Source: an uncultured Litoreibacter sp. (GTDB taxonomy: Bacteria; Pseudomonadota; Alphaproteobacteria; Rhodobacterales; Rhodobacteraceae). From it: DNA of 64,000 nucleotides. A program made the translations under genes and the position numbers. Positions 1 through 64,000 of this stretch are shown here, piece by piece (the stretch's first letter is position 1; each line of letters opens with the position of its first letter). The stretch lies in NCBI GenBank assembly GCA_947501685.1, contig CANMWQ010000001.1, positions 62,001 to 126,000 on the forward strand, written 5' to 3'. The notes beneath the pieces are model-generated. The model saw only the letters and a list, made by a program, of their open reading frames with translations, made no database searches and was not told where the DNA came from.

Positions 1-925
1 TCGCAAGGGCTTCGGCTTTCACGTCAGCAGGCACTGCGTCGGAGATCTCGCCGATGGCAACCATGCCTGGCCCGATGCCGTCCCATGTGTCGGTGCTTTC
101 CCAAGTGCCGTCCATCACCGCGCCTACGCGGGCAATGTAGTAAGGCGCCCAGTCATCAATGATCGAGGATACACGTGGCAGCGGTGCATACTCGCCCATA
201 TCAGAGGCCTGACCAAAGGTGATCACGCCCTCGGCTTTCTGTGCAGCGGCCTGCGGAGCCGTCGAGTCGGTGTGCTGCAAGATCACGTCAGCGCCCTGCT
301 CGATCAGCGCGGTGGCGGCATCCGCCTCTTTCGCGGGGTCGAACCATGTATAGGCCCAGATGATGTTGAACTCGACATCCGGGTTCACCTTCTTGGCGTG
401 AATATAGGCGGAGTTGATGCCGCGGATAACCTCAGGGATCGGGAAAGAGGCGATGTAGCCGATCTTGTTGGTCTTGGTCATCTTGCCCGCGATATGGCCC
501 TGGATGGCGCGACCCTCGTAGAAACGTGCGGAATATGTCGACACGTTCGGCGTCTCGCGCTTGTAGCCGGTGGCGTGTTCGAACTTCACGTCCGGGAACT
601 TGGCGGCAACCGCGTTGGTCGGGTCCATATAGCCAAAGGAGGTCGTGAAGATGATATCCGCACCCTGCAAAGCCATCTGGGTGATCGCGCGCTCGGCGTC
701 GGCACCCTCTGGCACGTTTTCTTGATAGACCGTTTCGACCTTATCGCCGAACTCGGCTTCCACGGCGAGACGGCCTTTGTCATGCTCATAGGTCCAGCCG
801 CCATCCCCGATGGGGCCCACATAGATGAAGCCCACTTTCGTTTTGGCATGGCCGTCCGCGAACGCGCCGCCCGTGGCAAGGGCCAGCGCGGCAACGCCGG
901 CGGCAAGAATTGTTCTGCGTTTCAT
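1..925 (-). CDS. BMP-family (purine/nucleoside) ABC transporter substrate-binding protein, 3' end cut by window
   Basis: Periplasmic binding protein of the Bmp/PnrA lipoprotein family, which captures purine nucleosides or related ligands for an ABC importer. The start (ATG, 923-925) is followed by a Sec signal peptide of about 23 residues ending AFA|DG. The mature part begins with the family hallmark VGFIYVGPIGDGGWTYEHD. About 308 residues are visible and the frame is open to the window edge, so only a short C-terminus is missing. It is the last visible gene of a minus-strand series with two permeases, an ATPase and xanthine dehydrogenase. A purine or nucleoside ligand is inferred from that context; the family alone does not fix the ligand. 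Confidence 0.9.
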   Translation of the reverse strand, partial: MKRRTILAAGVAALALATGGAFADGHAKTKVGFIYVGPIGDGGWTYEHDKGRLAVEAEFGDKVETVYQENVPEGADAERAITQMALQGADIIFTTSFGYMDPTNAVAAKFPDVKFEHATGYKRETPNVSTYSARFYEGRAIQGHIAGKMTKTNKIGYIASFPIPEVIRGINSAYIHAKKVNPDVEFNIIWAYTWFDPAKEADAATALIEQGADVILQHTDSTAPQAAAQKAEGVITFGQASDMGEYAPLPRVSSIIDDWAPYYIARVGAVMDGTWESTDTWDGIGPGMVAIGEISDAVPADVKAEALA

Positions 926-969
926 TTGGTATCTCCCCAAGTTTGTCGAGTTTAGCAGCAGTGAAGCCC

Positions 970-1902
970 CTAGGATGAGGCGTGGAATATTTTGCCCAGA
1001 CAGGCAGGCGCCGACAGAGCGGCTTTGGCCTTGCCCGAGGACATGATGACCAGCACCGCGATAGTTATCAGATAGGGCGACATGGACAAGTACTCCACCG
1101 GGATTGCGACCCCTGCGGCCTGCAAATTCAGCTGCAAAACCGTAACCCCGCCAAATAAATAAGCGCCTAACAAAACCCGAAACGGCCGCCACGCGCCAAA
1201 GACCACGATGGCCAGCGCAATCCAGCCTGCGCCCGCGGTCATCCCTTCGGTCCATTGCGGCACGCGTACAAGGCTCAGGTAAGCCCCGCCCAGCCCCGCG
1301 CAGGCCCCGCCAAAGGTGATCGCCATCAGCCGGACGCGCACCACCTTGTAGCCCAGCGCATGGGCCGCGTCGTGGTTCTCCCCCACCGCGCGCAGGATCA
1401 GCCCCGCGCGGGTGAATTTCAGCACCGCCCAGGTGGCCACAACCAGCCCCAAAGCCACGTAAACCATCAGGTCATGGTTAAAGAGCACCGGCCCCAGCAC
1501 CGGAATGTCCGACAAAACCGGTATCTCCAGCCTCGGCGTCGCGGGCGGCCGGATGCCGATATAGCCCTGACCCATCAGCGAACTGAGCCCCAGCCCGAAC
1601 AGCGTCAGCCCCAGCCCTGTGGCCACTTGGTTGGACAGGAAATACTGCGTAAGAATACCAAAGAGCAGCGACAACACCGCGCCGCCAAACGCCGCCGCCA
1701 CGAACCCCACAAACGGAGACCCCGTCTGCACCGCAATCGCAAACCCGCAAATCGCGCCCACGATCATCATGCCCTCCACCCCAAGGTTCAGCACGCCAGA
1801 TTTTTCAACGATTAGCTCGCCGATCGCCGCCAATATGATCGGCGTCGCCGCGACCATGAGGGAGGCGACAAGCAAGATCGGGTTGATGGATGACAGGTCC
1901 AT
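970..1902 (-). CDS. ABC transporter permease, second subunit of BMP-type importer (NupQ-like)
   Basis: Inner-membrane permease of the BPD_transp_2 family, 310 aa, almost entirely hydrophobic with about eight to ten helices. The stretch IGELIVEKSGVLNLGVEGMM near residues 26-45 is the signature of nucleoside and simple-sugar importers. The ATG at 1902 overlaps the stop of the upstream permease by one base (TGATG); a GTG one codon earlier (1905) is an alternative start. It should pair with the 1902-2984 permease to form the channel. The purine substrate is inferred from the adjoining xanthine dehydrogenase genes. Confidence 0.9.
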   Translation of the reverse strand: MDLSSINPILLVASLMVAATPIILAAIGELIVEKSGVLNLGVEGMMIVGAICGFAIAVQTGSPFVGFVAAAFGGAVLSLLFGILTQYFLSNQVATGLGLTLFGLGLSSLMGQGYIGIRPPATPRLEIPVLSDIPVLGPVLFNHDLMVYVALGLVVATWAVLKFTRAGLILRAVGENHDAAHALGYKVVRVRLMAITFGGACAGLGGAYLSLVRVPQWTEGMTAGAGWIALAIVVFGAWRPFRVLLGAYLFGGVTVLQLNLQAAGVAIPVEYLSMSPYLITIAVLVIMSSGKAKAALSAPACLGKIFHASS

Positions 1903-2984
1903 CACACCACCTCCCGCTTACCAAACCGGAACCGGAAATTCGTCAGCACGTCCACCGCCAGCAGGAAAAACAACAGCATGCCTTGGAAGGCCTGAATGGC
2001 TGCGGCAGGCAGGCCAAGCGACGACTGTGCGGCCTCCCCGCCAATATAGGTGAGCGCCAACAAAAGCCCCGCCAGCAGGATGCCAACCGGATGCAGGCGC
2101 CCCAAGAAGGCCACGATGATCGCCGTAAACCCGTAGCCCACGTTGAAATCAATGCTCACCTGACCCGCAGGGCCCGAGACCTCGAACAGCCCCGCCAGCC
2201 CGGCCAAAGCGCCTGACATGCCAAGGCAGAACAGGATCAGCCGGGACGGGTTCACGCCGCCAAACCGTGCTGCGCGCGGGGCTTGCCCCGCCAGCTTGAT
2301 CTGAAACCCCATCTGATGCCGGGCAAAGAGCACATAGGCGAAGATCACCGCAATAAACGCCGCGACCACGCCCCAATGCAGGCCGGTGCCCGCGATGATC
2401 TCTTCGTTGAACCCCGACGGGTAGCTGCGGAAATTGCGCGAACCCGGAAAACCTGCGCCGTCCGGGTTCTTCAAAGCGCCCAAGGCCATGGAGGCGAGAA
2501 TGAACTCCGCCACATAGACGAGCAGCAACGAGACGAGGATTTCATTGGTGTTGAACTTCACCCGCAAAATGCCGGGGATCATTGCCCAAAGAAACCCGCC
2601 CAACGCGCCAGCCAGCACCATCAGCGGAAACACGATGAAGCTGTCAAACGGGTAGAAGGCCAGCCCCAACGCAGCACCGCAAATGGCGCCGATGATATAT
2701 TGCCCTTCCGCGCCAATGTTCCAAATGCCCGCCCGGAACCCCATCGAAAGCCCGATGGCGATCAGGATCAACGGCCCGGCTTTCACCAGCAACTGACCGC
2801 GATAATAAAACGCAAACTCGCCGAAAAGCGGGTCCCAGAAAATGGTGCGGATCGCCTCCACCGGATCCTTGCCAAGGGCCGCAAACATCGCGCCGCCCGC
2901 AACCATGGTCAGCAGCACGGCCAAAACCGGCGTGGCCCAGGACCAGAACCGAGACGGCTCGGGACGTTTTTCCAAAGTGATCAC
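1902..2984 (-). CDS. ABC transporter permease, first subunit of BMP-type importer (NupP-like)
   Basis: Inner-membrane permease, 360 aa, same superfamily as its downstream partner but longer at the N-terminus, as is usual for the NupP-type subunit. The family segment GFRAGIWNIGAEGQYIIGAI lies near residues 81-100, followed by further hydrophobic helices. It lies 42 bases after the ATPase gene; that gap contains a short AT-rich stretch resembling a partial copy of a dispersed repeat seen elsewhere in the window. It is translationally coupled to the second permease through a TGATG overlap. Likely imports purine bases or nucleosides, judged by operon context. Confidence 0.9.
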   Translation of the reverse strand: MITLEKRPEPSRFWSWATPVLAVLLTMVAGGAMFAALGKDPVEAIRTIFWDPLFGEFAFYYRGQLLVKAGPLILIAIGLSMGFRAGIWNIGAEGQYIIGAICGAALGLAFYPFDSFIVFPLMVLAGALGGFLWAMIPGILRVKFNTNEILVSLLLVYVAEFILASMALGALKNPDGAGFPGSRNFRSYPSGFNEEIIAGTGLHWGVVAAFIAVIFAYVLFARHQMGFQIKLAGQAPRAARFGGVNPSRLILFCLGMSGALAGLAGLFEVSGPAGQVSIDFNVGYGFTAIIVAFLGRLHPVGILLAGLLLALTYIGGEAAQSSLGLPAAAIQAFQGMLLFFLLAVDVLTNFRFRFGKREVV

Positions 2985-3026
2985 GCCAGCCCCATCACTG
3001 CTTCAAAAATACTCAAATCCAGCCGC

Positions 3027-4541
3027 TCAAACATGCACAGGCTCCAGATCATGCGCGCCACCCATCATCAGGCCAATCTTTTCTACGCTCAGCCCTGATG
3101 CAGGCACCGGAGGCGTCAGCCGCCCCTCGTTCAGCGCCGCAAACCGGTCGGAGATCTCCATCAGCTCGTCCAAATCCTGACTGATCACGATGATCGCGGC
3201 CCCACCAGCGGCCAAATCCAGAAGCGCCTGCCGGATGGCGGCGGCAGCGGCGGCATCCACCCCCCATGTCGGTTGATTGACAACCAACACGTCCGGGTCT
3301 TGCAGGATCTCCCGGCCGATCACGTATTTCTGCAAATTCCCACCCGACAGGGCCCGCGCCGCTGTGTGCGGCCCCGGCGTGCGCACGTCAAATTGCGCGA
3401 TCACCTCCTTGGTATAGCCCTCCGCCGCGCGCCAATTCACGAAGCCTTTCCGGGTCAGCGATTTGCGCGTGGTCGCGGTCAGCACCGCGTTTTCCGTCAG
3501 GCTCATATCGGGGGCTGCGGCATGGCCCAGCCGTTCCTCGGGGGCTGCCAGCAGCCCCAATGCGCGGCGCTCATTTGGCCCCAGCGCGCCAATATCCTGC
3601 CCTTCAAACCAAAGCTGCCCCGCCGCGACGGGCATCTCGCCCGACAAGGCCGCCGTCAGCTCGTCTTGGCCGTTTCCAGCCACACCGCCAATGCCAAGGA
3701 TCTCCCCGCGATGCACGTTCAGGCTGACCTCTTTCAAAGAGGTCCCAAAGGCCGATGGCGCCGCCAGTGACAGCCCGCGCAGCTCCAGCGCCACCTGCGT
3801 CCTCTCATGCGGTTTGCGTTCCGGCACATGCAGCGTCGCGCCCACCATCATTTCCGCCATCGCTCGCGCCGTCTCGACTTTCGGATCACACGTGCCGACA
3901 TTCTTGCCCAGCCGCAGGATGGTGGCCGCATCGCAAAGCCTGCGAATTTCCTCAAGCTTATGCGAAATATACAGGATCGAGGTCCCCTCGGAGCGCAGCT
4001 TCTCCAGCGTCTGAAACAGGATGCCGACCTCTTGCGGGGTCAAAACGCTTGTCGGCTCATCCATGATCAGCAGCTTGGGGTTTTGCAAAAGGCAGCGGAT
4101 GATCTCCACCCTCTGACGCTCCCCGGCAGACAGGTCGCCCACTAGCCGGGACGGGTCCAAAGGCAAGCCGTAGGCCTGCGAAACCTCGGTAATCCGCGCC
4201 GCCAGATCGCGCATGTTGGGCGGGTGCTCCATGCCCAAAGCGATGTTCTCGGCCACGTCGAGGGCCTCGAACAGGCTGAAATGCTGAAACACCATGGCCA
4301 CGCCAGCGGCGCGTGCGGCACGCGGCTCGGCGGGCGCAAACTCCTGACCCAGAAAAATCATCCGCCCGGCATCAGGTTTGACCAGCCCGTAGATCATCTT
4401 GACCAACGTGGATTTGCCCGCGCCATTCTCGCCCAGCAGCGCATGCACCTCGCCGGGTTGGATGGTCAGCGATACGTCGTCATTGGCGATCACGCCCGGA
4501 TAGGCCTTTGTCAGCCCTGAAAGCTCTAGAACTGCGCTCAT
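3027..4541 (-). CDS. ABC transporter ATP-binding protein, double-domain sugar/nucleoside type (NupO-like)
   Basis: Cytoplasmic ATPase of 504 aa with two fused ABC cassettes. The first has Walker A GENGAGKST, signature LSAGERQRVEI and Walker B LLIMDEPTS. The second has a degenerate Walker A (GVAGNGQDEL) and signature LSGGNLQKYVIGREI, the asymmetry typical of RbsA/NupO-like proteins in which one site is weak. The start ATG overlaps the xdhC stop by four bases, tying uptake to xanthine dehydrogenase expression. It energises the two permeases that follow. Confidence 0.95.
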   Translation of the reverse strand: MSAVLELSGLTKAYPGVIANDDVSLTIQPGEVHALLGENGAGKSTLVKMIYGLVKPDAGRMIFLGQEFAPAEPRAARAAGVAMVFQHFSLFEALDVAENIALGMEHPPNMRDLAARITEVSQAYGLPLDPSRLVGDLSAGERQRVEIIRCLLQNPKLLIMDEPTSVLTPQEVGILFQTLEKLRSEGTSILYISHKLEEIRRLCDAATILRLGKNVGTCDPKVETARAMAEMMVGATLHVPERKPHERTQVALELRGLSLAAPSAFGTSLKEVSLNVHRGEILGIGGVAGNGQDELTAALSGEMPVAAGQLWFEGQDIGALGPNERRALGLLAAPEERLGHAAAPDMSLTENAVLTATTRKSLTRKGFVNWRAAEGYTKEVIAQFDVRTPGPHTAARALSGGNLQKYVIGREILQDPDVLVVNQPTWGVDAAAAAAIRQALLDLAAGGAAIIVISQDLDELMEISDRFAALNEGRLTPPVPASGLSVEKIGLMMGGAHDLEPVHV

Positions 4542-5494
4542 GCCGTGGCCCGCCCTTTATCCGCGCTGGCCCCCTCTGCCCGCAGCGTCAGAACTAGCGC
4601 GGAGGCGACGCCCAGAGCAATAGCCTGCGGCTCCTTTCCAAGCCTCGGGTCGCCAATCGGGCAGGTGATGCGCGCAATTTGAGCATCCGAGTGGCCCAGC
4701 GCCCTCAAACGCCGCTGAAACCGCACCCATTTGGTGGCAGAGCCTATAAGTCCAATAGACGCCGCCTGCTGGCCCAAAAGTGCATGGCACAGCGCCAAAT
4801 CCAGCGCGTGTGAATAGGTCAGGATCAGGTGATGCGCCTCAGGCGTCGCAAGCCGCGCCGCTGCGGCGATATCCTTGGCAGGCAAAATGCGCACGCGCTC
4901 AGGCGGCCTCTGCGGAAACCGTTCCGGCCCGGTATCGATCCAAGTCAATGCCACCTCGCTAAGCGGTGCCAACACCTCCGCAATCGCCCGCCCGACATGG
5001 CCCGCGCCGTAAATCCAAACCGGTACGCGCTCGATGGACATGGGCTCGCTCAGCCATCCCGCCTCAAACACAAGGCCCGCCGCCCCCATTCCATTGCGCC
5101 CCCACACCTGCGCTCGCTCAATGGACAACGGCCTGTCCGCGACCCCCTCAACACGGCGCACATAATGCGCACCGCTTGCGATCTCCGCCAGCGCGGCGGC
5201 GCCAAACACCTCATGGACCAGTACCACCGCGCCGCCGCAGCATTGCCCGCGCGCAGGCCCTAGCGGCACACGCTCCACAAAAGGCGCGCCGCCACCCAGC
5301 CGTGCCCGCAGTGCGGCCACCGCCTCAAATTCCAACGCGCCGCCGCCAATCGTGCCCGATTGCTCGGTATCCCAGACCAGCATTGACGTGCCCGCCTCAC
5401 GCGGGGCAGAGCCCTTGTGCCCCACCACAACAATCCGCCCCACCCGGCCATGCCGCGCCACCGCGCCGCGCAATTGTGCCAGATCAAAGCTCAT
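4538..5494 (-). CDS. xdhC: XdhC, xanthine dehydrogenase maturation chaperone
   Basis: XdhC binds molybdenum cofactor, promotes its sulfuration and inserts it into XdhB; it is not part of the mature enzyme. The protein is 318 aa if started at the ATG at 5492-5494, which overlaps the xdhB stop (ATGA); the open frame continues upstream but only inside xdhB. The N-terminus carries VVGHKGSAPREAGTSMLVW and IGGGALEFEAV, and the C-terminal Rossmann-like half contains IYGAGHVGRAIAEVL near residue 165, both standard for the family. It is coupled by overlap to the transporter ATPase downstream. Confidence 0.95.
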   Translation of the reverse strand: MSFDLAQLRGAVARHGRVGRIVVVGHKGSAPREAGTSMLVWDTEQSGTIGGGALEFEAVAALRARLGGGAPFVERVPLGPARGQCCGGAVVLVHEVFGAAALAEIASGAHYVRRVEGVADRPLSIERAQVWGRNGMGAAGLVFEAGWLSEPMSIERVPVWIYGAGHVGRAIAEVLAPLSEVALTWIDTGPERFPQRPPERVRILPAKDIAAAARLATPEAHHLILTYSHALDLALCHALLGQQAASIGLIGSATKWVRFQRRLRALGHSDAQIARITCPIGDPRLGKEPQAIALGVASALVLTLRAEGASADKGRATA

Positions 5495-7776
5495 GCGCGG
5501 ACGCGCCCGATTGCCTGCAATACCTGCTCCGCCGTCGCGGGCGCGTGCAAGTCCGGGTAGCCCGCGCCGCAACTGGCCACCGCATCCGATAACGCCATCA
5601 ACGCAGATATGCCCAGCATCAGGGGCGGCTCGCCCACGGCTTTCGAGCGGTAGATCGTGGGCTCCAAAGCCTCCCCGTCCCATAGGGCCACGTTGAACAC
5701 TTCAGGTCGATCAGAGGCACAAGGGATTTTGTAGGTCGCAGGCGCATGGGTTTTCAGCGCGCCATGCGCGTCCCAAACCAGCTCCTCCGTGGTCAGCCAG
5801 CCCGCGCCTTGCACATAGCCTCCCTCAATCTGACCGATATCCAAGGCCGGGTTCAGGGAGCTGCCGCAATCATGCAGGATATCGGCGCGCAAGATGCGGT
5901 TCTCGCCGGTCAGTGTGTCAATCACCACCTCAGTGACGGCGGCCCCATAGGCGAAATAGTAAAACGGCCGGCCCTTCCCCGCGATCCGGTCCCACGCTAC
6001 GTCGGGCGTCGCGTAAAACCCGGTGGCCGACAGCGAGACGCGGTTCTCATAGGCCGATTTCACGGCCTCCTCAAAGCTCAGGACCGTGTCGCCCACGGTC
6101 ACTGTGCCACCGCCAAATGCGGCGCCACCGCCCAGATGGTCGGAGATCCGGTCCCGAATGGTCTCGCATGCGGCCTTCACCGCCATCCCGTTCAGATCCG
6201 TGCCCGAAGACGCCGCCGTGGCGGAGGTGTTGGGCACCTTTCCCGTATCCGTCGCAGTAATCTGCACCCGGTCCAGCGACACGCCGAACACTGACGCCGC
6301 CACTTGGGCGACTTTGGTGAACAGCCCTTGCCCCATCTCCGTGCCGCCATGGTTGAGATGGATGGAGCCGTCCTGATACACATGCACCAACGCCCCCGCT
6401 TGGTTCAGATGGGTCAGCGTAAACGAGATCCCGAACTTCAACGGCGTCAGCGCTATCCCACGTTTCAAAACCGCGTTCTGTGCATTCCAGTCGGCCACTT
6501 TCGCGCGGCGGGCCTGATAGTCGCTCGACCTCTCCAACTGCGCCACCAACTCATGCAGCACAAAATCGGTCACCTGCATCCCGTAAGGCGTGGTATTCTC
6601 GGCAGCAGGCTTTCCATGTTTAGAAATATCCCCACCGGAGGTATAAAAGTTTACGCATCGCACCGCCAAAGGGTCCAGCCCCAGATGATGCGCGATATGA
6701 TCCATCACGCGCTCCATCCCGAGCATGCCTTGCGGCCCCCCAAACCCCCGAAACGCGGTGGCACTTTGCGTGTTGGTTTTCAGCCGGTGCGAGGTGATGC
6801 GGACATGGTCCAACAGATAGGCGTTATCGGCATGCAGCATCGCGCGGTCGGCCACGGGCAGCGACAGATCCTGCGCCCAGCCGCAGCGGGTGTAATGCGT
6901 GACATCCAGCCCGGTGATCCGCCCCGTATCGTCAAAGCCAACGCTGTAGTTGATACGGAAATCATGCCGCTTGCCGGTGATCATCATGTCGTCGTCGCGG
7001 TCATAGCGCATTTTGACAGGCTGGTTCAGCTGTGCGGCCACCACGGCGCAGGCCACGCACAGCGCGTTGCCTTGGCTCTCCTTGCCGCCAAAGCCGCCAC
7101 CCATGCGGCGCACCTCGACGCGCACGGCGTTCATGGGCGTCCCCAGCGCGTCAGCCACCTTATGCTGGATCTCCGTGGGGTGCTGTGACGACGCATGCAC
7201 CACCATCTCGCCACCCTCCTGCGGCAACGCCAAGGCGGCATGGCCTTCCAGATAGAAATGCTCCTGTCCGCCGATCTCCATGCTGCCGTCAATCCGGTGC
7301 GTGCCAACCGCCAGCCCAGCCTCCACATCGCCTTTCGCATAGACGCGCGGGCCTTCCTCGAAACGGCTGTCAGCAGCCAGTGCGTGCTCAATGGTCAGGA
7401 TGGGGGTTTCTTCCTCATAGGACACATCCCCCAACCGCGCCGCTTTGCGTGCGGCGAGATGGGACCGCGCCACTACCAGAAACACCGGCTGCCCAATGTA
7501 ATGCACAGAGCCCTCCGCCAGCAGCGGTTCGTCATGCGCGGAGGGGGAGACGTCATTGGCAAAAGGCAAATCCTGCGCCACCAGCACCGCCACCACATCC
7601 GGCGCGCTGGCGACCTTGGACAGGTCCATCGCGGTAATCGTGCCGCGCGCAATGCGCGACGTACCAAAGGCCAGATGCAGCGTGCCAGCGGGCGTCGGAA
7701 GGTCGTCCACATAGCGCGCGGCCCCGGTCACATGCAGCTTGCCGCTATCGTGTTTTGAGGAGGTCCCAACACTCAT
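5491..7776 (-). CDS. xdhB: XdhB, molybdopterin-binding subunit of xanthine dehydrogenase
   Basis: Catalytic subunit that hydroxylates hypoxanthine to xanthine and xanthine to urate. It is 761 aa, the usual length for the bacterial two-subunit enzyme. Visible motifs are RRMGGGFGGKESQG (molybdopterin binding), SATAFRGFGGPQG (including the substrate-side Arg) and KAVGEPPLMLG near the C-terminus, whose Glu is the catalytic base. The gene overlaps xdhA by four bases and xdhC by four bases. It forms an A2B2 complex with XdhA in the known Rhodobacter capsulatus enzyme. Confidence 0.97.
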   Translation of the reverse strand: MSVGTSSKHDSGKLHVTGAARYVDDLPTPAGTLHLAFGTSRIARGTITAMDLSKVASAPDVVAVLVAQDLPFANDVSPSAHDEPLLAEGSVHYIGQPVFLVVARSHLAARKAARLGDVSYEEETPILTIEHALAADSRFEEGPRVYAKGDVEAGLAVGTHRIDGSMEIGGQEHFYLEGHAALALPQEGGEMVVHASSQHPTEIQHKVADALGTPMNAVRVEVRRMGGGFGGKESQGNALCVACAVVAAQLNQPVKMRYDRDDDMMITGKRHDFRINYSVGFDDTGRITGLDVTHYTRCGWAQDLSLPVADRAMLHADNAYLLDHVRITSHRLKTNTQSATAFRGFGGPQGMLGMERVMDHIAHHLGLDPLAVRCVNFYTSGGDISKHGKPAAENTTPYGMQVTDFVLHELVAQLERSSDYQARRAKVADWNAQNAVLKRGIALTPLKFGISFTLTHLNQAGALVHVYQDGSIHLNHGGTEMGQGLFTKVAQVAASVFGVSLDRVQITATDTGKVPNTSATAASSGTDLNGMAVKAACETIRDRISDHLGGGAAFGGGTVTVGDTVLSFEEAVKSAYENRVSLSATGFYATPDVAWDRIAGKGRPFYYFAYGAAVTEVVIDTLTGENRILRADILHDCGSSLNPALDIGQIEGGYVQGAGWLTTEELVWDAHGALKTHAPATYKIPCASDRPEVFNVALWDGEALEPTIYRSKAVGEPPLMLGISALMALSDAVASCGAGYPDLHAPATAEQVLQAIGRVRA

Positions 7777-9134
7777 GCCCGCACCACCAGAACGTTTGTC
7801 GCAAGGCCTTGGCTGTCGTCAAAGCAGCGTTGCAGCAGCGCTTTGGCAACCTGCATCCGGTAGCTGGCGGAGGCGCGCATGTCCGACATCGGCGTAAAAT
7901 CCTGCTCGAACGCTGCCTGCGCGACAGTGATCACCTCAGCAGTCCAATCCGCGCCACTCAACGCGTTTTCCACATGCGTTGCCCGCGCGGGCGTGCCTGC
8001 CATCCCGCCAAAAGCGATGCGAGCAGAGGTCACTTTACCGCCTTCGACCACGATATTGAAACAACCGCAGACGGCTGAGATATCTTGGTCAAACCGCTTC
8101 GATATTTTGTAGCAGCGCAGATGATCCGGCTGGTTCGGGATCGTGACGGCCTCGACAAATTCGCCGGGGGTGCGGTCTTGTTTTCCGTAGGCAATGAAAA
8201 ACTCTTCCAACGGCATCTCACGGCGCATGTCGCCTTTGCGCAGATGCAGCACCGCGCCAAGGGCAATCAGCGCCGGAGGGCTGTCCCCGATGGGCGACCC
8301 GTTCGCGATATTGCCGCCAATCGTCGCGGCATTGCGCACCTGCACGGAGCCATACCGGCGCAGCATCTCGGCGAAGGAGGGGTGGCGGTCCCGCATGGCC
8401 TCAAGCACTTGGGTGATTGTGCAGGCCGCCCCGATCTTGAGCCCTGCATCGGTGTGCTCAATCTGTTGCAGGTCGTTACAACGTCCGGTGAAGCAGATAT
8501 CCTTCAGCGCGCGCAGTTGTTTGGTGACCCACAGGCCCACATCCGTGGCCCCGCCGATCAACGTACCGTCCGGATGCGCCGCGTACCACGCGGCCAACGC
8601 GTCTGAAGAGGTCGGGCTGGGGTAGGGCGGCTCGCTCTCTGGCAAAGCGGTGGTCTCATGCATCCAATCAGGGACCGGCTCCGACGCCGCCGCTTCGGCG
8701 GCACGAATGATCGGCGCATAGCCGGTGCAGCGGCACAGGTTTCCGGCCAATTGGTCTTCGTGATCGGTGGCCCCGCATGCGTGTGCCGCCGCCATCGTGG
8801 TGATAAAACCCGGCGTGCAGAACCCGCATTGCGAGCCGTGATGATCCACCATCGCCTGCTGGACCGGGTGCAGCGCCCCGTCCGGCCCGCTGACACCTTC
8901 AACCGTACGTACCGCGCGGCCCTGCAACTGCCCCATGAACAGAATGCAGGCATTCATCGCTAGCGGAGCCCCGTCCGGCCCCGTCACGATCACTGAACAT
9001 GCGCCGCAATCGCCCTCGTTGCAGCCTTCTTTTGTGCCCGTCAGGCCGCGGCGCTCGCGAAGAAAGTCGAGCAGCGTCTCGGTCGGGCCGACCTCTGCCT
9101 GCACGGTTTCCCCGTTCAGAAGAAACGTCACCAT
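7773..9134 (-). CDS. xdhA: XdhA, FAD and iron-sulfur subunit of xanthine dehydrogenase
   Basis: Electron-transfer subunit that passes electrons from the Mo centre through two [2Fe-2S] clusters to FAD and NAD. Started at the ATG at 9132-9134 it is 453 aa and opens with VTFLLNGETVQAEVG, matching the known subunit. The first cluster ligands are in CNEGDCGACSVIV, the second in CGFCTPGF and CRCTGYAPI; the FAD domain shows ATIGGNIANGSPIGDSPP. An in-frame ATG at 9173 and a longer frame to 9275 exist, but the added residues do not look like the family. It is the first gene of the purine operon. Confidence 0.93.
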   Translation of the reverse strand: MVTFLLNGETVQAEVGPTETLLDFLRERRGLTGTKEGCNEGDCGACSVIVTGPDGAPLAMNACILFMGQLQGRAVRTVEGVSGPDGALHPVQQAMVDHHGSQCGFCTPGFITTMAAAHACGATDHEDQLAGNLCRCTGYAPIIRAAEAAASEPVPDWMHETTALPESEPPYPSPTSSDALAAWYAAHPDGTLIGGATDVGLWVTKQLRALKDICFTGRCNDLQQIEHTDAGLKIGAACTITQVLEAMRDRHPSFAEMLRRYGSVQVRNAATIGGNIANGSPIGDSPPALIALGAVLHLRKGDMRREMPLEEFFIAYGKQDRTPGEFVEAVTIPNQPDHLRCYKISKRFDQDISAVCGCFNIVVEGGKVTSARIAFGGMAGTPARATHVENALSGADWTAEVITVAQAAFEQDFTPMSDMRASASYRMQVAKALLQRCFDDSQGLATNVLVVRA

Positions 9135-9330
9135 TGAGAAATTGTCCTGCCGCGTTACCCGTTGGTCGGTCATCTGGATGTGCGGTCGATGCGGCGTAGA
9201 CGGCACGATGAGCTGTTCATTTTCGATCCTAGGCCGCAGCTTAACGTTTTGGCAACCCTGCCGCAGTGATCGCACAGTGCCGCCATCATCTTGTACGAAT
9301 CATACGCCATATTATGAGAATTGAAGAGCT
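9135..9330. promoter_or_regulatory. divergent intergenic region between xdhA and the SUFU-like gene
   Basis: This 196-base non-coding gap lies between two divergently transcribed genes, so it must hold the purine operon promoter. It is more AT-rich near 9295-9330 than the flanking genes. I see no confident -35/-10 pair, riboswitch fold or operator in it. Confidence 0.4.
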
Positions 9331-10464
9331 ATGGGGATGGCTGCGAGTACGATGTTAAAACGATTGCTAGGACGTGGAAAGACAAGTGAGCAGGCCGCAG
9401 GAGCGCCTGCCTCTATTGATGTTTCAGACCCCAAAGCCGCTGTAGAGGCCAAAACGCCCGTCGCCGCTCCCAAGCTGAAGCCCAAACGCGGCACAAAGAG
9501 CATGCGTGACAGCGATATCAAGGACGAATTGGGGCGCTCCGCTGAGCAGATCGCGGCAGAGGCTGCGCAAGAGTTTGATATCGACGCCGTGGTGCGCAAA
9601 GCCGCCGCCATGCCGGACGCGGTTTTTGAGAAAACGCCCACCAAAACCACCGTGGCTGATGCCTCCGCGCCAAGTGCAACCCCCGCCCAACAATCGCAGA
9701 TTGCGGCCCGCACCGCCCCCGCCACACCCGTTGCAGCCCCGAAGGCGCGCGTGACAGTGGAGGGCGGTCATATTCAGCTTCCCAGCCCAAGCGTTGAGGC
9801 GATTGCACAGACCCGCAAGGCGCGTGCGGCCTATTGGGACGCGATTGGCGTCTCGGACGTTGATTTTCTGGGCTATCCCGTGTCGCCACAGGTTCTGGGC
9901 ATGCCCGCCTGGCCGACCCAAACCCAAAGATTCCGCGTTATCCGCACGCAAAACAGCCTGATCATTGCGTCCGAAGGCCTCAGCGACCCGTTTGGCACCT
10001 TTGACACGCGCGGTCAGGGCAACGGGTTCGGTGTCGAGGTGTTTCTTGAGATTTGCGGCGGTCAGGAACTGGCTGCCGAAGACATTCGCAAAACCTGGGC
10101 GTTCAAAGCGGTCGAGCATGTCGCGCGCATCTTTGCCTTTGGGCAAGACCTTGCGGCGATGGTGCATGACAATGACGTGCTCTCCGTTGATTTGCCGAGC
10201 AATTGTGTGCCTGCGGGCTGGATCGTGCCGGGCGTCGCCGAACCGGCAGGTGCATTGCTGAACATTGGCCAGCCCAGTGGGCGCGTAAATATTGCGGGCA
10301 TGCCGCTTGGCCCGGTCCGCGCCGTGCCGCTGACGCCGATCTACCCCGAAGAGCTGGAATCCTGCCTAATCGAAGGCGCATCGGAGCGCCGCGCCTTGGC
10401 CAATGACCTGCTGACCGCAGGCATCGGGCACCGGATGAAAACCTCCCGTACCAGCCTGCGCTAA
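9331..10464 (+). CDS. uncharacterized protein with possible SUFU-like C-terminal domain
   Basis: Protein of 377 aa with no assigned function. Residues 1-150 are low-complexity and rich in Ala, Pro, Lys and Thr, with a basic N-terminus. Residues from about 160 on look globular: an IRTQNSLIIASEGLSDPF segment, then GFGVEVFLEICGG, an alpha-helical stretch with AFKAVEHVARIFAFGQDLA, and finally VRAVPLTPIYPEELESCLIE. The order (ligand-like beta segments, a helix, then a VxxVPLTxxExE segment) recalls the suppressor-of-fused (SUFU/PF05076) fold; this is pattern recognition, not a profile match. The start may instead be the ATG at 9352. It is divergent from xdhA and ends 44 bases before dnaE. Confidence 0.7.
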   Translation: MGMAASTMLKRLLGRGKTSEQAAGAPASIDVSDPKAAVEAKTPVAAPKLKPKRGTKSMRDSDIKDELGRSAEQIAAEAAQEFDIDAVVRKAAAMPDAVFEKTPTKTTVADASAPSATPAQQSQIAARTAPATPVAAPKARVTVEGGHIQLPSPSVEAIAQTRKARAAYWDAIGVSDVDFLGYPVSPQVLGMPAWPTQTQRFRVIRTQNSLIIASEGLSDPFGTFDTRGQGNGFGVEVFLEICGGQELAAEDIRKTWAFKAVEHVARIFAFGQDLAAMVHDNDVLSVDLPSNCVPAGWIVPGVAEPAGALLNIGQPSGRVNIAGMPLGPVRAVPLTPIYPEELESCLIEGASERRALANDLLTAGIGHRMKTSRTSLR

Positions 10465-10508
10465 AGGAGCGTCTTTCGCCCGGCGGCTGCTCTGTCTAGA
10501 GTGGCGGC

Positions 10509-13500
10509 ATGAGCAGCACTCCACGATTCATTCACCTTCGCGTCCATACCGAATATTCCCTTCTCGAAGGGGCGATCCGGGTCAAGAAACTGGCCGGCAT
10601 GTGTCAGGACACCGGCATGCCCGCTGTCGCGATCACCGACACCAACAATATGTTCGCGGCCCTCGAGTTCTCGGAATACGCGTCGGGCGCTGGGGTTCAG
10701 CCGATCATCGGCTGTCAGGTGGACCTGACCTATGTGCCCGCCATGCCCGGCGACAAACCCATGCCGCCCGCCCCCATCGTTTTGCTGGCCCAGAACGAGC
10801 AGGGTTACGAGAACCTGATGAAGCTGAACTCCTGTCTCTATCTGGACGCAGAGGGCCAGTTGCCGCAGGTCTCTCTGGCCGAGTTGGCCGAACATAATGA
10901 CGGGTTGATCTGCCTGACCGGCGGGCCGGACGGCCCCATCGGGCGGCTGTTGCGCGACGGCCAAGCCCCCAAGGCGGACGCGGTGTTGCGGCAATTGGCG
11001 CAGACCTACCCCGACAGGCTTTACGTGGAGCTGCAACGTCACCCCGGCGAGGACGGCCTGCCCGAGGCAGAGCGGCTCAGCGAGCGGGGCCATGTGGAGA
11101 TGGCCTATGCGATGGGCCTGCCGCTGGTGGCCACGAATGACGTCTATTTCCCAAAGCCCGATATGTACGAGGCGCATGACGCGCTGATCTGCATCGCGGA
11201 CGGCGCCTATGTGGACCAGCAAACCCCGCGTCGCAAACTGACGACGCAGCATTATTTCAAATCCCCGCAAGAGATGGCAACGCTCTTTGCCGACCTGCCA
11301 GAGGCTTTGGACAACACTGTAGAGATCGCGCGGCGCTGCGCCTTCAAAGCCTATAAGCGCGACCCGATCCTGCCGAAATTCGCCGATGACGAGATCGAGG
11401 AATTGCGCCGTCAGGCCAATGAAGGTTTGCAGGCCCGGCTGGCGGTGATCCCGCATGCGGCATCCGTGGAGGAGTACCAGAAACGGCTGGATTTCGAGTT
11501 GGGCATCATCGAGGGCATGGGCTTCCCCGGCTACTTCCTGATCGTGGCCGACTTCATCAAATACGCCAAGGACAATGACATCCCCGTGGGGCCGGGGCGT
11601 GGCTCGGGCGCGGGGTCGCTGGTGGCCTATGCGCTGCTGATCACCGACCTTGACCCGCTGCGATATTCGCTGCTGTTCGAACGGTTCCTGAACCCCGAAC
11701 GCGTCTCCATGCCCGACTTTGATATCGACTTTTGCATGGACCGCCGCGAGGAGGTGATCCGCTACGTCCAGGAAAAATACGGCCGCGACAAGGTGGGGCA
11801 GATCATCACCTTCGGCGCGCTTTTGTCCAAGGCAGCGGTGCGCGACATTGGTCGGGTCTTGCAGATGCCTTACGGGCAGGTGGATCGGCTCTCGAAACTG
11901 ATCCCGGTGGAGGGGGTCAAGCCCGTCAGCATCACCAAGGCGCGGGCGGATGAGCCCAAGCTGCGTGAAGAGGCCAAAAATGAGGAGGTCGTCGACCGGC
12001 TTCTGAATTATTGCGAACAGGTCGAAGGCCTGTTGCGCAACGCCTCGACCCATGCCGCCGGTGTGGTGATCGGCGACAGGCCGCTGGACGCGCTGGTGCC
12101 GCTCTATCAAGACCCGCGCTCCGACATGCCGGCGACGCAGTTCAACATGAAATGGGTCGAACAGGCCGGGCTGGTGAAGTTCGACTTTCTGGGGCTGAAA
12201 ACGCTGACCGTGATCCAGAACGCGATTGATCTGCTGGACCGCCCGTTGCACATCGCCGCCGATGGCAGCCAGATTTACGAGCCGCCAAAAGGCGCAGAAA
12301 ACGATATCGGGGCGATCCCGCTTGATGACAAGAAGTCCTATGACCTCTATTCCTCCGCCAAGACCGTTGCCGTGTTTCAGGTGGAAAGCTCCGGCATGAT
12401 GGACGCGCTCCGGCGCATGAAACCGACCTGTATCGAGGATATTGTGGCGCTGGTGGCGCTCTATCGGCCCGGCCCGATGGAGAATATTCCGACCTATTGC
12501 GAGGTGAAAAACGGCCAGAAGGAGCTGGAATCAATCCACCCGCTGATTGACCACATTCTGGCCGAGACCCAAGGCATCATCGTCTACCAGGAGCAGGTGA
12601 TGGAGATCGCACAAGTCATGGCGGGCTACTCGCTGGGCGGCGCGGATTTGTTGCGCCGGGCGATGGGTAAGAAAATTGCCGAAGAAATGGCCAAGGAGCG
12701 CCCCAAGTTCGAGACCGGGGCCAAGGCCAACGGCGTCGACGGCAAAAAGGCCAAGGAGGTGTTCGACCTTCTGGAGAAGTTCGCCAATTACGGCTTCAAC
12801 AAATCCCACGCCGCCGCCTATGCGGTGGTCAGCTACCAGACCGCTTGGCTGAAGGCGAACCACCCGGTTGAATTCATGGCAGGCGTGATGAATTGCGACC
12901 TGCACCTGACCGACAAGCTGGGCGTCTATAAAGAAGAGATCACCAAGGTCCTCGACATCGAGATCGTGCCGCCTTGCGTGAACCGCTCCGGCGCGACGTT
13001 TACGGTGGCGGATGGCAAAGTGGTCTATGCGCTGGGCGGGTTGAAAAACGTAGGCGTGGAGGCGATGCGGTTGGTAACGGATGCCCGCGTGGTCGAGGGC
13101 GTCGAGAAACCCTTCGCCACGCTCTTCGATTTTGCACGCCGGGTGGACCTGAAACGTGTCGGCAAACGCCCCTTGGAGATGCTGGCCCGCTCCGGCGCGT
13201 TTGATCAATTGGACCCGAACCGCCACCGGGTCTTTGCCTCTTTGGACGGCCTGGTCAGCTATTCCGCCGCGATCCATGAGCAGCGGCATTCCAATCAGGT
13301 GTCGCTCTTCGGTGAGGCGGGCGACGACCTGCCGGAGCCGCGCCTGTCGCCGGTCGATGACTGGCTGCCTTCCGAGCGCTTGGCGCAGGAATTCACGGCG
13401 ATCGGCTTTTATCTCTCCGGCCACCCGCTTGATGATTACGCGCTGGCGCTGAAACGCAAAGGCGTGCTGTCGCTGACCGAGATCGAGGAACGCGTCCAAG

Positions 13501-14009
13501 GGGGTGCCATCGCGGCCAAGCTGGCGGCGACCATCTCGGGCCGTCAGGAACGCAAATCCGCACGCGGCAACCGCTTTGCGTTCGTGCAGGGCTCCGACCC
13601 GTCGGGCATGTTTGAGGTCACGGTCTTCTCCGACACGCTGGAGAAATCCGGGGAGCACCTGACACCCGGCAGCAACGTGGTTTTGAGCGTCGAGGCGACA
13701 TACGAATCTGAGCAGTTGAAGCTTCTCTGCCGCGGCGCGCAGCCGATTGACGGGGCGGTGGAAGCGGGCTCTATGGGGTTGAAGATTTTCGTGGAGGACG
13801 ACGCGGCGATCGGCTCCATCGCCTCCGTGCTGGAACGCTCGGGGCAGGACAAATCAATCAAGGCGCGTGGCCCGGTGTCGCTGTGCCTGATGAACCCTGA
13901 ACTGCCGGGCGAGGTGGAGGTGGATCTCGGCGGGCAATTCGCGATCAACCCGAAGGTGAAAGGGGCCATCAAGTCGCTGGGCGGCGTGGTGATGATCGAA
14001 GAGATTTAG
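10509..14009 (+). CDS. dnaE: DNA polymerase III alpha subunit
   Basis: Replicative polymerase catalytic subunit, 1166 aa, the normal DnaE1 length. The N-terminal PHP domain starts with [19 protein letters not shown]. The palm contains [16 protein letters not shown] and [19 protein letters not shown] with the catalytic aspartates, and the motif [10 protein letters not shown] is present. The C-terminal third holds the helix-hairpin-helix and OB-fold ([19 protein letters not shown]). The stop overlaps the convergent slyX stop by four bases. A 596-aa frame on the opposite strand is an antisense shadow. Confidence 0.98.
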
Positions 14010-14209
14010 TAATGCGGTGGGCGCTCATCGCCCAAAACCACATGCCCGCCCGCATCCTGTTGCCGCTCTGCCTCCCGCTCCATCAAGGTGCGGACGCGGT
14101 GGGTCAGCAGCGCGATGTCTTTTTCCTGCCGCGCGACGACGTCGGACATCTCCTCGACCGTTTTGGTCAGATGGGCCACAAGTTCTTCAAGATCGGTGCT
14201 CTGTGTCAT
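14006..14209 (-). CDS. slyX: SlyX family protein
   Basis: Small coiled-coil protein of 67 aa and unknown biochemical function. It has the SlyX pattern: an acidic heptad region (LEELVAHLTKTVEEMSDVV) followed by RQEKDIALLTHRVRTLMER and a C-terminal tail ending GDERPPHY. It is convergent with dnaE, sharing four bases of stop codons (TTAG), and divergent from hisS across 81 bases. Confidence 0.85.
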   Translation of the reverse strand: MTQSTDLEELVAHLTKTVEEMSDVVARQEKDIALLTHRVRTLMEREAERQQDAGGHVVLGDERPPHY

Positions 14210-14290
14210 GGCCCCCGTTTGGCAGGTTGCTTGTTTCTCGTCCAGCCCTTCGCTAAAGCCTGAGCAACACTCAATTCAGGACCCAAGCCC

Positions 14291-15757
14291 ATGGCAAAAG
14301 TCAAAAAACAACCCCGCCCCAAGGCCGAGACCCCGAAAGGGTTCCGCGACTATTTTGGCGCGGAAGTGGCGCAGCGCAAGGCGATGCTGGACCAGATTTC
14401 CGCCGTTTATCAGCTCTATGGGTTCGACGCGCTGGAAAGCTCCGCCGTGGAAACCGTGGAGGCCTTGGGGAAGTTCCTGCCCGACGTGGACCGGCCCAAT
14501 GAGGGTGTGTTTGCGTGGCAGGAGGACGAGGCAGATTGGCTGGCCTTGCGCTACGATCTGACTGCGCCTTTGGCGCGCGTCTTTGCCCAGCACCGCAACG
14601 ATTTGCCGACGCCGTATCGCCGCTTTGCCATGGGTCCGGTCTGGCGCAATGAAAAGCCCGGTCCGGGGCGTTTTCGGCAGTTTTATCAATGCGATGCGGA
14701 TACCGTCGGCGCACCCTCCGTGGCCGCAGATGCGGAGATCTGCGCGATGCTCTCCGACGTGCTCGAACGCGTGGGCATCCCGCGCGGCGAATATCTGATC
14801 CGGGTGAACAACCGCAAGGTTTTGAATGGTGTGTTGGAGGTCATGGGGCTGGCTGATGACCCGCGCCGCGACGATGTTTTACGCACCATCGACAAGTTCG
14901 ACAAGGTCGGCGAACGCGGGGTCAAAGAGCTACTGACCACGGGCCGGACCGACACATCGGGCGCCAAGATCGACGGCGTGGGGCTGAGCGAAGACCAAGC
15001 GGCCCCGGTGCTGGCCTTCCTGACCGCCAAGCAGGACCGTGTGGAAGACACGTTTGAAAAACTGCGTGGCGCGGTTGGGGCCTCGGCCATCGGCAATCAG
15101 GGCATCGACGAGCTGCAGCAAATTGCCGACCTGCTTGAAGCCCAAGGCTATGGCCCCGACCGGATCGAGATTGACCCAAGCGTTGTGCGGGGTCTCGGCT
15201 ACTATACCGGCCCTGTCTATGAGGCAGAGCTGACCTTCGAGATCACCGACGAGAAGGGGCGTCCGCGCCAATTCGGCTCCGTCGCTGGCGGCGGGCGTTA
15301 TGACGATCTGGTCAAGCGGTTCACGGGGCAGGAGGTTCCGGCCACGGGTGTCTCCATCGGGGTGGACCGGTTGCTGGCGGCACTTCATGCGAAAGGTCGG
15401 ATGGACAAGGCAACCGTCGGCCCCGTCGTGGTGACCGTGATGGACCGCGAGCGGATGGCCGACTATCAGGCGATGGTGGGCGAGCTGCGCGGCGCGGGCA
15501 TCCGGGCGGAGGTCTATCTGGGCAACCCCAAGAATTTCGGCAACCAGTTGAAATATGCCGACAAACGCAACGCGCCGATGGCGGTGATTGCGGGCTCAGA
15601 CGAGTTTGACCAAGGCGTGGTGCAGATCAAGGACCTCGTGCTGGGTGCCAAGATTGCGGAGACCGCGACCCATGAGGAATGGAAAGAGCAGCCCGCGCAG
15701 TTCGAGATAAAGCGCGGCGATCTGGTTGCCGAAGTCCGCAAGATACTGGACGCCTGA
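14291..15757 (+). CDS. hisS: histidyl-tRNA synthetase
   Basis: Class II aminoacyl-tRNA synthetase that charges tRNA-His, 488 aa. Visible features are the lysine-rich N-terminus with [18 protein letters not shown], motif 2 ([20 protein letters not shown]), the histidine-binding segments [12 protein letters not shown] and [12 protein letters not shown], motif 3 ([12 protein letters not shown]) and a C-terminal anticodon-binding domain. The stop overlaps the hisZ start by one base (TGATG), making the first gene of a hisS-hisZ-hisG unit. Confidence 0.97.
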
Positions 15758-16845
15758 TGAGCGGCACCCCCGCCATACGTGCTGAAGCGGAGCGGCTGTT
15801 TGCGCTGTTCCAAAGCGCCGGTGCCGTGTCGGTTGAGGCGGCGATCTTGCAGCCCTCCGAAGTGCTGCTGGATCTCTACGGCGAGGAGATCCGTGCGCGC
15901 GCCTATGTGACCTCGGACCCCGAGCTGGGCGAACAGATGCTGCGCCCAGATTTCACGGTGCCTATCGTGCAGGCCCATATGCAAGACGGCGCGGAGCCTG
16001 CGCGCTACACCTATATGGGAGAGGTGTTTCGCAAGCAGGAAGCAGGCTCGGAGCGGGCCAGCGAGTTCCTGCAAGTAGGCTACGAGGTGTTCGACCGCGC
16101 CAACCCGGCCACGGCAGATGCGGAAGTGTTCGCGCTCTTCGCACAGGCGGTGGGAGACGCGCCATTGCGGGCCTCTATTGGCGATATCGGGGTGCTAATC
16201 GCGGCGGTTCAGGGCCTTGAAACCTCTGCCCGCAGACGTGCCGCCTTGATGCGCCATATCTGGCGACCCGCGCGGTTCCGCGCGCTGTTGGACCGCTTCG
16301 CGGGACGCGCGGAAATGCCCGAAGGCCGCGCGGAGCTGATCGGCGCGCTGGACGGCTTGGACTTGGCGCAGATCGTGCAAGGTGCGGGGCCCGAAATCGG
16401 CTTGCGCCGCGCGGGTGAGGTCACGGCCCGGTTGGCAGCGTTGCGCGAGGACATGGACGCAGCCCCCATTCCGGCGGGACAGATCAGCGCGGTGAACGCG
16501 ATTTTGAACCTGACGGACAGCGCGGACAAGGCCGCCGGGCAACTGGCCGAGATTGCCAATCAGTTTCCGGCGATCAAGCCCGCCGCACAAGGATTTGCCA
16601 AGCGGTTGAACGCGTTGAAAGAGCGCGGCGTTGACGTGGCGGCGCTGACCTATGAGGGGTCTTACGGCCGCACCTCCATGGAATATTATGACGGGTTCGT
16701 CTTCGGATTTGCCCGCGAGGGGGCGGCCCCGGTGGCCTCCGGCGGGCGTTATGACGCGCTGACCCGCGTGCTGGGCCAAGGGCGCGCGATCCCGGCGGTG
16801 GGCGGCGTGATCCGGCCCGAATTGCTGGTGGAGGGGGCGTCGTGA
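15757..16845 (+). CDS. hisZ: ATP phosphoribosyltransferase regulatory subunit HisZ
   Basis: Catalytically inactive paralogue of histidyl-tRNA synthetase needed to activate short-form HisG in the first step of histidine synthesis. Started at the ATG at 15757 it is 362 aa; an in-frame extension to 15679 only reads hisS sequence. It keeps the class II fold (LRPDFTVPIVQAHMQ, YTYMGEVFRKQEAGSERASE and ASGGRYDALTR) but lacks the anticodon domain. It overlaps hisS by one base and hisG by four. Confidence 0.94.
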   Translation: MSGTPAIRAEAERLFALFQSAGAVSVEAAILQPSEVLLDLYGEEIRARAYVTSDPELGEQMLRPDFTVPIVQAHMQDGAEPARYTYMGEVFRKQEAGSERASEFLQVGYEVFDRANPATADAEVFALFAQAVGDAPLRASIGDIGVLIAAVQGLETSARRRAALMRHIWRPARFRALLDRFAGRAEMPEGRAELIGALDGLDLAQIVQGAGPEIGLRRAGEVTARLAALREDMDAAPIPAGQISAVNAILNLTDSADKAAGQLAEIANQFPAIKPAAQGFAKRLNALKERGVDVAALTYEGSYGRTSMEYYDGFVFGFAREGAAPVASGGRYDALTRVLGQGRAIPAVGGVIRPELLVEGAS

Positions 16846-17525
16846 CGCTGAAGCTGGGCGTGCCCTCCAAGGGGCGGTTGATGGAAGACACATTCGCCTG
16901 GTTCGGCGCGCGCGGCGTGACGTTGCAGCGCACCGGGTCGGACCGTGAATATGCGGGCGCTGTGTCGGGCGTTGAAGGCGTCGAGCTGATCCTGATGAGC
17001 GCCGGAGAGATCCCCCGTGAGCTGGCCTCCGGCCGCATTGATCTGGGCGTCACCGGCACCGATCTGGTGCGCGAAAAGATCGCGCTGTGGGATGAGAAAA
17101 TCGAAACGCTGTCGGAGCTGGGCTTCGGCCATGCCGATCTGATCCTCGCCGTGCCGCGCTTCTGGGCGGATGTGTCGGGGCTGGATGATCTGGATGCGGT
17201 GGCCGCTGCCTTCCGCGCCGAGCACGGGTTCCGCCTGCGGATTGCCACGAAATACCACCGGCTGGTGCGCGACCATCTGCGCGAGGCGGGCGTGGCCGAT
17301 TACCAGCTTGTCGACAGCCAAGGGGCCACGGAAGGCACAGTGAAGAACGAGACGGCGGAGGCAATTGCGGATATCACCTCCAGCGGCGCGACGCTGGAAG
17401 CAAACCATCTGAAAGTTCTGGGCGGGCCGCCGATTTTGCGCTCTCAGGCGACGCTGTTTGCCTCAAAGACCTCGGGCGCGGATGCGGGACTTATGGCCAT
17501 GCTGACCGCCAAGCTGGGGCTCTAA
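16842..17525 (+). CDS. hisG: ATP phosphoribosyltransferase catalytic subunit, short form
   Basis: Catalyses ATP + PRPP to phosphoribosyl-ATP, the committed step of histidine synthesis. It is 227 aa, the short form without the C-terminal allosteric domain, consistent with the adjacent hisZ. Motifs include LGVPSKGRLMEDTFAWFGAR, LGVTGTDLVREKI and the PRPP-binding region EAIADITSSGATLEANHLK. The start is GTG in a GTGA overlap with hisZ. The stop shares four bases (CTAA) with the convergent DUF1489 gene. Confidence 0.96.
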   Translation: MTLKLGVPSKGRLMEDTFAWFGARGVTLQRTGSDREYAGAVSGVEGVELILMSAGEIPRELASGRIDLGVTGTDLVREKIALWDEKIETLSELGFGHADLILAVPRFWADVSGLDDLDAVAAAFRAEHGFRLRIATKYHRLVRDHLREAGVADYQLVDSQGATEGTVKNETAEAIADITSSGATLEANHLKVLGGPPILRSQATLFASKTSGADAGLMAMLTAKLGL

Positions 17526-17953
17526 CGCACCCCGATATCGGCCAGCGCCGCGCTGAGTTGCGGCGGCAGGGCTTCTTCGCGGGCGCGGCGTTCGGGCAGG
17601 TCGGCGGGGGCGTCTTCGGGTTTGAGGTAGCGCCAGCCCTGGAAGGGGCGCTTGGTCATGTTTTCCACGCGGATCAGCTTGGGCTCGAACACCAAGGCGC
17701 AGCGGCGGATGCCGTCTCCACGGTCGCATTCATCAAGGCGCAGGATGCGTTGGCGGGCCTGCACCACGCCTTTGATCACCCAGTAAATCGAGCCGCCATT
17801 GAGGATTTCCGCCTCGCGTTTTGGCCACATGCGGGTGACGTGGCGCGGGTTGCCATCCGCGCCTTTGGGGCGCGGGCTGTCTTGCCAGTCTTGCAGGCCT
17901 TCGACCGATTCCGTGCCGACGGACAGCTTTATCAGATTTATGAACTTTGCCAC
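17522..17953 (-). CDS. DUF1489 family protein
   Basis: Conserved alphaproteobacterial protein of 143 aa and unknown function. The family pattern is visible in INLIKLSVGTESVEGLQDWQ, THRMWPKREAEI-like VTRMWPKREAEILNGGSIYW and the C-terminal PFQGWRYLKPEDAPADL. It has no signal peptide or membrane segment, so it is probably cytoplasmic. Its stop overlaps the hisG stop; it is divergent from nrdJ across 163 bases. Confidence 0.88.
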   Translation of the reverse strand: MAKFINLIKLSVGTESVEGLQDWQDSPRPKGADGNPRHVTRMWPKREAEILNGGSIYWVIKGVVQARQRILRLDECDRGDGIRRCALVFEPKLIRVENMTKRPFQGWRYLKPEDAPADLPERRAREEALPPQLSAALADIGVR

Positions 17954-18116
17954 GACTCACCCCTGCTGCGAGATATACATGATATTGCGATTGCTTAGGG
18001 TTTCAAGGGCTACGGGTGGTAGATAACTTGTCGCGGCTTGCCCGATTTTCATTGACCCAAAGACGTGCGATCAGTAGGTTTGCAACCCTCCTTCCTAGCT
18101 GCCGGGAATCTCTTCC
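17954..18116. promoter_or_regulatory. divergent intergenic region upstream of nrdJ
   Basis: This 163-base gap separates the divergent DUF1489 gene and nrdJ. I looked for NrdR boxes and a cobalamin riboswitch because of the downstream gene and saw neither convincingly. A GGGAA element at 18102-18106 could be the ribosome binding site for nrdJ. Confidence 0.35.
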
Positions 18117-20390
18117 ATGAGCCGTTTTGCTGCCCCTATTGCCGACCAAATCTGGGACATGAAATACCGTTTCAAGGAAGCGGATGGCACGCCGATAGAC
18201 GTCACCGTGGAAGACAGCTGGAAGCGGATTGCGGGCGCCTTGGCGGCCCCGGAGCAGGACCCATCGGCATGGGAGGGCCAGTTCTACGAGGCTTTGGAAG
18301 ATTTCAAATACCTGCCCGCAGGACGGATCACGGCAGGCGCCGGCACGGAGCGCAGCGTGACCTTGTTCAATTGCTTTGTCATGGGCACTATTCCCGACAG
18401 CATGGGCGGTATTTTCGAGATGCTGAAAGAGGCCGCGCTGACCATGCAACAGGGTGGCGGGATCGGATATGATTTCTCGACCATCCGGCCCAAGGGCGCG
18501 GACGTCAAAGGCGTGGCGGCGGATGCAAGCGGCCCCTTGAGCTTCATGGATGTGTGGGACGCGATGTGCCGGACGATCATGTCGGCGGGCTCGCGTCGTG
18601 GCGCGATGATGGCGACCATGCGCTGTGATCACCCCGATATTGAGGATTTCATCACGGCCAAGCAGGACTCGGCGCGGCTGCGGATGTTTAACCTTTCGGT
18701 GCTGGTGACGGACGATTTCATGGACGCGGTGAAGGCCGAAGGGTCGTGGGATCTGGTGTTCGGCGGTGAGGTGGTGCGCACCGTCAAGGCGCTGGATTTG
18801 TGGAACCTGATCATGCGCTCCACCTATGATTTTGCCGAGCCGGGCGTGATTTTCATCGACCGGATCAATGCGGCCAACAACTTGAGCTATTGCGAAACGA
18901 TTGCTGCGACCAACCCCTGCGGGGAGCAGCCCTTGCCGCCTTACGGGGCCTGTTTGCTGGGCTCGATCAACCTGGCGCGGCTGGTGGCGGAACCGTTCGA
19001 GCCGCATGCCGAACTGGATGTGGAGGCGTTGGACGATCTAGTGCGCACAGCGGTGCGGATGATGGACAATGTCGTGGATGCCTCGCGCTTTCCATTGGAG
19101 GCGCAGCGGCAGGAAGCCTTGGCCAAGCGGCGCATCGGGTTGGGCGTGACTGGTTTGGCGGACGCATTGTTGATGGTTGGCTCGCGCTATGGATCAGAGG
19201 AGGCGGCACGTCTGACGGACCGCTGGTTGCACGCCATCGCCCGCGCCGCATATCTGGCGTCGGTCGACTTGGCGAAGGAAAAAGGCGCCTTCCCCTTGTT
19301 CGACGCGGACGCCTATTTGGCGAGCGGCGCAATGGCCGGGATGGACGCGGATGTGCGCGACGCCATTCGGGAGCATGGCATTCGCAATGCGCTGTTGACC
19401 TCGATTGCGCCGACGGGGACGATTTCTTTGTATGCCGGCAATGTGTCGAGCGGCATCGAGCCGGTCTTTGCCTATGCCTATACGCGCAAGGTTTTGCAAA
19501 AAGACGGCACGCGCACGGAGGAAGAGGTCGTGGATTACGCGGTGCAGCTGTGGCGCGAGAAATTTGGCGACGTGGACCTGCCTGAGCATTTTGTGAACGC
19601 GCAGACGCTGGCTCCGCTGGATCATGTGCGGATGCAGGCGGCGGCGCAGAAATGGGTGGATTCGAGCATTTCCAAGACAATCAACTGCCCCGAAGATATC
19701 AGCTTTGACGATTTCAAAGAGGTCTATATGGCCGCCTGGGATCAGGGCTGTAAGGGCTGCACGACCTACCGTCCGAATGATGTGACGGGCTCGGTTTTGT
19801 CGGTGTCTCAGTCTTCTGATGTTGAGGAGACCAAGCCCGTGCAGGTCAGCGAGGGCGGCGAGGTTGTCTACATGTCCGAGCCTTTGGACCGGCCTGCCGA
19901 GCTGGAAGGGCAGACCTATAAGGTCAAATGGCCCGACAGCGAGCACGCGCTTTATATCACCGTGAATGACATCGTGCTGAACGGGCATCGGCGGCCGTTT
20001 GAGGTGTTTATCAACTCCAAGAATATGGAGCATTTCGCCTGGACCGTGGCGCTGACCCGGATGATTTCGGCGGTGTTCCGGCGGGGTGGCGATGTGTCTT
20101 TTGTGGTCGAGGAGCTGAAGGCGGTGTTTGACCCGCGTGGCGGGGCATGGGTGCAGGGCAAATATATCCCTTCTATTCTGGCGGCCATTGGCGGGGTGAT
20201 CGAGCAGCACATGATTGCCACCGGATTTATCGCAGGCGAGGGGTTGGGTCTGAAGCAAGACCCCTCCGCGCAGGTGATTGCGGTTGGGGAAAGCCGGGGC
20301 AAGTCCTGCCCGAGCTGTGGGCAATATGATTTGCGGATGGTGGAGGGCTGTATGACCTGCGCCTCCTGCGGCCATTCGAAATGCGGCTAA
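18117..20390 (+). CDS. nrdJ: class II (adenosylcobalamin-dependent) ribonucleotide reductase
   Basis: Reduces ribonucleotides to deoxyribonucleotides using adenosylcobalamin, 757 aa. Visible features are the barrel segments AGRITAGAGTERSVTLFNCF and NPCGEQPLPPYGACLLGSIN, the radical-site region TSIAPTGTISLYAGN and SSGIEPVFAYAYTRKV, and a C-terminal cysteine cluster (CPSCGQYDL then CMTCASCGHSKCG) that would shuttle reducing equivalents. No ATP-cone is obvious at the N-terminus. Its cofactor need agrees with cobQ in the same window. The stop shares four bases (CTAA) with convergent ispD. Confidence 0.96.
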   Translation: MSRFAAPIADQIWDMKYRFKEADGTPIDVTVEDSWKRIAGALAAPEQDPSAWEGQFYEALEDFKYLPAGRITAGAGTERSVTLFNCFVMGTIPDSMGGIFEMLKEAALTMQQGGGIGYDFSTIRPKGADVKGVAADASGPLSFMDVWDAMCRTIMSAGSRRGAMMATMRCDHPDIEDFITAKQDSARLRMFNLSVLVTDDFMDAVKAEGSWDLVFGGEVVRTVKALDLWNLIMRSTYDFAEPGVIFIDRINAANNLSYCETIAATNPCGEQPLPPYGACLLGSINLARLVAEPFEPHAELDVEALDDLVRTAVRMMDNVVDASRFPLEAQRQEALAKRRIGLGVTGLADALLMVGSRYGSEEAARLTDRWLHAIARAAYLASVDLAKEKGAFPLFDADAYLASGAMAGMDADVRDAIREHGIRNALLTSIAPTGTISLYAGNVSSGIEPVFAYAYTRKVLQKDGTRTEEEVVDYAVQLWREKFGDVDLPEHFVNAQTLAPLDHVRMQAAAQKWVDSSISKTINCPEDISFDDFKEVYMAAWDQGCKGCTTYRPNDVTGSVLSVSQSSDVEETKPVQVSEGGEVVYMSEPLDRPAELEGQTYKVKWPDSEHALYITVNDIVLNGHRRPFEVFINSKNMEHFAWTVALTRMISAVFRRGGDVSFVVEELKAVFDPRGGAWVQGKYIPSILAAIGGVIEQHMIATGFIAGEGLGLKQDPSAQVIAVGESRGKSCPSCGQYDLRMVEGCMTCASCGHSKCG

Positions 20391-21055
20391 GCCAGCGCGG
20401 CGCGGGCGCGGGCCAGATCCTGCGGCGTGGTGATCTTGTAATTTTCGTCTGAGCCCAAAACGAAACGCACCCGCATGCCGACCTCGCGGGCCACGGCAAC
20501 ATCATCCGCGCCGCTGCCGTCATGGGCCAGATGCGCGGCGTATAGCTTAGCAAAGTGAAAGCCCTGCGGGGTTTGCGCGCGCCACAGCCCGTCGCGCGGG
20601 ATGCTGGACTGCGCAATATCGCCATTGCTGCTCCACAGAGCGTCAATGACGGGCAGGGCGGCGCAGCAGCCCTCCACCTTTTGCAGGCCCTCGCAGACGG
20701 CGTCGATGATAGCGGGGCTCACAAAGGGCCGGGCGGCGTCGTGGATCAGCACGTGGTCGGGGGCATGGGGCTTTAGGGCTTTGAGACCAGCAAGGACGGA
20801 GGTGGCGCGGGTGTCGCCGCCCGCCACCGGGGCCAGAATACGCGGGTCGGTCAGCCCGGTCATGGCCTTTGTGTAAAGGCCTGCGTCATCCGGGTGGATA
20901 ACGGGGCAAATCTGGCTGATCTGGGGTCGGTCCAGAAAGGCGCGCACGGAGTGGTGCAGCGCAGAGTGGGCGTCAAGCGGCAGGTATTGCTTGGGGGTTT
21001 CGCCGCCCATGCGGTGGCCACGCCCTGCGGCGACGATAATAACGGCGGTGCTCAT
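20387..21055 (-). CDS. ispD: 2-C-methyl-D-erythritol 4-phosphate cytidylyltransferase
   Basis: Third enzyme of the MEP isoprenoid pathway, transferring CMP to methylerythritol phosphate. With the ATG at 21053-21055 it is 222 aa and begins STAVIIVAAGRGHRMGG, the nucleotide-binding loop, followed by ETPKQYLPL; the DHVLIHDAARPFVSP segment is also diagnostic. A longer start at 21085 adds ten residues without family support. There is no ispF fused or adjacent in the window. Convergent with nrdJ. Confidence 0.94.
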   Translation of the reverse strand: MSTAVIIVAAGRGHRMGGETPKQYLPLDAHSALHHSVRAFLDRPQISQICPVIHPDDAGLYTKAMTGLTDPRILAPVAGGDTRATSVLAGLKALKPHAPDHVLIHDAARPFVSPAIIDAVCEGLQKVEGCCAALPVIDALWSSNGDIAQSSIPRDGLWRAQTPQGFHFAKLYAAHLAHDGSGADDVAVAREVGMRVRFVLGSDENYKITTPQDLARARAALA

Positions 21056-21156
21056 AAAGCTGGACCTAGCAGCTAGAGGAGGCATTTTCCACGCAGGATT
21101 TGAAGCCGTGCATTTTCTAGGAGGAATTCGCTCGCCGATGGGCTAGCTCTGTCGAT

Positions 21157-22011
21157 GTGACGAAAAATGCGAAACATACGCCGTCGATTTGGTGGGCCTC
21201 GATTGTTGGGGTCTACAAGCAGATTGACGAGCAAAACCTCAGCCTGATCTCCGCCGGGATCGCATTTTTCGGGATGCTTGCGATCTTTCCCGGGCTGGCG
21301 GCGATCATTGCGATTTTTGGGCTTTGGTCCGACCCGGTGGTGATCCAAGAGCAGCTGGGCCTATTGCAAGGCATTGTGCCCGATGAGATTTTCAAATTGC
21401 TGAACGATCAGCTAACCCGCGTGCTCAGCGCTGGCACGGAGGCGCTGGGCTGGGCGACAGGCGTGTCGATCCTGCTGGCGCTTTGGTCCGCGCGGGCCGG
21501 TGTGGGCGCGATGATGCGGGGTCTGAACACGATCTACCGTGCGCCCAATCGCAGCTTTCTCATGGCCTATGTTGCGGCATTCCTGCTGACCCTCATGCTG
21601 GTTGTTGTTGCCCTCGTGGCGGGTGCGGCGGTGGTCATCACGCCTTTGGTGGTGGCGATGCTGCCCCTCGCAGTGGAGACCAAAAGCTGGATCGACGCGG
21701 TCCGTTGGTCGGCGGCCGTGTTCGTCATCACGGTGGGTATCTCGCTGATTTACCGCTACGGGCCGCGCAAACGTGACGGCAGGCGCACGCCTTGGCTGAC
21801 GCCGGGGGCGGTCTTTGCGGTGCTGATGTGGGTGGCGGCCTCCATGGCGTTTTCCGAATATCTGGCCAATTTCGGGCGCTATAACGAGGTCTACGGCTCC
21901 ATCGGCGCGGTGGTGGCCCTGCTGATGTGGCTCTACCTGTCGGCGTTTCTGGTGCTCTTGGGTGGCGCGTTGAATGCGCAATTGGAACGACACCGCGCCG
22001 CAGGTGCTTGA
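21157..22011 (+). CDS. YihY/BrkB (UPF0761) family inner membrane protein
   Basis: Integral membrane protein of 284 aa with about six helices. The family pattern is seen in NLSLISAGIAFFGMLAIFPG near residues 25-45, LLALWSARAGVGAMMRGLN and the last-helix segment GAVVALLMWLYLSAFLVLLG. The start is GTG. Family members were once called ribonuclease BN by mistake; the true function is unknown, with transport suggested by some authors. It follows ispD divergently across 101 bases with no clear promoter seen. Confidence 0.88.
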   Translation: MTKNAKHTPSIWWASIVGVYKQIDEQNLSLISAGIAFFGMLAIFPGLAAIIAIFGLWSDPVVIQEQLGLLQGIVPDEIFKLLNDQLTRVLSAGTEALGWATGVSILLALWSARAGVGAMMRGLNTIYRAPNRSFLMAYVAAFLLTLMLVVVALVAGAAVVITPLVVAMLPLAVETKSWIDAVRWSAAVFVITVGISLIYRYGPRKRDGRRTPWLTPGAVFAVLMWVAASMAFSEYLANFGRYNEVYGSIGAVVALLMWLYLSAFLVLLGGALNAQLERHRAAGA

Positions 22012-22060
22012 CGCAAAGCGTGTGATCTAGTCAGGTCTGCCGAGGAGTCTGGAGGCCAAG

Positions 22061-23260
22061 ATGCAAGCACCAACCAAAAGCAGTTATGACGTCGTGATTG
22101 TCGGCGGCGCGATGTATGGCTCCTCTGTGGCGTGGTGGCTGTCGCGCAACCCGGATTTTGCGGGCTCGATCCTCGTGGTGGAGCGCGACCCGAGCTACGA
22201 GTTCAGCTCGACCTCCCACACCAATAGCTGCATCCGCCAGCAATTCTCCAACGAGGTGAACATCCGCATTTCGCAATTCGGGGCGGAGTTCATCCATGGT
22301 TTCAAAGAGTTCATGGCCGATGACGAGGCCCCCGACATTCTGCTGCAAAGCTACGGCTACATGTATCTGGCCGACAATGAGACCTTTGCCGCCAGCCTGA
22401 AAGAGCAGCAAAAAGTGCAGGCGTCGCTGGGGGCCGGGACCAAATACATGAGCGCCGCAGAGATCGCGGCGGCCTACCCGTTCTACAACCTCGACGACAT
22501 CATCGGCGGCAACCACAACCTGATCAATGAAGGCTATTTCGACGGCGGCACCATCTTTGACTGGTGGAAGCGTAAGGCGCGCGCCCAAGGCGCTGAATAT
22601 GTGCATAACGAAGTGACCGCGATCACCCGCAACGCGGCGGGCACGCAGGTCGAAAGCGTGACGCTGAGCGGGGGCGAGGTGATCTCCTGCGGGACGTTGG
22701 TGAATTGCTCCGGCCCGCGTGCCGCAGCCACCGCCGCGATGGCCGGGATCGAGATCCCGATCGAGCCGCGCAAACGCTACACCTATATTTTCGCCGCCGA
22801 GACCCCGCTGGACCGTGACCTGCCGCTGACGATTGATCCTTCGGGCGTCCATATGCGCACCGACGGGCAATATTATCTGGCCGGATGCCCCCCGGATGAT
22901 GACCCGGCCGTGGCCTATGACGACTTCATCTCGGATCATTCGCTGTGGGAACAAAAGGTCTGGCCCGCTGTTGCAACGCGTGTTCCAGCCTTTGAAGCGG
23001 TCAAACTGATCAACTCATGGGTGGGGCATTACGCGTATAACACCTTCGACCAAAACGCGGTGGTCGGGCCGCACAGCCAGCTGTCAAATTTCGTCTTCGT
23101 CAACGGGTTTTCCGGCCACGGGCTGCAACAATCCCCCGCCCTCGGCCGCGCGGTGTCGGAGTGGATCACCTATGGCCAGTACCGCTCGATTGACATCAGC
23201 CCATTCGGATTTGACCGGATCGAGCAGCAAACGGCTTTCCTGGAAAAGGCGGTCATCTAG
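22061..23260 (+). CDS. FAD-dependent oxidoreductase (DAO/sarcosine-oxidase-like family)
   Basis: Predicted flavoprotein of 399 aa that oxidises an amine or amino-acid-like substrate. The N-terminal dinucleotide fold reads YDVVIVGGAMYGSSVAWWL, with a second FAD contact in SSTSHTNSCIRQQFSNEV, and the C-terminal segment VFVNGFSGHGLQQSPALGRA closes the site as in the DAO and FOXRED1 families. The substrate cannot be told from sequence. It is the last chromosomal gene before the tRNA-Cys-integrated element. Confidence 0.88.
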   Translation: MQAPTKSSYDVVIVGGAMYGSSVAWWLSRNPDFAGSILVVERDPSYEFSSTSHTNSCIRQQFSNEVNIRISQFGAEFIHGFKEFMADDEAPDILLQSYGYMYLADNETFAASLKEQQKVQASLGAGTKYMSAAEIAAAYPFYNLDDIIGGNHNLINEGYFDGGTIFDWWKRKARAQGAEYVHNEVTAITRNAAGTQVESVTLSGGEVISCGTLVNCSGPRAAATAAMAGIEIPIEPRKRYTYIFAAETPLDRDLPLTIDPSGVHMRTDGQYYLAGCPPDDDPAVAYDDFISDHSLWEQKVWPAVATRVPAFEAVKLINSWVGHYAYNTFDQNAVVGPHSQLSNFVFVNGFSGHGLQQSPALGRAVSEWITYGQYRSIDISPFGFDRIEQQTAFLEKAVI

Positions 23261-23334
23261 GGTTTGCGTTGGAAATAGGGTCTTTGCCCTTAAACCCCTG
23301 CACGCAACGCTGCCCGTCGCGGGTCTTCAAGAAA

Positions 23335-23381
23335 TGGAGGCGAGTACGAGAATCGAACTCGTGTACACGGATTTGCAATCC
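23335..23381 (-). repeat. attL: displaced 3' half of tRNA-Cys, left direct repeat
   Basis: This 47-base segment matches 33063-33109 at 43 of 47 positions. It covers the encoded CCA end, acceptor 3' strand, T-arm, variable loop and anticodon region of tRNA-Cys, but the sequence beyond 23381 is not a tRNA 5' half, so it is not a functional gene. The last 21 bases (23361-23381) are identical to the right copy and must contain the crossover. The four differences are two compensated base pairs of the T-stem. Confidence 0.93.
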
Positions 23382-23420
23382 AGTGTATTTCTTCACAAAA
23401 ACAATTGCTTAGGGTCAAAA

Positions 23421-23463
23421 AAGTATCAGGACATTTGTCGAACAATAAACGAACCTGATACCC
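23421..23463. repeat. inverted repeat with TGATACCC motif near attL, candidate integrase arm site
   Basis: GTATCAGG at 23423-23430 and CCTGATAC at 23454-23461 form a perfect 8-base inverted repeat. The right arm extends to TGATACCC (23456-23463), which recurs twice near the right end (33008-33015 and 33020-33027). The position on both sides of the attachment core suggests arm-type binding sites for the integrase or excisionase. Confidence 0.5.
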
Positions 23464-23485
23464 ATGTTTTTGCTGGATCAAAGCC

Positions 23486-24358
23486 ATGAGTGGCATGGCG
23501 TTGATCTGGGCTGCGAACGTCAAAGGTCTCAAGCCCGCCGCCAAGATCGTGCTGATCCAACTGGCGGATTTTCACAACAAAGAAACGGGCCAATGCAACC
23601 CAAGCGCCCAGCGGTTGGCGGACGAATGCGAAATGGGCCGCGCCACGCTGTTTCGGCACATGACGACTTTGGAGGAGTGCGGCCTTGTCACCCGTCATGC
23701 CCGTGGGGATGGCGATGGCGGGCGCGGGTCCAATCAGTATGAGTTGCACCTCGATATTACACTCGGGCCGAGCGCACGTCCAAAGGGTGAGGGTGGCGGT
23801 CCTGTTGGGGTTGCGTCTCAAAATGAGACGGGGGGAAACGTCTCAAAAAAGCGGGGGAAAAGTCCCAAGGGTGAGACGGGGGTAGTCTCAAATCGGGACA
23901 GGAACCTTACCATTGAACCTAAGAAAGAACCGCCTTCGCGCGGGCGCGAGGCGGGGGAGGCTGAAAAGATTTTGGCTGCTTATCCGCCCGACCGGTTGCG
24001 GGGTAAAGCGGCCTGCCTTGTCCAGATCGAAGAGGCCATGAAGGAAGGGATCACGCCGGAGGACCTGCTGCAGGCCGTCCAGGCCTACGCGACCGACAGC
24101 GCAGGTTTCACCCGCTCCAAGGTCTGCTTTTCCGACAACTGGTTTCAGTCGCAGCGCTGGCGCGCTTACGTCGAAAAGCAGGCGGAAGACCGAGAGAAGG
24201 CGAAGGCGTTGGAGGTCGATCACCAAGCACGGTTGGCCTGCTGGATCAGTGATCGCAGCCCGATGTGCAAACACATCACGGCCAAGCAGATCGACGGATT
24301 GCTAGCCTCAAAGCTGGTGACACGGGCCCAAATCCAAGCCGCAGGCCTCAGAACATGA
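23486..24358 (+). CDS. helix-turn-helix replication-type protein of the element
   Basis: Protein of 290 aa. Residues 1-95 are a winged-helix domain (KPAAKIVLIQLADFHNKETG, then RLADECEMGRATLFRHMTTL and EECGLVTRHAR) like the N-terminus of plasmid and phage replication initiators. Residues 100-150 are a basic, Gly/Lys/Pro-rich linker. The C-terminal part (residues 155-290) contains SDNWFQSQRWRAYVEKQAED and may be DnaT/DnaD-like. A role in replication or in control of the mob genes is inferred. Its stop overlaps the mobC start (ATGA), so the two are co-translated. Confidence 0.7.
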   Translation: MSGMALIWAANVKGLKPAAKIVLIQLADFHNKETGQCNPSAQRLADECEMGRATLFRHMTTLEECGLVTRHARGDGDGGRGSNQYELHLDITLGPSARPKGEGGGPVGVASQNETGGNVSKKRGKSPKGETGVVSNRDRNLTIEPKKEPPSRGREAGEAEKILAAYPPDRLRGKAACLVQIEEAMKEGITPEDLLQAVQAYATDSAGFTRSKVCFSDNWFQSQRWRAYVEKQAEDREKAKALEVDHQARLACWISDRSPMCKHITAKQIDGLLASKLVTRAQIQAAGLRT

Positions 24359-24828
24359 CCAGCACCGGACCGACCGAAGCGCAAACAGCAAGGCGACCCA
24401 TGTCATACGCTGGCGCTGCTGACACGGGACCTTGCGAGGGGCGGCAAGCCTCCCCTTCGAACCCCACCGGCGCGGGAAAAGCCCGCACCAAAGAGCCGCT
24501 GACCGAGACCTTCGTCTTTCGGTGCACCGCCGCAGAGAAGGCCCAGTTGCGTGCTAAGGCCGAAGCCGCTGGTCTGCCCGCAGCGACCCTGCTGCGCGAG
24601 GCGCTTGGCCTGACCGAGGCCCGCCGCCGCAAGCCCGTGCCGCGCGTTGATCCGGCGCTCGTGCTGGCCGTCGGGCGCATCGGCGGCAACCTCAACCAGA
24701 TCGCCCGCTGGCTGAACCGCGCGATGCTGGCTGGCCGCATTGACCTAGACGCGCTCATCGTTGCCCGCCGGTTGCTGACAATCGAGCGCCAGCTTGCCCA
24801 GCTTGTCGAAGCGGCGCGTCGATGCTGA
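24355..24828 (+). CDS. mobC: MobC-like relaxosome accessory protein
   Basis: Protein of 157 aa started at the ATG overlapping the previous stop; an upstream in-frame ATG at 24265 lies inside the preceding gene. After a disordered N-terminus of about 45 residues it has TETFVFRCTAAEKAQLRAKA followed by AALLREALGL-like and VGRIGGNLNQIARWLNRAM, the pattern of the MobC/ribbon-helix-helix family that helps the relaxase open the transfer origin. The stop overlaps the relaxase start by seven bases. Confidence 0.85.
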   Translation: MTSTGPTEAQTARRPMSYAGAADTGPCEGRQASPSNPTGAGKARTKEPLTETFVFRCTAAEKAQLRAKAEAAGLPAATLLREALGLTEARRRKPVPRVDPALVLAVGRIGGNLNQIARWLNRAMLAGRIDLDALIVARRLLTIERQLAQLVEAARRC

Positions 24829-26345
24829 TCAAGTTTTTCCGCAATGGCAAAGGCGCGGGCGCGGGTCCGGTCGGCTACCTCGTCGCGGACAGGGTGCTGG
24901 CCTACGACGACAACCGCGACCTGATCCGTGATGCGGACGGCCAGCCAATGACCGTCACCCGCGAGCCTTTGCCCGAGGTCATGCGCGGCAATCCCGAGCG
25001 CACCGAAGCCCTGATCGACGCCAGCCGCCACCAATGGACCTACCGTGCTGGCGTTATCAGCTTTGCCGCCGAGGATGCCCCAACCGAAGAACAGCAGGCC
25101 GAGGTCATGGACGGGTTCGAGCGTCTGGCCTTCGCGGTGCTGGACCCGACGCAATATGAGGTGCTCTGGGTCCGACATACCCACGAAGACCGTGTCGAGC
25201 TTCACTTTTGCACGCCGCGCTTGGAGCTGACCTCGGGGCGGAGCCTGAACATTGCGCCACCGGGATACCAGAACGCCTTCGACAGCCTGCGCGACGTGAT
25301 GAACCAGCGCCACGGGTGGGCCGATCCGATGGAGTTGGAGCGCACCCAAGAGGTTCGCGACACCATCGAGACCCCAACCCGCGCCCAAGGCCGTGACGAG
25401 CTGCATGCATGGCTGCAAGACCAGATCAGCGTCGGCCTGATCACTGACCGCGCCAGCATGCTCGACGCCCTCACAGACGCGGGCTTTGACATCCCACGCG
25501 CGGGCAAAGCCTACCTAACCGCCCAAGATCCCGACACCGGCGAGCGCTGGCGTTTGAAAGGAGACATTTTCCATGAAGACTGGCAAGCCGACCCGGCTGA
25601 GCGAGAAGTTGAACGCGGAACTGGACACGATCCGGCAGGACTACGCCGCCTCGATGGCATCCCAACTGGAGAGCTTCAAAACCGATTTGAACAGCATTGC
25701 GACCATCGCGCAGCGTACAATCGAGAGCGATACCCGCACCTTTCTGCGACAGAACAAGAGCTGGCTGACGATCTCGCCCTGGCTGATAATGGGGACGTTC
25801 TTGGTGGGGATCGTCTCGATGATGGCCGCGAGCTTGCTTTGGACGCTGATGCTGGCCAGCTCAGAACTGACGGAGTTGGGCCTGACGCGGATCGACAGGG
25901 AGGACGGGACCTGGCTGGTGCTGGACCCGACCAAGACGCGCCTGAGGACCTGCACGCTGGGCGGCAGATCAGTGACCTGCATCAAGATCGAGGAGGACTA
26001 GATGACGACACCCCTGACAGCCTTGGAACGCGACTTGCTCGCCTGCGTCGAGCGGTTGGTGACAGCCTGCGAGGTCTCAGCAAAGGAATTGAGCGGGTTA
26101 GAGGCACGCTCGACGACCAAGATGCAGAGCCAGATGGATGGATTGGCCGCCTGCGTGTCGGTGCTCATTCAATCGCAAACGGCGTCCGTGGCTGCGTTGC
26201 ACGGCTTGTTGAGCGAGGGCTCGAACTACGGGAAGCTGCGCACGCAACTCGAGACCAGCTTGAAATTAGTGAAAGCCGCCGAAGAGAGGTTGAGACAGAG
26301 CTAGAAGAGCGAGAGGTCGAGATGGACCGAGGGATGACGCATTGA
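24822..26345 (+). CDS. mobA: MobA-type relaxase with disordered C-terminal half
   Basis: Conjugative-mobilization relaxase, 507 aa. The nuclease domain is in residues 1-200: Tyr in GPVGYLVADR near residue 19 is a candidate catalytic residue, and HTHEDRVELHF near residues 119-129 supplies metal-binding histidines. Residues 250-490 are strongly biased to Asp, Arg and Gly with little hydrophobic core, and this is just where two other genes lie in the +1 frame, so the composition is probably an overprinting effect. It would nick the element at its transfer origin in trans-mobilization. The domain assignment is by motif only. Confidence 0.85.
   Translation: MLIKFFRNGKGAGAGPVGYLVADRVLAYDDNRDLIRDADGQPMTVTREPLPEVMRGNPERTEALIDASRHQWTYRAGVISFAAEDAPTEEQQAEVMDGFERLAFAVLDPTQYEVLWVRHTHEDRVELHFCTPRLELTSGRSLNIAPPGYQNAFDSLRDVMNQRHGWADPMELERTQEVRDTIETPTRAQGRDELHAWLQDQISVGLITDRASMLDALTDAGFDIPRAGKAYLTAQDPDTGERWRLKGDIFHEDWQADPAEREVERGTGHDPAGLRRLDGIPTGELQNRFEQHCDHRAAYNRERYPHLSATEQELADDLALADNGDVLGGDRLDDGRELALDADAGQLRTDGVGPDADRQGGRDLAGAGPDQDAPEDLHAGRQISDLHQDRGGLDDDTPDSLGTRLARLRRAVGDSLRGLSKGIERVRGTLDDQDAEPDGWIGRLRVGAHSIANGVRGCVARLVERGLELREAAHATRDQLEISESRRREVETELEEREVEMDRGMTH
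25573..26001 (+). CDS. mobB: MobB-like membrane protein nested in the relaxase gene
   Basis: A 142-aa frame lying entirely inside the relaxase gene, one base ahead in frame. A strong ribosome binding site (AAAGGAGA, 25557-25564) stands eight bases before the ATG, inside relaxase codons. The protein has an amphipathic N-terminus, then one or two membrane helices (residues about 68-98, SPWLIMGTFLVGIVSMMAAS and following), and a soluble tail with RTCTLGGRSVTCIK. In plasmid RSF1010 the membrane protein MobB is likewise encoded inside mobA in another frame, so equivalence is likely, though sequence similarity was not tested. Confidence 0.78.
   Translation: MKTGKPTRLSEKLNAELDTIRQDYAASMASQLESFKTDLNSIATIAQRTIESDTRTFLRQNKSWLTISPWLIMGTFLVGIVSMMAASLLWTLMLASSELTELGLTRIDREDGTWLVLDPTKTRLRTCTLGGRSVTCIKIEED
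26002..26304 (+). CDS. small helical protein nested in the relaxase gene
   Basis: A 100-aa frame starting immediately after the mobB-like stop (TAG then ATG) with AGGAGG at 25991-25996 five bases upstream. It stays in the same +1 frame inside the relaxase. The sequence is mostly helical and soluble, with AVSVLIQSQ-like and KLRTQLETSLKLVKAAEERL coiled-coil segments. No family recognised. Its tight coupling to the mobB-like gene suggests a shared role in mobilization. Confidence 0.65.
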   Translation: MTTPLTALERDLLACVERLVTACEVSAKELSGLEARSTTKMQSQMDGLAACVSVLIQSQTASVAALHGLLSEGSNYGKLRTQLETSLKLVKAAEERLRQS

Positions 26346-26360
26346 GGGGGGAAATTCGAT

Positions 26361-26384
26361 TGACATATGGTAACGTATATGTCA
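26361..26384. promoter_or_regulatory. inverted-repeat operator before the toxin-antitoxin pair
   Basis: TGACATAT (26361-26368) and ATATGTCA (26377-26384) are perfect 8-base arms around an 8-base spacer, just upstream of the toxin. TTGACA at 26360-26365 could be a -35 element overlapping the left arm. Autorepression by the antitoxin is the usual logic and is inferred here. Confidence 0.6.
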
Positions 26385-26387
26385 CCA

Positions 26388-26726
26388 ATGGTCGCAATGA
26401 ATAAGCTTGTTGTCTATGTCACTGAGGCGGGGAAAACACCGTTCGACGATTGGTTCAATGGTCTGGATACGGCGGCGGCATTGAAGGTCAGAACCGCACT
26501 TGCACGGATCGAGACCGGAAACCTTGGCGACGTGAAGCCAGTTGGGCAGGGCGTGTCAGAGCGGCGCATCACCTTCGGCCCCGGCTACCGCGTCTATTTT
26601 GGCAAGGACGGCGATACGCTTGTGATCCTGCTTTGTGGTGGGACTAAGAAGCGCCAATCAAAGGACATAGAGCAGGCCAAAGCATATTGGGACGACTACA
26701 AAGCCCGCAAAGAGAAAGGCGACTGA
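26388..26726 (+). CDS. RelE/ParE-family toxin, addiction-module killer type
   Basis: Toxin of 112 aa from the ATG at 26388 (or 109 aa from 26397). The frame extends to 26367 but that start would sit in the operator. The pattern matches the HI1419-type killer family: an N-terminal VTEAGKTPFDDWFNGL, then LARIETGNLGDVKPVGQGVS, ERRITFGPGYRVYFGKDGDT and LVILLCGGTKKRQSKDIEQA. Family members are usually mRNA interferases. The antitoxin follows after one base, the reverse order seen in higBA-type pairs. Probably stabilises the element. Confidence 0.88.
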   Translation: MVAMNKLVVYVTEAGKTPFDDWFNGLDTAAALKVRTALARIETGNLGDVKPVGQGVSERRITFGPGYRVYFGKDGDTLVILLCGGTKKRQSKDIEQAKAYWDDYKARKEKGD

Positions 26727-26727
26727 G

Positions 26728-27057
26728 ATGCCACTGACCAAAGATTTCAAAGACACGATCAAAGCCCGCGCTGAGCGCGATCCTGAGTTTCGGGCGGGGT
26801 TGTTCCGCGAAGCCATCGAAGCGATGCTGAGCGACGATCTTGAGACCGGCAAGGTGCTGCTGCGCGACTACGTCAACGCCACTGTGGGGTTTGAGGCCTT
26901 GGCGTTAGACATGGACAAAGACCCCAAGAGCCTGATGCGTATGCTCAGCGCCAAGGGCAATCCGCGCGCGGATAATTTGCTGGCCATGGTTGCCCACCTG
27001 AAGCTGCGCGAGGGCGTGTCTTTTTCAATCGCCACAAACAATAGTCTGATTGAGTAG
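26728..27057 (+). CDS. antitoxin of the HI1420/HigA-like type
   Basis: Protein of 109 aa placed directly after the toxin. It has an N-terminal helical part (DPEFRAGLFREAIEAMLSDD and ETGKVLLRDYVNATVGF) and a C-terminal helix-turn-helix (ALDMDKDPKSLMRMLSAKGN then NLLAMVAHLKLREGV), the layout of addiction-module antidote proteins that neutralise the toxin and bind their own operator. The last residues differ from the usual ending. Transcribed toward the convergent nuclease gene. Confidence 0.83.
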   Translation: MPLTKDFKDTIKARAERDPEFRAGLFREAIEAMLSDDLETGKVLLRDYVNATVGFEALALDMDKDPKSLMRMLSAKGNPRADNLLAMVAHLKLREGVSFSIATNNSLIE

Positions 27058-27163
27058 AGTTGGGCTAAACTAGACTATGCTCGGTCAAGTCCCTTAGCTT
27101 ACGAACAATTGTCGGACTGTCGATGCATTGGAACTAGAGAATTTGCCAGCAAAACGCCTGAAA

Positions 27164-28366
27164 TCAATACAGCTCTCGCCGACGCTGAAGGTATTCGATT
27201 TTGGGCGGATGAGAGGTGGGAGCGACAAGCTTTGTCCCATCAAACTTCTGCAGTGCTTCCTTTAGCTTGTGGTCCTCACCAACCTTTTCCCAGTTAACCG
27301 TAACGGTAGAGTCATCAGCAATGATTAAGCATCCTATTTCGAATGCTCGATCCACTAGAACAGATAAGCAGATTCCGTTGGAGGGGTCTAGTCGGATTGT
27401 TTCGTCTACGCTCCAAGGCACGATGTGCGAGGCTATAAGGAATTCCCGTGTGCTAATGCCTGTCAACGCACAACGATGGCCGTAATTCTGTTTGACGGCA
27501 TTTGCGAACACCCTCTGAGCACTACCGCGGGTCTTAACCGTCGCGCTGGTATCAGAGACTTCATAACTTCCGATTTCCAAGCTCTTTTCGAAGGCAGAGA
27601 TTTCTTCGTTCGAGAGTGGGGATGCCTCCGCCGAAGCGTCGCTGTCTATGCCAGAAGCAGGCGGCAGATGGGCAGGCCAAATTGATTCTTGATCTGCTGC
27701 GTCGGTAGCCTTTGCATTCCATGGATCGGTTTTTCTACTTGGATCGAAATAAAGACTCGCTTCGTTTTTATCTGAAGAGAACAACTTCCAAGCCAGAGCT
27801 GAGTTTTGCGATGTGCTGGCCGCCAAGTCTTGGATCGATTGAGGTGCCATATCCAAAGATGCCCATTCAAAGCCATTGCTTGGCGTGTCGATGTGAACGC
27901 GCAAGTGGATCTTTTGGGTTTCATTCCGAAGCTTAACTGCTACCAAAAAAGGCTGCCCAAAGTCTGACGCAGCCAACTTGGCGAATTCCTCATCAGCGGC
28001 AGCCGCTGTGGTAAGCTCAGGGTCACCGAGTATGGTTTCCACTGTAAATTCAGATGGATGCAGTGACATCTTCCATGGAGGGGGCGCGCTATTGGTTTCC
28101 CAAGCTAAGTGAGGCCGATCTGCTGATCGTCTGAACAGCTTTCCCATTGCCGATCCCGAAGGCCACTGAAATTTTATCGCAATTGATTCCTTTCCCCCCG
28201 AGATCTCTGGAAATGCGGATTCCAAGTCGCTTATGAAACCCTCCTTCCTCGACAGTTGGATGTAGTCCTTTGTGTAGGTTTGTCCTGGCAAGCGCCCATA
28301 GGTGGCTCGATGAGCTGACTTCCCATAGTGTACGACCAAGACCCATTCGACCTGCTGCATCATCAT
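27164..28366 (-). CDS. HNH endonuclease-domain protein, candidate restriction enzyme
   Basis: Protein of 400 aa in a low-G+C stretch. The C-terminal 100 residues are an HNH_2-type nuclease: [40 protein letters not shown] and [16 protein letters not shown], with the His of ASHI, the Asn of SNG and the Asp/Arg after it. The N-terminal 290 residues contain no domain I recognise and may hold DNA-specificity functions. Its ATG overlaps the stop of the adenine methylase by four bases (ATGA), so they are translated together, as in restriction-modification pairs. Confidence 0.8.
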
Positions 28367-29271
28367 TTAGGCCGCCCAATTACAATGGCTTCGGGAGATT
28401 TATGAGACTCCACTTCTCGCCGGCTTTGGGCTGCAAGAGCACGATGAGCTTTGAAACTCACTATTTCGTTCCCAGGGAACAATTCACGGACGCCTTCGGT
28501 ATCGCGGTTCGACATTATCCAGTTTACACCGCGTGTACTCAGGTCTTGGCAAATCTCGGCCAGGTCGATCAAGTCAGGTAGCTCAAAGGTCTTGGCGGTA
28601 TATTTGTTGAATTTGGCCGTAGGCTCTTTTTCAATCGTAGGTTTAGAAAAAATGGGTAGGTATGGCGGATCAAGGTATACAAAATCACCCTCCTTAGCTT
28701 TTGTGACTAGCTGTCGAAAATCACATTGCAGAATATTTGCACCATCAAGAGTGCGAGCAATCCCCCTTAGATCTGAGTCGCTAAAGCCTCTAAATTTTCG
28801 ATCGCCCCAAGGTGCATTCATCGCGCCAGTCTTGGAGTTTTCACGCCACAAATGGTTCCAAGAGACGCCATTCAGATAAAGGAAGCGAGCCGCTTTTTCC
28901 AGGTCATTTGTTGGGACCGTAGCTCGAACTTCATAGTAAAATTCTTTTCCGTCATTTTCGAGATACCAATCTAGTAGCGGCTTCAATCCCTCTGGATTGT
29001 CTCGCAGCGCTACCCAGGCTGACACAAGGTGGCCATTGAGGTCGGCTAAGTTAGCACGGCCTGTGATCTTTGGTCTGCAAGCAAGAAAAACAGCTCCGCC
29101 TCCCAAGAAAGGTTCGTAGTAGTCTCGAATAGTCTCAGGTACGTGGGGCAGAATACGTGGTAGCAGCCGCGTCTTGCCGCCCACCCAACGCACAAAAGGC
29201 TTCCGGAGCATTTCCGTTTCTGGGGCCAAAGTGGGGTCTTCCGTTACAATATCACTGGAGTTTCTGCTCAT
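28363..29271 (-). CDS. DNA adenine methyltransferase, D12 (Dam-like) class
   Basis: N6-adenine DNA methyltransferase of 302 aa. The S-adenosylmethionine pocket is seen as [17 protein letters not shown] and [15 protein letters not shown], and the catalytic motif IV as [13 protein letters not shown]. This order is the alpha class to which Dam and M.DpnII belong. The recognition site cannot be read from sequence; GATC is only a guess from class. It is divergent from the second methyltransferase across 93 bases and overlaps the HNH gene, so it is probably the cognate protector. Confidence 0.92.
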
Positions 29272-29364
29272 TTGATCTTAAACTTTTCGCAAGGTTGCGA
29301 AGAGCGCGGCGAACGCGCTGCATACACTTTTCGGCAAGGATTCTTCCTTAGTTATCGGGGCTAC
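29272..29364. promoter_or_regulatory. divergent promoter region of the two methyltransferases
   Basis: This 93-base gap separates two divergent methyltransferase genes. The forward open frame runs through it, but the 31 residues it would add are not family-like, and GGGG at 29357-29360 precedes the ATG at 29365. No clear operator seen. Confidence 0.4.
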
Positions 29365-30681
29365 ATGGCAGAAGTTACACTAAATTGGAAGAACAAGGAC
29401 TTGGTCTTGCTGGCGTCCGGCGCTCGAGCGTATGAGTGGATCGAGCCGTCTGACAGCATTCTCAATGAGGCTCCGGACCTACACAGCATCAGCGGGGATG
29501 AGCCACTTCGTTCATCAAATGTTCTCGCTATCGGCGATGGCGCGGACGTTTTGGCGGCTCTGTCTAGCCAGACGGATGTGCTCGAAGACAAAATCCGTCT
29601 CGTGTACATTGATCCGCCATACAACACGAATGCTGATGTGCGCTCTTATGACGACGCCTTGGATCGTTCTAAATGGCTAAGCATGCTCCGCGACCGGCTG
29701 CTTGCCTTGCAGCCGCACTTGTCAGACGACGCAAGTATCTGGGTGCATCTTGATGACGCCGAGGTTCATCGTGCGCGATTGGTGATGGACGAAGTGTTTG
29801 GAGAAGGGGCCTTTGTGTCATCAATTATCTGGCAAAAACGAACGACAAGGGAGTCCCGGACGGCGTTTTCAAACAACCATGACACAATATTGGTATATGC
29901 ACCAAGCGGACCCAAGAAATGGAAGACTTCTAGAAACTTACTGGAAAAAGACAATGCGCATCTAAAGAACAGGGACGACGATCCGCGTGGCCCTTGGGCG
30001 GATGCACCTTTCACGGCTCCAGGATATCGAGCTGCGCAGCAATATCCGATCGAAACGCCGTCGGGGGATATCTTGAAGCCACCTAGGGGCAGATCATGGT
30101 ACGCTACTGAACCAACCTATCGGCAGCTATTGGCGGAAGATAGGATTTGGTTTCCCAAAAATGGAGCCGGTTCGCCAAGAATAAAGCTCTTCAGTCATCA
30201 ATTGAGAGGTTTGGTGCCGTTTACGATTTGGGGAACCGCCGAAACTGGCACAAATGATGATGCTAAGCGTCATCTGATGGCACTCTTTCCTGAATCTGCA
30301 GTCTTTGACACTCCAAAGCCTGAAGAACTTCTGGAGCGGATCATTCATGTTGCCAGCAAGCCTGGTGAGCTGGTGGTGGATTTGTTTGGAGGGAGCGGCA
30401 CAACCGCAGCAACTGCTCACAAAATGAGACGCCGCTGGATTTTGGTTGAGCGTAGTCACAGCACATTTGAACGTTTCACCCTCCCTAGGCTTCAGGCCGT
30501 GGTAAATGGTGTCGATCCAAATGGGATTACACAACAGGCCAATTGGGTAGGTGGCGGCGGTTTTGAGGCAGTTTATGTGCCCCCTCGACTTGGGAGGACT
30601 TTGACAAAGAAGAGGCTCTCAGAGTTGGAGCAGTTTGTTTCTAAAGGACGGGCGGGCAACATGGTGTTTTCTGCGGGCTAA
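29365..30681 (+). CDS. site-specific DNA methyltransferase, beta class (type III Mod-like)
   Basis: DNA methyltransferase of 438 aa with motif IV first (RLVYIDPPYNTNADVRSYDD near residues 89-108) and motif I late (ELVVDLFGGSGTTAATAHKM), the beta-class order. The DPPY motif fits amino-group methylation of adenine or cytosine-N4. HTH-like insert KRHLMALFPESAVFDTPKPE and WILVERSHSTFERFTLPRL follow. It is shorter than true type III Mod (about 600 aa), and no Res helicase is present. Its place beside a Dam-like enzyme and nuclease recalls DpnII-type systems with two methylases. Confidence 0.87.
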   Translation: MAEVTLNWKNKDLVLLASGARAYEWIEPSDSILNEAPDLHSISGDEPLRSSNVLAIGDGADVLAALSSQTDVLEDKIRLVYIDPPYNTNADVRSYDDALDRSKWLSMLRDRLLALQPHLSDDASIWVHLDDAEVHRARLVMDEVFGEGAFVSSIIWQKRTTRESRTAFSNNHDTILVYAPSGPKKWKTSRNLLEKDNAHLKNRDDDPRGPWADAPFTAPGYRAAQQYPIETPSGDILKPPRGRSWYATEPTYRQLLAEDRIWFPKNGAGSPRIKLFSHQLRGLVPFTIWGTAETGTNDDAKRHLMALFPESAVFDTPKPEELLERIIHVASKPGELVVDLFGGSGTTAATAHKMRRRWILVERSHSTFERFTLPRLQAVVNGVDPNGITQQANWVGGGGFEAVYVPPRLGRTLTKKRLSELEQFVSKGRAGNMVFSAG

Positions 30682-30763
30682 TTGCTCTTTGTTCTGACTG
30701 GAACGTCGTTTTTCGATGTCGGCTATTTGCTGTTAAGGCTTGGTCACTGACAACTTCAACTTA

Positions 30764-31033
30764 CTACTCTTCGCCGTAGAAATAGAACTTGCGTTGGGAG
30801 ACGTCGCTGTTTGTGAGCAGGATTTTCCAAAGAGCTTCGCCGATACCCGCGAAGATGCCACCTGCAACGCCAAGGTGAAGCAGGAACAGAGTGTAGATGT
30901 CCCAAAAGTGGCCTGTTTCAGAGCGGTAGGAGATGAAGCCAACGCTGGTAACCACCAGTAGGACAATCCCCATCACGCGCAAAGAATTGGCGAATTTGTT
31001 GATTGGCGTCTTAGGATCTTTCAAATGTTTCAT
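30764..31033 (-). CDS. small two-helix membrane protein of the element
   Basis: Started at the ATG at 31031-31033 it encodes 89 aa; a longer frame only reads the tail of the regulator gene. The protein has a basic N-terminus (MKHLKDPKTPINKF), a first membrane helix (VMGIVLLVVTSVGFISY), a short loop and a second helix (LFLLHLGVAGGIFAGIGEAL), then a polar tail ending FYFYGEE. No family recognised. It starts 13 bases after the XRE regulator stop, so the two form an operon. Confidence 0.65.
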   Translation of the reverse strand: MKHLKDPKTPINKFANSLRVMGIVLLVVTSVGFISYRSETGHFWDIYTLFLLHLGVAGGIFAGIGEALWKILLTNSDVSQRKFYFYGEE

Positions 31034-31046
31034 CGGGTTGTCCGCC

Positions 31047-31472
31047 TTAGCCAATGGCCGAAAAGAACAGCTTTGCCTCGCTTTGCGGCGAGGTGCCCTT
31101 CGAAAGGGCTTGCTCAAAGATGTAGTGGGTAAATTTTTGTATTTCCGCGCTGGAAAACGTCCTCTTGTTCGTCTGCGCGTGATCAAACACAGCCTGCGCG
31201 GTTTCCCCAGCTAAACGAGCGGACTGCTCGCTGTCAGGCACGGAGTTTCCATACACCAGCCACATGAGGTTCTTGTCGAATTCTTCGCAAAACTTGACTG
31301 CGATCGAGAGCGGCAGCTCCCGTTTTTCAAGCTCATAATTCTTGTAAGATTTGTCAGCGATCCCCAGGATCGCTGCGACTTTGTTTTGAGGATAGCCGAG
31401 CTGACTGCGCACACTCAGCATCCTTTGGCCGATTCCAATCAATACAGTTGACATTCGGACAAATGTTCCCAT
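31047..31472 (-). CDS. XRE-family helix-turn-helix regulator of the element
   Basis: DNA-binding protein of up to 141 aa (ATG at 31470-31472; 135 aa from 31454). The N-terminal HTH reads MLSVRSQLGYPQNKVAAILG then IADKSYKNYELEKRELPLSI, a standard phage-repressor-type fold, followed by a helical tail that may mediate dimerisation. It is divergent from the excisionase-integrase operon, with an inverted repeat between them, the arrangement of a lysogeny-type repressor of excision. Confidence 0.88.
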   Translation of the reverse strand: MGTFVRMSTVLIGIGQRMLSVRSQLGYPQNKVAAILGIADKSYKNYELEKRELPLSIAVKFCEEFDKNLMWLVYGNSVPDSEQSARLAGETAQAVFDHAQTNKRTFSSAEIQKFTHYIFEQALSKGTSPQSEAKLFFSAIG

Positions 31473-31481
31473 ATCTGGACT

Positions 31482-31502
31482 TACGTAACCTTTTGTTGCG
31501 TA
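31482..31502. promoter_or_regulatory. inverted-repeat operator between XRE regulator and excisionase genes
   Basis: TACGTAAC (31482-31489) and GTTGCGTA (31495-31502) form an inverted repeat with seven of eight pairs around a 5-base spacer. The left arm lies within the palindrome TTACGTAA. The position in the 72-base divergent gap suggests a binding site for the XRE protein. Confidence 0.55.
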
Positions 31503-31544
31503 TTCTTCCTATTGATATCACTAAATGCCAAAGAGGAAAGAACT

Positions 31545-31751
31545 ATGGACGATTGTTCCCTGCTTACCCCGAGAGAATTGGCAGCTCATAGCGGCTGGCC
31601 TGAGAAGCGGATCAGGAAGTTGATAGCCACCAGAAGCATTCGATTCCTCAAGAACGGGACTAATTTTCTACTGCCGCAGGACGCGGTTCAGGACTACATC
31701 GCGCGGAATATGGTGGAACCTGACGAGCGTTCGGGCGCGAGCAAGCCATGA
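31545..31751 (+). CDS. excisionase/AlpA-like small HTH protein
   Basis: Protein of 68 aa started at the ATG at 31545, which follows an AGAGGAAAG ribosome binding site (31532-31540); the frame is open upstream without support. The helix-turn-helix runs LTPRELAAHSGWPEKRIRKL followed by a wing with RFLKNGTNFLLPQDAVQDYI, the pattern of MerR-like excisionases. It overlaps the next small gene (ATGA). Probably a directionality factor for the integrase. Confidence 0.75.
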   Translation: MDDCSLLTPRELAAHSGWPEKRIRKLIATRSIRFLKNGTNFLLPQDAVQDYIARNMVEPDERSGASKP

Positions 31752-31963
31752 GCCGGGCAGGGCAAACACCCATCATGGCCAGCGAGACGACCGCCGCGCG
31801 ATTGCTCGATTTGCGCACGAACGAGTTCAAGGCTTTGGTCGATGAAGGTCACCTTCCGCCCGGGCATGAAATTGCACCGGGCATTGTTCGTTGGGATACT
31901 GAAACGCTCAAGCGGATTTCAGGTGGAGATGTGACAGGGCTATGGGATCAAATTCAGTGGTAG
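31748..31963 (+). CDS. second small HTH-like protein upstream of the integrase
   Basis: Protein of 71 aa with a predicted helix-turn-helix (ETTAARLLDLRTNEFKALVD) and a wing region (HEIAPGIVRWDTETLKRISG), similar in style to the preceding excisionase-like protein. It overlaps both neighbours: four bases with the upstream gene and 22 bases with the integrase start. Function unknown; a role in excision control is inferred from position. Confidence 0.6.
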   Translation: MSRAGQTPIMASETTAARLLDLRTNEFKALVDEGHLPPGHEIAPGIVRWDTETLKRISGGDVTGLWDQIQW

Positions 31964-32976
31964 GCCGACGCAAGAAATACCTTTGGCAGCATCCATCTGG
32001 CCGTTGGTATGTGCGCAAGAGCGTCAACGGCAAGATGTTCTATCTGGGGCGTATCACGGCAGAAGAAGGTACGGCAGAGTTTGATCAGCAGTACTGGGAG
32101 ATCGTCAGCGGGAAGAAAGCGGGTTCCAAGACGTCATGGGGGGCTTTGATTGACGCTCTGCGTGAGACCGACAAATGGAAGGATTTTTCGCCCCGCTATC
32201 GGCGCGACCTTGAACAAGTTTTTGAGTATCTGACCGAAAAGATAGGACGCGCTGACGTGGCACGCCTGACCCAAGCCGACATTTACGACGCCATGGAAAA
32301 GAACCGCCATCGCGTACGGTTCGCCAACTACATTCCGACCGCGATCAGCATGTTATCCAAAATGGCGATGCGCAAGCGCTGGCGCAAAGACAATCCCGCT
32401 ATTGATATCGAGCCGTTGAGAGTTCCGAAGGACCGCAAGAAACCGCATTTGCCGTGGACAGATTGGGCGGTCGAAAAGATGCGGGAAGAGGGTGCGCCAT
32501 TGCCTCGCCTGATTTTTGAGATTGGCGTGGGGAGTGTGCAGCGTCCTGGTGACTGGGTTGACTTCCAATGGGGCGACTATGACGGCGATACCCTCAAGTT
32601 GCGGCAGAACAAGACAGATACTTTTCTTTCACTGCCCTGCACGATTGCGCTCAAGGCCGCACTGGACAGCGCAAAGGCCGATCTGGGATTCGCGCCGCAC
32701 CCATCGCGCCACATCCTGACGCGCGCTGATGGTTCGAAGATGGACTACCATGCAATGGCCCGCGTCATGGTGCGCGAACGTAAGCGGTTAGGCCTGATGG
32801 CCTATGACCAACACGCCTTGCGGTATCGCGGCGTGATGGAATTGGCGTGGGCGGGCTGCACGGACGATGAAATCGCCAGCTACAGCGGTCACACATCCAA
32901 GGAGATGATCATCAAATATGCGGGGGAGGCCCGTCAGATCATGCGTGCGCGACAGGCGGCAGCAAAGCGCAAATGA
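31942..32976 (+). CDS. int: tyrosine-family integrase of the element
   Basis: Site-specific recombinase of 344 aa. The catalytic domain shows the first Arg in GVGSVQRPGDWVDFQW, the HxxR box in DQHALRYRGVMELAW, the His of SYSGHTSKEM and the nucleophilic Tyr in IIKYAGEARQIM. The N-terminus has an AP2-like arm-binding segment (WQHPSGRWYVRKSVNGKMFY). It lies at the right end, 87 bases from the tRNA-Cys, as expected for an enzyme that uses the tRNA as attachment site. Confidence 0.95.
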   Translation: MGSNSVVGRRKKYLWQHPSGRWYVRKSVNGKMFYLGRITAEEGTAEFDQQYWEIVSGKKAGSKTSWGALIDALRETDKWKDFSPRYRRDLEQVFEYLTEKIGRADVARLTQADIYDAMEKNRHRVRFANYIPTAISMLSKMAMRKRWRKDNPAIDIEPLRVPKDRKKPHLPWTDWAVEKMREEGAPLPRLIFEIGVGSVQRPGDWVDFQWGDYDGDTLKLRQNKTDTFLSLPCTIALKAALDSAKADLGFAPHPSRHILTRADGSKMDYHAMARVMVRERKRLGLMAYDQHALRYRGVMELAWAGCTDDEIASYSGHTSKEMIIKYAGEARQIMRARQAAAKRK

Positions 32977-33007
32977 TCCCGAACAGAACAAGCACAGAAC
33001 GAGAAAC

Positions 33008-33027
33008 TGATACCCGAGGTGATACCC
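33008..33027 (+). repeat. paired TGATACCC direct repeats near attR, candidate arm sites
   Basis: TGATACCC occurs at 33008-33015 and 33020-33027, twelve bases apart, between the integrase stop and the tRNA. The same octamer lies near the left end at 23456-23463. In the circular form the copies would flank the attachment core on both sides. Confidence 0.5.
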
Positions 33028-33062
33028 AATGAGCAGAGAAATTCATAACCCATTGATTTTAT

Positions 33063-33136
33063 TGGAGGCGAGTACCGGAATCGAACCGGTGTACACGGAT
33101 TTGCAATCCGCTGCGTCACCACTCCGCCAACTCGCC
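33063..33136 (-). tRNA. tRNA-Cys (GCA), attR
   Basis: The 74-base gene on the minus strand folds with acceptor GGCGAGT pairing ACTCGCC, discriminator T, encoded CCA, and a T-arm ACCGG-TTCGATT-CCGGT. The anticodon GCA is at 33102-33104 within TTGCAAA. It is the intact copy; its 3' half is repeated at 23335-23381. Because the 5' half lies on the chromosomal side and the 3' half on the element side, the present gene is probably a chimera of host and element sequence. Confidence 0.96.
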
Positions 33137-33269
33137 TCTATGGTGCCGGATTTCTCTATCGCAGCGGGTTTTGCGGCGCAAGGGCGCAAAAGGGTGGATC
33201 GCTGTTGTCGCAGACCGCATTCTGTGGCAAACGGGATTCAACTGAAACTAGACTGATGAGTTTAGTCCT

Positions 33270-33923
33270 ATGACCGACTTCGCCGCCAACCGGACAATGA
33301 TGGTCGACACGCAGGTGCGCCCGTCTGATGTAACCAAATTTCCGATCATCGACGCGCTTTTGACCGTGCAGCGCGAGGCCTTTGTGCCGCAGTCGCGTCG
33401 GGAGGTTGCCTATGCGGACGTCAACATCTCGCTGGGCGCAGGCCGGGTGATCTTTGAGCCGCGCACGCTGGCCAAGATGCTTGATGCGATGAGCATTGAG
33501 CAAAGCGACATGGTGCTCTGCGTGGGCGCTGGTCTGGGCTACAGCGCCGCCGTGCTGTCGCGCATGTCCGAGGCCGTGGTCGCCGTTGAGCAAAACAGTG
33601 ATCTGGCGCGGGATGCCGAAGCCATTCTGGCGGAACAGGGCGCCGACAATGTCGTCATCATCGAGGGCGAGTTGCCCGCAGGTGCGGCCAAACACGGGCC
33701 TTACGACGCCATTATCATCGAGGGCGGGGTGGAGAACGTGCCCGCGTCTTTGACCGACCAGCTCAAGGATGGCGGGCGGATAGGTGCTGTGTTCATGCGC
33801 GATGGTTTGGGGGAATGCCGGATCGGCCACAAGGCGGGCGCGCATGTCAATTGGCGGCTGGCCTTCAACGCAAGCGCGCCGGTCCTGCCCGGTTTCGAAG
33901 CCGAGGCGACTTTTTCTTTGTAA
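33270..33923 (+). CDS. protein-L-isoaspartate O-methyltransferase-like protein
   Basis: Predicted S-adenosylmethionine-dependent methyltransferase of 217 aa with the PCMT layout: RTMMVDTQVRPSDVTKFPII, then REAFVPQSRREVAYADVNIS, and the SAM loop VLCVGAGLGYSAAVLSRMS. The second half contains YDAIIIEGGVENVPASLTDQ. Whether it repairs isoaspartate is uncertain because the family includes divergent members often placed before tolC in Rhodobacteraceae. The outer-membrane tolC-like gene follows after 24 bases, so they are probably co-transcribed. Confidence 0.85.
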   Translation: MTDFAANRTMMVDTQVRPSDVTKFPIIDALLTVQREAFVPQSRREVAYADVNISLGAGRVIFEPRTLAKMLDAMSIEQSDMVLCVGAGLGYSAAVLSRMSEAVVAVEQNSDLARDAEAILAEQGADNVVIIEGELPAGAAKHGPYDAIIIEGGVENVPASLTDQLKDGGRIGAVFMRDGLGECRIGHKAGAHVNWRLAFNASAPVLPGFEAEATFSL

Positions 33924-33947
33924 CCCCGTTTGAGAAGGCATGACCTG

Positions 33948-35324
33948 ATGATCTTGAGACGCATGCGCAGGTCAGCCCGCTCCATCGCCCTTTGCGCGGT
34001 TGTGTTGGCCAGCCCGATATCGGCCAGCGCCGCCTCCTTGCAGGACGCTTTGGTCGCGGCCTATCTGAATTCGAACCTTCTGGAGCAAAACCGCGCCTTG
34101 CTGCGCGCCAGTGACGAGGATGTGGCCGTCGCGTTTTCTGCGCTGCGCCCGCAAATCAACGGCAGCGCCACGGCCAATTACAGCGATCAGGCCACCGGGT
34201 TCGGCGGCGGGGAGCTGGTCTCGTCAATCAACCTCGGGCTGGACCTTTTGCTCTATGATGGCGGCAACACGCGTCTGGGCGTCGAGGCCGCCAAGGAGAC
34301 CGTTCTGGCCGCGCGCGCGCAGCTTGTGAGCCTTGAGCAGCAAGTGCTTTTGGACGCGATCAACGCCTACCTGTCGGTGCAGCGCGACACCCGCACCGTG
34401 TCTTTGCAGGAAGGCAACTTGCGGCTGATCACTCAAGAGCTGCGCGCGGCCCGCGACCGGTTCGAGGTGGGCGAAGTCACCCGCACCGACGTGGCCCAGG
34501 CCGAAGCGCGTTTGGCGGAGGCCCGTGGCGCAGTGGCCCAAGCGCAAGGCGCTCTGGCAATCTCGCGGGAGCTTTACGTGGCCACGGTTGGCCAAAAGCC
34601 CGGCACGCTGGAAGCAATCGGCTCCCTTCCTGCGCTGCCCGATACCGTGGCGCAGGCCCGCAAGCTGGCCGAGCAGAACCAACCCAGCATTGATCAGGCC
34701 CAGCACCAGATTTCTGCCAACGAGCTGAATGCCGCCCGCGCGCAGGCCGCCATGCGCCCGAACATTCGGCTGAACGCCACGGCGGGGCATAATTCGCGGA
34801 TCGACAATAACTCCTCCATTGGGCTGCAACTCAACGTGCCGCTCTATCAGGGAGGGCAGCTCAAAGCGCTGGAGCGCCGCGCCTTCGCGCAGGTGCATGC
34901 GTCACGTGCAAACCTCAATCAAGTGGTGCTTCAGGTGCGCCAATCCGTGTCGGACAGCTGGTCCCAACTGGCTGTTGCCAACGCGCAATTGCAGACCTCC
35001 GAGCGCCAGATCAGCGCCGCGGAAGTGGCCTTTGAAGGCGTCCGCGAAGAGGCCAGACTTGGGGCACGCACCACGCTTGATGTGCTCGACGCCGAGCAAG
35101 CGTTGCTCGACGCGCGCACCAACCGCGTGGTCTTTGAAACGCAGGTTTTTGCGGCGGCCTATCAGCTGATGTCCTCCATGGGGCTGCTGACCGCGTCCGA
35201 GCTGCGCCTGCCGGTTCAGCAATATGACCCGAATGAGTATTTCGACGCCGTGAAACAAGCACCCGTGAAGCGCAGCAAGCAGGGCCAGAAACTGGACCGC
35301 ATTCTGGGCCGCTACCAAAAGTAA
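33948..35324 (+). CDS. tolC: TolC family outer membrane efflux protein
   Basis: Outer-membrane channel of 458 aa for type I secretion or RND efflux. Started at the ATG at 33948 (TTG upstream at 33930 is less likely, AAGG sits nine bases before the ATG). A signal peptide ends ISASA|ASLQDALVAAY. Two repeated halves are visible, with RDRFEVGEVTRTDVAQAEAR in the first and REEARLGARTTLDVLDAEQA in the second, the standard TolC helical hairpins. It follows the PCMT-like gene. Confidence 0.94.
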   Translation: MILRRMRRSARSIALCAVVLASPISASAASLQDALVAAYLNSNLLEQNRALLRASDEDVAVAFSALRPQINGSATANYSDQATGFGGGELVSSINLGLDLLLYDGGNTRLGVEAAKETVLAARAQLVSLEQQVLLDAINAYLSVQRDTRTVSLQEGNLRLITQELRAARDRFEVGEVTRTDVAQAEARLAEARGAVAQAQGALAISRELYVATVGQKPGTLEAIGSLPALPDTVAQARKLAEQNQPSIDQAQHQISANELNAARAQAAMRPNIRLNATAGHNSRIDNNSSIGLQLNVPLYQGGQLKALERRAFAQVHASRANLNQVVLQVRQSVSDSWSQLAVANAQLQTSERQISAAEVAFEGVREEARLGARTTLDVLDAEQALLDARTNRVVFETQVFAAAYQLMSSMGLLTASELRLPVQQYDPNEYFDAVKQAPVKRSKQGQKLDRILGRYQK

Positions 35325-35396
35325 TTTCAATTTGATCCGTCCGTTGCCAGAGCTTACGGCAGCGGTTATTCTGCGTTCAACTTATAGAGGCTGAGC

Positions 35397-36836
35397 ATGT
35401 CCGATCCCGTTGCCAAAGATGTAGAAGACGTTCTGTCGTCGATTCGCCGGTTAGTGTCTGACACGAGCCCGGAGGCGGCGCCTCAGATGGCCCAAAAAGC
35501 GGCGCCGAAACCCGATATACGCGACGCGCTGCTTCTGACCTCTGCACTGCGCGTGAAGGAGGAAGATGAAGCGGCGTTGAATAGGGACGCCCCGCATGAC
35601 GCATTGCCCCCTTACGAAGTCGCAAAAGATGACGGCGAAACACTGGCCGAGGCGCTTGATCGCATTGAAGGCGAGCTCGCCACCGGAGCGGAAGCAGCCG
35701 AGCAAGATGTAAAGCCAGATGGCGAACATGTCTCAGATGCTGTGGCCGATGACCTGCCGGAGGGGTCAGCAGAAGACCCGGATGATCTTTCAGACGACAG
35801 CGATTTGGGCTCGGATGATCCCGCCCCAAGCGATTTAGCCACCGGCGATTTGACCCGGAGTGATCTGGGAAGCTTGCGGCAAGCCGTGAGTGGCGCGTTT
35901 ATCGGTGAACCGGTGATGCCTGCCGTGGTCCATACGACGCAGAATGTGAAGAAGGCGGTGGATGTGTCATCCGCGCTTGAAACGACCAAGAATTGGGGCT
36001 CCCGCGCACCGGAAGACTATTACGAAGACGAAGAACTCCTTGCGTCTGACCTGCCCGCTGCTGATCTGTCTGAATGGACCGAGGAAGACGTCGCGGAAGA
36101 CTCTGCGGATGTAGCAGAGACTGATCTTGCGGAAATTGATAATCCGGCGACTGAGGCGCAGGTCGGCAAGACTGACGATGCTATGGGCGAAAGCGAGGAC
36201 ATTCACGCGTTCCGAGAAGATGCTCCAGAGCAGGGCGAAGATTGGACTGATGCCGTCGAGCCTAAGACCGCTGAGGATGTTGTTTCAGAAGAGCTGGAAG
36301 AAGAGAGCGCAGAGCCTGCTGACCTCTCTGACACTGACATCAATACTGACACGCCTGACACAGAGGCGTTGATCGAGGATGGCGCCGATGCCACAGCCGC
36401 GTCACAAGCTGGCGAAATCAGCGACGAGTATGAGTGGGATGAAGAGCTCGAGGACCCCGTAAATATCGCAACCTTCCGCCACACCCCGGTTGATACAGCA
36501 CAGCGGATTGACCCATTGCCGCTTGTTGCTGAGGGCGCAGCGGTGGTCGATGATGAAACGAGCGAAGAACATGCCGCTGACACGGCGCAGGTCGCGGAGA
36601 ATGAGGACGCGTCCACTGAAGCCAGCGACGCGGCAGCTGAGGCCTCTGAGGCCAAACCCACTGGTCTCGGCGATATTGACGAAACTGTTCTCGACGAGGA
36701 AACCCTGCGGGAGTTGGTCTCCGACATTGTCCGAAAAGAGCTGACAGGCGAGCTTGGCGAGCGGATCACCCGTAATGTGCGCAAACTTGTGCGCCGCGAA
36801 ATTCATCGCGCCTTGGCGACCCGCGAGTTCGACTAG
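35397..36836 (+). CDS. PopZ/DUF2497-like polar organising protein candidate
   Basis: Protein of 479 aa with three parts. Residues 3-22 (DPVAKDVEDVLSSIRRLVSD) resemble the N-terminal helix of PopZ (the pattern hEEhLxSIRRhhSE). Residues 60-420 are a very acidic, disordered region rich in Asp, Glu, Ala and Ser. The last 55 residues form helices (DEETLRELVSDIVRKELTGE and ITRNVRKLVRREIHRAL), like the oligomerisation helices of PopZ. In Caulobacter PopZ forms a polar scaffold for ParB and cell-cycle proteins; that role here is an inference. The acidic region is far longer than in Caulobacter PopZ (about 100 aa). Ends four bases before convergent cobQ. Confidence 0.72.
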   Translation: MSDPVAKDVEDVLSSIRRLVSDTSPEAAPQMAQKAAPKPDIRDALLLTSALRVKEEDEAALNRDAPHDALPPYEVAKDDGETLAEALDRIEGELATGAEAAEQDVKPDGEHVSDAVADDLPEGSAEDPDDLSDDSDLGSDDPAPSDLATGDLTRSDLGSLRQAVSGAFIGEPVMPAVVHTTQNVKKAVDVSSALETTKNWGSRAPEDYYEDEELLASDLPAADLSEWTEEDVAEDSADVAETDLAEIDNPATEAQVGKTDDAMGESEDIHAFREDAPEQGEDWTDAVEPKTAEDVVSEELEEESAEPADLSDTDINTDTPDTEALIEDGADATAASQAGEISDEYEWDEELEDPVNIATFRHTPVDTAQRIDPLPLVAEGAAVVDDETSEEHAADTAQVAENEDASTEASDAAAEASEAKPTGLGDIDETVLDEETLRELVSDIVRKELTGELGERITRNVRKLVRREIHRALATREFD

Positions 36837-36840
36837 GCGC

Positions 36841-38292
36841 TTAGCCCTGCTGCGCAATCGCAAACAGCGCATCGATATCGGCATGCTCTTCGAGGTGATC
36901 GGCCAAGGCGTCCAAAGCCGCCTCAACTGACGCGCCATAATCCGAGACGGTCGAGCGCCCTCCGAGCTGCCGCAAGAACCGCGCCCGAAATGCGTCCGCC
37001 CCAAACAGCCCGTGCACGTAACAGCCCTGAATTTTGTGATCTGCTGACGCGGCCCCGTGGGTCTGGCCATTGATCTCCAGCCAGGCACGTTCGCAATCGG
37101 GGCCGGCCGTCTCCCCGATATGGATCTCATAGCCCGCGACCGCAGTGCCATCCTCCAGCGTCCGGCCTGTGACCTCCACCACATGCTTTTTCGGCGTCAT
37201 CACGGTGGAGACGTCCAGCACCCCCAAACCATCAACCGTTTGAGGCGGGCCCTCAATGCCTTCCGGGTCAGCAATCTCTTTGCCCAGCATCTGGAACCCG
37301 CCACAGATGCCAAGCACATGACCCCCGCGCCGAATATGGGCGGCAAGATCAATGTCCCACCCTTGCCGCCTGAAATGCGCAAGGTCGGCAATGGTGGATT
37401 TCGACCCCGGAATGAGCACCAGATCGGCGTTGCCGGGCAAAGGCTGGCCCGCCTCGATGATCTCCACCGACACGCCCGGCTCCTGACTGAGCGGGTCAAG
37501 GTCGTCGAAATTGGCAATCCGCGACAGGCGCGGCACGGCAATCTTCACGCCTGACCCGTGTGAGGAGCTGATATCCATGATGTCCTCTGCGGGCAGTTTC
37601 CACGCGTCGTCAAACCAGGGCAAGACCCCCAGATCGGCCCATCCGGTGCGCGAGGTCACCTCTACCCGCCCACCGTCAAACAGCGACACGTCGCCGCGAA
37701 ACTTGTTGACCATGAAGCCCCTGATCCGGTCGCGATCAGACGCGGGCAGAACCGCATGCGTGCCCACCAGCTGCGCGATCACCCCGCCGCGATCAATGTC
37801 GCCGACCAGAACCACCGGAGCGTCAACGGCCTCCGCAAAGCCCATATTGGCGATGTCGCCTGCGCGCAGATTGATCTCAGCCGGGCTGCCCGCGCCCTCG
37901 ATGATCACCAGATCGGCCTCTTGCTGAAGGCGGCGAAAGCTTTCCACCGTGCGGGTCAGCAGGTTCAGTTTCAGCTTTGCGTAGTCCCGCGCTTTCACAG
38001 TGGCAAAACGCTTGCCCTGCAAGATCACCTGCGCGCCAACCTCGGATTCGGGTTTCAGCAAAACCGGGTTCATGTCGATCACCGGTGGCACGCCGCAAGC
38101 CAGTGCCTGCAATGCCTGCGCACGGCCAATTTCTCCGCCATCGGCGGTCACGGTGGCATTGTTGGACATGTTTTGCGGCTTGAACGGGCGCACGCGCAGA
38201 CCTTTGCGCACAAAGACCCGGCACAGCCCGGCGACGATCATGGACTTGCCGACATTCGAGCCCGCGCCTTGGATCATGATTGCCTTGGTCAT
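36841..38292 (-). CDS. cobQ: cobyric acid synthase
   Basis: Amidates four side chains of adenosylcobyrinic acid diamide with glutamine and ATP, 483 aa. The N-terminal synthetase domain opens with [20 protein letters not shown] (P-loop) and [20 protein letters not shown]; the C-terminal class I glutaminase-like domain holds [20 protein letters not shown] with the nucleophilic Cys and a distal His region [14 protein letters not shown]. It stands alone here, away from other cob genes. Divergent from the membrane protein at 38363. Confidence 0.97.
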
Positions 38293-38362
38293 CGCCTGCC
38301 TCTCCTGCTAGGGTTTTGGGGTGGCAATAAGCGCGGCCAAAGTAAAGGGCGAAACCCACCAG

Positions 38363-38938
38363 ATGAACACTCCCGCCCACCTGATTTTCGGGGCCGCGGC
38401 CTTTGCCAAACCGGGCCAGACCGCCGTGACCATTGGGGCATTGGCGGGTGCTTTGGCACCAGATCTGTCGCTCTACCTGCTGGCTGGATGGCAGCTGTTT
38501 ATCGTCGGCACCGACCCGCAGATCGTGTTCCGGGTGATGTATTACTCAGACGCATGGCAGGCCATTTTTGCCGTAGACAACTCGTTCTTTGTCTGGGGCG
38601 GGCTCTTGGGCCTCGCCCTCATGGCCAAGCGCCCCGCGCTGGTCGCATTTGCGGGTGCAGGTTTGCTACATCTGGCGTTGGATTTTCCGCTGCACAATGA
38701 CGACGCGCGGGCGCATTTCTGGCCCGCGACCGATTGGCGCTTTATCAGCCCCGTTAGCTATTGGGACACGCGCCATTACGGCGGCATCGTCGGCCCCATT
38801 GAGATGGCGGCGAGCCTGCTTTGTCTTGGCGTTTTGTGGCGGCGGTTCAGGACCATGCCGCCACGGGTCATCATGGCACTGGCCGGTGCGCTGCAAGTCG
38901 CGCCTTTCATCATCTGGGCCTTCGTGTTCGGGGCTTAA
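38363..38938 (+). CDS. small integral membrane protein of unknown function
   Basis: Protein of 191 aa (ATG at 38363; a GTG at 38321 would add 14 residues). About five membrane helices are visible. It carries conserved-looking polar pairs: PAHLIFGAAAFAKPG at the start, GALAPDLSLYLLAGW and LHLALDFPLHNDDARAHFWP, with His and Asp residues reminiscent of membrane-bound metal-dependent hydrolases of the DUF457/YdjM type. That link is tentative. Its stop overlaps the putR stop by four bases (TTAA). Confidence 0.6.
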   Translation: MNTPAHLIFGAAAFAKPGQTAVTIGALAGALAPDLSLYLLAGWQLFIVGTDPQIVFRVMYYSDAWQAIFAVDNSFFVWGGLLGLALMAKRPALVAFAGAGLLHLALDFPLHNDDARAHFWPATDWRFISPVSYWDTRHYGGIVGPIEMAASLLCLGVLWRRFRTMPPRVIMALAGALQVAPFIIWAFVFGA

Positions 38939-39390
38939 AACAGCTCTTCCTTGACGGCCTCCATCACCACATGGGTCGAGGTGTTGGCGACATGAGGCAG
39001 GGCGGAAATCTGTTCGCCCAGAATGCGCCGGTAGGAGCCCATATCCTTTGTCCGCACCTTCAGCAAATAGTCGAACCGGGAGGCCACCATGTGGCATTCC
39101 TCAATCTCGGGCACGGCGCGGGCAGCGGTGTTGAAGGCGCTCAGGGCCGCCTCGCGCGTGTCGTCCAGCTTGACCTCGACAAAGGCGATGTGGTCGAGCC
39201 CCAGCTTCACCGGGTCCAAGAGCGCGCGGTATCCAGTGATGACGCCGGCTTCTTCCAACCGTCTGACGCGGGCCTGCGTGGGCGTGTTGGACAGGTTGAT
39301 CCTGCTGGCCAATTCGGTGATTGGAATCCGGCCATGCGCAGAGAGCTCCCGCAGGATCGCGTGGTCATAGTCGTCCAAGGATTTATCCAT
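38935..39390 (-). CDS. putR: Lrp/AsnC family regulator, probable PutR
   Basis: Transcription regulator of 151 aa. The N-terminal HTH (LDDYDHAILRELSAHGRIPI then TELASRINLSNTPTQARVRR) and a C-terminal RAM domain (VEVKLDDTREAALSAFNTAA, ASRFDYLLKVRTKDMGSYRR) are typical. It is divergent from putA; in Rhodobacter capsulatus an Lrp-type PutR activates putA in response to proline. Because this PutA lacks a DNA-binding domain, that arrangement fits. Identification of the ligand as proline is from context. Confidence 0.93.
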   Translation of the reverse strand: MDKSLDDYDHAILRELSAHGRIPITELASRINLSNTPTQARVRRLEEAGVITGYRALLDPVKLGLDHIAFVEVKLDDTREAALSAFNTAARAVPEIEECHMVASRFDYLLKVRTKDMGSYRRILGEQISALPHVANTSTHVVMEAVKEELF

Positions 39391-39506
39391 ATTTGCTACC
39401 CAGCGCTCATCTGATAGTGAATTTTGCTATCCTTCGCATGGAATTGGTAAGTAAGTCATACGAAATCCGGTATAGTTGGGGGATATACCATCCAAAGGTG
39501 CTGCTC
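39391..39506. promoter_or_regulatory. putR-putA divergent control region with inverted repeat
   Basis: This 116-base AT-rich gap holds GGTATA (39469-39474) and TATACC (39484-39489), a perfect 6-base inverted repeat around nine bases. Two TTGCTA motifs, one beside the putR start and one at 39424-39429, are also noted. These are candidate PutR sites by position only. Confidence 0.5.
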
Positions 39507-42500
39507 ATGACATCCCTCGCATCCCTCCGCTCCGCCATCAGGTCCAACACGTCCCCGGACGAGGCCATGGCGGTCGCGCGTCTGATCAAAGCGGCGGGGC
39601 TCACAGGCAAGGACCGCGCCCGCATCGTGGCGCGCGCCGCCAAATTGGTCACGGAGATCCGCAGCTCTGCCAGCCCGGGTTTGATGGAATCGTTCCTGTC
39701 CGAATACGGCCTGAACACGGAGGAGGGCGTGGCCCTGATGTGTCTGGCCGAGGCTTTGTTGCGGGTGCCTGACGCAGACACGATGGATGCGCTGATCGAG
39801 GATAAGATCGCGCCATCTGACTGGGGCACGCATCTGGGCCGCTCGTCCTCGTCGCTGGTGAACGCGTCGACATGGGGGTTGATGCTGACGGGCAAAGTGC
39901 TGACCGATGAGCAACCCGGCGTGGCGGGGCAGCTGCGCTCTATGGTCAAACGGCTGGGAGAGCCGGTTATCCGCACCGCCACCGCGCGCGCGATGAAGGA
40001 AATGGGCCGCCAGTTTGTGCTGGGTGAAACGATCCAAGACGCCATGACCCGCGCCGAAGGGCAGCAGGCCAAGGGCTACACGTACAGCTACGATATGCTG
40101 GGGGAGGCCGCCAAAACTGACGCCGATGCGCTGGGCTATCTCAAGGCCTACCGCGACGCGATCACGGCCATTGCGCAGGCGGCCGCCACGTCTGACTGCC
40201 GCGCCAATCCAGGGATCTCGGTCAAGCTGTCGGCTCTTTACCCGCGCTACGAGACGCCCCAGAAAGACGCCGTTTTAAAGGTGCTACAGCCGCGCCTTTT
40301 GGAGCTGTGTCAGCAAGCCGCCCGCGCGCAAGTGGGGCTGAACATCGACGCCGAAGAAGCGGACCGGCTAGATCTTTCCCTTGATGTGATCGATGCCACG
40401 CTGGCTGACGCGTCGCTTGAGGGCTGGGACGGGTTTGGCGTCGTGGTGCAGGCCTATGGGCACCGCGCCAGCTTTGTAATCGACTGGCTTCATGCGCTGG
40501 CGGAAAAACATGACCGCAAAATCATGGTGCGACTGGTAAAAGGCGCCTATTGGGACACGGAGATCAAGCGCGCGCAGGTCCTCGGGCTGCCGGGCTTCCC
40601 GGTCTTCACCCACAAGCCCGCGACGGATATTAGCTACATCTCGAACGCCCGGAAGTTGCTGGGCATGACGGACCGCATCTACCCGCAATTCGCCACGCAT
40701 AACGCTCATTCCGTGGCCGCGATCCTCGACATGGCGGAGGATCCGGATGCGTTCGAGTTTCAACGCCTGCACGGTATGGGGGAGCGCCTGCATGACATCG
40801 TCATGGCCAAAGGCGAGACCCGCTGCCGCATCTACGCCCCCGTCGGCGCGCATCGCGATTTGCTGGCCTATCTGGTCCGGCGCTTGTTGGAAAACGGCGC
40901 GAACTCCTCTTTCGTGAACCAGATCGTCGATGAGGAGGTCAGCCCGGTGGAGGTCGCCTCCGATCCGTTCACCGATATTGAGGATGCGGTCTATCCGGCG
41001 GTGACGCATCCCGATGACCTTTTCGCGCCCCGCCGGAACGCCAAAGGGTGGGATTGGAACGACCCTGTCGATATGGCCGATATCGCGCAAGCCCGCGCTC
41101 CGTTTGAAACCACCAAACTGACGTACAAAAAGGCGGATGAAGCGGCGGTTCGCAAAGCGCTGGTTGCCGCCAAGCCGTGGGATACGGATGTGGCCACACG
41201 GGCGATGGTGTTGCGCAAAGCCGCAGATCTCTATGAGGCGCATTACGGCGAAATCTTTGCGGTACTTGCGCGCGAGGCGGGCAAGACCACGATCGACGTG
41301 ATTGGTGAATTGCGCGAGGCCGTGGATTTCCTGCGCTACTACGCCGACGAGGCCGCGACCCATTCGGGCAAGCCGCTGGGCATCTTCGCCTGCATCTCGC
41401 CATGGAATTTCCCACTGGCCATTTTTACTGGCCAGATCGCCGCGGCACTTGCGACAGGCAACGCGGTGCTGGCCAAACCGGCGGAGCAAACCCCGGTCAT
41501 CGCGACCCTCGCCACCAAGCTAATGCACGAGGCGGGCGTGCCGAATTCCGCGCTGATCCTGCTGCCCGGCGGGGGCTATATCGGGGCCGCTTTGACGGCC
41601 AGCCCCAAGATCGACGGCGTGTGTTTCACGGGCTCTACCGCAACAGCCAAGCGCATCCATGCCAGCCTTGCGCAAAGCGGCAATTTCAAAGCGCCGCTGA
41701 TCGCAGAGACTGGCGGGCTGAACGCGATGATCGTCGACAGCACCGCGCTGCCCGAGCAAGCCGTGCGCGATATCGTGGCCTCCGCGTTTCAATCTGCGGG
41801 GCAAAGATGTTCCGCCCTGCGCTGCCTCTATGTGCAGGAGGATATCGCCGAAGGTCTGACTGAAATGCTTACCGGCGCAATGGCGGCCCTGCGCGTTGGC
41901 GACCCGTGGGACATGGCCACGGATATTGGTCCGATCATTGACGCCCCGGCACGCAAGAAGATTGTGACCCACATTGAGCAGGCGCGCAGCGAGGGCAGGG
42001 TGCTGTTCGAAACGCCACATGCGGCGGAGGGGAATTTTGTGGTCCCGACCCTGATCCGGGTGGGCGGCATCTCCGAGATGAAAGAAGAGATCTTTGGCCC
42101 CGTTCTGCATCTGGCGACCTTCAAGGCGGATCAGCTCGAGCAGGTGATCGAGGACATCAACGAGACCGGCTACGGGCTGACCTTTGGGCTGCACAGCCGG
42201 ATTGATGACCGCGTCCAGCAGGTGGTCGATCTGGTCGAGGCAGGCAATATCTATGTGAATCGCAACCAGATCGGCGCGATTGTCGGCTCGCAGCCCTTTG
42301 GCGGCGAAGGGCTGTCAGGCACCGGCCCCAAAGCGGGCGGGCCGCATTACCTGATGAAATTCGTCTCCACGTCAGACAAGGGCGTGGACGCCACGGAGCT
42401 GTCGCTGCCCGGACCCACGGGAGAGAGCAACCGGCTGACCATTTTGCCGCGCGCACCGATGCTGTGTTTGGGGCCCGATATTGGCGCGCAGATGACAGCT

Positions 42501-42764
42501 GTGGACCGCGCCGGGGGGCGCCCGGTCGAGGGGGAAGGGCTCTCCGATTGTGACGCTCTGGATGACATTGGCGGGGTCTTGTGGTGGGGCGATGACGACA
42601 CGGCGCGGGATATTCGGCAGCGGTTGGTCGCGCGTTCCGGGCCGATTTTGCCGCTGATAACAGGCATACCGAGCCCTGCCGATGTGATCGCGGAGCGGCA
42701 TGTCTGCATCGACACCACGGCCTCGGGGGGCAATGCGCAGCTCTTGGCGGAGGTCGCAACCTAG
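39507..42764 (+). CDS. putA: bifunctional proline dehydrogenase / P5C dehydrogenase
   Basis: Oxidises proline to glutamate in two steps, using FAD then NAD. It is 1085 aa from the ATG at 39507 (AAGGTG six to ten bases upstream). The N-terminal PRODH barrel spans about residues 110-460 (AVVVQAYGHRASFVIDW-like and IMVRLVKGAYWDTEIKRAQV). The aldehyde dehydrogenase spans about 520-970 with IAETGGLNAMIVDST (Glu base) and SAGQRCSALRCLYV (catalytic Cys). A C-terminal domain of about 110 residues follows. There is no ribbon-helix-helix domain at the N-terminus, so it is not a self-repressor. Confidence 0.97.
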   Translation: MTSLASLRSAIRSNTSPDEAMAVARLIKAAGLTGKDRARIVARAAKLVTEIRSSASPGLMESFLSEYGLNTEEGVALMCLAEALLRVPDADTMDALIEDKIAPSDWGTHLGRSSSSLVNASTWGLMLTGKVLTDEQPGVAGQLRSMVKRLGEPVIRTATARAMKEMGRQFVLGETIQDAMTRAEGQQAKGYTYSYDMLGEAAKTDADALGYLKAYRDAITAIAQAAATSDCRANPGISVKLSALYPRYETPQKDAVLKVLQPRLLELCQQAARAQVGLNIDAEEADRLDLSLDVIDATLADASLEGWDGFGVVVQAYGHRASFVIDWLHALAEKHDRKIMVRLVKGAYWDTEIKRAQVLGLPGFPVFTHKPATDISYISNARKLLGMTDRIYPQFATHNAHSVAAILDMAEDPDAFEFQRLHGMGERLHDIVMAKGETRCRIYAPVGAHRDLLAYLVRRLLENGANSSFVNQIVDEEVSPVEVASDPFTDIEDAVYPAVTHPDDLFAPRRNAKGWDWNDPVDMADIAQARAPFETTKLTYKKADEAAVRKALVAAKPWDTDVATRAMVLRKAADLYEAHYGEIFAVLAREAGKTTIDVIGELREAVDFLRYYADEAATHSGKPLGIFACISPWNFPLAIFTGQIAAALATGNAVLAKPAEQTPVIATLATKLMHEAGVPNSALILLPGGGYIGAALTASPKIDGVCFTGSTATAKRIHASLAQSGNFKAPLIAETGGLNAMIVDSTALPEQAVRDIVASAFQSAGQRCSALRCLYVQEDIAEGLTEMLTGAMAALRVGDPWDMATDIGPIIDAPARKKIVTHIEQARSEGRVLFETPHAAEGNFVVPTLIRVGGISEMKEEIFGPVLHLATFKADQLEQVIEDINETGYGLTFGLHSRIDDRVQQVVDLVEAGNIYVNRNQIGAIVGSQPFGGEGLSGTGPKAGGPHYLMKFVSTSDKGVDATELSLPGPTGESNRLTILPRAPMLCLGPDIGAQMTAVDRAGGRPVEGEGLSDCDALDDIGGVLWWGDDDTARDIRQRLVARSGPILPLITGIPSPADVIAERHVCIDTTASGGNAQLLAEVAT

Positions 42765-42803
42765 CGCTTGCGCAGACCGGGCGATTGCGTCAGCTTTGCA
42801 CCC

Positions 42804-43547
42804 ATGTTTCCGATACGTGACCACAACCCGTCCACACGCACACCCTATGTCACCTACGGGTTGATCGCGGCCAATATCCTCATTTTCCTGAGCTACTGGC
42901 CGCTGCAAACCAATGACGCCTCGACGCTCGGGCCCTTCTGGGACGCCTGGGCGATGAAGCCTGCTGAGATCATGCAAGGGATTGACCTGCACACGCTTGT
43001 CACCTCGATGTTTCTGCATGGCGGATGGATGCATTTGGCGGGTAACATGCTGTTTCTCTATATCTTTGGCGACAACCTTGAGGATCAGCTGGGCCATGTC
43101 TGGTTTCTGCTCTTCTACCTTATCTGCGGCGTGGTCGCTGATCTGGGCCAGCTTGTCGCGGATCCCTCCAGCAACATTCCGAATGTGGGGGCGTCAGGCG
43201 CGATTGCAGGGATTATGGGAGGGTATTTGCTGCTCTTCCCCAAGGCCAAGGTGGACGTGATCCTGATCGTCATCGTGTTCTTCAAAATTTTCCCGATCCC
43301 TGCATGGATCGTGCTTGGCGTCTGGATGGCACTGCAACTCTTCAGCGGCGCGACGGCTGACGTGAGCGCGGGCGGTGTGGCCTATTGGGCGCATGCAGGC
43401 GGGTTTGTGGCCGGGCTAGCTCTGATGATCCCGTTTTGGCTGCGATTGGGAGGGCAGGCCTTCTGGCGACGTAGCGAGGGGCATCCGCCGCATCCCGAGG
43501 CCAGCTACTCCCCCTCGACCATTCCAATGGTGGGGCGGCGCAAATGA
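42804..43547 (+). CDS. rhomboid family intramembrane serine protease
   Basis: Inner-membrane protease of 247 aa started at the ATG at 42804. Membrane helices carry the catalytic Ser in VGASGAIAGIMGGYLL and the catalytic His in YWAHAGGFVAGLALM; the conserved HGGWMHLAGNMLFLY segment is also present. Substrates are unknown. It follows putA by 39 bases and overlaps the next gene by four (ATGA). Confidence 0.93.
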   Translation: MFPIRDHNPSTRTPYVTYGLIAANILIFLSYWPLQTNDASTLGPFWDAWAMKPAEIMQGIDLHTLVTSMFLHGGWMHLAGNMLFLYIFGDNLEDQLGHVWFLLFYLICGVVADLGQLVADPSSNIPNVGASGAIAGIMGGYLLLFPKAKVDVILIVIVFFKIFPIPAWIVLGVWMALQLFSGATADVSAGGVAYWAHAGGFVAGLALMIPFWLRLGGQAFWRRSEGHPPHPEASYSPSTIPMVGRRK

Positions 43548-43915
43548 CGGGCAGGTCGCAGGCGTCCTGTCATTGCGGCGCGGTGCGGATTTCGTTTGAG
43601 ATGGTGGGTGGGCTGGACAGCCTGCGCCGCTGCGATTGCTCCTTGTGTCGTCGTAAATACCCCGCCGCGGTCTCAGGGCGGGTCGATGATTTGATCATCG
43701 AGCAGGGGGAGGACAATCTGGGCCTCTACCAGTTTGGCACCATGACGGCGCGGCATCAGTTCTGCACAACTTGCGGCGTACATCTGTTTCACCAACGCCG
43801 CTCCAACCCCGAAGAGATCGGGGTCAACGTGGCCTGTGTCGAGGGGCTGGATCCGCGGATTGCAGGGCAAGCGAAATGGGTGGACGGGGTCGTGCACCCC
43901 AATGATGTCAGGTGA
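43544..43915 (+). CDS. GFA family zinc-binding protein
   Basis: Small protein of 123 aa of the GFA (formaldehyde-activating enzyme, CENP-V) fold. Zinc ligands are in ASCHCGAVRISFEM, CDCSLCRRKYP and FCTTCGVHLFH, the usual Cys pairs of the family. The enzymatic role is unproven for most members. Its GTG/ATG overlap with the rhomboid gene suggests co-transcription. C-terminal residues after ACVEGLD are short compared with many members. Confidence 0.9.
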   Translation: MTGRSQASCHCGAVRISFEMVGGLDSLRRCDCSLCRRKYPAAVSGRVDDLIIEQGEDNLGLYQFGTMTARHQFCTTCGVHLFHQRRSNPEEIGVNVACVEGLDPRIAGQAKWVDGVVHPNDVR

Positions 43916-43959
43916 CGCACGCGCTGGCGCGCATCGCCCCACCCGCCATCCCGTAGGGC

Positions 43960-44523
43960 CTAGGCCCGCTCGCTATATTCCATGGATTCGGTGTCCACGA
44001 TGATCGCCTCATCCACGTTGATAAACGGCGGCACCATCAGGCGGACCCCATTGTCCAAAAGCGCAGGCTTAAATGATTTCGAGGCCGTCTGGCCTTTGAC
44101 CACAGGCTCGGTCTCGGTCACCGTACAGGTGACCTTCTGGGGCAGCGACACGCTGAGCGCTTCGCTCTCATAATACTCGATCTGCGCGGTCATGCCGTCT
44201 TGCAGGAAGGGGCGACGCTCGCCCAGCAGATCCGCTGGCAGCTCTATCTGCTCGTAGGTTTCGGTGTCCATGAAGGTCAGCATGCCGTCGGTCTCGAACA
44301 GAAACTGCTGGTCTTTTTGTTCCAGACGCACGCGTTCTACCTTGTCGGCAGAGCGGAATCTTTCGTTCAATTTCGAGCCGTTGCGCAGGTTCTTCATCTC
44401 GACCTGTGCAAATGCGCCACCCTTTCCAGGCTTTACGTGGTCCACCTTCACGGCAACCCACAATCCATCATTGTGTTCGAGAATATTGCCGGACCGAATT
44501 TCATTTCCGTTGATCTTGGGCAT
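43960..44523 (-). CDS. efp: translation elongation factor P
   Basis: Promotes translation of polyproline stretches, 187 aa. The N-terminal KOW-like domain has [20 protein letters not shown] and the loop [20 protein letters not shown], where the Lys near residue 34 is the expected modification site. Two OB domains follow ([20 protein letters not shown] and [20 protein letters not shown]). No neighbouring modification gene is seen. Divergent from the DUF6280-like gene. Confidence 0.97.
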
Positions 44524-44628
44524 TGTGGCAATTCCTTGACAAAAGGTTGATCGAAGTTAGGCGCGACCTATATCTTGTGAAGTAAGACGGGGCAAGAACG
44601 CTAAATACTGCGATAATTCTATGCGAGT

Positions 44629-44645
44629 TATGCAAAAATTGCATA
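44629..44645. promoter_or_regulatory. 17-base palindrome upstream of the DUF6280-like gene
   Basis: TATGCAA (44629-44635) and TTGCATA (44639-44645) are perfect 7-base arms around AAA, in an AT-rich 217-base gap that is unlike the neighbouring coding sequence. It lies 96 bases before the next start, so it could control either efp or the downstream gene. The regulator is unknown. Confidence 0.5.
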
Positions 44646-44740
44646 GCTGCCATATAAGAATTGCAATGACGAATCGGAATAAATGCGTCATAAACGGCGC
44701 TACGCCCAAGACACAAGAGCAAAAACAAAAAGGACGCGGA

Positions 44741-45055
44741 ATGGCTGCTGATTTCGTAGACGGTACTGCATTTAACTTCGAGCAAGGACAACGCTCCCGC
44801 AAGCTTTTCGCTGCGGTCGTGCTGGCCGCTTTGGATGATGCGATCGCTGACGACAAGAAATATGGCAACGGCCCTGAGCAAATCGCCCGTTGGGCGCGCT
44901 CTCGCGATGGCCGTGAGGTACTGAGCTGCGCTGGGATCGACCCCAATGAGCGTGTGGTCTCCGGCCTGATGGATTTTGTGGGCAATGGTGTGCGCACCTC
45001 CGTGGCGCTGTCGCGCGAGGAAAGCGAGCGCCGGTCGCAGGCCGAAGCCGCCTAA
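44741..45055 (+). CDS. DUF6280-like small protein
   Basis: Protein of 104 aa, started at the ATG at 44741 after AAAGGA (44729-44734). The frame is open upstream to 44621 across the AT-rich region, without support. The sequence is acidic and helical (GQRSRKLFAAVVLAALDDAI, NGPEQIARWARSRDGREVLS, GIDPNERVVSGLMDFVGNGV). It looks like a conserved small Rhodobacteraceae protein often named DUF6280; no function known. A strong terminator follows. Confidence 0.8.
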   Translation: MAADFVDGTAFNFEQGQRSRKLFAAVVLAALDDAIADDKKYGNGPEQIARWARSRDGREVLSCAGIDPNERVVSGLMDFVGNGVRTSVALSREESERRSQAEAA

Positions 45056-45078
45056 CCGACCCCACGAGAACGATATTG

Positions 45079-45112
45079 AAAGCGCGTCCCGAGATCGGGG
45101 CGCGCTTTTTTC
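45079..45112 (+). terminator. rho-independent terminator after the DUF6280-like gene
   Basis: An 11-pair GC-rich stem (AAGCGCGTCCC with GGGGCGCGCTT, including one G-T pair) around a 6-base loop is followed by a run of T at 45106-45111. It terminates the short gene just upstream. Confidence 0.88.
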
Positions 45113-45129
45113 TTGAGTAGACCCGCGCT

Positions 45130-45786
45130 ATGGACCCGTCCGACATGATCTTCGACGCCTCCGCCCCGTTCCTGCAAGCCCTTGATCTGGCCGCCGCCGT
45201 CGCCTTTGCGATCACCGGGGCCTTGGTGGCCTCGCGCAAGCAGTTGGACATTCTGGGCTTCATCTGGCTGGCCGTCATCACCGGGGTCGGTGGCGGCACG
45301 GTGCGCGACCTGATCCTCGGCGTCCCGGTCTTCTGGGTTGTGGACCCGACCCCGGTTCTGGCCTGTATCGCGACGGCCATCATGGTGCATTTCGCGGCCC
45401 ACCTGATGGAGAGCCGCTACCGCTACATCATGCTCTTCGATGCGTTCGGCATGGCGCTGGTGAGTGTGGCGGGCACCGCGAAAGGGCTGGATGCGGGCAC
45501 CGGGGCTTTGGTTGCGGTGATGATGGGGGTGATGACGGCCGCTTTGGGCGGGATCATCCGCGACACGTTCGGGCAGGAGCCGTCGATCATCCTGCGCCGC
45601 GAGATCTACGTGGCCGCCGCCATGATAGGGGCCGCGAGCTATGTGATGCTGACCCAGCTGGGTGCGGACCGGCCCTTGGCGATGGCAATCAGTTTTGCGG
45701 TGGCCTTCATCATTCGCGTGCTGGCCCTGCGCTATAATTGGTCACTGCCGGCCTACAAGTCACGGGCCGGCCGCGATCAATCCTGA
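45130..45786 (+). CDS. trimeric intracellular cation channel-type (TRIC/UPF0126) protein
   Basis: Inner-membrane protein of 218 aa with about seven helices built from two repeats. The repeats show AFAITGALVASRKQLDILGF with VITGVGGGTVRDLILG, and then the second glycine motif AALGGIIRDTFGQEPSII. Homologues form cation (K+) channels. It lies between a terminator and the convergent cyd operon, standing alone. Confidence 0.9.
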   Translation: MDPSDMIFDASAPFLQALDLAAAVAFAITGALVASRKQLDILGFIWLAVITGVGGGTVRDLILGVPVFWVVDPTPVLACIATAIMVHFAAHLMESRYRYIMLFDAFGMALVSVAGTAKGLDAGTGALVAVMMGVMTAALGGIIRDTFGQEPSIILRREIYVAAAMIGAASYVMLTQLGADRPLAMAISFAVAFIIRVLALRYNWSLPAYKSRAGRDQS

Positions 45787-45795
45787 TGCGGGCTT

Positions 45796-45888
45796 TTATA
45801 ACAGCACCAACTTGATGGCGTAGGCCACCAACGCCAGCACCGCGACGCTGGCGCACCAGATGGCGACGAACCAAGCGATCCGGGACAT
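45796..45888 (-). CDS. 30-residue cytochrome bd third subunit (CydX/DUF2474-like)
   Basis: A 30-residue membrane peptide, MSRIAWFVAIWCASVAVL and then ALVAYAIKLVLL, directly downstream of cydB. Its ATG (45886-45888) shares one base with the cydB stop (TGATG), a coupling that argues for translation. One hydrophobic helix with an N-terminal Arg and Trp matches the small DUF2474 subunit found with cyanide-insensitive-type cytochrome bd. It is too short for most gene callers. Confidence 0.78.
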   Translation of the reverse strand: MSRIAWFVAIWCASVAVLALVAYAIKLVLL

Positions 45889-46898
45889 CAGTGATACCCC
45901 TCGTTGGGATCAATCTTGCCGCGAAACACCCAGTAGGAATAAGCGGTATAGGCCAGAATAATCGGGATAAGGATGACCGCACCAACCAGCGCAAAGGCGA
46001 GGCTGCTATCGGGTGCTGCCGCATCAGCGATGGTCAGGGAGGGCGGCACGATATGCGGGTAGAAGCTGATCCCGATGCCGATAAAGCCCAGCACGAACAT
46101 ACCCACGGCGCATAGAAATGGCGCGGTGTCATGGTGGCGCATCAGCCCGAAGAACAGCCGCCAGATGCAAAATGCGACAAGCACCGGCACGATGGCCACG
46201 AAACCGAGATTGGGCCAGGTGAACCAGCGCTCGAAATACACCGAGTCGAGAAACGGCGTGGCTAGGCTGACCGCGCCCATGAACCCGACGGTGGCGATGC
46301 TGGCAGGCCAGGCGATGCGGCGCATATGGGACTGGATACGGCCCTCAAGCTTCATGTTGAGCCAGGTGGCGCCCAGCATCATGTAGCCCACGGTCACCGC
46401 CAATCCGGTCAGCACGGAGAACGGCGTCAGCCAGTCCCACCAGCCGCCCGCATAGGCGCGGTTCTCTATCTCGATGCCTTGCACCAAAGCGCCCAGCGCG
46501 ATGCCTTGGGTGAACGCCGCCATGTAGGAGCCCCCGGCAAAGGACATGTCCCAGACGCCTTTCCAACGCTCCGTGCGCCAGCGGTATTCAAAGGCCACGC
46601 CCCGGAAGACCAGCGCCAGCAGCATCAGCGTGATCGGCATATAGAGCGCAGGCAGGACCACCGCATAGGCCAGCGGGAACACGGCAAATAGCCCTCCGCC
46701 GCCCATGACCAGCCATGTCTCGTTGCCGTCCCAAACGGGCGCGACCGAGTTCATCATCACGTCGCGCTCTTTTTCCTCCTTGGTGAAGGGGAAGAGCATG
46801 CCGACGCCAAGGTCAAACCCGTCGAGGATCACATAGGTCAGCACGGCAAAGGCGATGATGCCGGCCCAGATGAAGGAGAGCTCCAATCCAAAAATCAT
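45888..46898 (-). CDS. cydB: cytochrome bd-type ubiquinol oxidase subunit II
   Basis: Membrane subunit of the terminal oxidase, 336 aa, with eight to nine helices. The N-terminus has LSFIWAGIIAFAVLTYVILD and GFDLGVGMLFPFTKEEKERD, then NGNETWLVMGGGGLFAVFPL-like GNETWLVMGGGGLFAVFPLA, a segment that contacts the haem subunit in this family. It begins five bases after cydA and couples to the 30-residue gene. No cydCD assembly genes are in the window. Confidence 0.96.
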   Translation of the reverse strand: MIFGLELSFIWAGIIAFAVLTYVILDGFDLGVGMLFPFTKEEKERDVMMNSVAPVWDGNETWLVMGGGGLFAVFPLAYAVVLPALYMPITLMLLALVFRGVAFEYRWRTERWKGVWDMSFAGGSYMAAFTQGIALGALVQGIEIENRAYAGGWWDWLTPFSVLTGLAVTVGYMMLGATWLNMKLEGRIQSHMRRIAWPASIATVGFMGAVSLATPFLDSVYFERWFTWPNLGFVAIVPVLVAFCIWRLFFGLMRHHDTAPFLCAVGMFVLGFIGIGISFYPHIVPPSLTIADAAAPDSSLAFALVGAVILIPIILAYTAYSYWVFRGKIDPNEGYH

Positions 46899-46903
46899 GT
46901 CCG

Positions 46904-48313
46904 TTACTCCGCCGGTGCTGCGCTGCTGCGCGGGCCTGCCGGGTGCTGGCCGGTGCCACGCATCGGGCCTTCGCGCAGGTTGATCTTCTTTTGATCCGCG
47001 GGCGGCACGCCCATCATCCGCAGCAGGTAAAACGTGCCTGCGCCGAAGACAAAGAAATAGACCACGATGAAGGCGATCAGCGACGCGGCCACCGCAGGCG
47101 CGGCCACAGGCGCAAGGCTTTCAGAGGTGCGCATCAGACCGTAGACCGTGAAGGGCTGACGCCCCACTTCGGTGGTGATCCATCCCGCAAGCACGGCGAC
47201 AAACCCCATCGGCCCCATCGCAAAGCTGGCCCGGTGCAGCCAGGGGGATGTGTGGATGGTGCCCCGGTAGCGCGCCCAGAGGGACCAAATCCCCAGACCG
47301 AGCATCGCAAACCCAAGCCCGACCATGATCCGGAAGGAGAAGAACACCAGCGCCACGGGTGGCTCGTCCTCATCAGCAATCGTGTCGAGCCCGTCCAGCG
47401 GCGCGTTGAGGTCCTTTTTCAGGATAAGCGAGGCCAGCTTGGGAATCTTGATCGCATAGTCGATCCGCTTTTCCTCGGCGTTGGGAATGCCAAACAGGTA
47501 GAGCGGCGCGCCGTCGGGGTAGCTGTCATAATGCCCCTCCATCGCCATGACCTTTTGCGGCTGGTGCTTGTAGGTGTTCAACCCGTGCAGGTCTCCCGCC
47601 AGAATTTGCAGCGGGGTGACGATGACAAGCATCCACATCCCCATCGAAAACATTTTGCGGCTCGGCTCATCCGCGTCGCCCTTGAGGAAATGATACGCAC
47701 CCGCGCCCGCCACGACCAAGGCCGTGGTCAGATAGGCCGCCAGCACCATATGGAACAGCCGGTACGGGAAGGAGGGGTTGAAAACGATCTGCCACCAATC
47801 CTCCGGCACGAACTGCCCAACCTCGTTGATCGAATAGCCCACCGGCGTGTGCATCCACGAGTTCACGGACAAAATCCACGTGGCCGACATCACCGTGCCG
47901 AAGGCCACCATCGCGGTGGCGAACATATGAAGCTTGTCGCCCACACGCTTGCGGCCAAAGAGCATGATGCCCAGAAAACCCGCCTCAAGAAAGAAGGCCG
48001 ACAGGATTTCATAGGCCATCAACGGCCCCAAAATCGGCCCCGTGCGGTCCGAGAAAACCGACCAGTTGGTGCCGAATTGGTAAGACATCACGATGCCTGA
48101 CACGACGCCCATGCCGAAGGCCACGGCGAAGATTTTCTTCCAGTAATTGAACAGCGTCAGGTAGGTTTCATTGCCGGTCTTCAGCCAAAGCGCGTTCAGC
48201 ACCGCCAGATAGCTGGCCAGCCCGATCGAGAAGGACGGGAAGATGATGTGGAACGACACGGTGAACGCAAACTGAAACCGTGCCAGTATTTCGGCGCTAA
48301 ACCCGTCCAGCAT
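46904..48313 (-). CDS. cydA: cytochrome bd-type ubiquinol oxidase subunit I, cyanide-insensitive type
   Basis: Haem-bearing quinol oxidase subunit, 469 aa from the ATG at 48311-48313 (GGAG eight bases upstream); a longer frame to 48388 adds no family residues. The axial His is in FAFTVSFHIIFPSFSIGLAS, and helices follow with SYQFGTNWSVFSDRTGPILG. The quinol loop appears short compared with E. coli CydA, typical of the CIO branch. It couples quinol oxidation to oxygen reduction at high affinity or under cyanide or NO stress. Confidence 0.95.
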   Translation of the reverse strand: MLDGFSAEILARFQFAFTVSFHIIFPSFSIGLASYLAVLNALWLKTGNETYLTLFNYWKKIFAVAFGMGVVSGIVMSYQFGTNWSVFSDRTGPILGPLMAYEILSAFFLEAGFLGIMLFGRKRVGDKLHMFATAMVAFGTVMSATWILSVNSWMHTPVGYSINEVGQFVPEDWWQIVFNPSFPYRLFHMVLAAYLTTALVVAGAGAYHFLKGDADEPSRKMFSMGMWMLVIVTPLQILAGDLHGLNTYKHQPQKVMAMEGHYDSYPDGAPLYLFGIPNAEEKRIDYAIKIPKLASLILKKDLNAPLDGLDTIADEDEPPVALVFFSFRIMVGLGFAMLGLGIWSLWARYRGTIHTSPWLHRASFAMGPMGFVAVLAGWITTEVGRQPFTVYGLMRTSESLAPVAAPAVAASLIAFIVVYFFVFGAGTFYLLRMMGVPPADQKKINLREGPMRGTGQHPAGPRSSAAPAE

Positions 48314-48445
48314 GCTGGGATTCTCCGCAAATGGGTCTTTGAGTAAAGACGTTGTCCTGCTTTGAGTCAGACATAGTCTGTCCATCACTCATTGATATTT
48401 GCTAAACTGTCGCACCTGCGCTGAAGAATTCCAAGCCATTCGCGC
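48314..48445. promoter_or_regulatory. upstream region of the cyd operon with palindrome
   Basis: The gap between cydA and tRNA-Leu contains CAGACATAGTCTG (48368-48380), with 5-base arms around ATA, and an AT-rich stretch at 48390-48407. I looked for an FNR/FnrL site (TTGAT-N4-ATCAA) and found only a poor half match, so oxygen control by FnrL is not supported by sequence. Confidence 0.4.
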
Positions 48446-48531
48446 TGGTACCCGCGGCCGGACTTGAACCGGCACGGCCTTGCGGCCCAGGGATTTTAAG
48501 TCCCATGTGTCTACCATTCCACCACGCGGGC
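48446..48531 (-). tRNA. tRNA-Leu (TAA)
   Basis: An 86-base minus-strand tRNA with acceptor GCCCGCG pairing CGCGGGT, encoded CCA, a long variable arm (class II, CCTGGGCCGCAAGGCCGTG region) and anticodon TAA in GGGACTTAAAATCCC. It lies between the cyd operon and the TPR gene. Confidence 0.95.
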
Positions 48532-48580
48532 ACGAGGGGCGTGCGCGCGACACTAGCCGGGCGGGGCGTGGGGGAAAAGC

Positions 48581-49144
48581 TCAGAGTTCGGTCTGTGTGT
48601 CAGTTTCTGATGTGCCGGTGTCGGGTTTGAGCCGGAACCGCTCTGGCAGCCACGGGTTCAGTGATAAGGCATAGCGCAAAGCGGCCTGGCCTGCCTCTTC
48701 CCGCCCCATATCCAAGAGCGTCAACGCCAGCCCTGAGGCAGCTCCGATATGGTCGGGGGTGATCTCCAATGTCGTGGTCAGATCAACCATGGCGGCCTCG
48801 TAGTCCTCGCGCAGAAAATGCACGAACGCCCGCTGGTTATAGCCTTCTGCGTAATGCGGACAGTAGGCAACGAGCGCGTCGAAATCTTCTAATGCGCCCA
48901 CGAAATCGTAGACGCCCCGCCGCGACATACCACGGTCCAGCATCTCTTGGGCGATACGATCTGGTGCCGTGGCCCAGATTTTCCAAAGACTGGCGTTTAG
49001 CTCCTGCGCCGTGGCCTCATCGGGCGCATCGCGCACCGCCTCCATCAAGGGGTCCAGCGCTGCTGACTTGTTCGCCACAGGCGGGCAGGCGGCAAAGCTG
49101 GCAGCGGGGAAGGCCAAGAGCAGGGGCAACAGGATGCATTTCAT
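48581..49144 (-). CDS. periplasmic tetratricopeptide-repeat protein
   Basis: Protein of 187 aa with a signal peptide ([18 protein letters not shown], then ACPP). The body contains TPR-like helices: [40 protein letters not shown] and [20 protein letters not shown]. Such repeats mediate protein binding; the partner is unknown. It stands alone, convergent to nothing and followed by metG on the same strand after a 65-base gap. Confidence 0.85.
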
Positions 49145-49209
49145 GCCCTAAGTCAAAGCGCGCAGGCGGCTTTGGTCAAGTCACGATCTGTCCATCATGG
49201 GCTGAAGGC

Positions 49210-50919
49210 TTAGTCTCGCGTCCCCGCGAACCGCTCCGCCCATTCAGCCGTTTGCTCGTCGGTGATCTTGGCAAACAGCACCTCCGGCACAGTGAAGGCG
49301 TGCCCGGCGGGGAGGGCCTTCAGGGCGGCGTCCACATCATCGGGCCAGCTGGTGTCGAGCGTGTTCATCCCCGACAGCATCTTGGCGGAGGCCTCAGGAA
49401 TGAACGGCGCGCTCAGCACCGCGTAGACCCGGATCAGGTTCAGGGCGAGCCGGATTTGCATCGCGGCCTTCTCGGGGTCGGTTTTGAAAGTGCTCCAGGG
49501 TGCTTCGGCCTGCAGATATTCATTGCCCGCCACCCAAATGCCGCGCAGCTCGGCGGCAGATTTGCGCACTTCCATCTCCGCCATATGGGTCTCATAGGCG
49601 CGAATTTTGGTTGTCAGCTCGGCAATCAGCTTGGTCTCTGCCTCGCCATAGGTGCCCCCCTCAGGCACGGCTTCGGAGAATTTTGAGCGGCAGAATTTCG
49701 TGACACGGCTCACAAAATTGCCCAGCACATCGGCCAAGTCCTTATTGGCGTCGGTCTGGAACGCCTCCCATGTGAACTCCGCGTCGGAATTTTCGGGCGC
49801 GTGGCTGAGCAGCCACCAGCGCCAGTAATCTGCGGGTAGAATGTCCAGCGCCTGATCCTGAAAAATGCCGCGCCCCTGCGATGTGGAGAACTGCCCACCA
49901 TCGTAATTGAGGTAGTTGAACGACTTGATGTAATCGACCAGCTTCCAATGCTCATTCGAGCCCATGATCGTGGCCGGAAAGCTGAGCGTGTGAAACGGCA
50001 CATTGTCCTTGCCCATGAACTGCACGTAGCGCACGTCATCCGCGCCCTTGTCGGTGCGCCACCAGCTTTCCCAATCGCCGCCAGTCTTGTCGGCCCATTC
50101 ATGGGTGGCCGCGATGTATTCGATGGGGGCGTCGAACCAAACGTAGAAGACCTTGCCCTCCATGCCGGGCCAGTCTTCGGTTCCGCGCTTGACCGGCACG
50201 CCCCAGTCCAGATCGCGTGTGATGCCGCGGTCTTGCAAGCCGTCCCCGTCATGAAGCCATTTCTTGGCAATGGAGGTGGTCAGCACGGGCCAATCGGTCT
50301 TGCTGTCGATCCACTCAGACAGCCTGTCTTTGAGCTGCGATTGCTTGAGATAGAGATGCTTGGTGTCGCGCACCTCCAGATCGGTGGAGCCCGAAATAGC
50401 CGAGCGCGGCTCAATCAAATCCGTCGGGTCCAGCTGCTTGGTACAGTTCTCGCACTGATCGCCGCGCGCTTTGTCATAGCTGCAATTGGGGCAGGTCCCC
50501 TCGATATAGCGGTCCGGCAGGAAGCGGCCATCGGTGTGCGAATAGACCTGTTTCTCGCTCACTTCGTCGATCAAGCCCTCATCGGCCAGTCGGCCCGCAA
50601 AATGCTGCGTGAGCTCGCGGTTTTGCGGCGAGGACGACCGCCCGAAATGATCAAAGGACAGCCCGAACCGTGCCCCGATCCCGGCCTGAACTTCATGCAT
50701 CTCGGCGCAAAACTCAGCGACAGGCTTGCCCGCCTTCTTGGCGGCAAGCTCCGCCGGGGTGCCGTGCTCGTCCGTGGCGCAGATGAACATGACCTCATCG
50801 CCCCGCGCGCGGCAGTAGCGGGCATAAAGATCGGCAGGCAGCTGCGAGCCCACCAGATTGCCCAGATGTTTGATCCCGTTGATATAGGGGATCGCGGAAG
50901 TGATCAGGATGCGCGCCAT
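49210..50919 (-). CDS. metG: methionyl-tRNA synthetase
   Basis: Class I synthetase of 569 aa charging tRNA-Met. The HIGH-like motif is [14 protein letters not shown] near residue 15, the KMSKS-like motif is FSTSQGRG, and a zinc knuckle with [17 protein letters not shown] lies near residue 140. The anticodon-binding helical domain is present, but the C-terminal dimerisation domain of E. coli MetRS is absent, a common bacterial form. An 587-aa frame on the opposite strand is an antisense shadow. Confidence 0.97.
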
Positions 50920-50990
50920 GTCTCAAACCTTGCGTGGATGCGGTCTTGTCCCTCTAAACGATGGCTGCGCGTCTTGCCAGCATGGGACAT

Positions 50991-51013
50991 GCATATTTTT
51001 GCCAAGATGAAAC
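50991..51013 (+). repeat. copy of a 23-base dispersed repeat
   Basis: GCATATTTTTGCCAAGATGA and the following three bases at 50991-51013 match the arms of the inverted repeat at 54097-54168 at most positions. It abuts the stop of the MFS gene. A degenerate, shorter likeness occurs near 3000. Confidence 0.65.
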
Positions 51014-52236
51014 TAGCTGCGGTCGCGCGGGCGTCTAAAAAGCCTGCCAATCATGATCGAGGTGCGCGGCGTGTTCACGTAGCGCGTCCGCTCCTCCACG
51101 GTGTCGCGCACCCGCATGCGGCTGACCCCGAAGATGATCAACAAAGCATGCCCCGCCGAGATCAGGATGAACAAGGCATCCGGGCCAAGAGCATCAATCA
51201 GGCCAGACGCCACCAGCGGCGAGGCAATCGCGCCGATGGCATAGAAAAACATGAGGGCCGCCGACAGCTCGACCCGTTGCTTGGCGACAGCAAAGTCATG
51301 CGCATGGGCCGCGGAGACCGAAAAGATCGGGAAGGTGGTAAAACCAAACAGGATGGCCGCCGCCATGATCGCGCTCGTGCCGCCGCCCGCCAGACCGATG
51401 GTCGCCCCGCAGGCCAGAATGGAAGCCACCGACATCCAGATCAGCACCCAGCGCCGGTCATATTTATCCGCCAACCAGCCCGCCGGGTATTGCGCAAAGG
51501 CCCCGCCCAACACGAAGGCGGCGAGAAAATAGCCAATTTGTTCGGCCCGCAGCCCGACCTCCTGACCGTAAATGGGCCCAACCATGCGGAAGGCGGCGGA
51601 GGTCAACCCCGCCACCATGACGCCCGCAACCGCCAGCGGCGACATGTCCCAAGCCAGTTTCGGGCGCAGGCGCGGGGCCTCGGGCGTCTCAGGCTGGCTG
51701 GCTTTGGTTAGGGTCAAGGGCAAGAGTGAGGCGCAGCACAGCAGCGCCAAGAGGTTGTAAGAGACGTAGCTGGCAGGCTCCAGAACCCCGATCATGAGCT
51801 GCGCCACGAGGGACGCGCCCATATCGGCCATCCGGTAGGTCCCCATCGCGCGGCCGCGGGTCTCGTTGGTGACCTTGGCGTTGAGCCAGGCCTCCACCAC
51901 CGTGTAGCAGCCTGCCACGCAAAGCCCCGACATGACCCGCATCCCCGCCCAGGCATAGGGGTTGATCCAGAGCATATGCGCGAGAAGGCCGATGGCACCT
52001 GCGGCGGTGAAGGCCGCGAAAGCGCGCGAATGACCGACCGAGCCCATCAGGCGCGGGGCCCACCAGCAGCCAATGAAGAAGCCCAGAAAATGCGCCGAGC
52101 CGAGCAGGCCAACCTGCTGGCGCGAAAAATCCAGGGCCAGCCCGGAGAGCGCATCCAGCGGCCCCACACCGCCTGAGCTGAGCTGCAACAAGATCACAGA
52201 CAAAAACAGGGCGGCGAAGGAGACCATCATGCGCAT
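51013..52236 (-). CDS. MFS transporter
   Basis: Major facilitator of 407 aa with 12 helices. The N-terminal half shows GSAHFLGFFIGCWWAPRLMG and RVMSGLCVAGCYTVVEAWLN; the cytoplasmic loop between helices 2 and 3 style motif is present. The C-terminal half includes AAFVLGGAFAQYPAGWLADKYDRRWVLIWM in two parts. The substrate is unknown, but the family resembles YcaD-like or purine/quinate carriers. It is a single gene between metG and yceI. Confidence 0.88.
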   Translation of the reverse strand: MRMMVSFAALFLSVILLQLSSGGVGPLDALSGLALDFSRQQVGLLGSAHFLGFFIGCWWAPRLMGSVGHSRAFAAFTAAGAIGLLAHMLWINPYAWAGMRVMSGLCVAGCYTVVEAWLNAKVTNETRGRAMGTYRMADMGASLVAQLMIGVLEPASYVSYNLLALLCCASLLPLTLTKASQPETPEAPRLRPKLAWDMSPLAVAGVMVAGLTSAAFRMVGPIYGQEVGLRAEQIGYFLAAFVLGGAFAQYPAGWLADKYDRRWVLIWMSVASILACGATIGLAGGGTSAIMAAAILFGFTTFPIFSVSAAHAHDFAVAKQRVELSAALMFFYAIGAIASPLVASGLIDALGPDALFILISAGHALLIIFGVSRMRVRDTVEERTRYVNTPRTSIMIGRLFRRPRDRS

Positions 52237-52300
52237 GGGAAAATCTAGACCATGCGCGCGCGGCCTCTGCTAGCGGTTTTTCGACCCTGCGGCGTCGTTT

Positions 52301-52885
52301 CTAACTTCTGACGCGCGCCAGAATATCCAGCCGGATCGTGTCATCCACGAGGTCTTTATAACCTGTCGCGCCGAAGGCCGCGCGGCTGATGGCTCCGGTC
52401 AACCGGAAGCCCAGTCGCGACAGATCGCCCGCATCCGTGCCGCTTTGGCGAAACAAAGTGGCGTTCAGCGTGACCGGTTTGGTGACGCCGCGAATGGTTA
52501 GGTTGCCGCTAATCTGCGCGCCGCCCGACAGCTGGCCCGAAGGGCAGAGCCGGATACCGGTCGACACAAAGCGGATTGTGTCAAACTTTTTGGTGTGCAG
52601 CACGCTGGCCCCTTTGAGGGCCTCGGTGGCGAAGAACAGCCCGGTGCGGGCCTTGCGCACGTCCAAGGTCACATCGACGGATGAACGCTGCAGCGCATTC
52701 AGATCAATCTGGATGTTCGAGGACTTGATCGGAATGCTGCCTTTCGCGGCGTTGTTGTTCAGCGTGAAAACGAAGCCCACTTTCGACTTGGCGGCCTCAA
52801 GGGCGTAGGCAACGGGGGCGGCGACTGCGCAAAGCGGCAGCGTCAAGGCGAGGGCGGTCAGAAAGGCTTTGAACATTTTGATCAT
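52301..52885 (-). CDS. YceI family periplasmic protein
   Basis: Secreted protein of 194 aa with a signal peptide ending AVAAPVAYALE. The lipid-binding beta-barrel pattern of the YceI family is visible (SKVGFVFTLNNNAAKGSIPI, VTLDVRKARTGLFFATEALK, GNLTIRGVTKPVTLNATLFR). Family members bind isoprenoid-like lipids; the role here is unknown. It is divergent from the aldo/keto reductase across 153 bases, a region in which a 100-aa frame is judged spurious. Confidence 0.92.
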   Translation of the reverse strand: MIKMFKAFLTALALTLPLCAVAAPVAYALEAAKSKVGFVFTLNNNAAKGSIPIKSSNIQIDLNALQRSSVDVTLDVRKARTGLFFATEALKGASVLHTKKFDTIRFVSTGIRLCPSGQLSGGAQISGNLTIRGVTKPVTLNATLFRQSGTDAGDLSRLGFRLTGAISRAAFGATGYKDLVDDTIRLDILARVRS

Positions 52886-53038
52886 TCCAATTCGGTGTCA
52901 GGACGGTACCCTGAAAACACGGCCCGCCCGCACACTATGCGCTCACGTGATGTCACCTGTCTGTGTCTGCTTGCCCCCGGCGCTGATCCGGTTAGCTTGG
53001 CGGGGCTGCTCTTGCCGCCATACTGAAAGGCCTCCTGC

Positions 53039-54079
53039 ATGAAAACCATCCCGCTCGGCGCGACTGATCTGACCGTTTCCCAACTTTGCCTTGGCTCCAT
53101 GACTTGGGGCACGCAGACCCCGGAGGCGGAGGCCCATACGCAAATCGACGCCAGCCTCGACGCCGGCATCAATTTTATTGACACGGCCGAGGCCTATCCC
53201 GTCAACCCGATGACCGCCGAAGGGGCGGGCAAGACGGAGGCCATTATCGGAACATGGCTCGCTAGGTCAGGACGGCGCGATGATGTGGTGCTGGCCACGA
53301 AGATCGCAGGCTCCGGTGGCGTCTGCCGGGGCGGTGGGCCGATCACAGCCGCAGGCATTGCGGAGGGCGTCGAGGGCTCCTTGAGGCGGATGCAGACCGA
53401 CTACATCGACCTCTACCAGCTGCACTGGCCCAACCGGGGCAGCTACATGTTCCGTCAGAATTGGACCTATGACCCGTCAGGGCAGAACAAAGCGGAGACG
53501 GTCGCACATATGGAGGATGTTCTCGGCGCGCTGCAACGAGAGGTCGAGGCCGGGCGGATCCGGCATTTTGGGCTGTCCAACGAAAGCGCATGGGGCACCG
53601 CGCAATGGCTTTCCGTGGCAGAGCGGATGGGCGCGCCCCGCGTGGAGGCGGTGCAAAACGAATACTCGCTGCTCTGCAGGCTCTACGACACCGACATGGC
53701 CGAGCTGGGCCATAACGAGCAGATCACGCTGCTGGCCTTCTCGCCGCTGGCCACCGGGTTTCTCACGGGCAAATATGCAGGCGGCGCGGTGCCGGAAGGG
53801 TCGCGCAGGTCGATCAACGAAAAGATGGGCGGGCGGATGTCGCCTCGCGTAGTTGACGCCGCGCAAGCCTATGTCGAGATCGCTCAGAAACATGGGTTGC
53901 ACCCGGTGCATATGGCGCTGGCGTTCTGCTGCCAGCGGCCTTTCCCGGTCTCACCGATCTTCGGGGCCACCACTTTGGAGCAGCTGCACACCGTCATTGC
54001 AGGAAAGGACCTTGTGTTGAGCGATGAGGTGCTCGCCGAAATTGACGCCGCGCATCGTGCCCATCCGATGCCCTACTAG
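53039..54079 (+). CDS. aldo/keto reductase, Tas-like
   Basis: NADPH-dependent reductase of 346 aa, TIM-barrel fold. Visible are LTVSQLCLGSMTWGTQTPEA, the catalytic region AGINFIDTAEAYPVNPMTAE with the Asp-Tyr pair, the Lys of VVLATKIAGSGG and the His of YQLHWPNRG, followed by PIFGATTLEQLHTV. The longer insertion after residue 90 resembles E. coli Tas. The substrate is unknown. An inverted-repeat hairpin follows it and may serve as terminator. Confidence 0.92.
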   Translation: MKTIPLGATDLTVSQLCLGSMTWGTQTPEAEAHTQIDASLDAGINFIDTAEAYPVNPMTAEGAGKTEAIIGTWLARSGRRDDVVLATKIAGSGGVCRGGGPITAAGIAEGVEGSLRRMQTDYIDLYQLHWPNRGSYMFRQNWTYDPSGQNKAETVAHMEDVLGALQREVEAGRIRHFGLSNESAWGTAQWLSVAERMGAPRVEAVQNEYSLLCRLYDTDMAELGHNEQITLLAFSPLATGFLTGKYAGGAVPEGSRRSINEKMGGRMSPRVVDAAQAYVEIAQKHGLHPVHMALAFCCQRPFPVSPIFGATTLEQLHTVIAGKDLVLSDEVLAEIDAAHRAHPMPY

Positions 54080-54096
54080 AGCAGTGTCAGGAGTGT

Positions 54097-54168
54097 GCAT
54101 ATTTAAGCCAAGATGAAACCCATTGCGTGGCTCTGTCGTGTTTGGGCTTCATCTTGGTGAAAATATGC
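54097..54168. repeat. inverted repeat of two 25-base dispersed-repeat copies, possible hairpin
   Basis: The arms 54097-54121 and 54144-54168 match at 21 of 25 positions around a 22-base loop. Each arm is a copy of the repeat also seen at 50991-51013. The hairpin follows the aldo/keto reductase and precedes the carnitine operon, so it may end transcription of the first. Confidence 0.7.
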
Positions 54169-54221
54169 TTGCCAAAGGCCTGCCACTTGGGCTCCGTTGG
54201 CCAAAAAGGGAGGGTCGCCAA

Positions 54222-55130
54222 TTGCCGCTACAGATGAACCGCGAGGTGTTTATCACCTGTGCCGTGACCGGGTCGGGGTCGACGCAAGATCGCTCCCCGC
54301 ATGTGCCTCGATCGCCTGCGCAGATTGCCGACAGCGCGATTGCAGCGGCCAAGGCAGGAGCGGCCGTCGTTCACTGCCACGTGCGCGACCCTGAGACAGG
54401 GGCGCCGTCCCGCGATTTGGTGCTTTACCGCGAGGTCACAGACCGTATCCGCGATGCCGAAACTGATGTGGTCTTGAACCTGACCGCAGGCATGGGCGGC
54501 GACATCGTGTTTGGGGGCGTTGAGGCCCCGTTCCCTGTGGCGGGCGGCACCGACATGGTGGGCGCGACCGAACGCGTGGCCCATATCGCTGACTGCCTGC
54601 CGGAGATTTGCACGCTCGATTGCGGCACGATGAATTTTGCTGAAGCCGACTACGTCATGACCAACACCCCCGGCATGCTGACCGCCATGGGCACCATGAT
54701 GACCAAGCTTGGCGTCAAGCCTGAGATCGAGGCGTTTGACACGGGCCATCTTTGGTATGCCAAGCAACTGGTCAAGGACGGCGTGCTCGACAGCCCCGCG
54801 CTGGTGCAGCTCTGCATGGGGGTGCCTTGGGGCGCGCCGGATGATCTGAACACGTTTATGGCGATGGTCAACAACGTGCCCCATGATTGGACCTTCTCCG
54901 CCTTCGGGTTGGGACGTCACCAGATGCCTTTTGTGGCTGCCAGCGTGCTGGCGGGTGGCAATGTGCGCGTGGGGCTTGAGGACAATCTGATGCTCGACAA
55001 GGGCGTGCTTGCCACCAATGAAGCACTCGTTGGCCGGGCCGTTGAGATCACCGAACGTCTCGGCGCGAAAATCATCGGCCCTGAGGCCGTGCGGGCCAAG
55101 CTGGGTCTGAAGAAGCAGGCCGCAAAATGA
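54222..55130 (+). CDS. BKACE family enzyme, probable 3-dehydrocarnitine:acetyl-CoA trimethylamine-butanoate cleavage enzyme
   Basis: Beta-keto acid cleavage enzyme of 302 aa (DUF849). Zinc ligands are in VVHCHVRDPETG and the Glu of GLEDNL; VNNVPHDWTFSAFGLGRHQM is also family-typical. The start is probably TTG at 54222, seven bases after GGGAGGG (54208-54214); ATG at 54234 is the alternative and lacks a good site. Next to a carnitine dehydrogenase fused to a thioesterase, it should convert 3-dehydrocarnitine plus acetyl-CoA to betainyl-CoA and acetoacetate. First gene of a five-gene overlapping operon. Confidence 0.85.
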   Translation: MPLQMNREVFITCAVTGSGSTQDRSPHVPRSPAQIADSAIAAAKAGAAVVHCHVRDPETGAPSRDLVLYREVTDRIRDAETDVVLNLTAGMGGDIVFGGVEAPFPVAGGTDMVGATERVAHIADCLPEICTLDCGTMNFAEADYVMTNTPGMLTAMGTMMTKLGVKPEIEAFDTGHLWYAKQLVKDGVLDSPALVQLCMGVPWGAPDDLNTFMAMVNNVPHDWTFSAFGLGRHQMPFVAASVLAGGNVRVGLEDNLMLDKGVLATNEALVGRAVEITERLGAKIIGPEAVRAKLGLKKQAAK

Positions 55131-55654
55131 GATACCTTGCCCCTCTCATGATGCTGGCGCTGGCCGCCTGCAACCCGGTGGACACGATTGCGCCCAGCTA
55201 CCGTGACACCTCCGTGCCGATCACCTCGAAAGCGCTGTTCTCGCCGGAACGCTACGCAGGCACCTGGTACGAGATCGCGCGCTTTCCGGTCAGCTTCCAG
55301 AAAGGCTGCACCAATACCACCGCCACTTATACTTTGCGCGACACAGGCGATTTGTCGGTGCGCAACCGCTGCCTCGTGGAGGGCGTAGAGAAAGAGATAG
55401 AAGGCACCGCGTCCATCACCGGCCCCGGCCGGTTGGAGGTTTCCTTCCAGGGCGTGCCCTTTGTCAAAGCGCCTTACTGGGTGCTCTGGGTGGATGAGGA
55501 TTATCAAACCGCCGTGGTCGGCGTGCCATCAGGCCGCGCGGGCTGGATCCTGAACCGCACCCCCAGTTTGCGCGAGGACCGCTTGCAGGCGGCGCGCGAG
55601 ATCTTGGACTTCAATGGCTACGACCTGTCTCAGCTTGAAATGACCCCGCAATGA
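55127..55654 (+). CDS. lipocalin-family lipoprotein (Blc-like)
   Basis: Outer-membrane lipoprotein of 175 aa. The signal ends with a lipobox (LALAAC), giving a lipidated Cys near residue 15. The lipocalin motif is PERYAGTWYEIARFPVSFQK, followed by barrel strands and YWVLWVDEDYQTAVVGVPSG. It overlaps both neighbours by four bases, a surprising place for a lipocalin in a carnitine degradation operon. It may bind hydrophobic ligands or long-chain acylcarnitines; that is a guess. Confidence 0.9.
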   Translation: MRYLAPLMMLALAACNPVDTIAPSYRDTSVPITSKALFSPERYAGTWYEIARFPVSFQKGCTNTTATYTLRDTGDLSVRNRCLVEGVEKEIEGTASITGPGRLEVSFQGVPFVKAPYWVLWVDEDYQTAVVGVPSGRAGWILNRTPSLREDRLQAAREILDFNGYDLSQLEMTPQ

Positions 55655-57093
55655 GCCGGGTCGCGGCGATCATAGGCGGCGGCGTTATCGGCGGAGGCTG
55701 GGCGGCGCGGTTCTTGCTGATGGGATGGGACGTGCGGGTGTTCGACCCCGACCCGGAAGCCAAACGCAAGGTAGACGAGGTGCTGGCCAATGCGCGCCGC
55801 TCCCTGCCGGGGCTCAGTGACCGGGCGATGCCCGACGAAGGCGCGCTCAGCTTCCACGACACCCTGTCGGGCGCAGTGGCAGGCGCGGAATGGATACAGG
55901 AAAGCGTGCCGGAGCGGCTTGAGCTGAAACACAAGGTCTACCAGTCCATCCAAGCGGCCTGTGACGAAGGCGCTGTGATCGGCTCCTCAACCTCCGGGTT
56001 CAAACCGTCAGAGCTGCAAAACTGTGCCAGCCGCCCCGGCCAGATCATGGTGGTTCACCCGTTCAACCCGGTCTACCTGCTGCCGCTTGCTGAGCTGGTG
56101 CCATCGGGTAAAAACCCCGCAGATATAGTACAAAAGGCAAAGGATATCCTGACCAGGATCGGCATGTTCCCCCTGCATGTCCGTAAGGAAATCGACGCCC
56201 ATATCGCCGACCGTTTCCTTGAAGCCGTCTGGCGCGAGGCGCTATGGCTCATCAAGGACGGAGTCGCCACCACCGAAGAAATCGACAATGCAATCCGCTA
56301 CGGTTTTGGTCTGCGCTGGGGGCAGATGGGCCTCTTTGAGACCTACCGCATCGCGGGCGGCGAGGCCGGCATGGCGCATTTCATCGAGCAGTTCGGCCCT
56401 TGTTTGGCATGGCCCTGGACCAAGCTGATGGACGTGCCCGAGCTGACAGATGAGCTGGTGCAAACCATCGCCGATCAGTCCGATGCGCAATCCGGCACGC
56501 ATTCGATCCGCGATCTGGAACGTCTCCGCGACAACAATCTCGTGGCGATGATGCGCGCGCTAAAGGCGCAGGATTTTGGGGCGGGTGCGCTGCTCAATGC
56601 TGCAGAACCTGCGCCCGTGACCCCGTCAGATATCACTAAGCCTATCACCACCGTGACCCGCGCCGTGCCGCTCGATTGGACCGACTATAACGGCCATATG
56701 AACGAGGCGCGGTATTTGCAGGCCTTTGGCGACGCCACCGACCGTTTTATGGAGATCATCGGCTGCGACGCCGACTATATCGCTTCTGGTGGCAGCTATT
56801 TCACCGCAGAAACCCATATTCGGCATATCGACGAGGTGCATGCCGGGGCGAAGATCGCGGTGACCACCCAAGTGCTGCTCGGCGAGGGCAAGAAGATGCA
56901 GCTGTTCCACCACATGCATGAGGGCGACCGGCTTTTGGCCACGGCGGAGCATATGCTGATCCATGTCTCGCTTGAGACCCGCAAGGCCTCCGTGCCCGCG
57001 CCGCATATCGCGGAAAAGCTGGCGGCTATCGTTGAGGCCCATGCCAAGCTGGCCACGCCAGACGGGGCGGGCGCTGCGGTGGGCAAGAGGTGA
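55651..57093 (+). CDS. lcdH: L-carnitine dehydrogenase fused to betainyl-CoA thioesterase
   Basis: Two-domain protein of 480 aa. Residues 1-320 are a 3-hydroxyacyl-CoA dehydrogenase-type fold (AAIIGGGVIGGGWAARFLLM and MVVHPFNPVYLLPLAELVPS) that oxidises the carnitine hydroxyl to 3-dehydrocarnitine with NAD. Residues 345-470 are a hotdog thioesterase (RAVPLDWTDYNGHMNEARYL and ETHIRHIDEVHAGAKIAVTT). This fusion is known for carnitine dehydrogenase with betainyl-CoA hydrolysis. It joins the lipocalin and SDR genes through four-base overlaps. Confidence 0.9.
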   Translation: MSRVAAIIGGGVIGGGWAARFLLMGWDVRVFDPDPEAKRKVDEVLANARRSLPGLSDRAMPDEGALSFHDTLSGAVAGAEWIQESVPERLELKHKVYQSIQAACDEGAVIGSSTSGFKPSELQNCASRPGQIMVVHPFNPVYLLPLAELVPSGKNPADIVQKAKDILTRIGMFPLHVRKEIDAHIADRFLEAVWREALWLIKDGVATTEEIDNAIRYGFGLRWGQMGLFETYRIAGGEAGMAHFIEQFGPCLAWPWTKLMDVPELTDELVQTIADQSDAQSGTHSIRDLERLRDNNLVAMMRALKAQDFGAGALLNAAEPAPVTPSDITKPITTVTRAVPLDWTDYNGHMNEARYLQAFGDATDRFMEIIGCDADYIASGGSYFTAETHIRHIDEVHAGAKIAVTTQVLLGEGKKMQLFHHMHEGDRLLATAEHMLIHVSLETRKASVPAPHIAEKLAAIVEAHAKLATPDGAGAAVGKR

Positions 57094-57848
57094 GCCGGGT
57101 TCTGATCACCGCTGGGGCCTCGGGCATCGGGCTGGCAATGGGCCACGCTTTCGCGGCCACTGGTGCTGAGGTTTGGGTCACGGATGTGGATCAAACAGCG
57201 CTAAATGCGGTGCCGAAGACTTGGCGCGCCAGCAAGGTAGACGCCAGTAACGAGCCCGCCATGTCGGGGCTTTTTGCGGAGATCGAGCAGAGCTGGAAGG
57301 GCCTCGATGTGCTTTGTGCCAATGCGGGCATTGCCGGGCCGACCGCGCTGATCGAGGACGTAGCGCTTGCCGACTGGCAGCGCTGCGTGCAGGTCAATCT
57401 TGAAGGCGCGTTCCTCGCTGCCAAATACGCGGCCCCGATGATGAAGCGCGCCAAGTCCGGCAACATCGTCGTGACGTCCTCAACGGCGGGACAATACGGG
57501 TTTCCAAACCGCGCGCCCTATGCGGCGGCAAAATGGGGCCTGATCGGCCTGATGAAAACCCTCGCAATGGAGCTTGGCCCATATGGCATCCGCGCCAACG
57601 TCATCTGCCCTGGCGCGGTGGAAGGCCCACGGATGCAAGGCGTCATGGAACGTGAGGCCGCCGCCAAGAATATGAGCTACGATCAGATTTACGCAGGCTA
57701 CGCCAAAGGCACCTCGCTGGGGTCGCTGGTCAAAGCCGAAGACATCGCTGACATGGCTGTTTTTCTGGCCTCAAAACAAGCGCGTATGGTCTCGGGTCAG
57801 GTGATCGCGGTGGACGGGCACACAGTCAACCCAGACCCGCAGGTGTGA
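57090..57848 (+). CDS. short-chain dehydrogenase/reductase in the carnitine operon
   Basis: NAD(P)-dependent oxidoreductase of 252 aa. It has the glycine motif ITAGASGIGLAMGH, the NAG motif CANAGIAGPT, the Ser of VTSSTAGQYG and the Tyr/Lys pair in PYAAAKWGLIGL, then a C-terminal AVDGHTVNPDPQV. The start is GTG in an overlap with lcdH. The substrate is unknown; a 3-hydroxybutyrate- or betaine-related role could be guessed from context, but it is not shown by sequence. Confidence 0.9.
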   Translation: MSRVLITAGASGIGLAMGHAFAATGAEVWVTDVDQTALNAVPKTWRASKVDASNEPAMSGLFAEIEQSWKGLDVLCANAGIAGPTALIEDVALADWQRCVQVNLEGAFLAAKYAAPMMKRAKSGNIVVTSSTAGQYGFPNRAPYAAAKWGLIGLMKTLAMELGPYGIRANVICPGAVEGPRMQGVMEREAAAKNMSYDQIYAGYAKGTSLGSLVKAEDIADMAVFLASKQARMVSGQVIAVDGHTVNPDPQV

Positions 57849-58756
57849 TGAGCCTCTGGATCCCCGTCACGCTCTGCGCGGCCTTCTTCCAAAACCTGCG
57901 CTTCATGTTGCAGCGCCATCTCAAGACCACATCCCTCAGCACCGCCGGGGCCACCTATTCGCGGTTCCTGTTCTCGTTGCCCTTCGTGGTGCCAGGCATG
58001 CTGGTCTATGTCGCCAATTCCAGCGCCACGTTCCCCCAGATCAAGGCAAGCTTCTGGCCCTACATCCTGACCGGGGGCGTCGCGCAAATCATGGCCACTG
58101 CCTGCGTCGTCGCGCTGTTTGCTGAACGCAATTTCACCGTTGGCATCGCGCTGAAGAAATCGGAGGTCATCCTGACGGCCATCATCGGCCTGATCATCTT
58201 GGGCGAGGTTGTCACATGGGGCGGCATCGCCGCCATCATTATTGGGTTTCTCGGGGTCATGCTGCTATCCGACCCGCCAAAAACCTCCACTGCCCTGCCG
58301 TGGTCAAAGCGGCTGTTCAACAAGGCGTCCGGCTTTGGCCTTAGCGCCGGTTTGCTCTTCGGTGTGTCGGCTGTGGGCTATCGCGGGGCCACGCTGCAAG
58401 TCATCTCAGACGATCCGTTCCTGCGCGCCGTGCTAACGTTGGCGGTCGCGATCACATGGCAGGTGCTGGTGATGACAGCATGGCTGCTCTGGCGCGACCG
58501 TGCGGAGATCGCGCGGGTTGTGGCCAGTTGGAAAGTCTCCGTTTGGACAGGGCTCACCTCGCTTTTGGGCTCGCTCTGCTGGTTCATCGCCTTCACGCTG
58601 CAAAACGCGGCCTATGTCAAAGCGCTGGGGCAGGTGGAGCTGCTTTTCACCTTCGCGGGCTCCTATTTCATCTTCAAGGAGCGCTCCTCTGCCCGCGAAA
58701 TCGCGGGGGTCCTGCTGATCGTGGCCTCGATCCTTTGTCTGGTGATCGCACTCTAG
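57848..58756 (+). CDS. EamA/DMT family transporter
   Basis: Membrane transporter of 302 aa with ten predicted helices. Its ATG shares one base with the SDR stop (TGATG). EamA signs are ALKKSEVILTAIIGLIILGE and NAAYVKALGQVELLFTFAGS. It could export or import a metabolite of the carnitine pathway, inferred only from position. Its stop overlaps the convergent hypothetical gene stop (CTAG). Confidence 0.85.
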   Translation: MSLWIPVTLCAAFFQNLRFMLQRHLKTTSLSTAGATYSRFLFSLPFVVPGMLVYVANSSATFPQIKASFWPYILTGGVAQIMATACVVALFAERNFTVGIALKKSEVILTAIIGLIILGEVVTWGGIAAIIIGFLGVMLLSDPPKTSTALPWSKRLFNKASGFGLSAGLLFGVSAVGYRGATLQVISDDPFLRAVLTLAVAITWQVLVMTAWLLWRDRAEIARVVASWKVSVWTGLTSLLGSLCWFIAFTLQNAAYVKALGQVELLFTFAGSYFIFKERSSAREIAGVLLIVASILCLVIAL

Positions 58757-59073
58757 CGGTTGGCGGTACGGGCCTGTTTGTTGCGGTCCTGATAGGCCCG
58801 CGAATGCAGCGCTTTGAGGCTCAGCTCACCTTCGGGTTCCGCCTCAGGCTCCGGCAGGTTCAAAGAAGGAAAGCGCTCCCGAACAAAGCCCATCATTAGC
58901 TCTTTGCGGGTCTGCGCATATTCAACCAAAAACGGTTCCTCCGCGCGGGTCTCGCCGATCTGGCGGGGGGTATGCGCGCGGGCGTCACGCGTCTGAGCGG
59001 TATAGACCACGGCCAAGAGCATAAGGGTCACACTGACCGCCGCCAGAAGGCTCTTGAAAATCGTTTTCACCAT
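58753..59073 (-). CDS. uncharacterized membrane-anchored protein
   Basis: Protein of 106 aa from the ATG at 59071-59073 (110 aa from 59085). An N-terminal helix (TIFKSLLAAVSVTLMLLAVV) is followed by a soluble, charged tail (TRKELMMGFVRERFPSLNLP). No family recognised. It has an acidic, Pro/Glu-rich segment near residue 80. Convergent with the EamA gene. Confidence 0.6.
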   Translation of the reverse strand: MVKTIFKSLLAAVSVTLMLLAVVYTAQTRDARAHTPRQIGETRAEEPFLVEYAQTRKELMMGFVRERFPSLNLPEPEAEPEGELSLKALHSRAYQDRNKQARTANR

Positions 59074-59163
59074 GGAACAAACCACTTTTTAGCTGCGTCT
59101 TGGGCGCAGGTCTGATCCAAAAATGTGGCGGTCATGGGACGGCTCTTGGGCCAAAGCAGGGGG

Positions 59164-59448
59164 CTAGGTCTGGAAAATATCTGCTGCCTCAGGGTGTTTG
59201 CGCCGCCACATGTTCAGAAACGGGCAGAGCGGCACGACCTTGAACCCGTCCTTGCGGGCCTCTTCGACTAGGAAGCGGGCCAACAACCCGGCATGGCCCT
59301 TGCCCTCGTCTTTCAATGGCACTTCGGTGTGGTCAACGATGACCAAGGTTGGGGAGGTGATCGAAAACGTCATCACCGCCTCCCCATGTTCTGTGGGGAT
59401 CGAATAGCGGCCATGGCCGCCCTCAACGGTTTTGGTGACGTCAGACAA
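59164..59448 (-). CDS. GNAT-like N-acetyltransferase (YjdJ type)
   Basis: Small acetyltransferase-like protein of 94 aa. No ATG is available near; the likely start is TTG at 59448, overlapping the scoB stop by eight bases. The family pattern is [20 protein letters not shown] then [20 protein letters not shown] and [19 protein letters not shown], resembling the YjdJ/YidJ group. It is likely co-transcribed after scoB. The substrate is unknown. Confidence 0.8.
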
Positions 59449-60067
59449 TCTTCGCGTCCGTCGCCGCGCGCAGCTCGTCCTCGGTGACGCCATCAGCGGT
59501 CTCGACGATCTTCAAACCGCCCCCCACCACGTCTAGCACGCCCAGATTGGTGATGATGCGGTCCACAACCTTCTGGCCCGTCAGCGGCAAGGTGCATGCC
59601 TTCAGCACCTTGCTGTCACCATGTTTGTTGGTGTGGTCCATCACCACGACCACACGGCCTACGCCCGCGACCAGATCCATCGCGCCGCCCATGCCTTTAA
59701 CCAGCTTGCCGGGGATCATCCAGTTTGCCAGATCGCCGTTTTCGGCCACTTCCATGGCGCCCAGAATGGCCATGGCGATCTTGCCACCACGGATCATCCC
59801 AAAGCTGGTAGAGCTGTCAAAATACGCGGTCTGCGGCAGCTCCGTGATGGTCTGCTTGCCCGCGTTGATCAGGTCGGCGTCAATCTCGTCCTCGGTCGGG
59901 AAAGGCCCCATGCCCAACATCCCGTTTTCCGATTGCAACGTCACCTCGATCCCCTCGGGGATGTAGTTCGACACCAGCGTCGGGATGCCGATGCCAAGGT
60001 TCACATACCAGCCATCTTGCAGCTCTTGCGCGGCCCGTTCGGCCATTTGATTGCGGTCCCAAGCCAT
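59441..60067 (-). CDS. scoB: 3-oxoacid CoA-transferase subunit B
   Basis: Beta subunit of acetoacetate:succinyl-CoA or acetate CoA transferase, 208 aa. The catalytic Glu lies in [20 protein letters not shown]. Also visible are [20 protein letters not shown] and [20 protein letters not shown]. It follows scoA with a one-base overlap (TAATG). It would activate acetoacetate to acetoacetyl-CoA, which may come from BKACE activity in the nearby operon. Confidence 0.95.
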
Positions 60068-60762
60068 TATGCTGCCCTCGTCGTGCGTTGTTCGATGCGT
60101 TTCTCGTGATCGCCCTGAATGATGCGGTGCACGTAAATGCCCGGCAGGTGGATCAGGTCAGGGTCCAGCGAGCCCGTGGGCACGATTTCTTCTACCTCAA
60201 CCACGCAGGTCTTGCCGCACATGGCCGCCGGTGGGTTGAAGTTGCGCGCGGTTTTGCGGAACACCAGATTGCCGGTCTCGTCGGCTTTCCACGCCTTCAC
60301 GATGGACAGATCGGCAAAGATGCCTTCCTCCATGATATAGGTCTCGCCGTTAAAGTCTTTATGCTCTTTGCCCTCGGCAATCACGGTGCCGACGCCGGTC
60401 TTGGTGTAAAAGCCCGGAATGCCACAGCCGCCCGCGCGCATGCGCTCGGCCAAAGTGCCTTGCGGGTTAAACTCCAGCTCCAGCTCGCCTGAGAGATACT
60501 GGCGCATGAACTCTGCGTTCTCGCCCACATAGGAGCTGATCATCTTCTTGACCTGCTTGGTTTGCAGCAGGATGCCGATGCCGAAATCATCCACGCCCGC
60601 GTTGTTCGAGGCAAAGGTCAAATCCTTTGTGCCCGCCTCCTTGATCGCATCCAGCAGCAATTCGGGGATGCCGCATAGGCCAAAGCCCCCTGCGGCGATG
60701 AACATGCCGTCATGCAAGAGCCCGTCGAGGGCCTCTGCGGCGCTGCCATATACTTTTTTCAT
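60067..60762 (-). CDS. scoA: 3-oxoacid CoA-transferase subunit A
   Basis: Alpha subunit of the same CoA transferase, 231 aa, started at the ATG at 60760-60762 after GAGG (60768-60771 on the minus strand). The CoA-binding loop reads [20 protein letters not shown], and later [20 protein letters not shown] and [20 protein letters not shown]. First gene of the scoA-scoB-GNAT transcription unit, divergent from the rhodanese gene across 114 bases. Confidence 0.95.
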
Positions 60763-60876
60763 GCGGGTCCTCATCTGCCAGAAAGCGTAGAAATGTTTTT
60801 CGCGTGTGCAGCATAGAGAGTCAATTCACCTCCGCCCCCGCGCGGTATATGTTTTCGCCCGAGAAGGAGCACCCCC

Positions 60877-61281
60877 ATGGCCAAACTGAAAACATCTGCC
60901 GCCCAACTGGTTGCCGCCGCCCGCGCCCGTATCAAGGAGGTGGAGACCAAAGACGCCATCGCCATGCTCGATGACCCGGATGTGGTGATCGTCGATATCC
61001 GGGACGTCCGTGAACGCGAGCGCGGCGGCTTCATCCCCGGCAGCTTCCATTGCCCGCGCGGCATGGCGGAGTTCTGGGTCGATCCCGAAAGCCCGTATTT
61101 TAAAGACATCTTCGGGCAGGACAAAACATTCCTGTTCCACTGCGCATCTGGCTGGCGTTCCGCGCTGACGGTGGCCACGTTGCAGGATATGGGGTTTGAC
61201 GCAGCCCATCTGCGGGAAGGTTTTTCTACCTGGGAGGCGCAAGGCGGTCCTGTTGAGCGCCTTCTGAGATCAGAAAAATAG
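60877..61281 (+). CDS. rhodanese-like domain protein
   Basis: Single rhodanese domain of 134 aa. The body begins VIVDIRDVRERERGGFIPGS and the active-site loop is LFHCASGWRSALTVATLQDM with the persulfide-forming Cys near residue 88. Sulfur carrier or thiosulfate sulfurtransferase activity is likely, but the partner is unknown. Its 3' end overlaps the convergent HDAC-family gene by 12 bases. Confidence 0.9.
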   Translation: MAKLKTSAAQLVAAARARIKEVETKDAIAMLDDPDVVIVDIRDVRERERGGFIPGSFHCPRGMAEFWVDPESPYFKDIFGQDKTFLFHCASGWRSALTVATLQDMGFDAAHLREGFSTWEAQGGPVERLLRSEK

Positions 61282-62376
61282 GCTCTCCAGATCATCAATG
61301 AAGCTTGCATGCATCCGTTGCAGCCGTTCCGATGGCTGCCGGGCGGCAAAGGTTTCTCCGAAAGGGTCTTCGGCCTCGATCATGCTGCCTGACATTTGCT
61401 GCAACACGGCATGGCCGCAAAACGGGACATAGGCCTCGGCATAGCCCCCTTCATGCGCCATCACCAAACGCCCGTCACAAAGATCATCGGCGGCATCCAT
61501 CACCATCGCAGTCATCTCCCGAAACGTCTGAGCGGTCACCAGCATGCGCGACAAAGGATCCACCGCCGCCGCGTCAAAGCCGCAGGCGACAATGATTACG
61601 TCGGGCTGAAACGCGCTCAGCGCAGGCAAGAGCAGCCGCTCCATCGCATCTAAGTAAAGCGCATGCCCACCGCCCGGAGGCAGTGGGATATTCATGTTGA
61701 ACCCGTCACCCGCGCCAACCCCGCGATCCTCCGCGTCGCCGGTGTCCATCGGGTAGTTGCGCTCCTGATGCATCGAGATCGTCAGCACGTCGTCGCGGTC
61801 GTAAAATATCGCCTCCGTACCATTGCCGTGATGCACGTCCCAATCCAGCACCGCAACGCGCCCCGCCAGCCCCTCGGCCAAGGCGGCCTCCGTGGCGATG
61901 GCAATATTGGCCAGCAGGCAAAAACCATTGGGATAATCCGGCAGGCAATGATGCCCCGGAGGCCGGCTGAGCGCATAGGCATTGTCACAGCGCCCTTTCA
62001 GGACCTCAAACAAAGCGCCTTTCACCAGCCCGGCGGACAGCGTGGCGATCTCGAACCCACCGGGTGAGAACGGCGTGACCCGGCCCAGCACCCCGCCGCT
62101 ATCATCCGACATGGTTTTGAATTTTTTCAGATAGGCCTCCGGGTGGACCCGCAGCAAATCCTCCCACGTGGCCTCAGGCGCGGTCTTCTCGGTCAACTCT
62201 TTCGACAGGCCTGTGACGTCCATCAGGTTCTTCATCCGGCGTTTGCTTTCGGGGCTTTCGGGAAACCCGCCTGCCGCCATCGGCTGGATCAATCCCCCCA
62301 CGGGCAGGGTCAGCGCGTAATTGCCACCACCGCTGTGCCAAAAGCACCGCTCGTCTACGAAAAAGCTCGTCTTCAT
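61270..62376 (-). CDS. histone deacetylase-family amidohydrolase
   Basis: Class II HDAC-like enzyme of 368 aa, often acting on acetylpolyamines in bacteria. Zinc and catalytic motifs are seen: RPPGHHCLPDYPNGFCLLAN and VAVLDWDVHHGNGTEAIFYD, then VACGFDAAAVDP and MAHEGGYAEAYVPFCG. No histones are expected, so the true substrate is probably an acetylated amine or metabolite. It overlaps the small hypothetical gene upstream by four bases. Confidence 0.92.
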   Translation of the reverse strand: MKTSFFVDERCFWHSGGGNYALTLPVGGLIQPMAAGGFPESPESKRRMKNLMDVTGLSKELTEKTAPEATWEDLLRVHPEAYLKKFKTMSDDSGGVLGRVTPFSPGGFEIATLSAGLVKGALFEVLKGRCDNAYALSRPPGHHCLPDYPNGFCLLANIAIATEAALAEGLAGRVAVLDWDVHHGNGTEAIFYDRDDVLTISMHQERNYPMDTGDAEDRGVGAGDGFNMNIPLPPGGGHALYLDAMERLLLPALSAFQPDVIIVACGFDAAAVDPLSRMLVTAQTFREMTAMVMDAADDLCDGRLVMAHEGGYAEAYVPFCGHAVLQQMSGSMIEAEDPFGETFAARQPSERLQRMHASFIDDLESLFF

Positions 62377-62627
62377 CCCTTGCCCTCCATGTCTGCTTTG
62401 CTTGTCAGCCGATAGCTGCCCTCCGGCAGGTCCAGCGCGGCGGCAAGGTCGCGGGTCTGGCGAATGGACAGCGTTACCCTTTGCAGCCTGTCGGTCACCG
62501 GGTCATGCTGCTCGATGGTGACGCAATCCTCAAACGTGTTGATCGCGACATCCTCGACCAGATGCGGGCTGCCCTCATCCACCAATGTAATGACGGTTGA
62601 ATCAAACTCGTGCTCGATGGTGAACAT
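62373..62627 (-). CDS. small conserved-looking hypothetical protein upstream of the HDAC-family gene
   Basis: Acidic, beta-rich protein of 84 aa (MFTIEHEFDSTVITLVDEGS, EDCVTIEQHDPVTDRLQRVT, RQTRDLAAALDLPEGSYRLT). No signal, helix or known family. Its stop overlaps the HDAC-family start by four bases (ATGA), so the two are translationally coupled and may act together. Confidence 0.65.
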   Translation of the reverse strand: MFTIEHEFDSTVITLVDEGSPHLVEDVAINTFEDCVTIEQHDPVTDRLQRVTLSIRQTRDLAAALDLPEGSYRLTSKADMEGKG

Positions 62628-62769
62628 GCCTGTCGCCTCTTGTGTTTTGTGCCCTGCGCGATGAAAGCAGTGAATGCGCGAAAGTGCAAATCTGCCTATG
62701 CGGTCTCGGCAGGGCTTGGCGCGGGCAACGCAGACGGCTATCTGTAAGGCCTACGCATTGAGGTTGCAT

Positions 62770-63477
62770 ATGAATAAAGCCGTTCTTCTGGTCGCCGCGC
62801 TGACATTGGCCGCGTGTGAACCCGTTCCCACCCAGTCCAGAAACCCTGATCAGGCCGCCCCTGCGGCGCAACCTGCCGCGGCGCCTCAGGTCTCGCGCAA
62901 TCAGGCCGTGGCGAATTTCCGGCGGGTCGTGGCGCAGGTCGAACCAGTCGCCGAGCGCGAATGCCAACGCCGCGCGCCCGATCTGAATTGCGATTTCAAG
63001 ATCGTCGTCGAAAGCAACCCGCGCCTGCCGCCCAATGCGTACCAGACACTCGATTCCTCCGGACGGCCGATCATCGGCTTCACGCAAGCGCTGATCCGCG
63101 ATGCCCGCAACCGCGACGAGCTGGCCTTTGTGCTCGGACATGAAGCAGCCCATCACATCGAGCGTCACCTCCAGAAACAACGTGATTCAGCCGTTGGGGG
63201 CGCCATCCTAGGCGGCCTCGTCGCCGCTGGCCTCGGCCTTGACGTGGATGCTGGCCAACAGCTCGGCGGCACCGTCGGCGCACGCGCATATTCCAAGCAA
63301 AACGAGCTTGAAGCCGACGCTTTGGGCACGGTCATCACCAAACGCGCAGGTTACAACCCGGTGCGCGGCGCGCAATTCTTTACGCGCATTCCAGACCCCG
63401 GCGACCGGTTTCTGGGCACACATCCGCCCAACGCCGCCCGGATCGACACCGTGCGCCGCGTGAATTCGCAGCTCTGA
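62770..63477 (+). CDS. M48-family metallopeptidase lipoprotein
   Basis: Zinc protease of 235 aa, lipidated at the Cys of LTLAACEPVPTQ near residue 16; started at the ATG at 62770, since the open frame upstream is not family-like. The zinc motif is FVLGHEAAHHIERHLQKQRD, and a third ligand Glu lies in SKQNELEADALGTVI. Loose homologues (LoiP/BepA-like) work in outer-membrane quality control. The dgkA gene starts two bases later. Confidence 0.9.
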   Translation: MNKAVLLVAALTLAACEPVPTQSRNPDQAAPAAQPAAAPQVSRNQAVANFRRVVAQVEPVAERECQRRAPDLNCDFKIVVESNPRLPPNAYQTLDSSGRPIIGFTQALIRDARNRDELAFVLGHEAAHHIERHLQKQRDSAVGGAILGGLVAAGLGLDVDAGQQLGGTVGARAYSKQNELEADALGTVITKRAGYNPVRGAQFFTRIPDPGDRFLGTHPPNAARIDTVRRVNSQL

Positions 63478-63478
63478 C

Positions 63479-63841
63479 ATGATCAAATGGGTATGCTACG
63501 AATGGCGGCGGTTGGTCCATCGGTGTGTCTGGTCGTGGCAGGGGTTCTCCGCAACTTGGATCGAGGAGCCAAGCTTTCGTGGCTGGGTCTTGGCCAACCT
63601 CATCTCCGCCGCCATGACCTTTGTGCTTGACCTGTCCGGCGGGGAGCAGGCCTTGCTGCTGGCCATCGGCATGGTTCTCTTGGCGATGGAATTGGTCAAT
63701 TCCGCCATTGAACGGACCATCGACTATATCAGCGAAGACATTCACCCGCTGGCCAAAGCGGCCAAGGATGCCGGTAGTGCGGCCGTGGCCGTGACGGCTC
63801 TGGGTGGCGGCATGGCATGGCTGGCGATTCTCTTCGGTTGA
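63479..63841 (+). CDS. dgkA: diacylglycerol kinase
   Basis: Small membrane kinase of 120 aa that phosphorylates diacylglycerol, recycling lipid from membrane-derived oligosaccharide synthesis. Three helices are visible, with the signature VLLAMELVNSAIERTIDYIS and KAAKDAGSAAVAVTALGGGM. It is one base after the M48 stop and so probably co-transcribed with it. The remaining 159 bases of the window show no gene. Confidence 0.93.
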   Translation: MIKWVCYEWRRLVHRCVWSWQGFSATWIEEPSFRGWVLANLISAAMTFVLDLSGGEQALLLAIGMVLLAMELVNSAIERTIDYISEDIHPLAKAAKDAGSAAVAVTALGGGMAWLAILFG

Positions 63842-64000
63842 GAGAAAACCTGTTTTATTGTCAACGCACTGGCTGCAATGCGGCAGGCTGAGATCGGACT
63901 GTTGATTGAGGCATAACAATGGCCAAGAATAGGTAAGCGTTCCCCTAATTTCGCGGGTCCCCCGGCTGGCCTATTGTGAGGTCACAGCGCCACTCCGGGC
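63842..64000. other. terminal intergenic stretch
   Basis: The last 159 bases hold no gene I can support. A short ATG at 63919 reads only five codons. I see no terminator hairpin with a T run. Confidence 0.4.

What the first reader, a model, noticed from the sequence alone, without database searches (positions are those of the whole stretch)
23335..33136. Element in tRNA-Cys has replaced the host tRNA 3' half, with two compensated T-stem pairs
The displaced left copy and the intact tRNA differ at just four of 47 positions (23348, 23349, 23359, 23360 against 33076, 33077, 33087, 33088). These four are two T-stem base pairs, C-G to G-C and G-C to A-T, so each version still pairs. The 5' half of the gene lies on the chromosome side and the 3' half on the element side. 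If crossover was in the identical 21-base block, the working tRNA-Cys now carries the element's T-arm and the original host T-arm is stranded at the left end. That suggests the element came from a different species and edits a tRNA that is probably unique in the genome.
Basis: partly seen in the sequence, partly recalled or inferred. Interest (0 to 1): 0.75.

Follow-up and report, generated by a model that had tools for sequence, protein, structure and literature searches.

The report
Mobile element swapped half a tRNA
A small mobile DNA element has inserted into a marine bacterium's cysteine tRNA gene and replaced its second half with its own version, which differs by two still-paired base pairs; this is a known type of event, seen here unusually clearly.

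Summary
Confirmed. The left copy (23335-23381) and the 3' half of tRNA-Cys (33063-33136, minus strand) differ at four of 47 positions: T-stem pairs 51-63 and 52-62, paired in both versions. Between them lies a roughly 9.7-kb integrative mobilizable element. Joining the chromosomal 5' half to the left copy gives a tRNA-Cys identical at 74 of 74 bases to that of the nearest relative with a readable gene, G018; the present gene differs at four. The rival, crossover near the acceptor end, is disfavoured: six of six viral contigs with one shared chromosomal flank keep GGAG in the stranded copy beside differing elements, and the one that also shows the rebuilt tRNA has CCGG there. tRNA-Cys is the only cysteine tRNA among 39 found. 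Qualification: the element's CCGG T-arm is the commonest allele in the genus (14 of 18 relatives), so the swap put back the common version. Element-borne tRNA halves with differences are in print (phage Boilgate, PMC10865867), so this is a new member of a known kind. Block switching of T-stem alleles across the family is the better lead.

The parts
33063..33136 (-). Working tRNA-Cys (GCA): 5' half from the chromosome, 3' half (33063 to the crossover) from the element; T-stem ACCGG/CCGGT
   Evidence: ARAGORN; comparison with relatives
23335..23381 (-). Displaced host 3' half of tRNA-Cys with T-stem ACGAG/CTCGT
   Evidence: T-arm identical to that of the tRNA and stranded copy of G018
33089..33109 (-). 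21-base identical block inferred to hold the crossover; it contains the 7-base anticodon loop TTTGCAA (33100-33106)
   Evidence: partial copies found by blastn in other genomes begin at the loop or up to five bases before it
23361..23381 (-). The same 21-base block in the displaced copy (anticodon-loop part 23372-23378)
31942..32976 (+). Tyrosine integrase (344 aa)
   Evidence: Pfam PF00589, (PF22022 also matches, just under its cut-off); relatives
31512..31751 (+). Excisionase-like DNA-binding protein (79 aa)
   Evidence: NCBIfam TIGR01764, just over its cut-off
31748..31963 (+). Small ORF next to the integrase, no family match
31047..31472 (-). XRE-type regulator
   Evidence: Pfam HTH_19/HTH_3
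29272..30681 (+). N6/N4 DNA methyltransferase, type III-like (cargo); start codon uncertain
   Evidence: Pfam PF01555; PADLOC MTase_III
28363..29271 (-). Dam-family adenine methyltransferase (cargo)
   Evidence: TIGR00571; PADLOC MTase_II
27164..28366 (-). HNH restriction-type endonuclease (cargo)
   Evidence: Pfam HNH_2; PADLOC HNH
26367..27057 (+). RelE/HigB-type toxin gene (26367-26726) and a following small gene, probably its antitoxin (inference from position)
   Evidence: TIGR02683; the second gene has no match
24822..26345 (+). Relaxase (MbeA/MobA-like)
   Evidence: Pfam PF03432 just over its cut-off; best NCBIfam match relax_MbeA far below its cut-off
24265..24828 (+). NikA-like/MobC mobilization protein
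   Evidence: Pfam PF21983 and PF05713
23486..24358 (+). HTH_36 protein, possibly replication-initiator-like (inference)
   Evidence: Pfam PF13730

Best explanation
An integrative mobilizable element of about 9.7 kb recombined its attP with the only tRNA-Cys gene. Its tyrosine integrase exchanged strands inside the block around the anticodon loop. The tRNA now starts as host and ends as element: everything 3' of the crossover, including the whole T-arm, came from the element. The host's own 3' half (T-stem ACGAG/CTCGT) was pushed to the far end of the element. Both T-stems pair because each was selected in a working tRNA. Shown: the four differences; the 74/74 match of the rebuilt empty site with the sister species; one tRNA-Cys among 39 tRNAs; close relatives of the element in other genera. 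Inferred: the exact strand-exchange points, excision that restores the old allele, and any effect on EF-Tu binding.
For:: the empty site rebuilt from 5' half plus left copy equals G018's tRNA-Cys at 74/74 bases; the current gene differs at 4. G018 is the nearest relative with a readable tRNA-Cys (DnaE 97%; G000+G018 support 95, with G019 100). G018's own stranded copy, beside a different element, is also CGAG; the chromosomal flanks of the two stranded copies share CGGGTCTTC and a nearby GAAA just before the copy; six of six viral contigs with one chromosomal flank carry GGAG in the stranded copy although at least two clearly different element ends follow it; in the one contig that also shows the rebuilt tRNA (43,558 bp) that tRNA is CCGG. 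(blastn, not bound to a fixed boundary): long partial copies in relatives begin at the anticodon loop or up to five bases before it; conserved mobilization end (0-3.7 kb) and integrase end (8.4-9.8 kb) in other genera, variable middle; one tRNA-Cys among 39 tRNAs.
Against: 14 of 18 genus relatives with a readable tRNA-Cys have CCGG, among them the next nearest ones G017, G006, G020 and G005, so by outgroups alone CCGG would be called native. G019, also very close (DnaE 96%), gave no tRNA-Cys match in its 57%-complete assembly. No element-free sister genome is available: G018 has its own element at the site. Among ten loci with at least 94% integrase identity and a readable integrase-end copy, nine are CCGG and one (L127) is CGAG, so the element-linked allele is not perfectly constant. 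The boundary evidence is weaker than it looks: my pattern scans require a match up to the anticodon loop, and the E-value limit would miss short copies left by acceptor-side crossovers.
Confidence: 0.88

Rival explanations
1. Crossover near the acceptor end. The integrase cut 3' of the T-arm, the tRNA kept its host CCGG T-arm and the left copy carries the element's CGAG T-arm.
For: CCGG is the commonest allele in the genus and in the nearest outgroups. An identical 13-base block also exists on that side.
Against: The sister species has CGAG in both its tRNA and its stranded copy beside a different element. Six contigs of one host keep GGAG at the chromosome side beside differing elements. Long partial copies reach the anticodon loop, which this model does not need.
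Confidence: 0.07
2. Earlier element. The stranded CGAG is not the ancestral host allele but the 3' half left by an older element that integrated in the ancestor of G000 and G018 and was later lost. (This is compatible with the best explanation for the last insertion; its confidence is counted apart.)
For: Arrays with mixed alleles exist (G103, G149, G110). The outgroups are CCGG, so CGAG was probably gained on this branch.
Against: No integrase by two queries in 5.3 kb left of the copy in G000 or 6.5 kb in G018.
Confidence: 0.3
3. Decay or gene conversion after insertion: the left copy mutated once it was released from selection.
For: Some copies elsewhere do show damage (a broken pair in G285; an altered T-loop in G103 L147).
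Against: Both changes are compensated, and the result equals the tRNA of the sister species.
Confidence: 0.02

Closest known systems
Genomic islands in tRNA genes with anticodon-centred sites (Islander, PMC4383910; Williams 2002, recalled)
   Same: Regenerated tRNA plus displaced 3' fragment mark the ends; tyrosine integrase; crossover in the anticodon region, the class 'A' of Islander (passages read)
   Different: The passages read do not treat sequence differences between regenerated gene and fragment as an allele swap
Mycobacteriophage Boilgate at tRNA-Lys(TTT) (PMC10865867, passages read)
   Same: attP carries the tRNA 3' half with five single-base differences over 43 bp and still gives a functional tRNA at attL; the same phenomenon
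   Different: Phage, mycobacterial tRNA-Lys; differences seen by comparing attP with attB, not both versions in one natural genome checked against a sister species
Pyrococcus yayanosii island PYG1 at tRNA-Gln (PMC9897764, passages read)
   Same: Partial and complete tRNA copies flank the island as 44-bp repeats with a 1-bp difference
   Different: Archaeal; one difference, not two compensated stem pairs
tRNA-dependent lysogeny (PMC10865867, passages read)
   Same: Integration at an essential single-copy tRNA gene
   Different: There the tRNA is not rebuilt and the phage supplies a whole tRNA; here it is rebuilt and ARAGORN finds no tRNA inside the element

Membership tests
Integrative element/genomic island in a tRNA gene | Complete tRNA at one end, displaced 3' fragment in the same orientation at the other | tested here: met
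Integrative element/genomic island in a tRNA gene | Tyrosine-recombinase integrase within the interval | tested here: met
   PF00589 in 31942-32976
Integrative element/genomic island in a tRNA gene | Excision as a circle with attP | not testable with these tools
   no reads or PCR; an excisionase-like gene is present
Integrative mobilizable element (IME) | Relaxase/mobilization genes | tested here: met
   NikA-like/MobC and a relaxase domain; the MbeA model is far below its curated cut-off
Integrative mobilizable element (IME) | No own conjugation (type IV secretion) apparatus | tested here: met
   no such family among the element proteins scanned; some small unmatched or unscanned ORFs remain
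Integrative mobilizable element (IME) | oriT and transfer with a helper | not tested
   no oriT search was run
Anticodon-loop attachment site (Islander class A) | Crossover in the anticodon-loop region | tested here: met
   The differences leave only the 21-base block once the acceptor side is disfavoured; exact cleavage points not shown
tRNA-dependent lysogeny | tRNA not rebuilt and a complete element-borne tRNA of the same isotype | tested here: not met
   tRNA rebuilt; no tRNA inside the element

The most novel reading that the evidence does not exclude
Mobile elements and temperate phages are the main vehicles by which the T-stem of tRNA-Cys changes in Rhodobacteraceae. Three allele blocks (CCGG, CGAG, GGAG) are carried on attP sites and swapped whole into hosts, in more than one direction, so that an essential single-copy tRNA, including the EF-Tu-tuning pair 51-63, evolves by cassette exchange rather than by stepwise compensatory mutation.
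Probability: 0.4. Interest if true: 0.62.

Novelty: new member of a known kind. Interest (0 to 1): 0.38.

Why it matters
It shows in a natural genome, checked against a sister species, that an integrating element does not only restore an essential tRNA gene: it can rewrite its second half with a foreign, internally compensated version. tRNA sequences are commonly treated as vertically inherited and slowly changing (own knowledge). If the family-wide block switching is driven by elements, tRNA-Cys in this family is partly horizontally inherited. Element carriage would then change a base pair (51-63) that is reported to tune binding to EF-Tu (review PMC11231383, passages read).

Tried and rejected
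Arrays as host-allele evidence: G103 and G141 looked useful, but one search found a further integrase left of their leftmost visible copy, so I do not use them as host-allele evidence. G101 (Oceaniglobus indicus, ggag stranded, CCGG tRNA) and G102 (Octadecabacter dasysiphoniae, ccgg stranded, GGAG tRNA) are mismatched too, but their nearest relatives are mixed and do not decide.

Cobavirus idea: I suspected that the phage contigs with a tRNA-Cys piece were cobaviruses. The cobavirus paper (PMC6775973, passages) reports no tRNAs and no genes indicating a temperate life style, so I dropped the name.

Control tRNAs: looked for T-stem changes in tRNA-His and tRNA-Gln in 45 genomes. Only 25 and 19 genomes matched the patterns, so the control is partial and biased towards conserved sequences.

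Search for a free form: the integrase has no close match in the plasmid collection (best 69%, Pseudorhodobacter turbinis). The 97-base tRNA-end query gave, in the 20 rows listed of 208 phage and of 65 plasmid records, matches that span all or nearly all of the tRNA gene rather than an attP half. I did not search the phage collection with the integrase.

Papers: one search found no paper, and the listings showed none about tRNA alleles swapped by elements; one search listed the paper with phage Boilgate.
Full report
What is there. The working tRNA-Cys(GCA) lies at 33063-33136 on the minus strand. A 47-base copy of its 3' half lies at 23335-23381 in the same orientation. On the tRNA strand these are pairs 51-63 and 52-62 of the T-stem; the stem is ACCGG/CCGGT in the working gene and ACGAG/CTCGT in the left copy, fully paired in both. 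The four differences leave a 21-base identical block with the anticodon loop (33100-33106) on one side and a 13-base block at the tRNA 3' end on the other.

The element. Between the copies lie an HTH_36 protein, a NikA-like/MobC protein, a relaxase, a RelE/HigB-type toxin with a probable antitoxin, an HNH endonuclease, a Dam-family and a type III-like DNA methyltransferase, an XRE regulator, an excisionase-like protein and a tyrosine integrase. No conjugation apparatus was seen among the proteins scanned, so it looks like an integrative mobilizable element. The genome scan for integrase relatives gave 36 loci, among them Oceaniglobus indicus and a Roseovarius MAG (99% identity), Shimia (97%), and Marivita and Tateyamaria (94%). 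In loci with both ends in view, such as L092, L096 and L097, the mobilization end (first 3.7 kb) and the integrase end (last 1.4 kb) are conserved while the middle, with the restriction-type genes, differs. Of the 36 loci, 33 show a readable tRNA-Cys copy at the integrase end (32, L093): 26 CCGG, 4 GGAG, 3 CGAG. Three (L120, L122, L126) gave none; L120 keeps about 20 bases of the copy.

Is the T-arm of the working tRNA the element's? Nearest relative: of 20 other genomes of the genus, 18 have a full tRNA-Cys. 14 are CCGG (G011 by 100% identity, the rest read), three GGAG (G001, G010, G012) and one CGAG (G018). G013 has only the 5' part and G019 gave no match. G018 is the closest of those 18: DnaE 97%, PCMT 90%, flanking DNA 81-83%. 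The DnaE tree of 49 taxa joins it to G000. Joining the chromosomal 5' half to the left copy gives a tRNA identical to G018's at 74 of 74 bases; the present gene differs at four. G018 carries a different element at the same site, and its stranded copy is also CGAG. Just before the stranded copies the chromosomal flanks of G000 and G018 share CGGGTCTTC and GAAA.

Crossover on the anticodon side or the acceptor side? If it were on the acceptor side, the left copy would be the element's. A pattern scan of IMG/VR gave 53 stretches with a tRNA-Cys 3' half. Six of them (L306, L312, L320, L323, L331, L342) share one chromosomal left flank (only 28 bases available for L323; 160-187 matching bases between the others; about 96-100% identical). 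All six have GGAG in the stranded copy, while the DNA inserted behind it differs: L312 is clearly unlike the rest, L320 and L331 are one element, and the others resemble each other only over about the first 90-100 bases. The L312 prophage (one 43,558-bp contig, other end L324) has CCGG in its rebuilt full tRNA. So in that host the chromosome-side copy is the host's and the T-arm of the rebuilt tRNA is the element's, as proposed here. The long partial copies that blastn found in relatives begin at the anticodon loop or up to five bases before it, which fits strand exchange at the anticodon loop, the class 'A' sites of Islander (PMC4383910, passages). That boundary evidence has a limit: short copies would have been missed, and the pattern scans require a match up to the loop.

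Uniqueness. An Rfam tRNA search of the genome (16 contigs, 99% complete) found 39 tRNAs. Of these, 30 were typed with ARAGORN and one is tRNA-Cys; the other nine, not typed apart from the tRNA-Leu in the window, are 81-87 bases long, as expected of Leu/Ser class II tRNAs. So this tRNA-Cys is very probably the only one.

How general is it? Other loci where a stranded copy and the full tRNA carry different T-stems: G101 (Oceaniglobus indicus), G102 (Octadecabacter dasysiphoniae), G103 (Lentibacter algarum, array), G110 (Antarctobacter heliothermus, on separate contigs), G141 and G149 (array). G330 has two copies 14 kb apart with different stems; which one is the full gene was not checked. In the family scan 284 of 394 genomes matched, and the listing was cut. 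Among the listed multi-copy genomes I saw by eye only G330 and G510 (the same genome as G110, by coordinates) with different intact stems; in the other listed ones the stems agreed or one was damaged. So mismatched pairs are a minority.

Block switching. On the DnaE tree, for the 44 taxa with a full tRNA-Cys, the gene varies at only 11 of 74 columns and six of these are T-stem pairs 50-52/62-64. The T-stem takes four states (CCGG 31, GGAG 10, CGAG 2, TCGG 1) with at least eight changes; CCGG differs from GGAG by three pairs and from CGAG by two, and CGAG from GGAG by one. Against a special role of the 3' half: the 5' half, which the elements do not carry, changes seven times, and one D-loop position alone changes six times. 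As a partial control, the same T-stem pairs in tRNA-His were alike in 23 of 25 matching genomes with two single-pair variants, and in tRNA-Gln in 19 of 19. Of 45 genomes, 20 and 26 did not match the control patterns and are not scored. This is suggestive of block import, not proof.

Novelty. Phage Boilgate's attP carries a tRNA-Lys 3' half with five differences over 43 bp that still gives a functional tRNA (PMC10865867, passages). The event is therefore known. New here are the natural case with a sister-species match, the single-copy tRNA-Cys, and the hint that T-stem alleles of this tRNA travel on elements and phages across a bacterial family. The listings of searches showed no paper on that; the library holds open-licence papers only.

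Effect. The review PMC11231383 (passages) states that pairs 49:65, 50:64 and 51:63 set tRNA affinity for EF-Tu. The swap changes pair 51-63 (G-C to C-G) and 52-62. Whether this matters in the cell is untested. Since CCGG is the commonest allele in this genus, a strong cost is unlikely (inference).

Noticed in passing
L302:4450-4535; similar in L294, L298, L300, L311, L318, L319, L321, L325, L328, L333, L334, L337, L338: 14 viral contigs carry a tRNA-Cys 3' half (CCGG) that is followed by part of the 5' side and then other DNA; in L302 it stands between inverted flanks and the contig also encodes what looks by eye like a T7-type RNA polymerase, a tyrosine integrase and an amidase. They look like temperate podoviruses with attP at tRNA-Cys.
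   Followed up: partly
L057:6200-10470: In the sister genome G018 a betaine/proline-type ABC transporter operon (by eye) lies between the FAD oxidoreductase gene and the stranded copy; in the window the stranded copy follows that oxidoreductase after about 75 bases.
   Followed up: no
window 27164-30681: The variable middle of the element holds an HNH endonuclease, a Dam-like and a type III-like methyltransferase: a possible restriction-modification or defence cargo slot between conserved ends.
   Followed up: partly
L186 (G155) and L147 (G103): tRNA-Cys partial copies lie 2.2 Mb from the tRNA gene (G155) or on another contig than the tRNA locus (G103); they may be rearranged or secondary-site insertions that could show attP directly.
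   Followed up: no
L057:11746-13896: The element of G018 at the same tRNA-Cys carries a large protein that looks by eye like an OLD-type ATPase, possibly a defence gene.
   Followed up: no
plasmid hits H22-H24, outside the window: Three plasmid records (Rhodobacteraceae bacterium M382, Alisedimentitalea scapharcae, Pacificitalea manganoxidans) hold a 100% match to the whole window tRNA-Cys gene; plasmid-borne complete copies could be another route of allele exchange.
   Followed up: no
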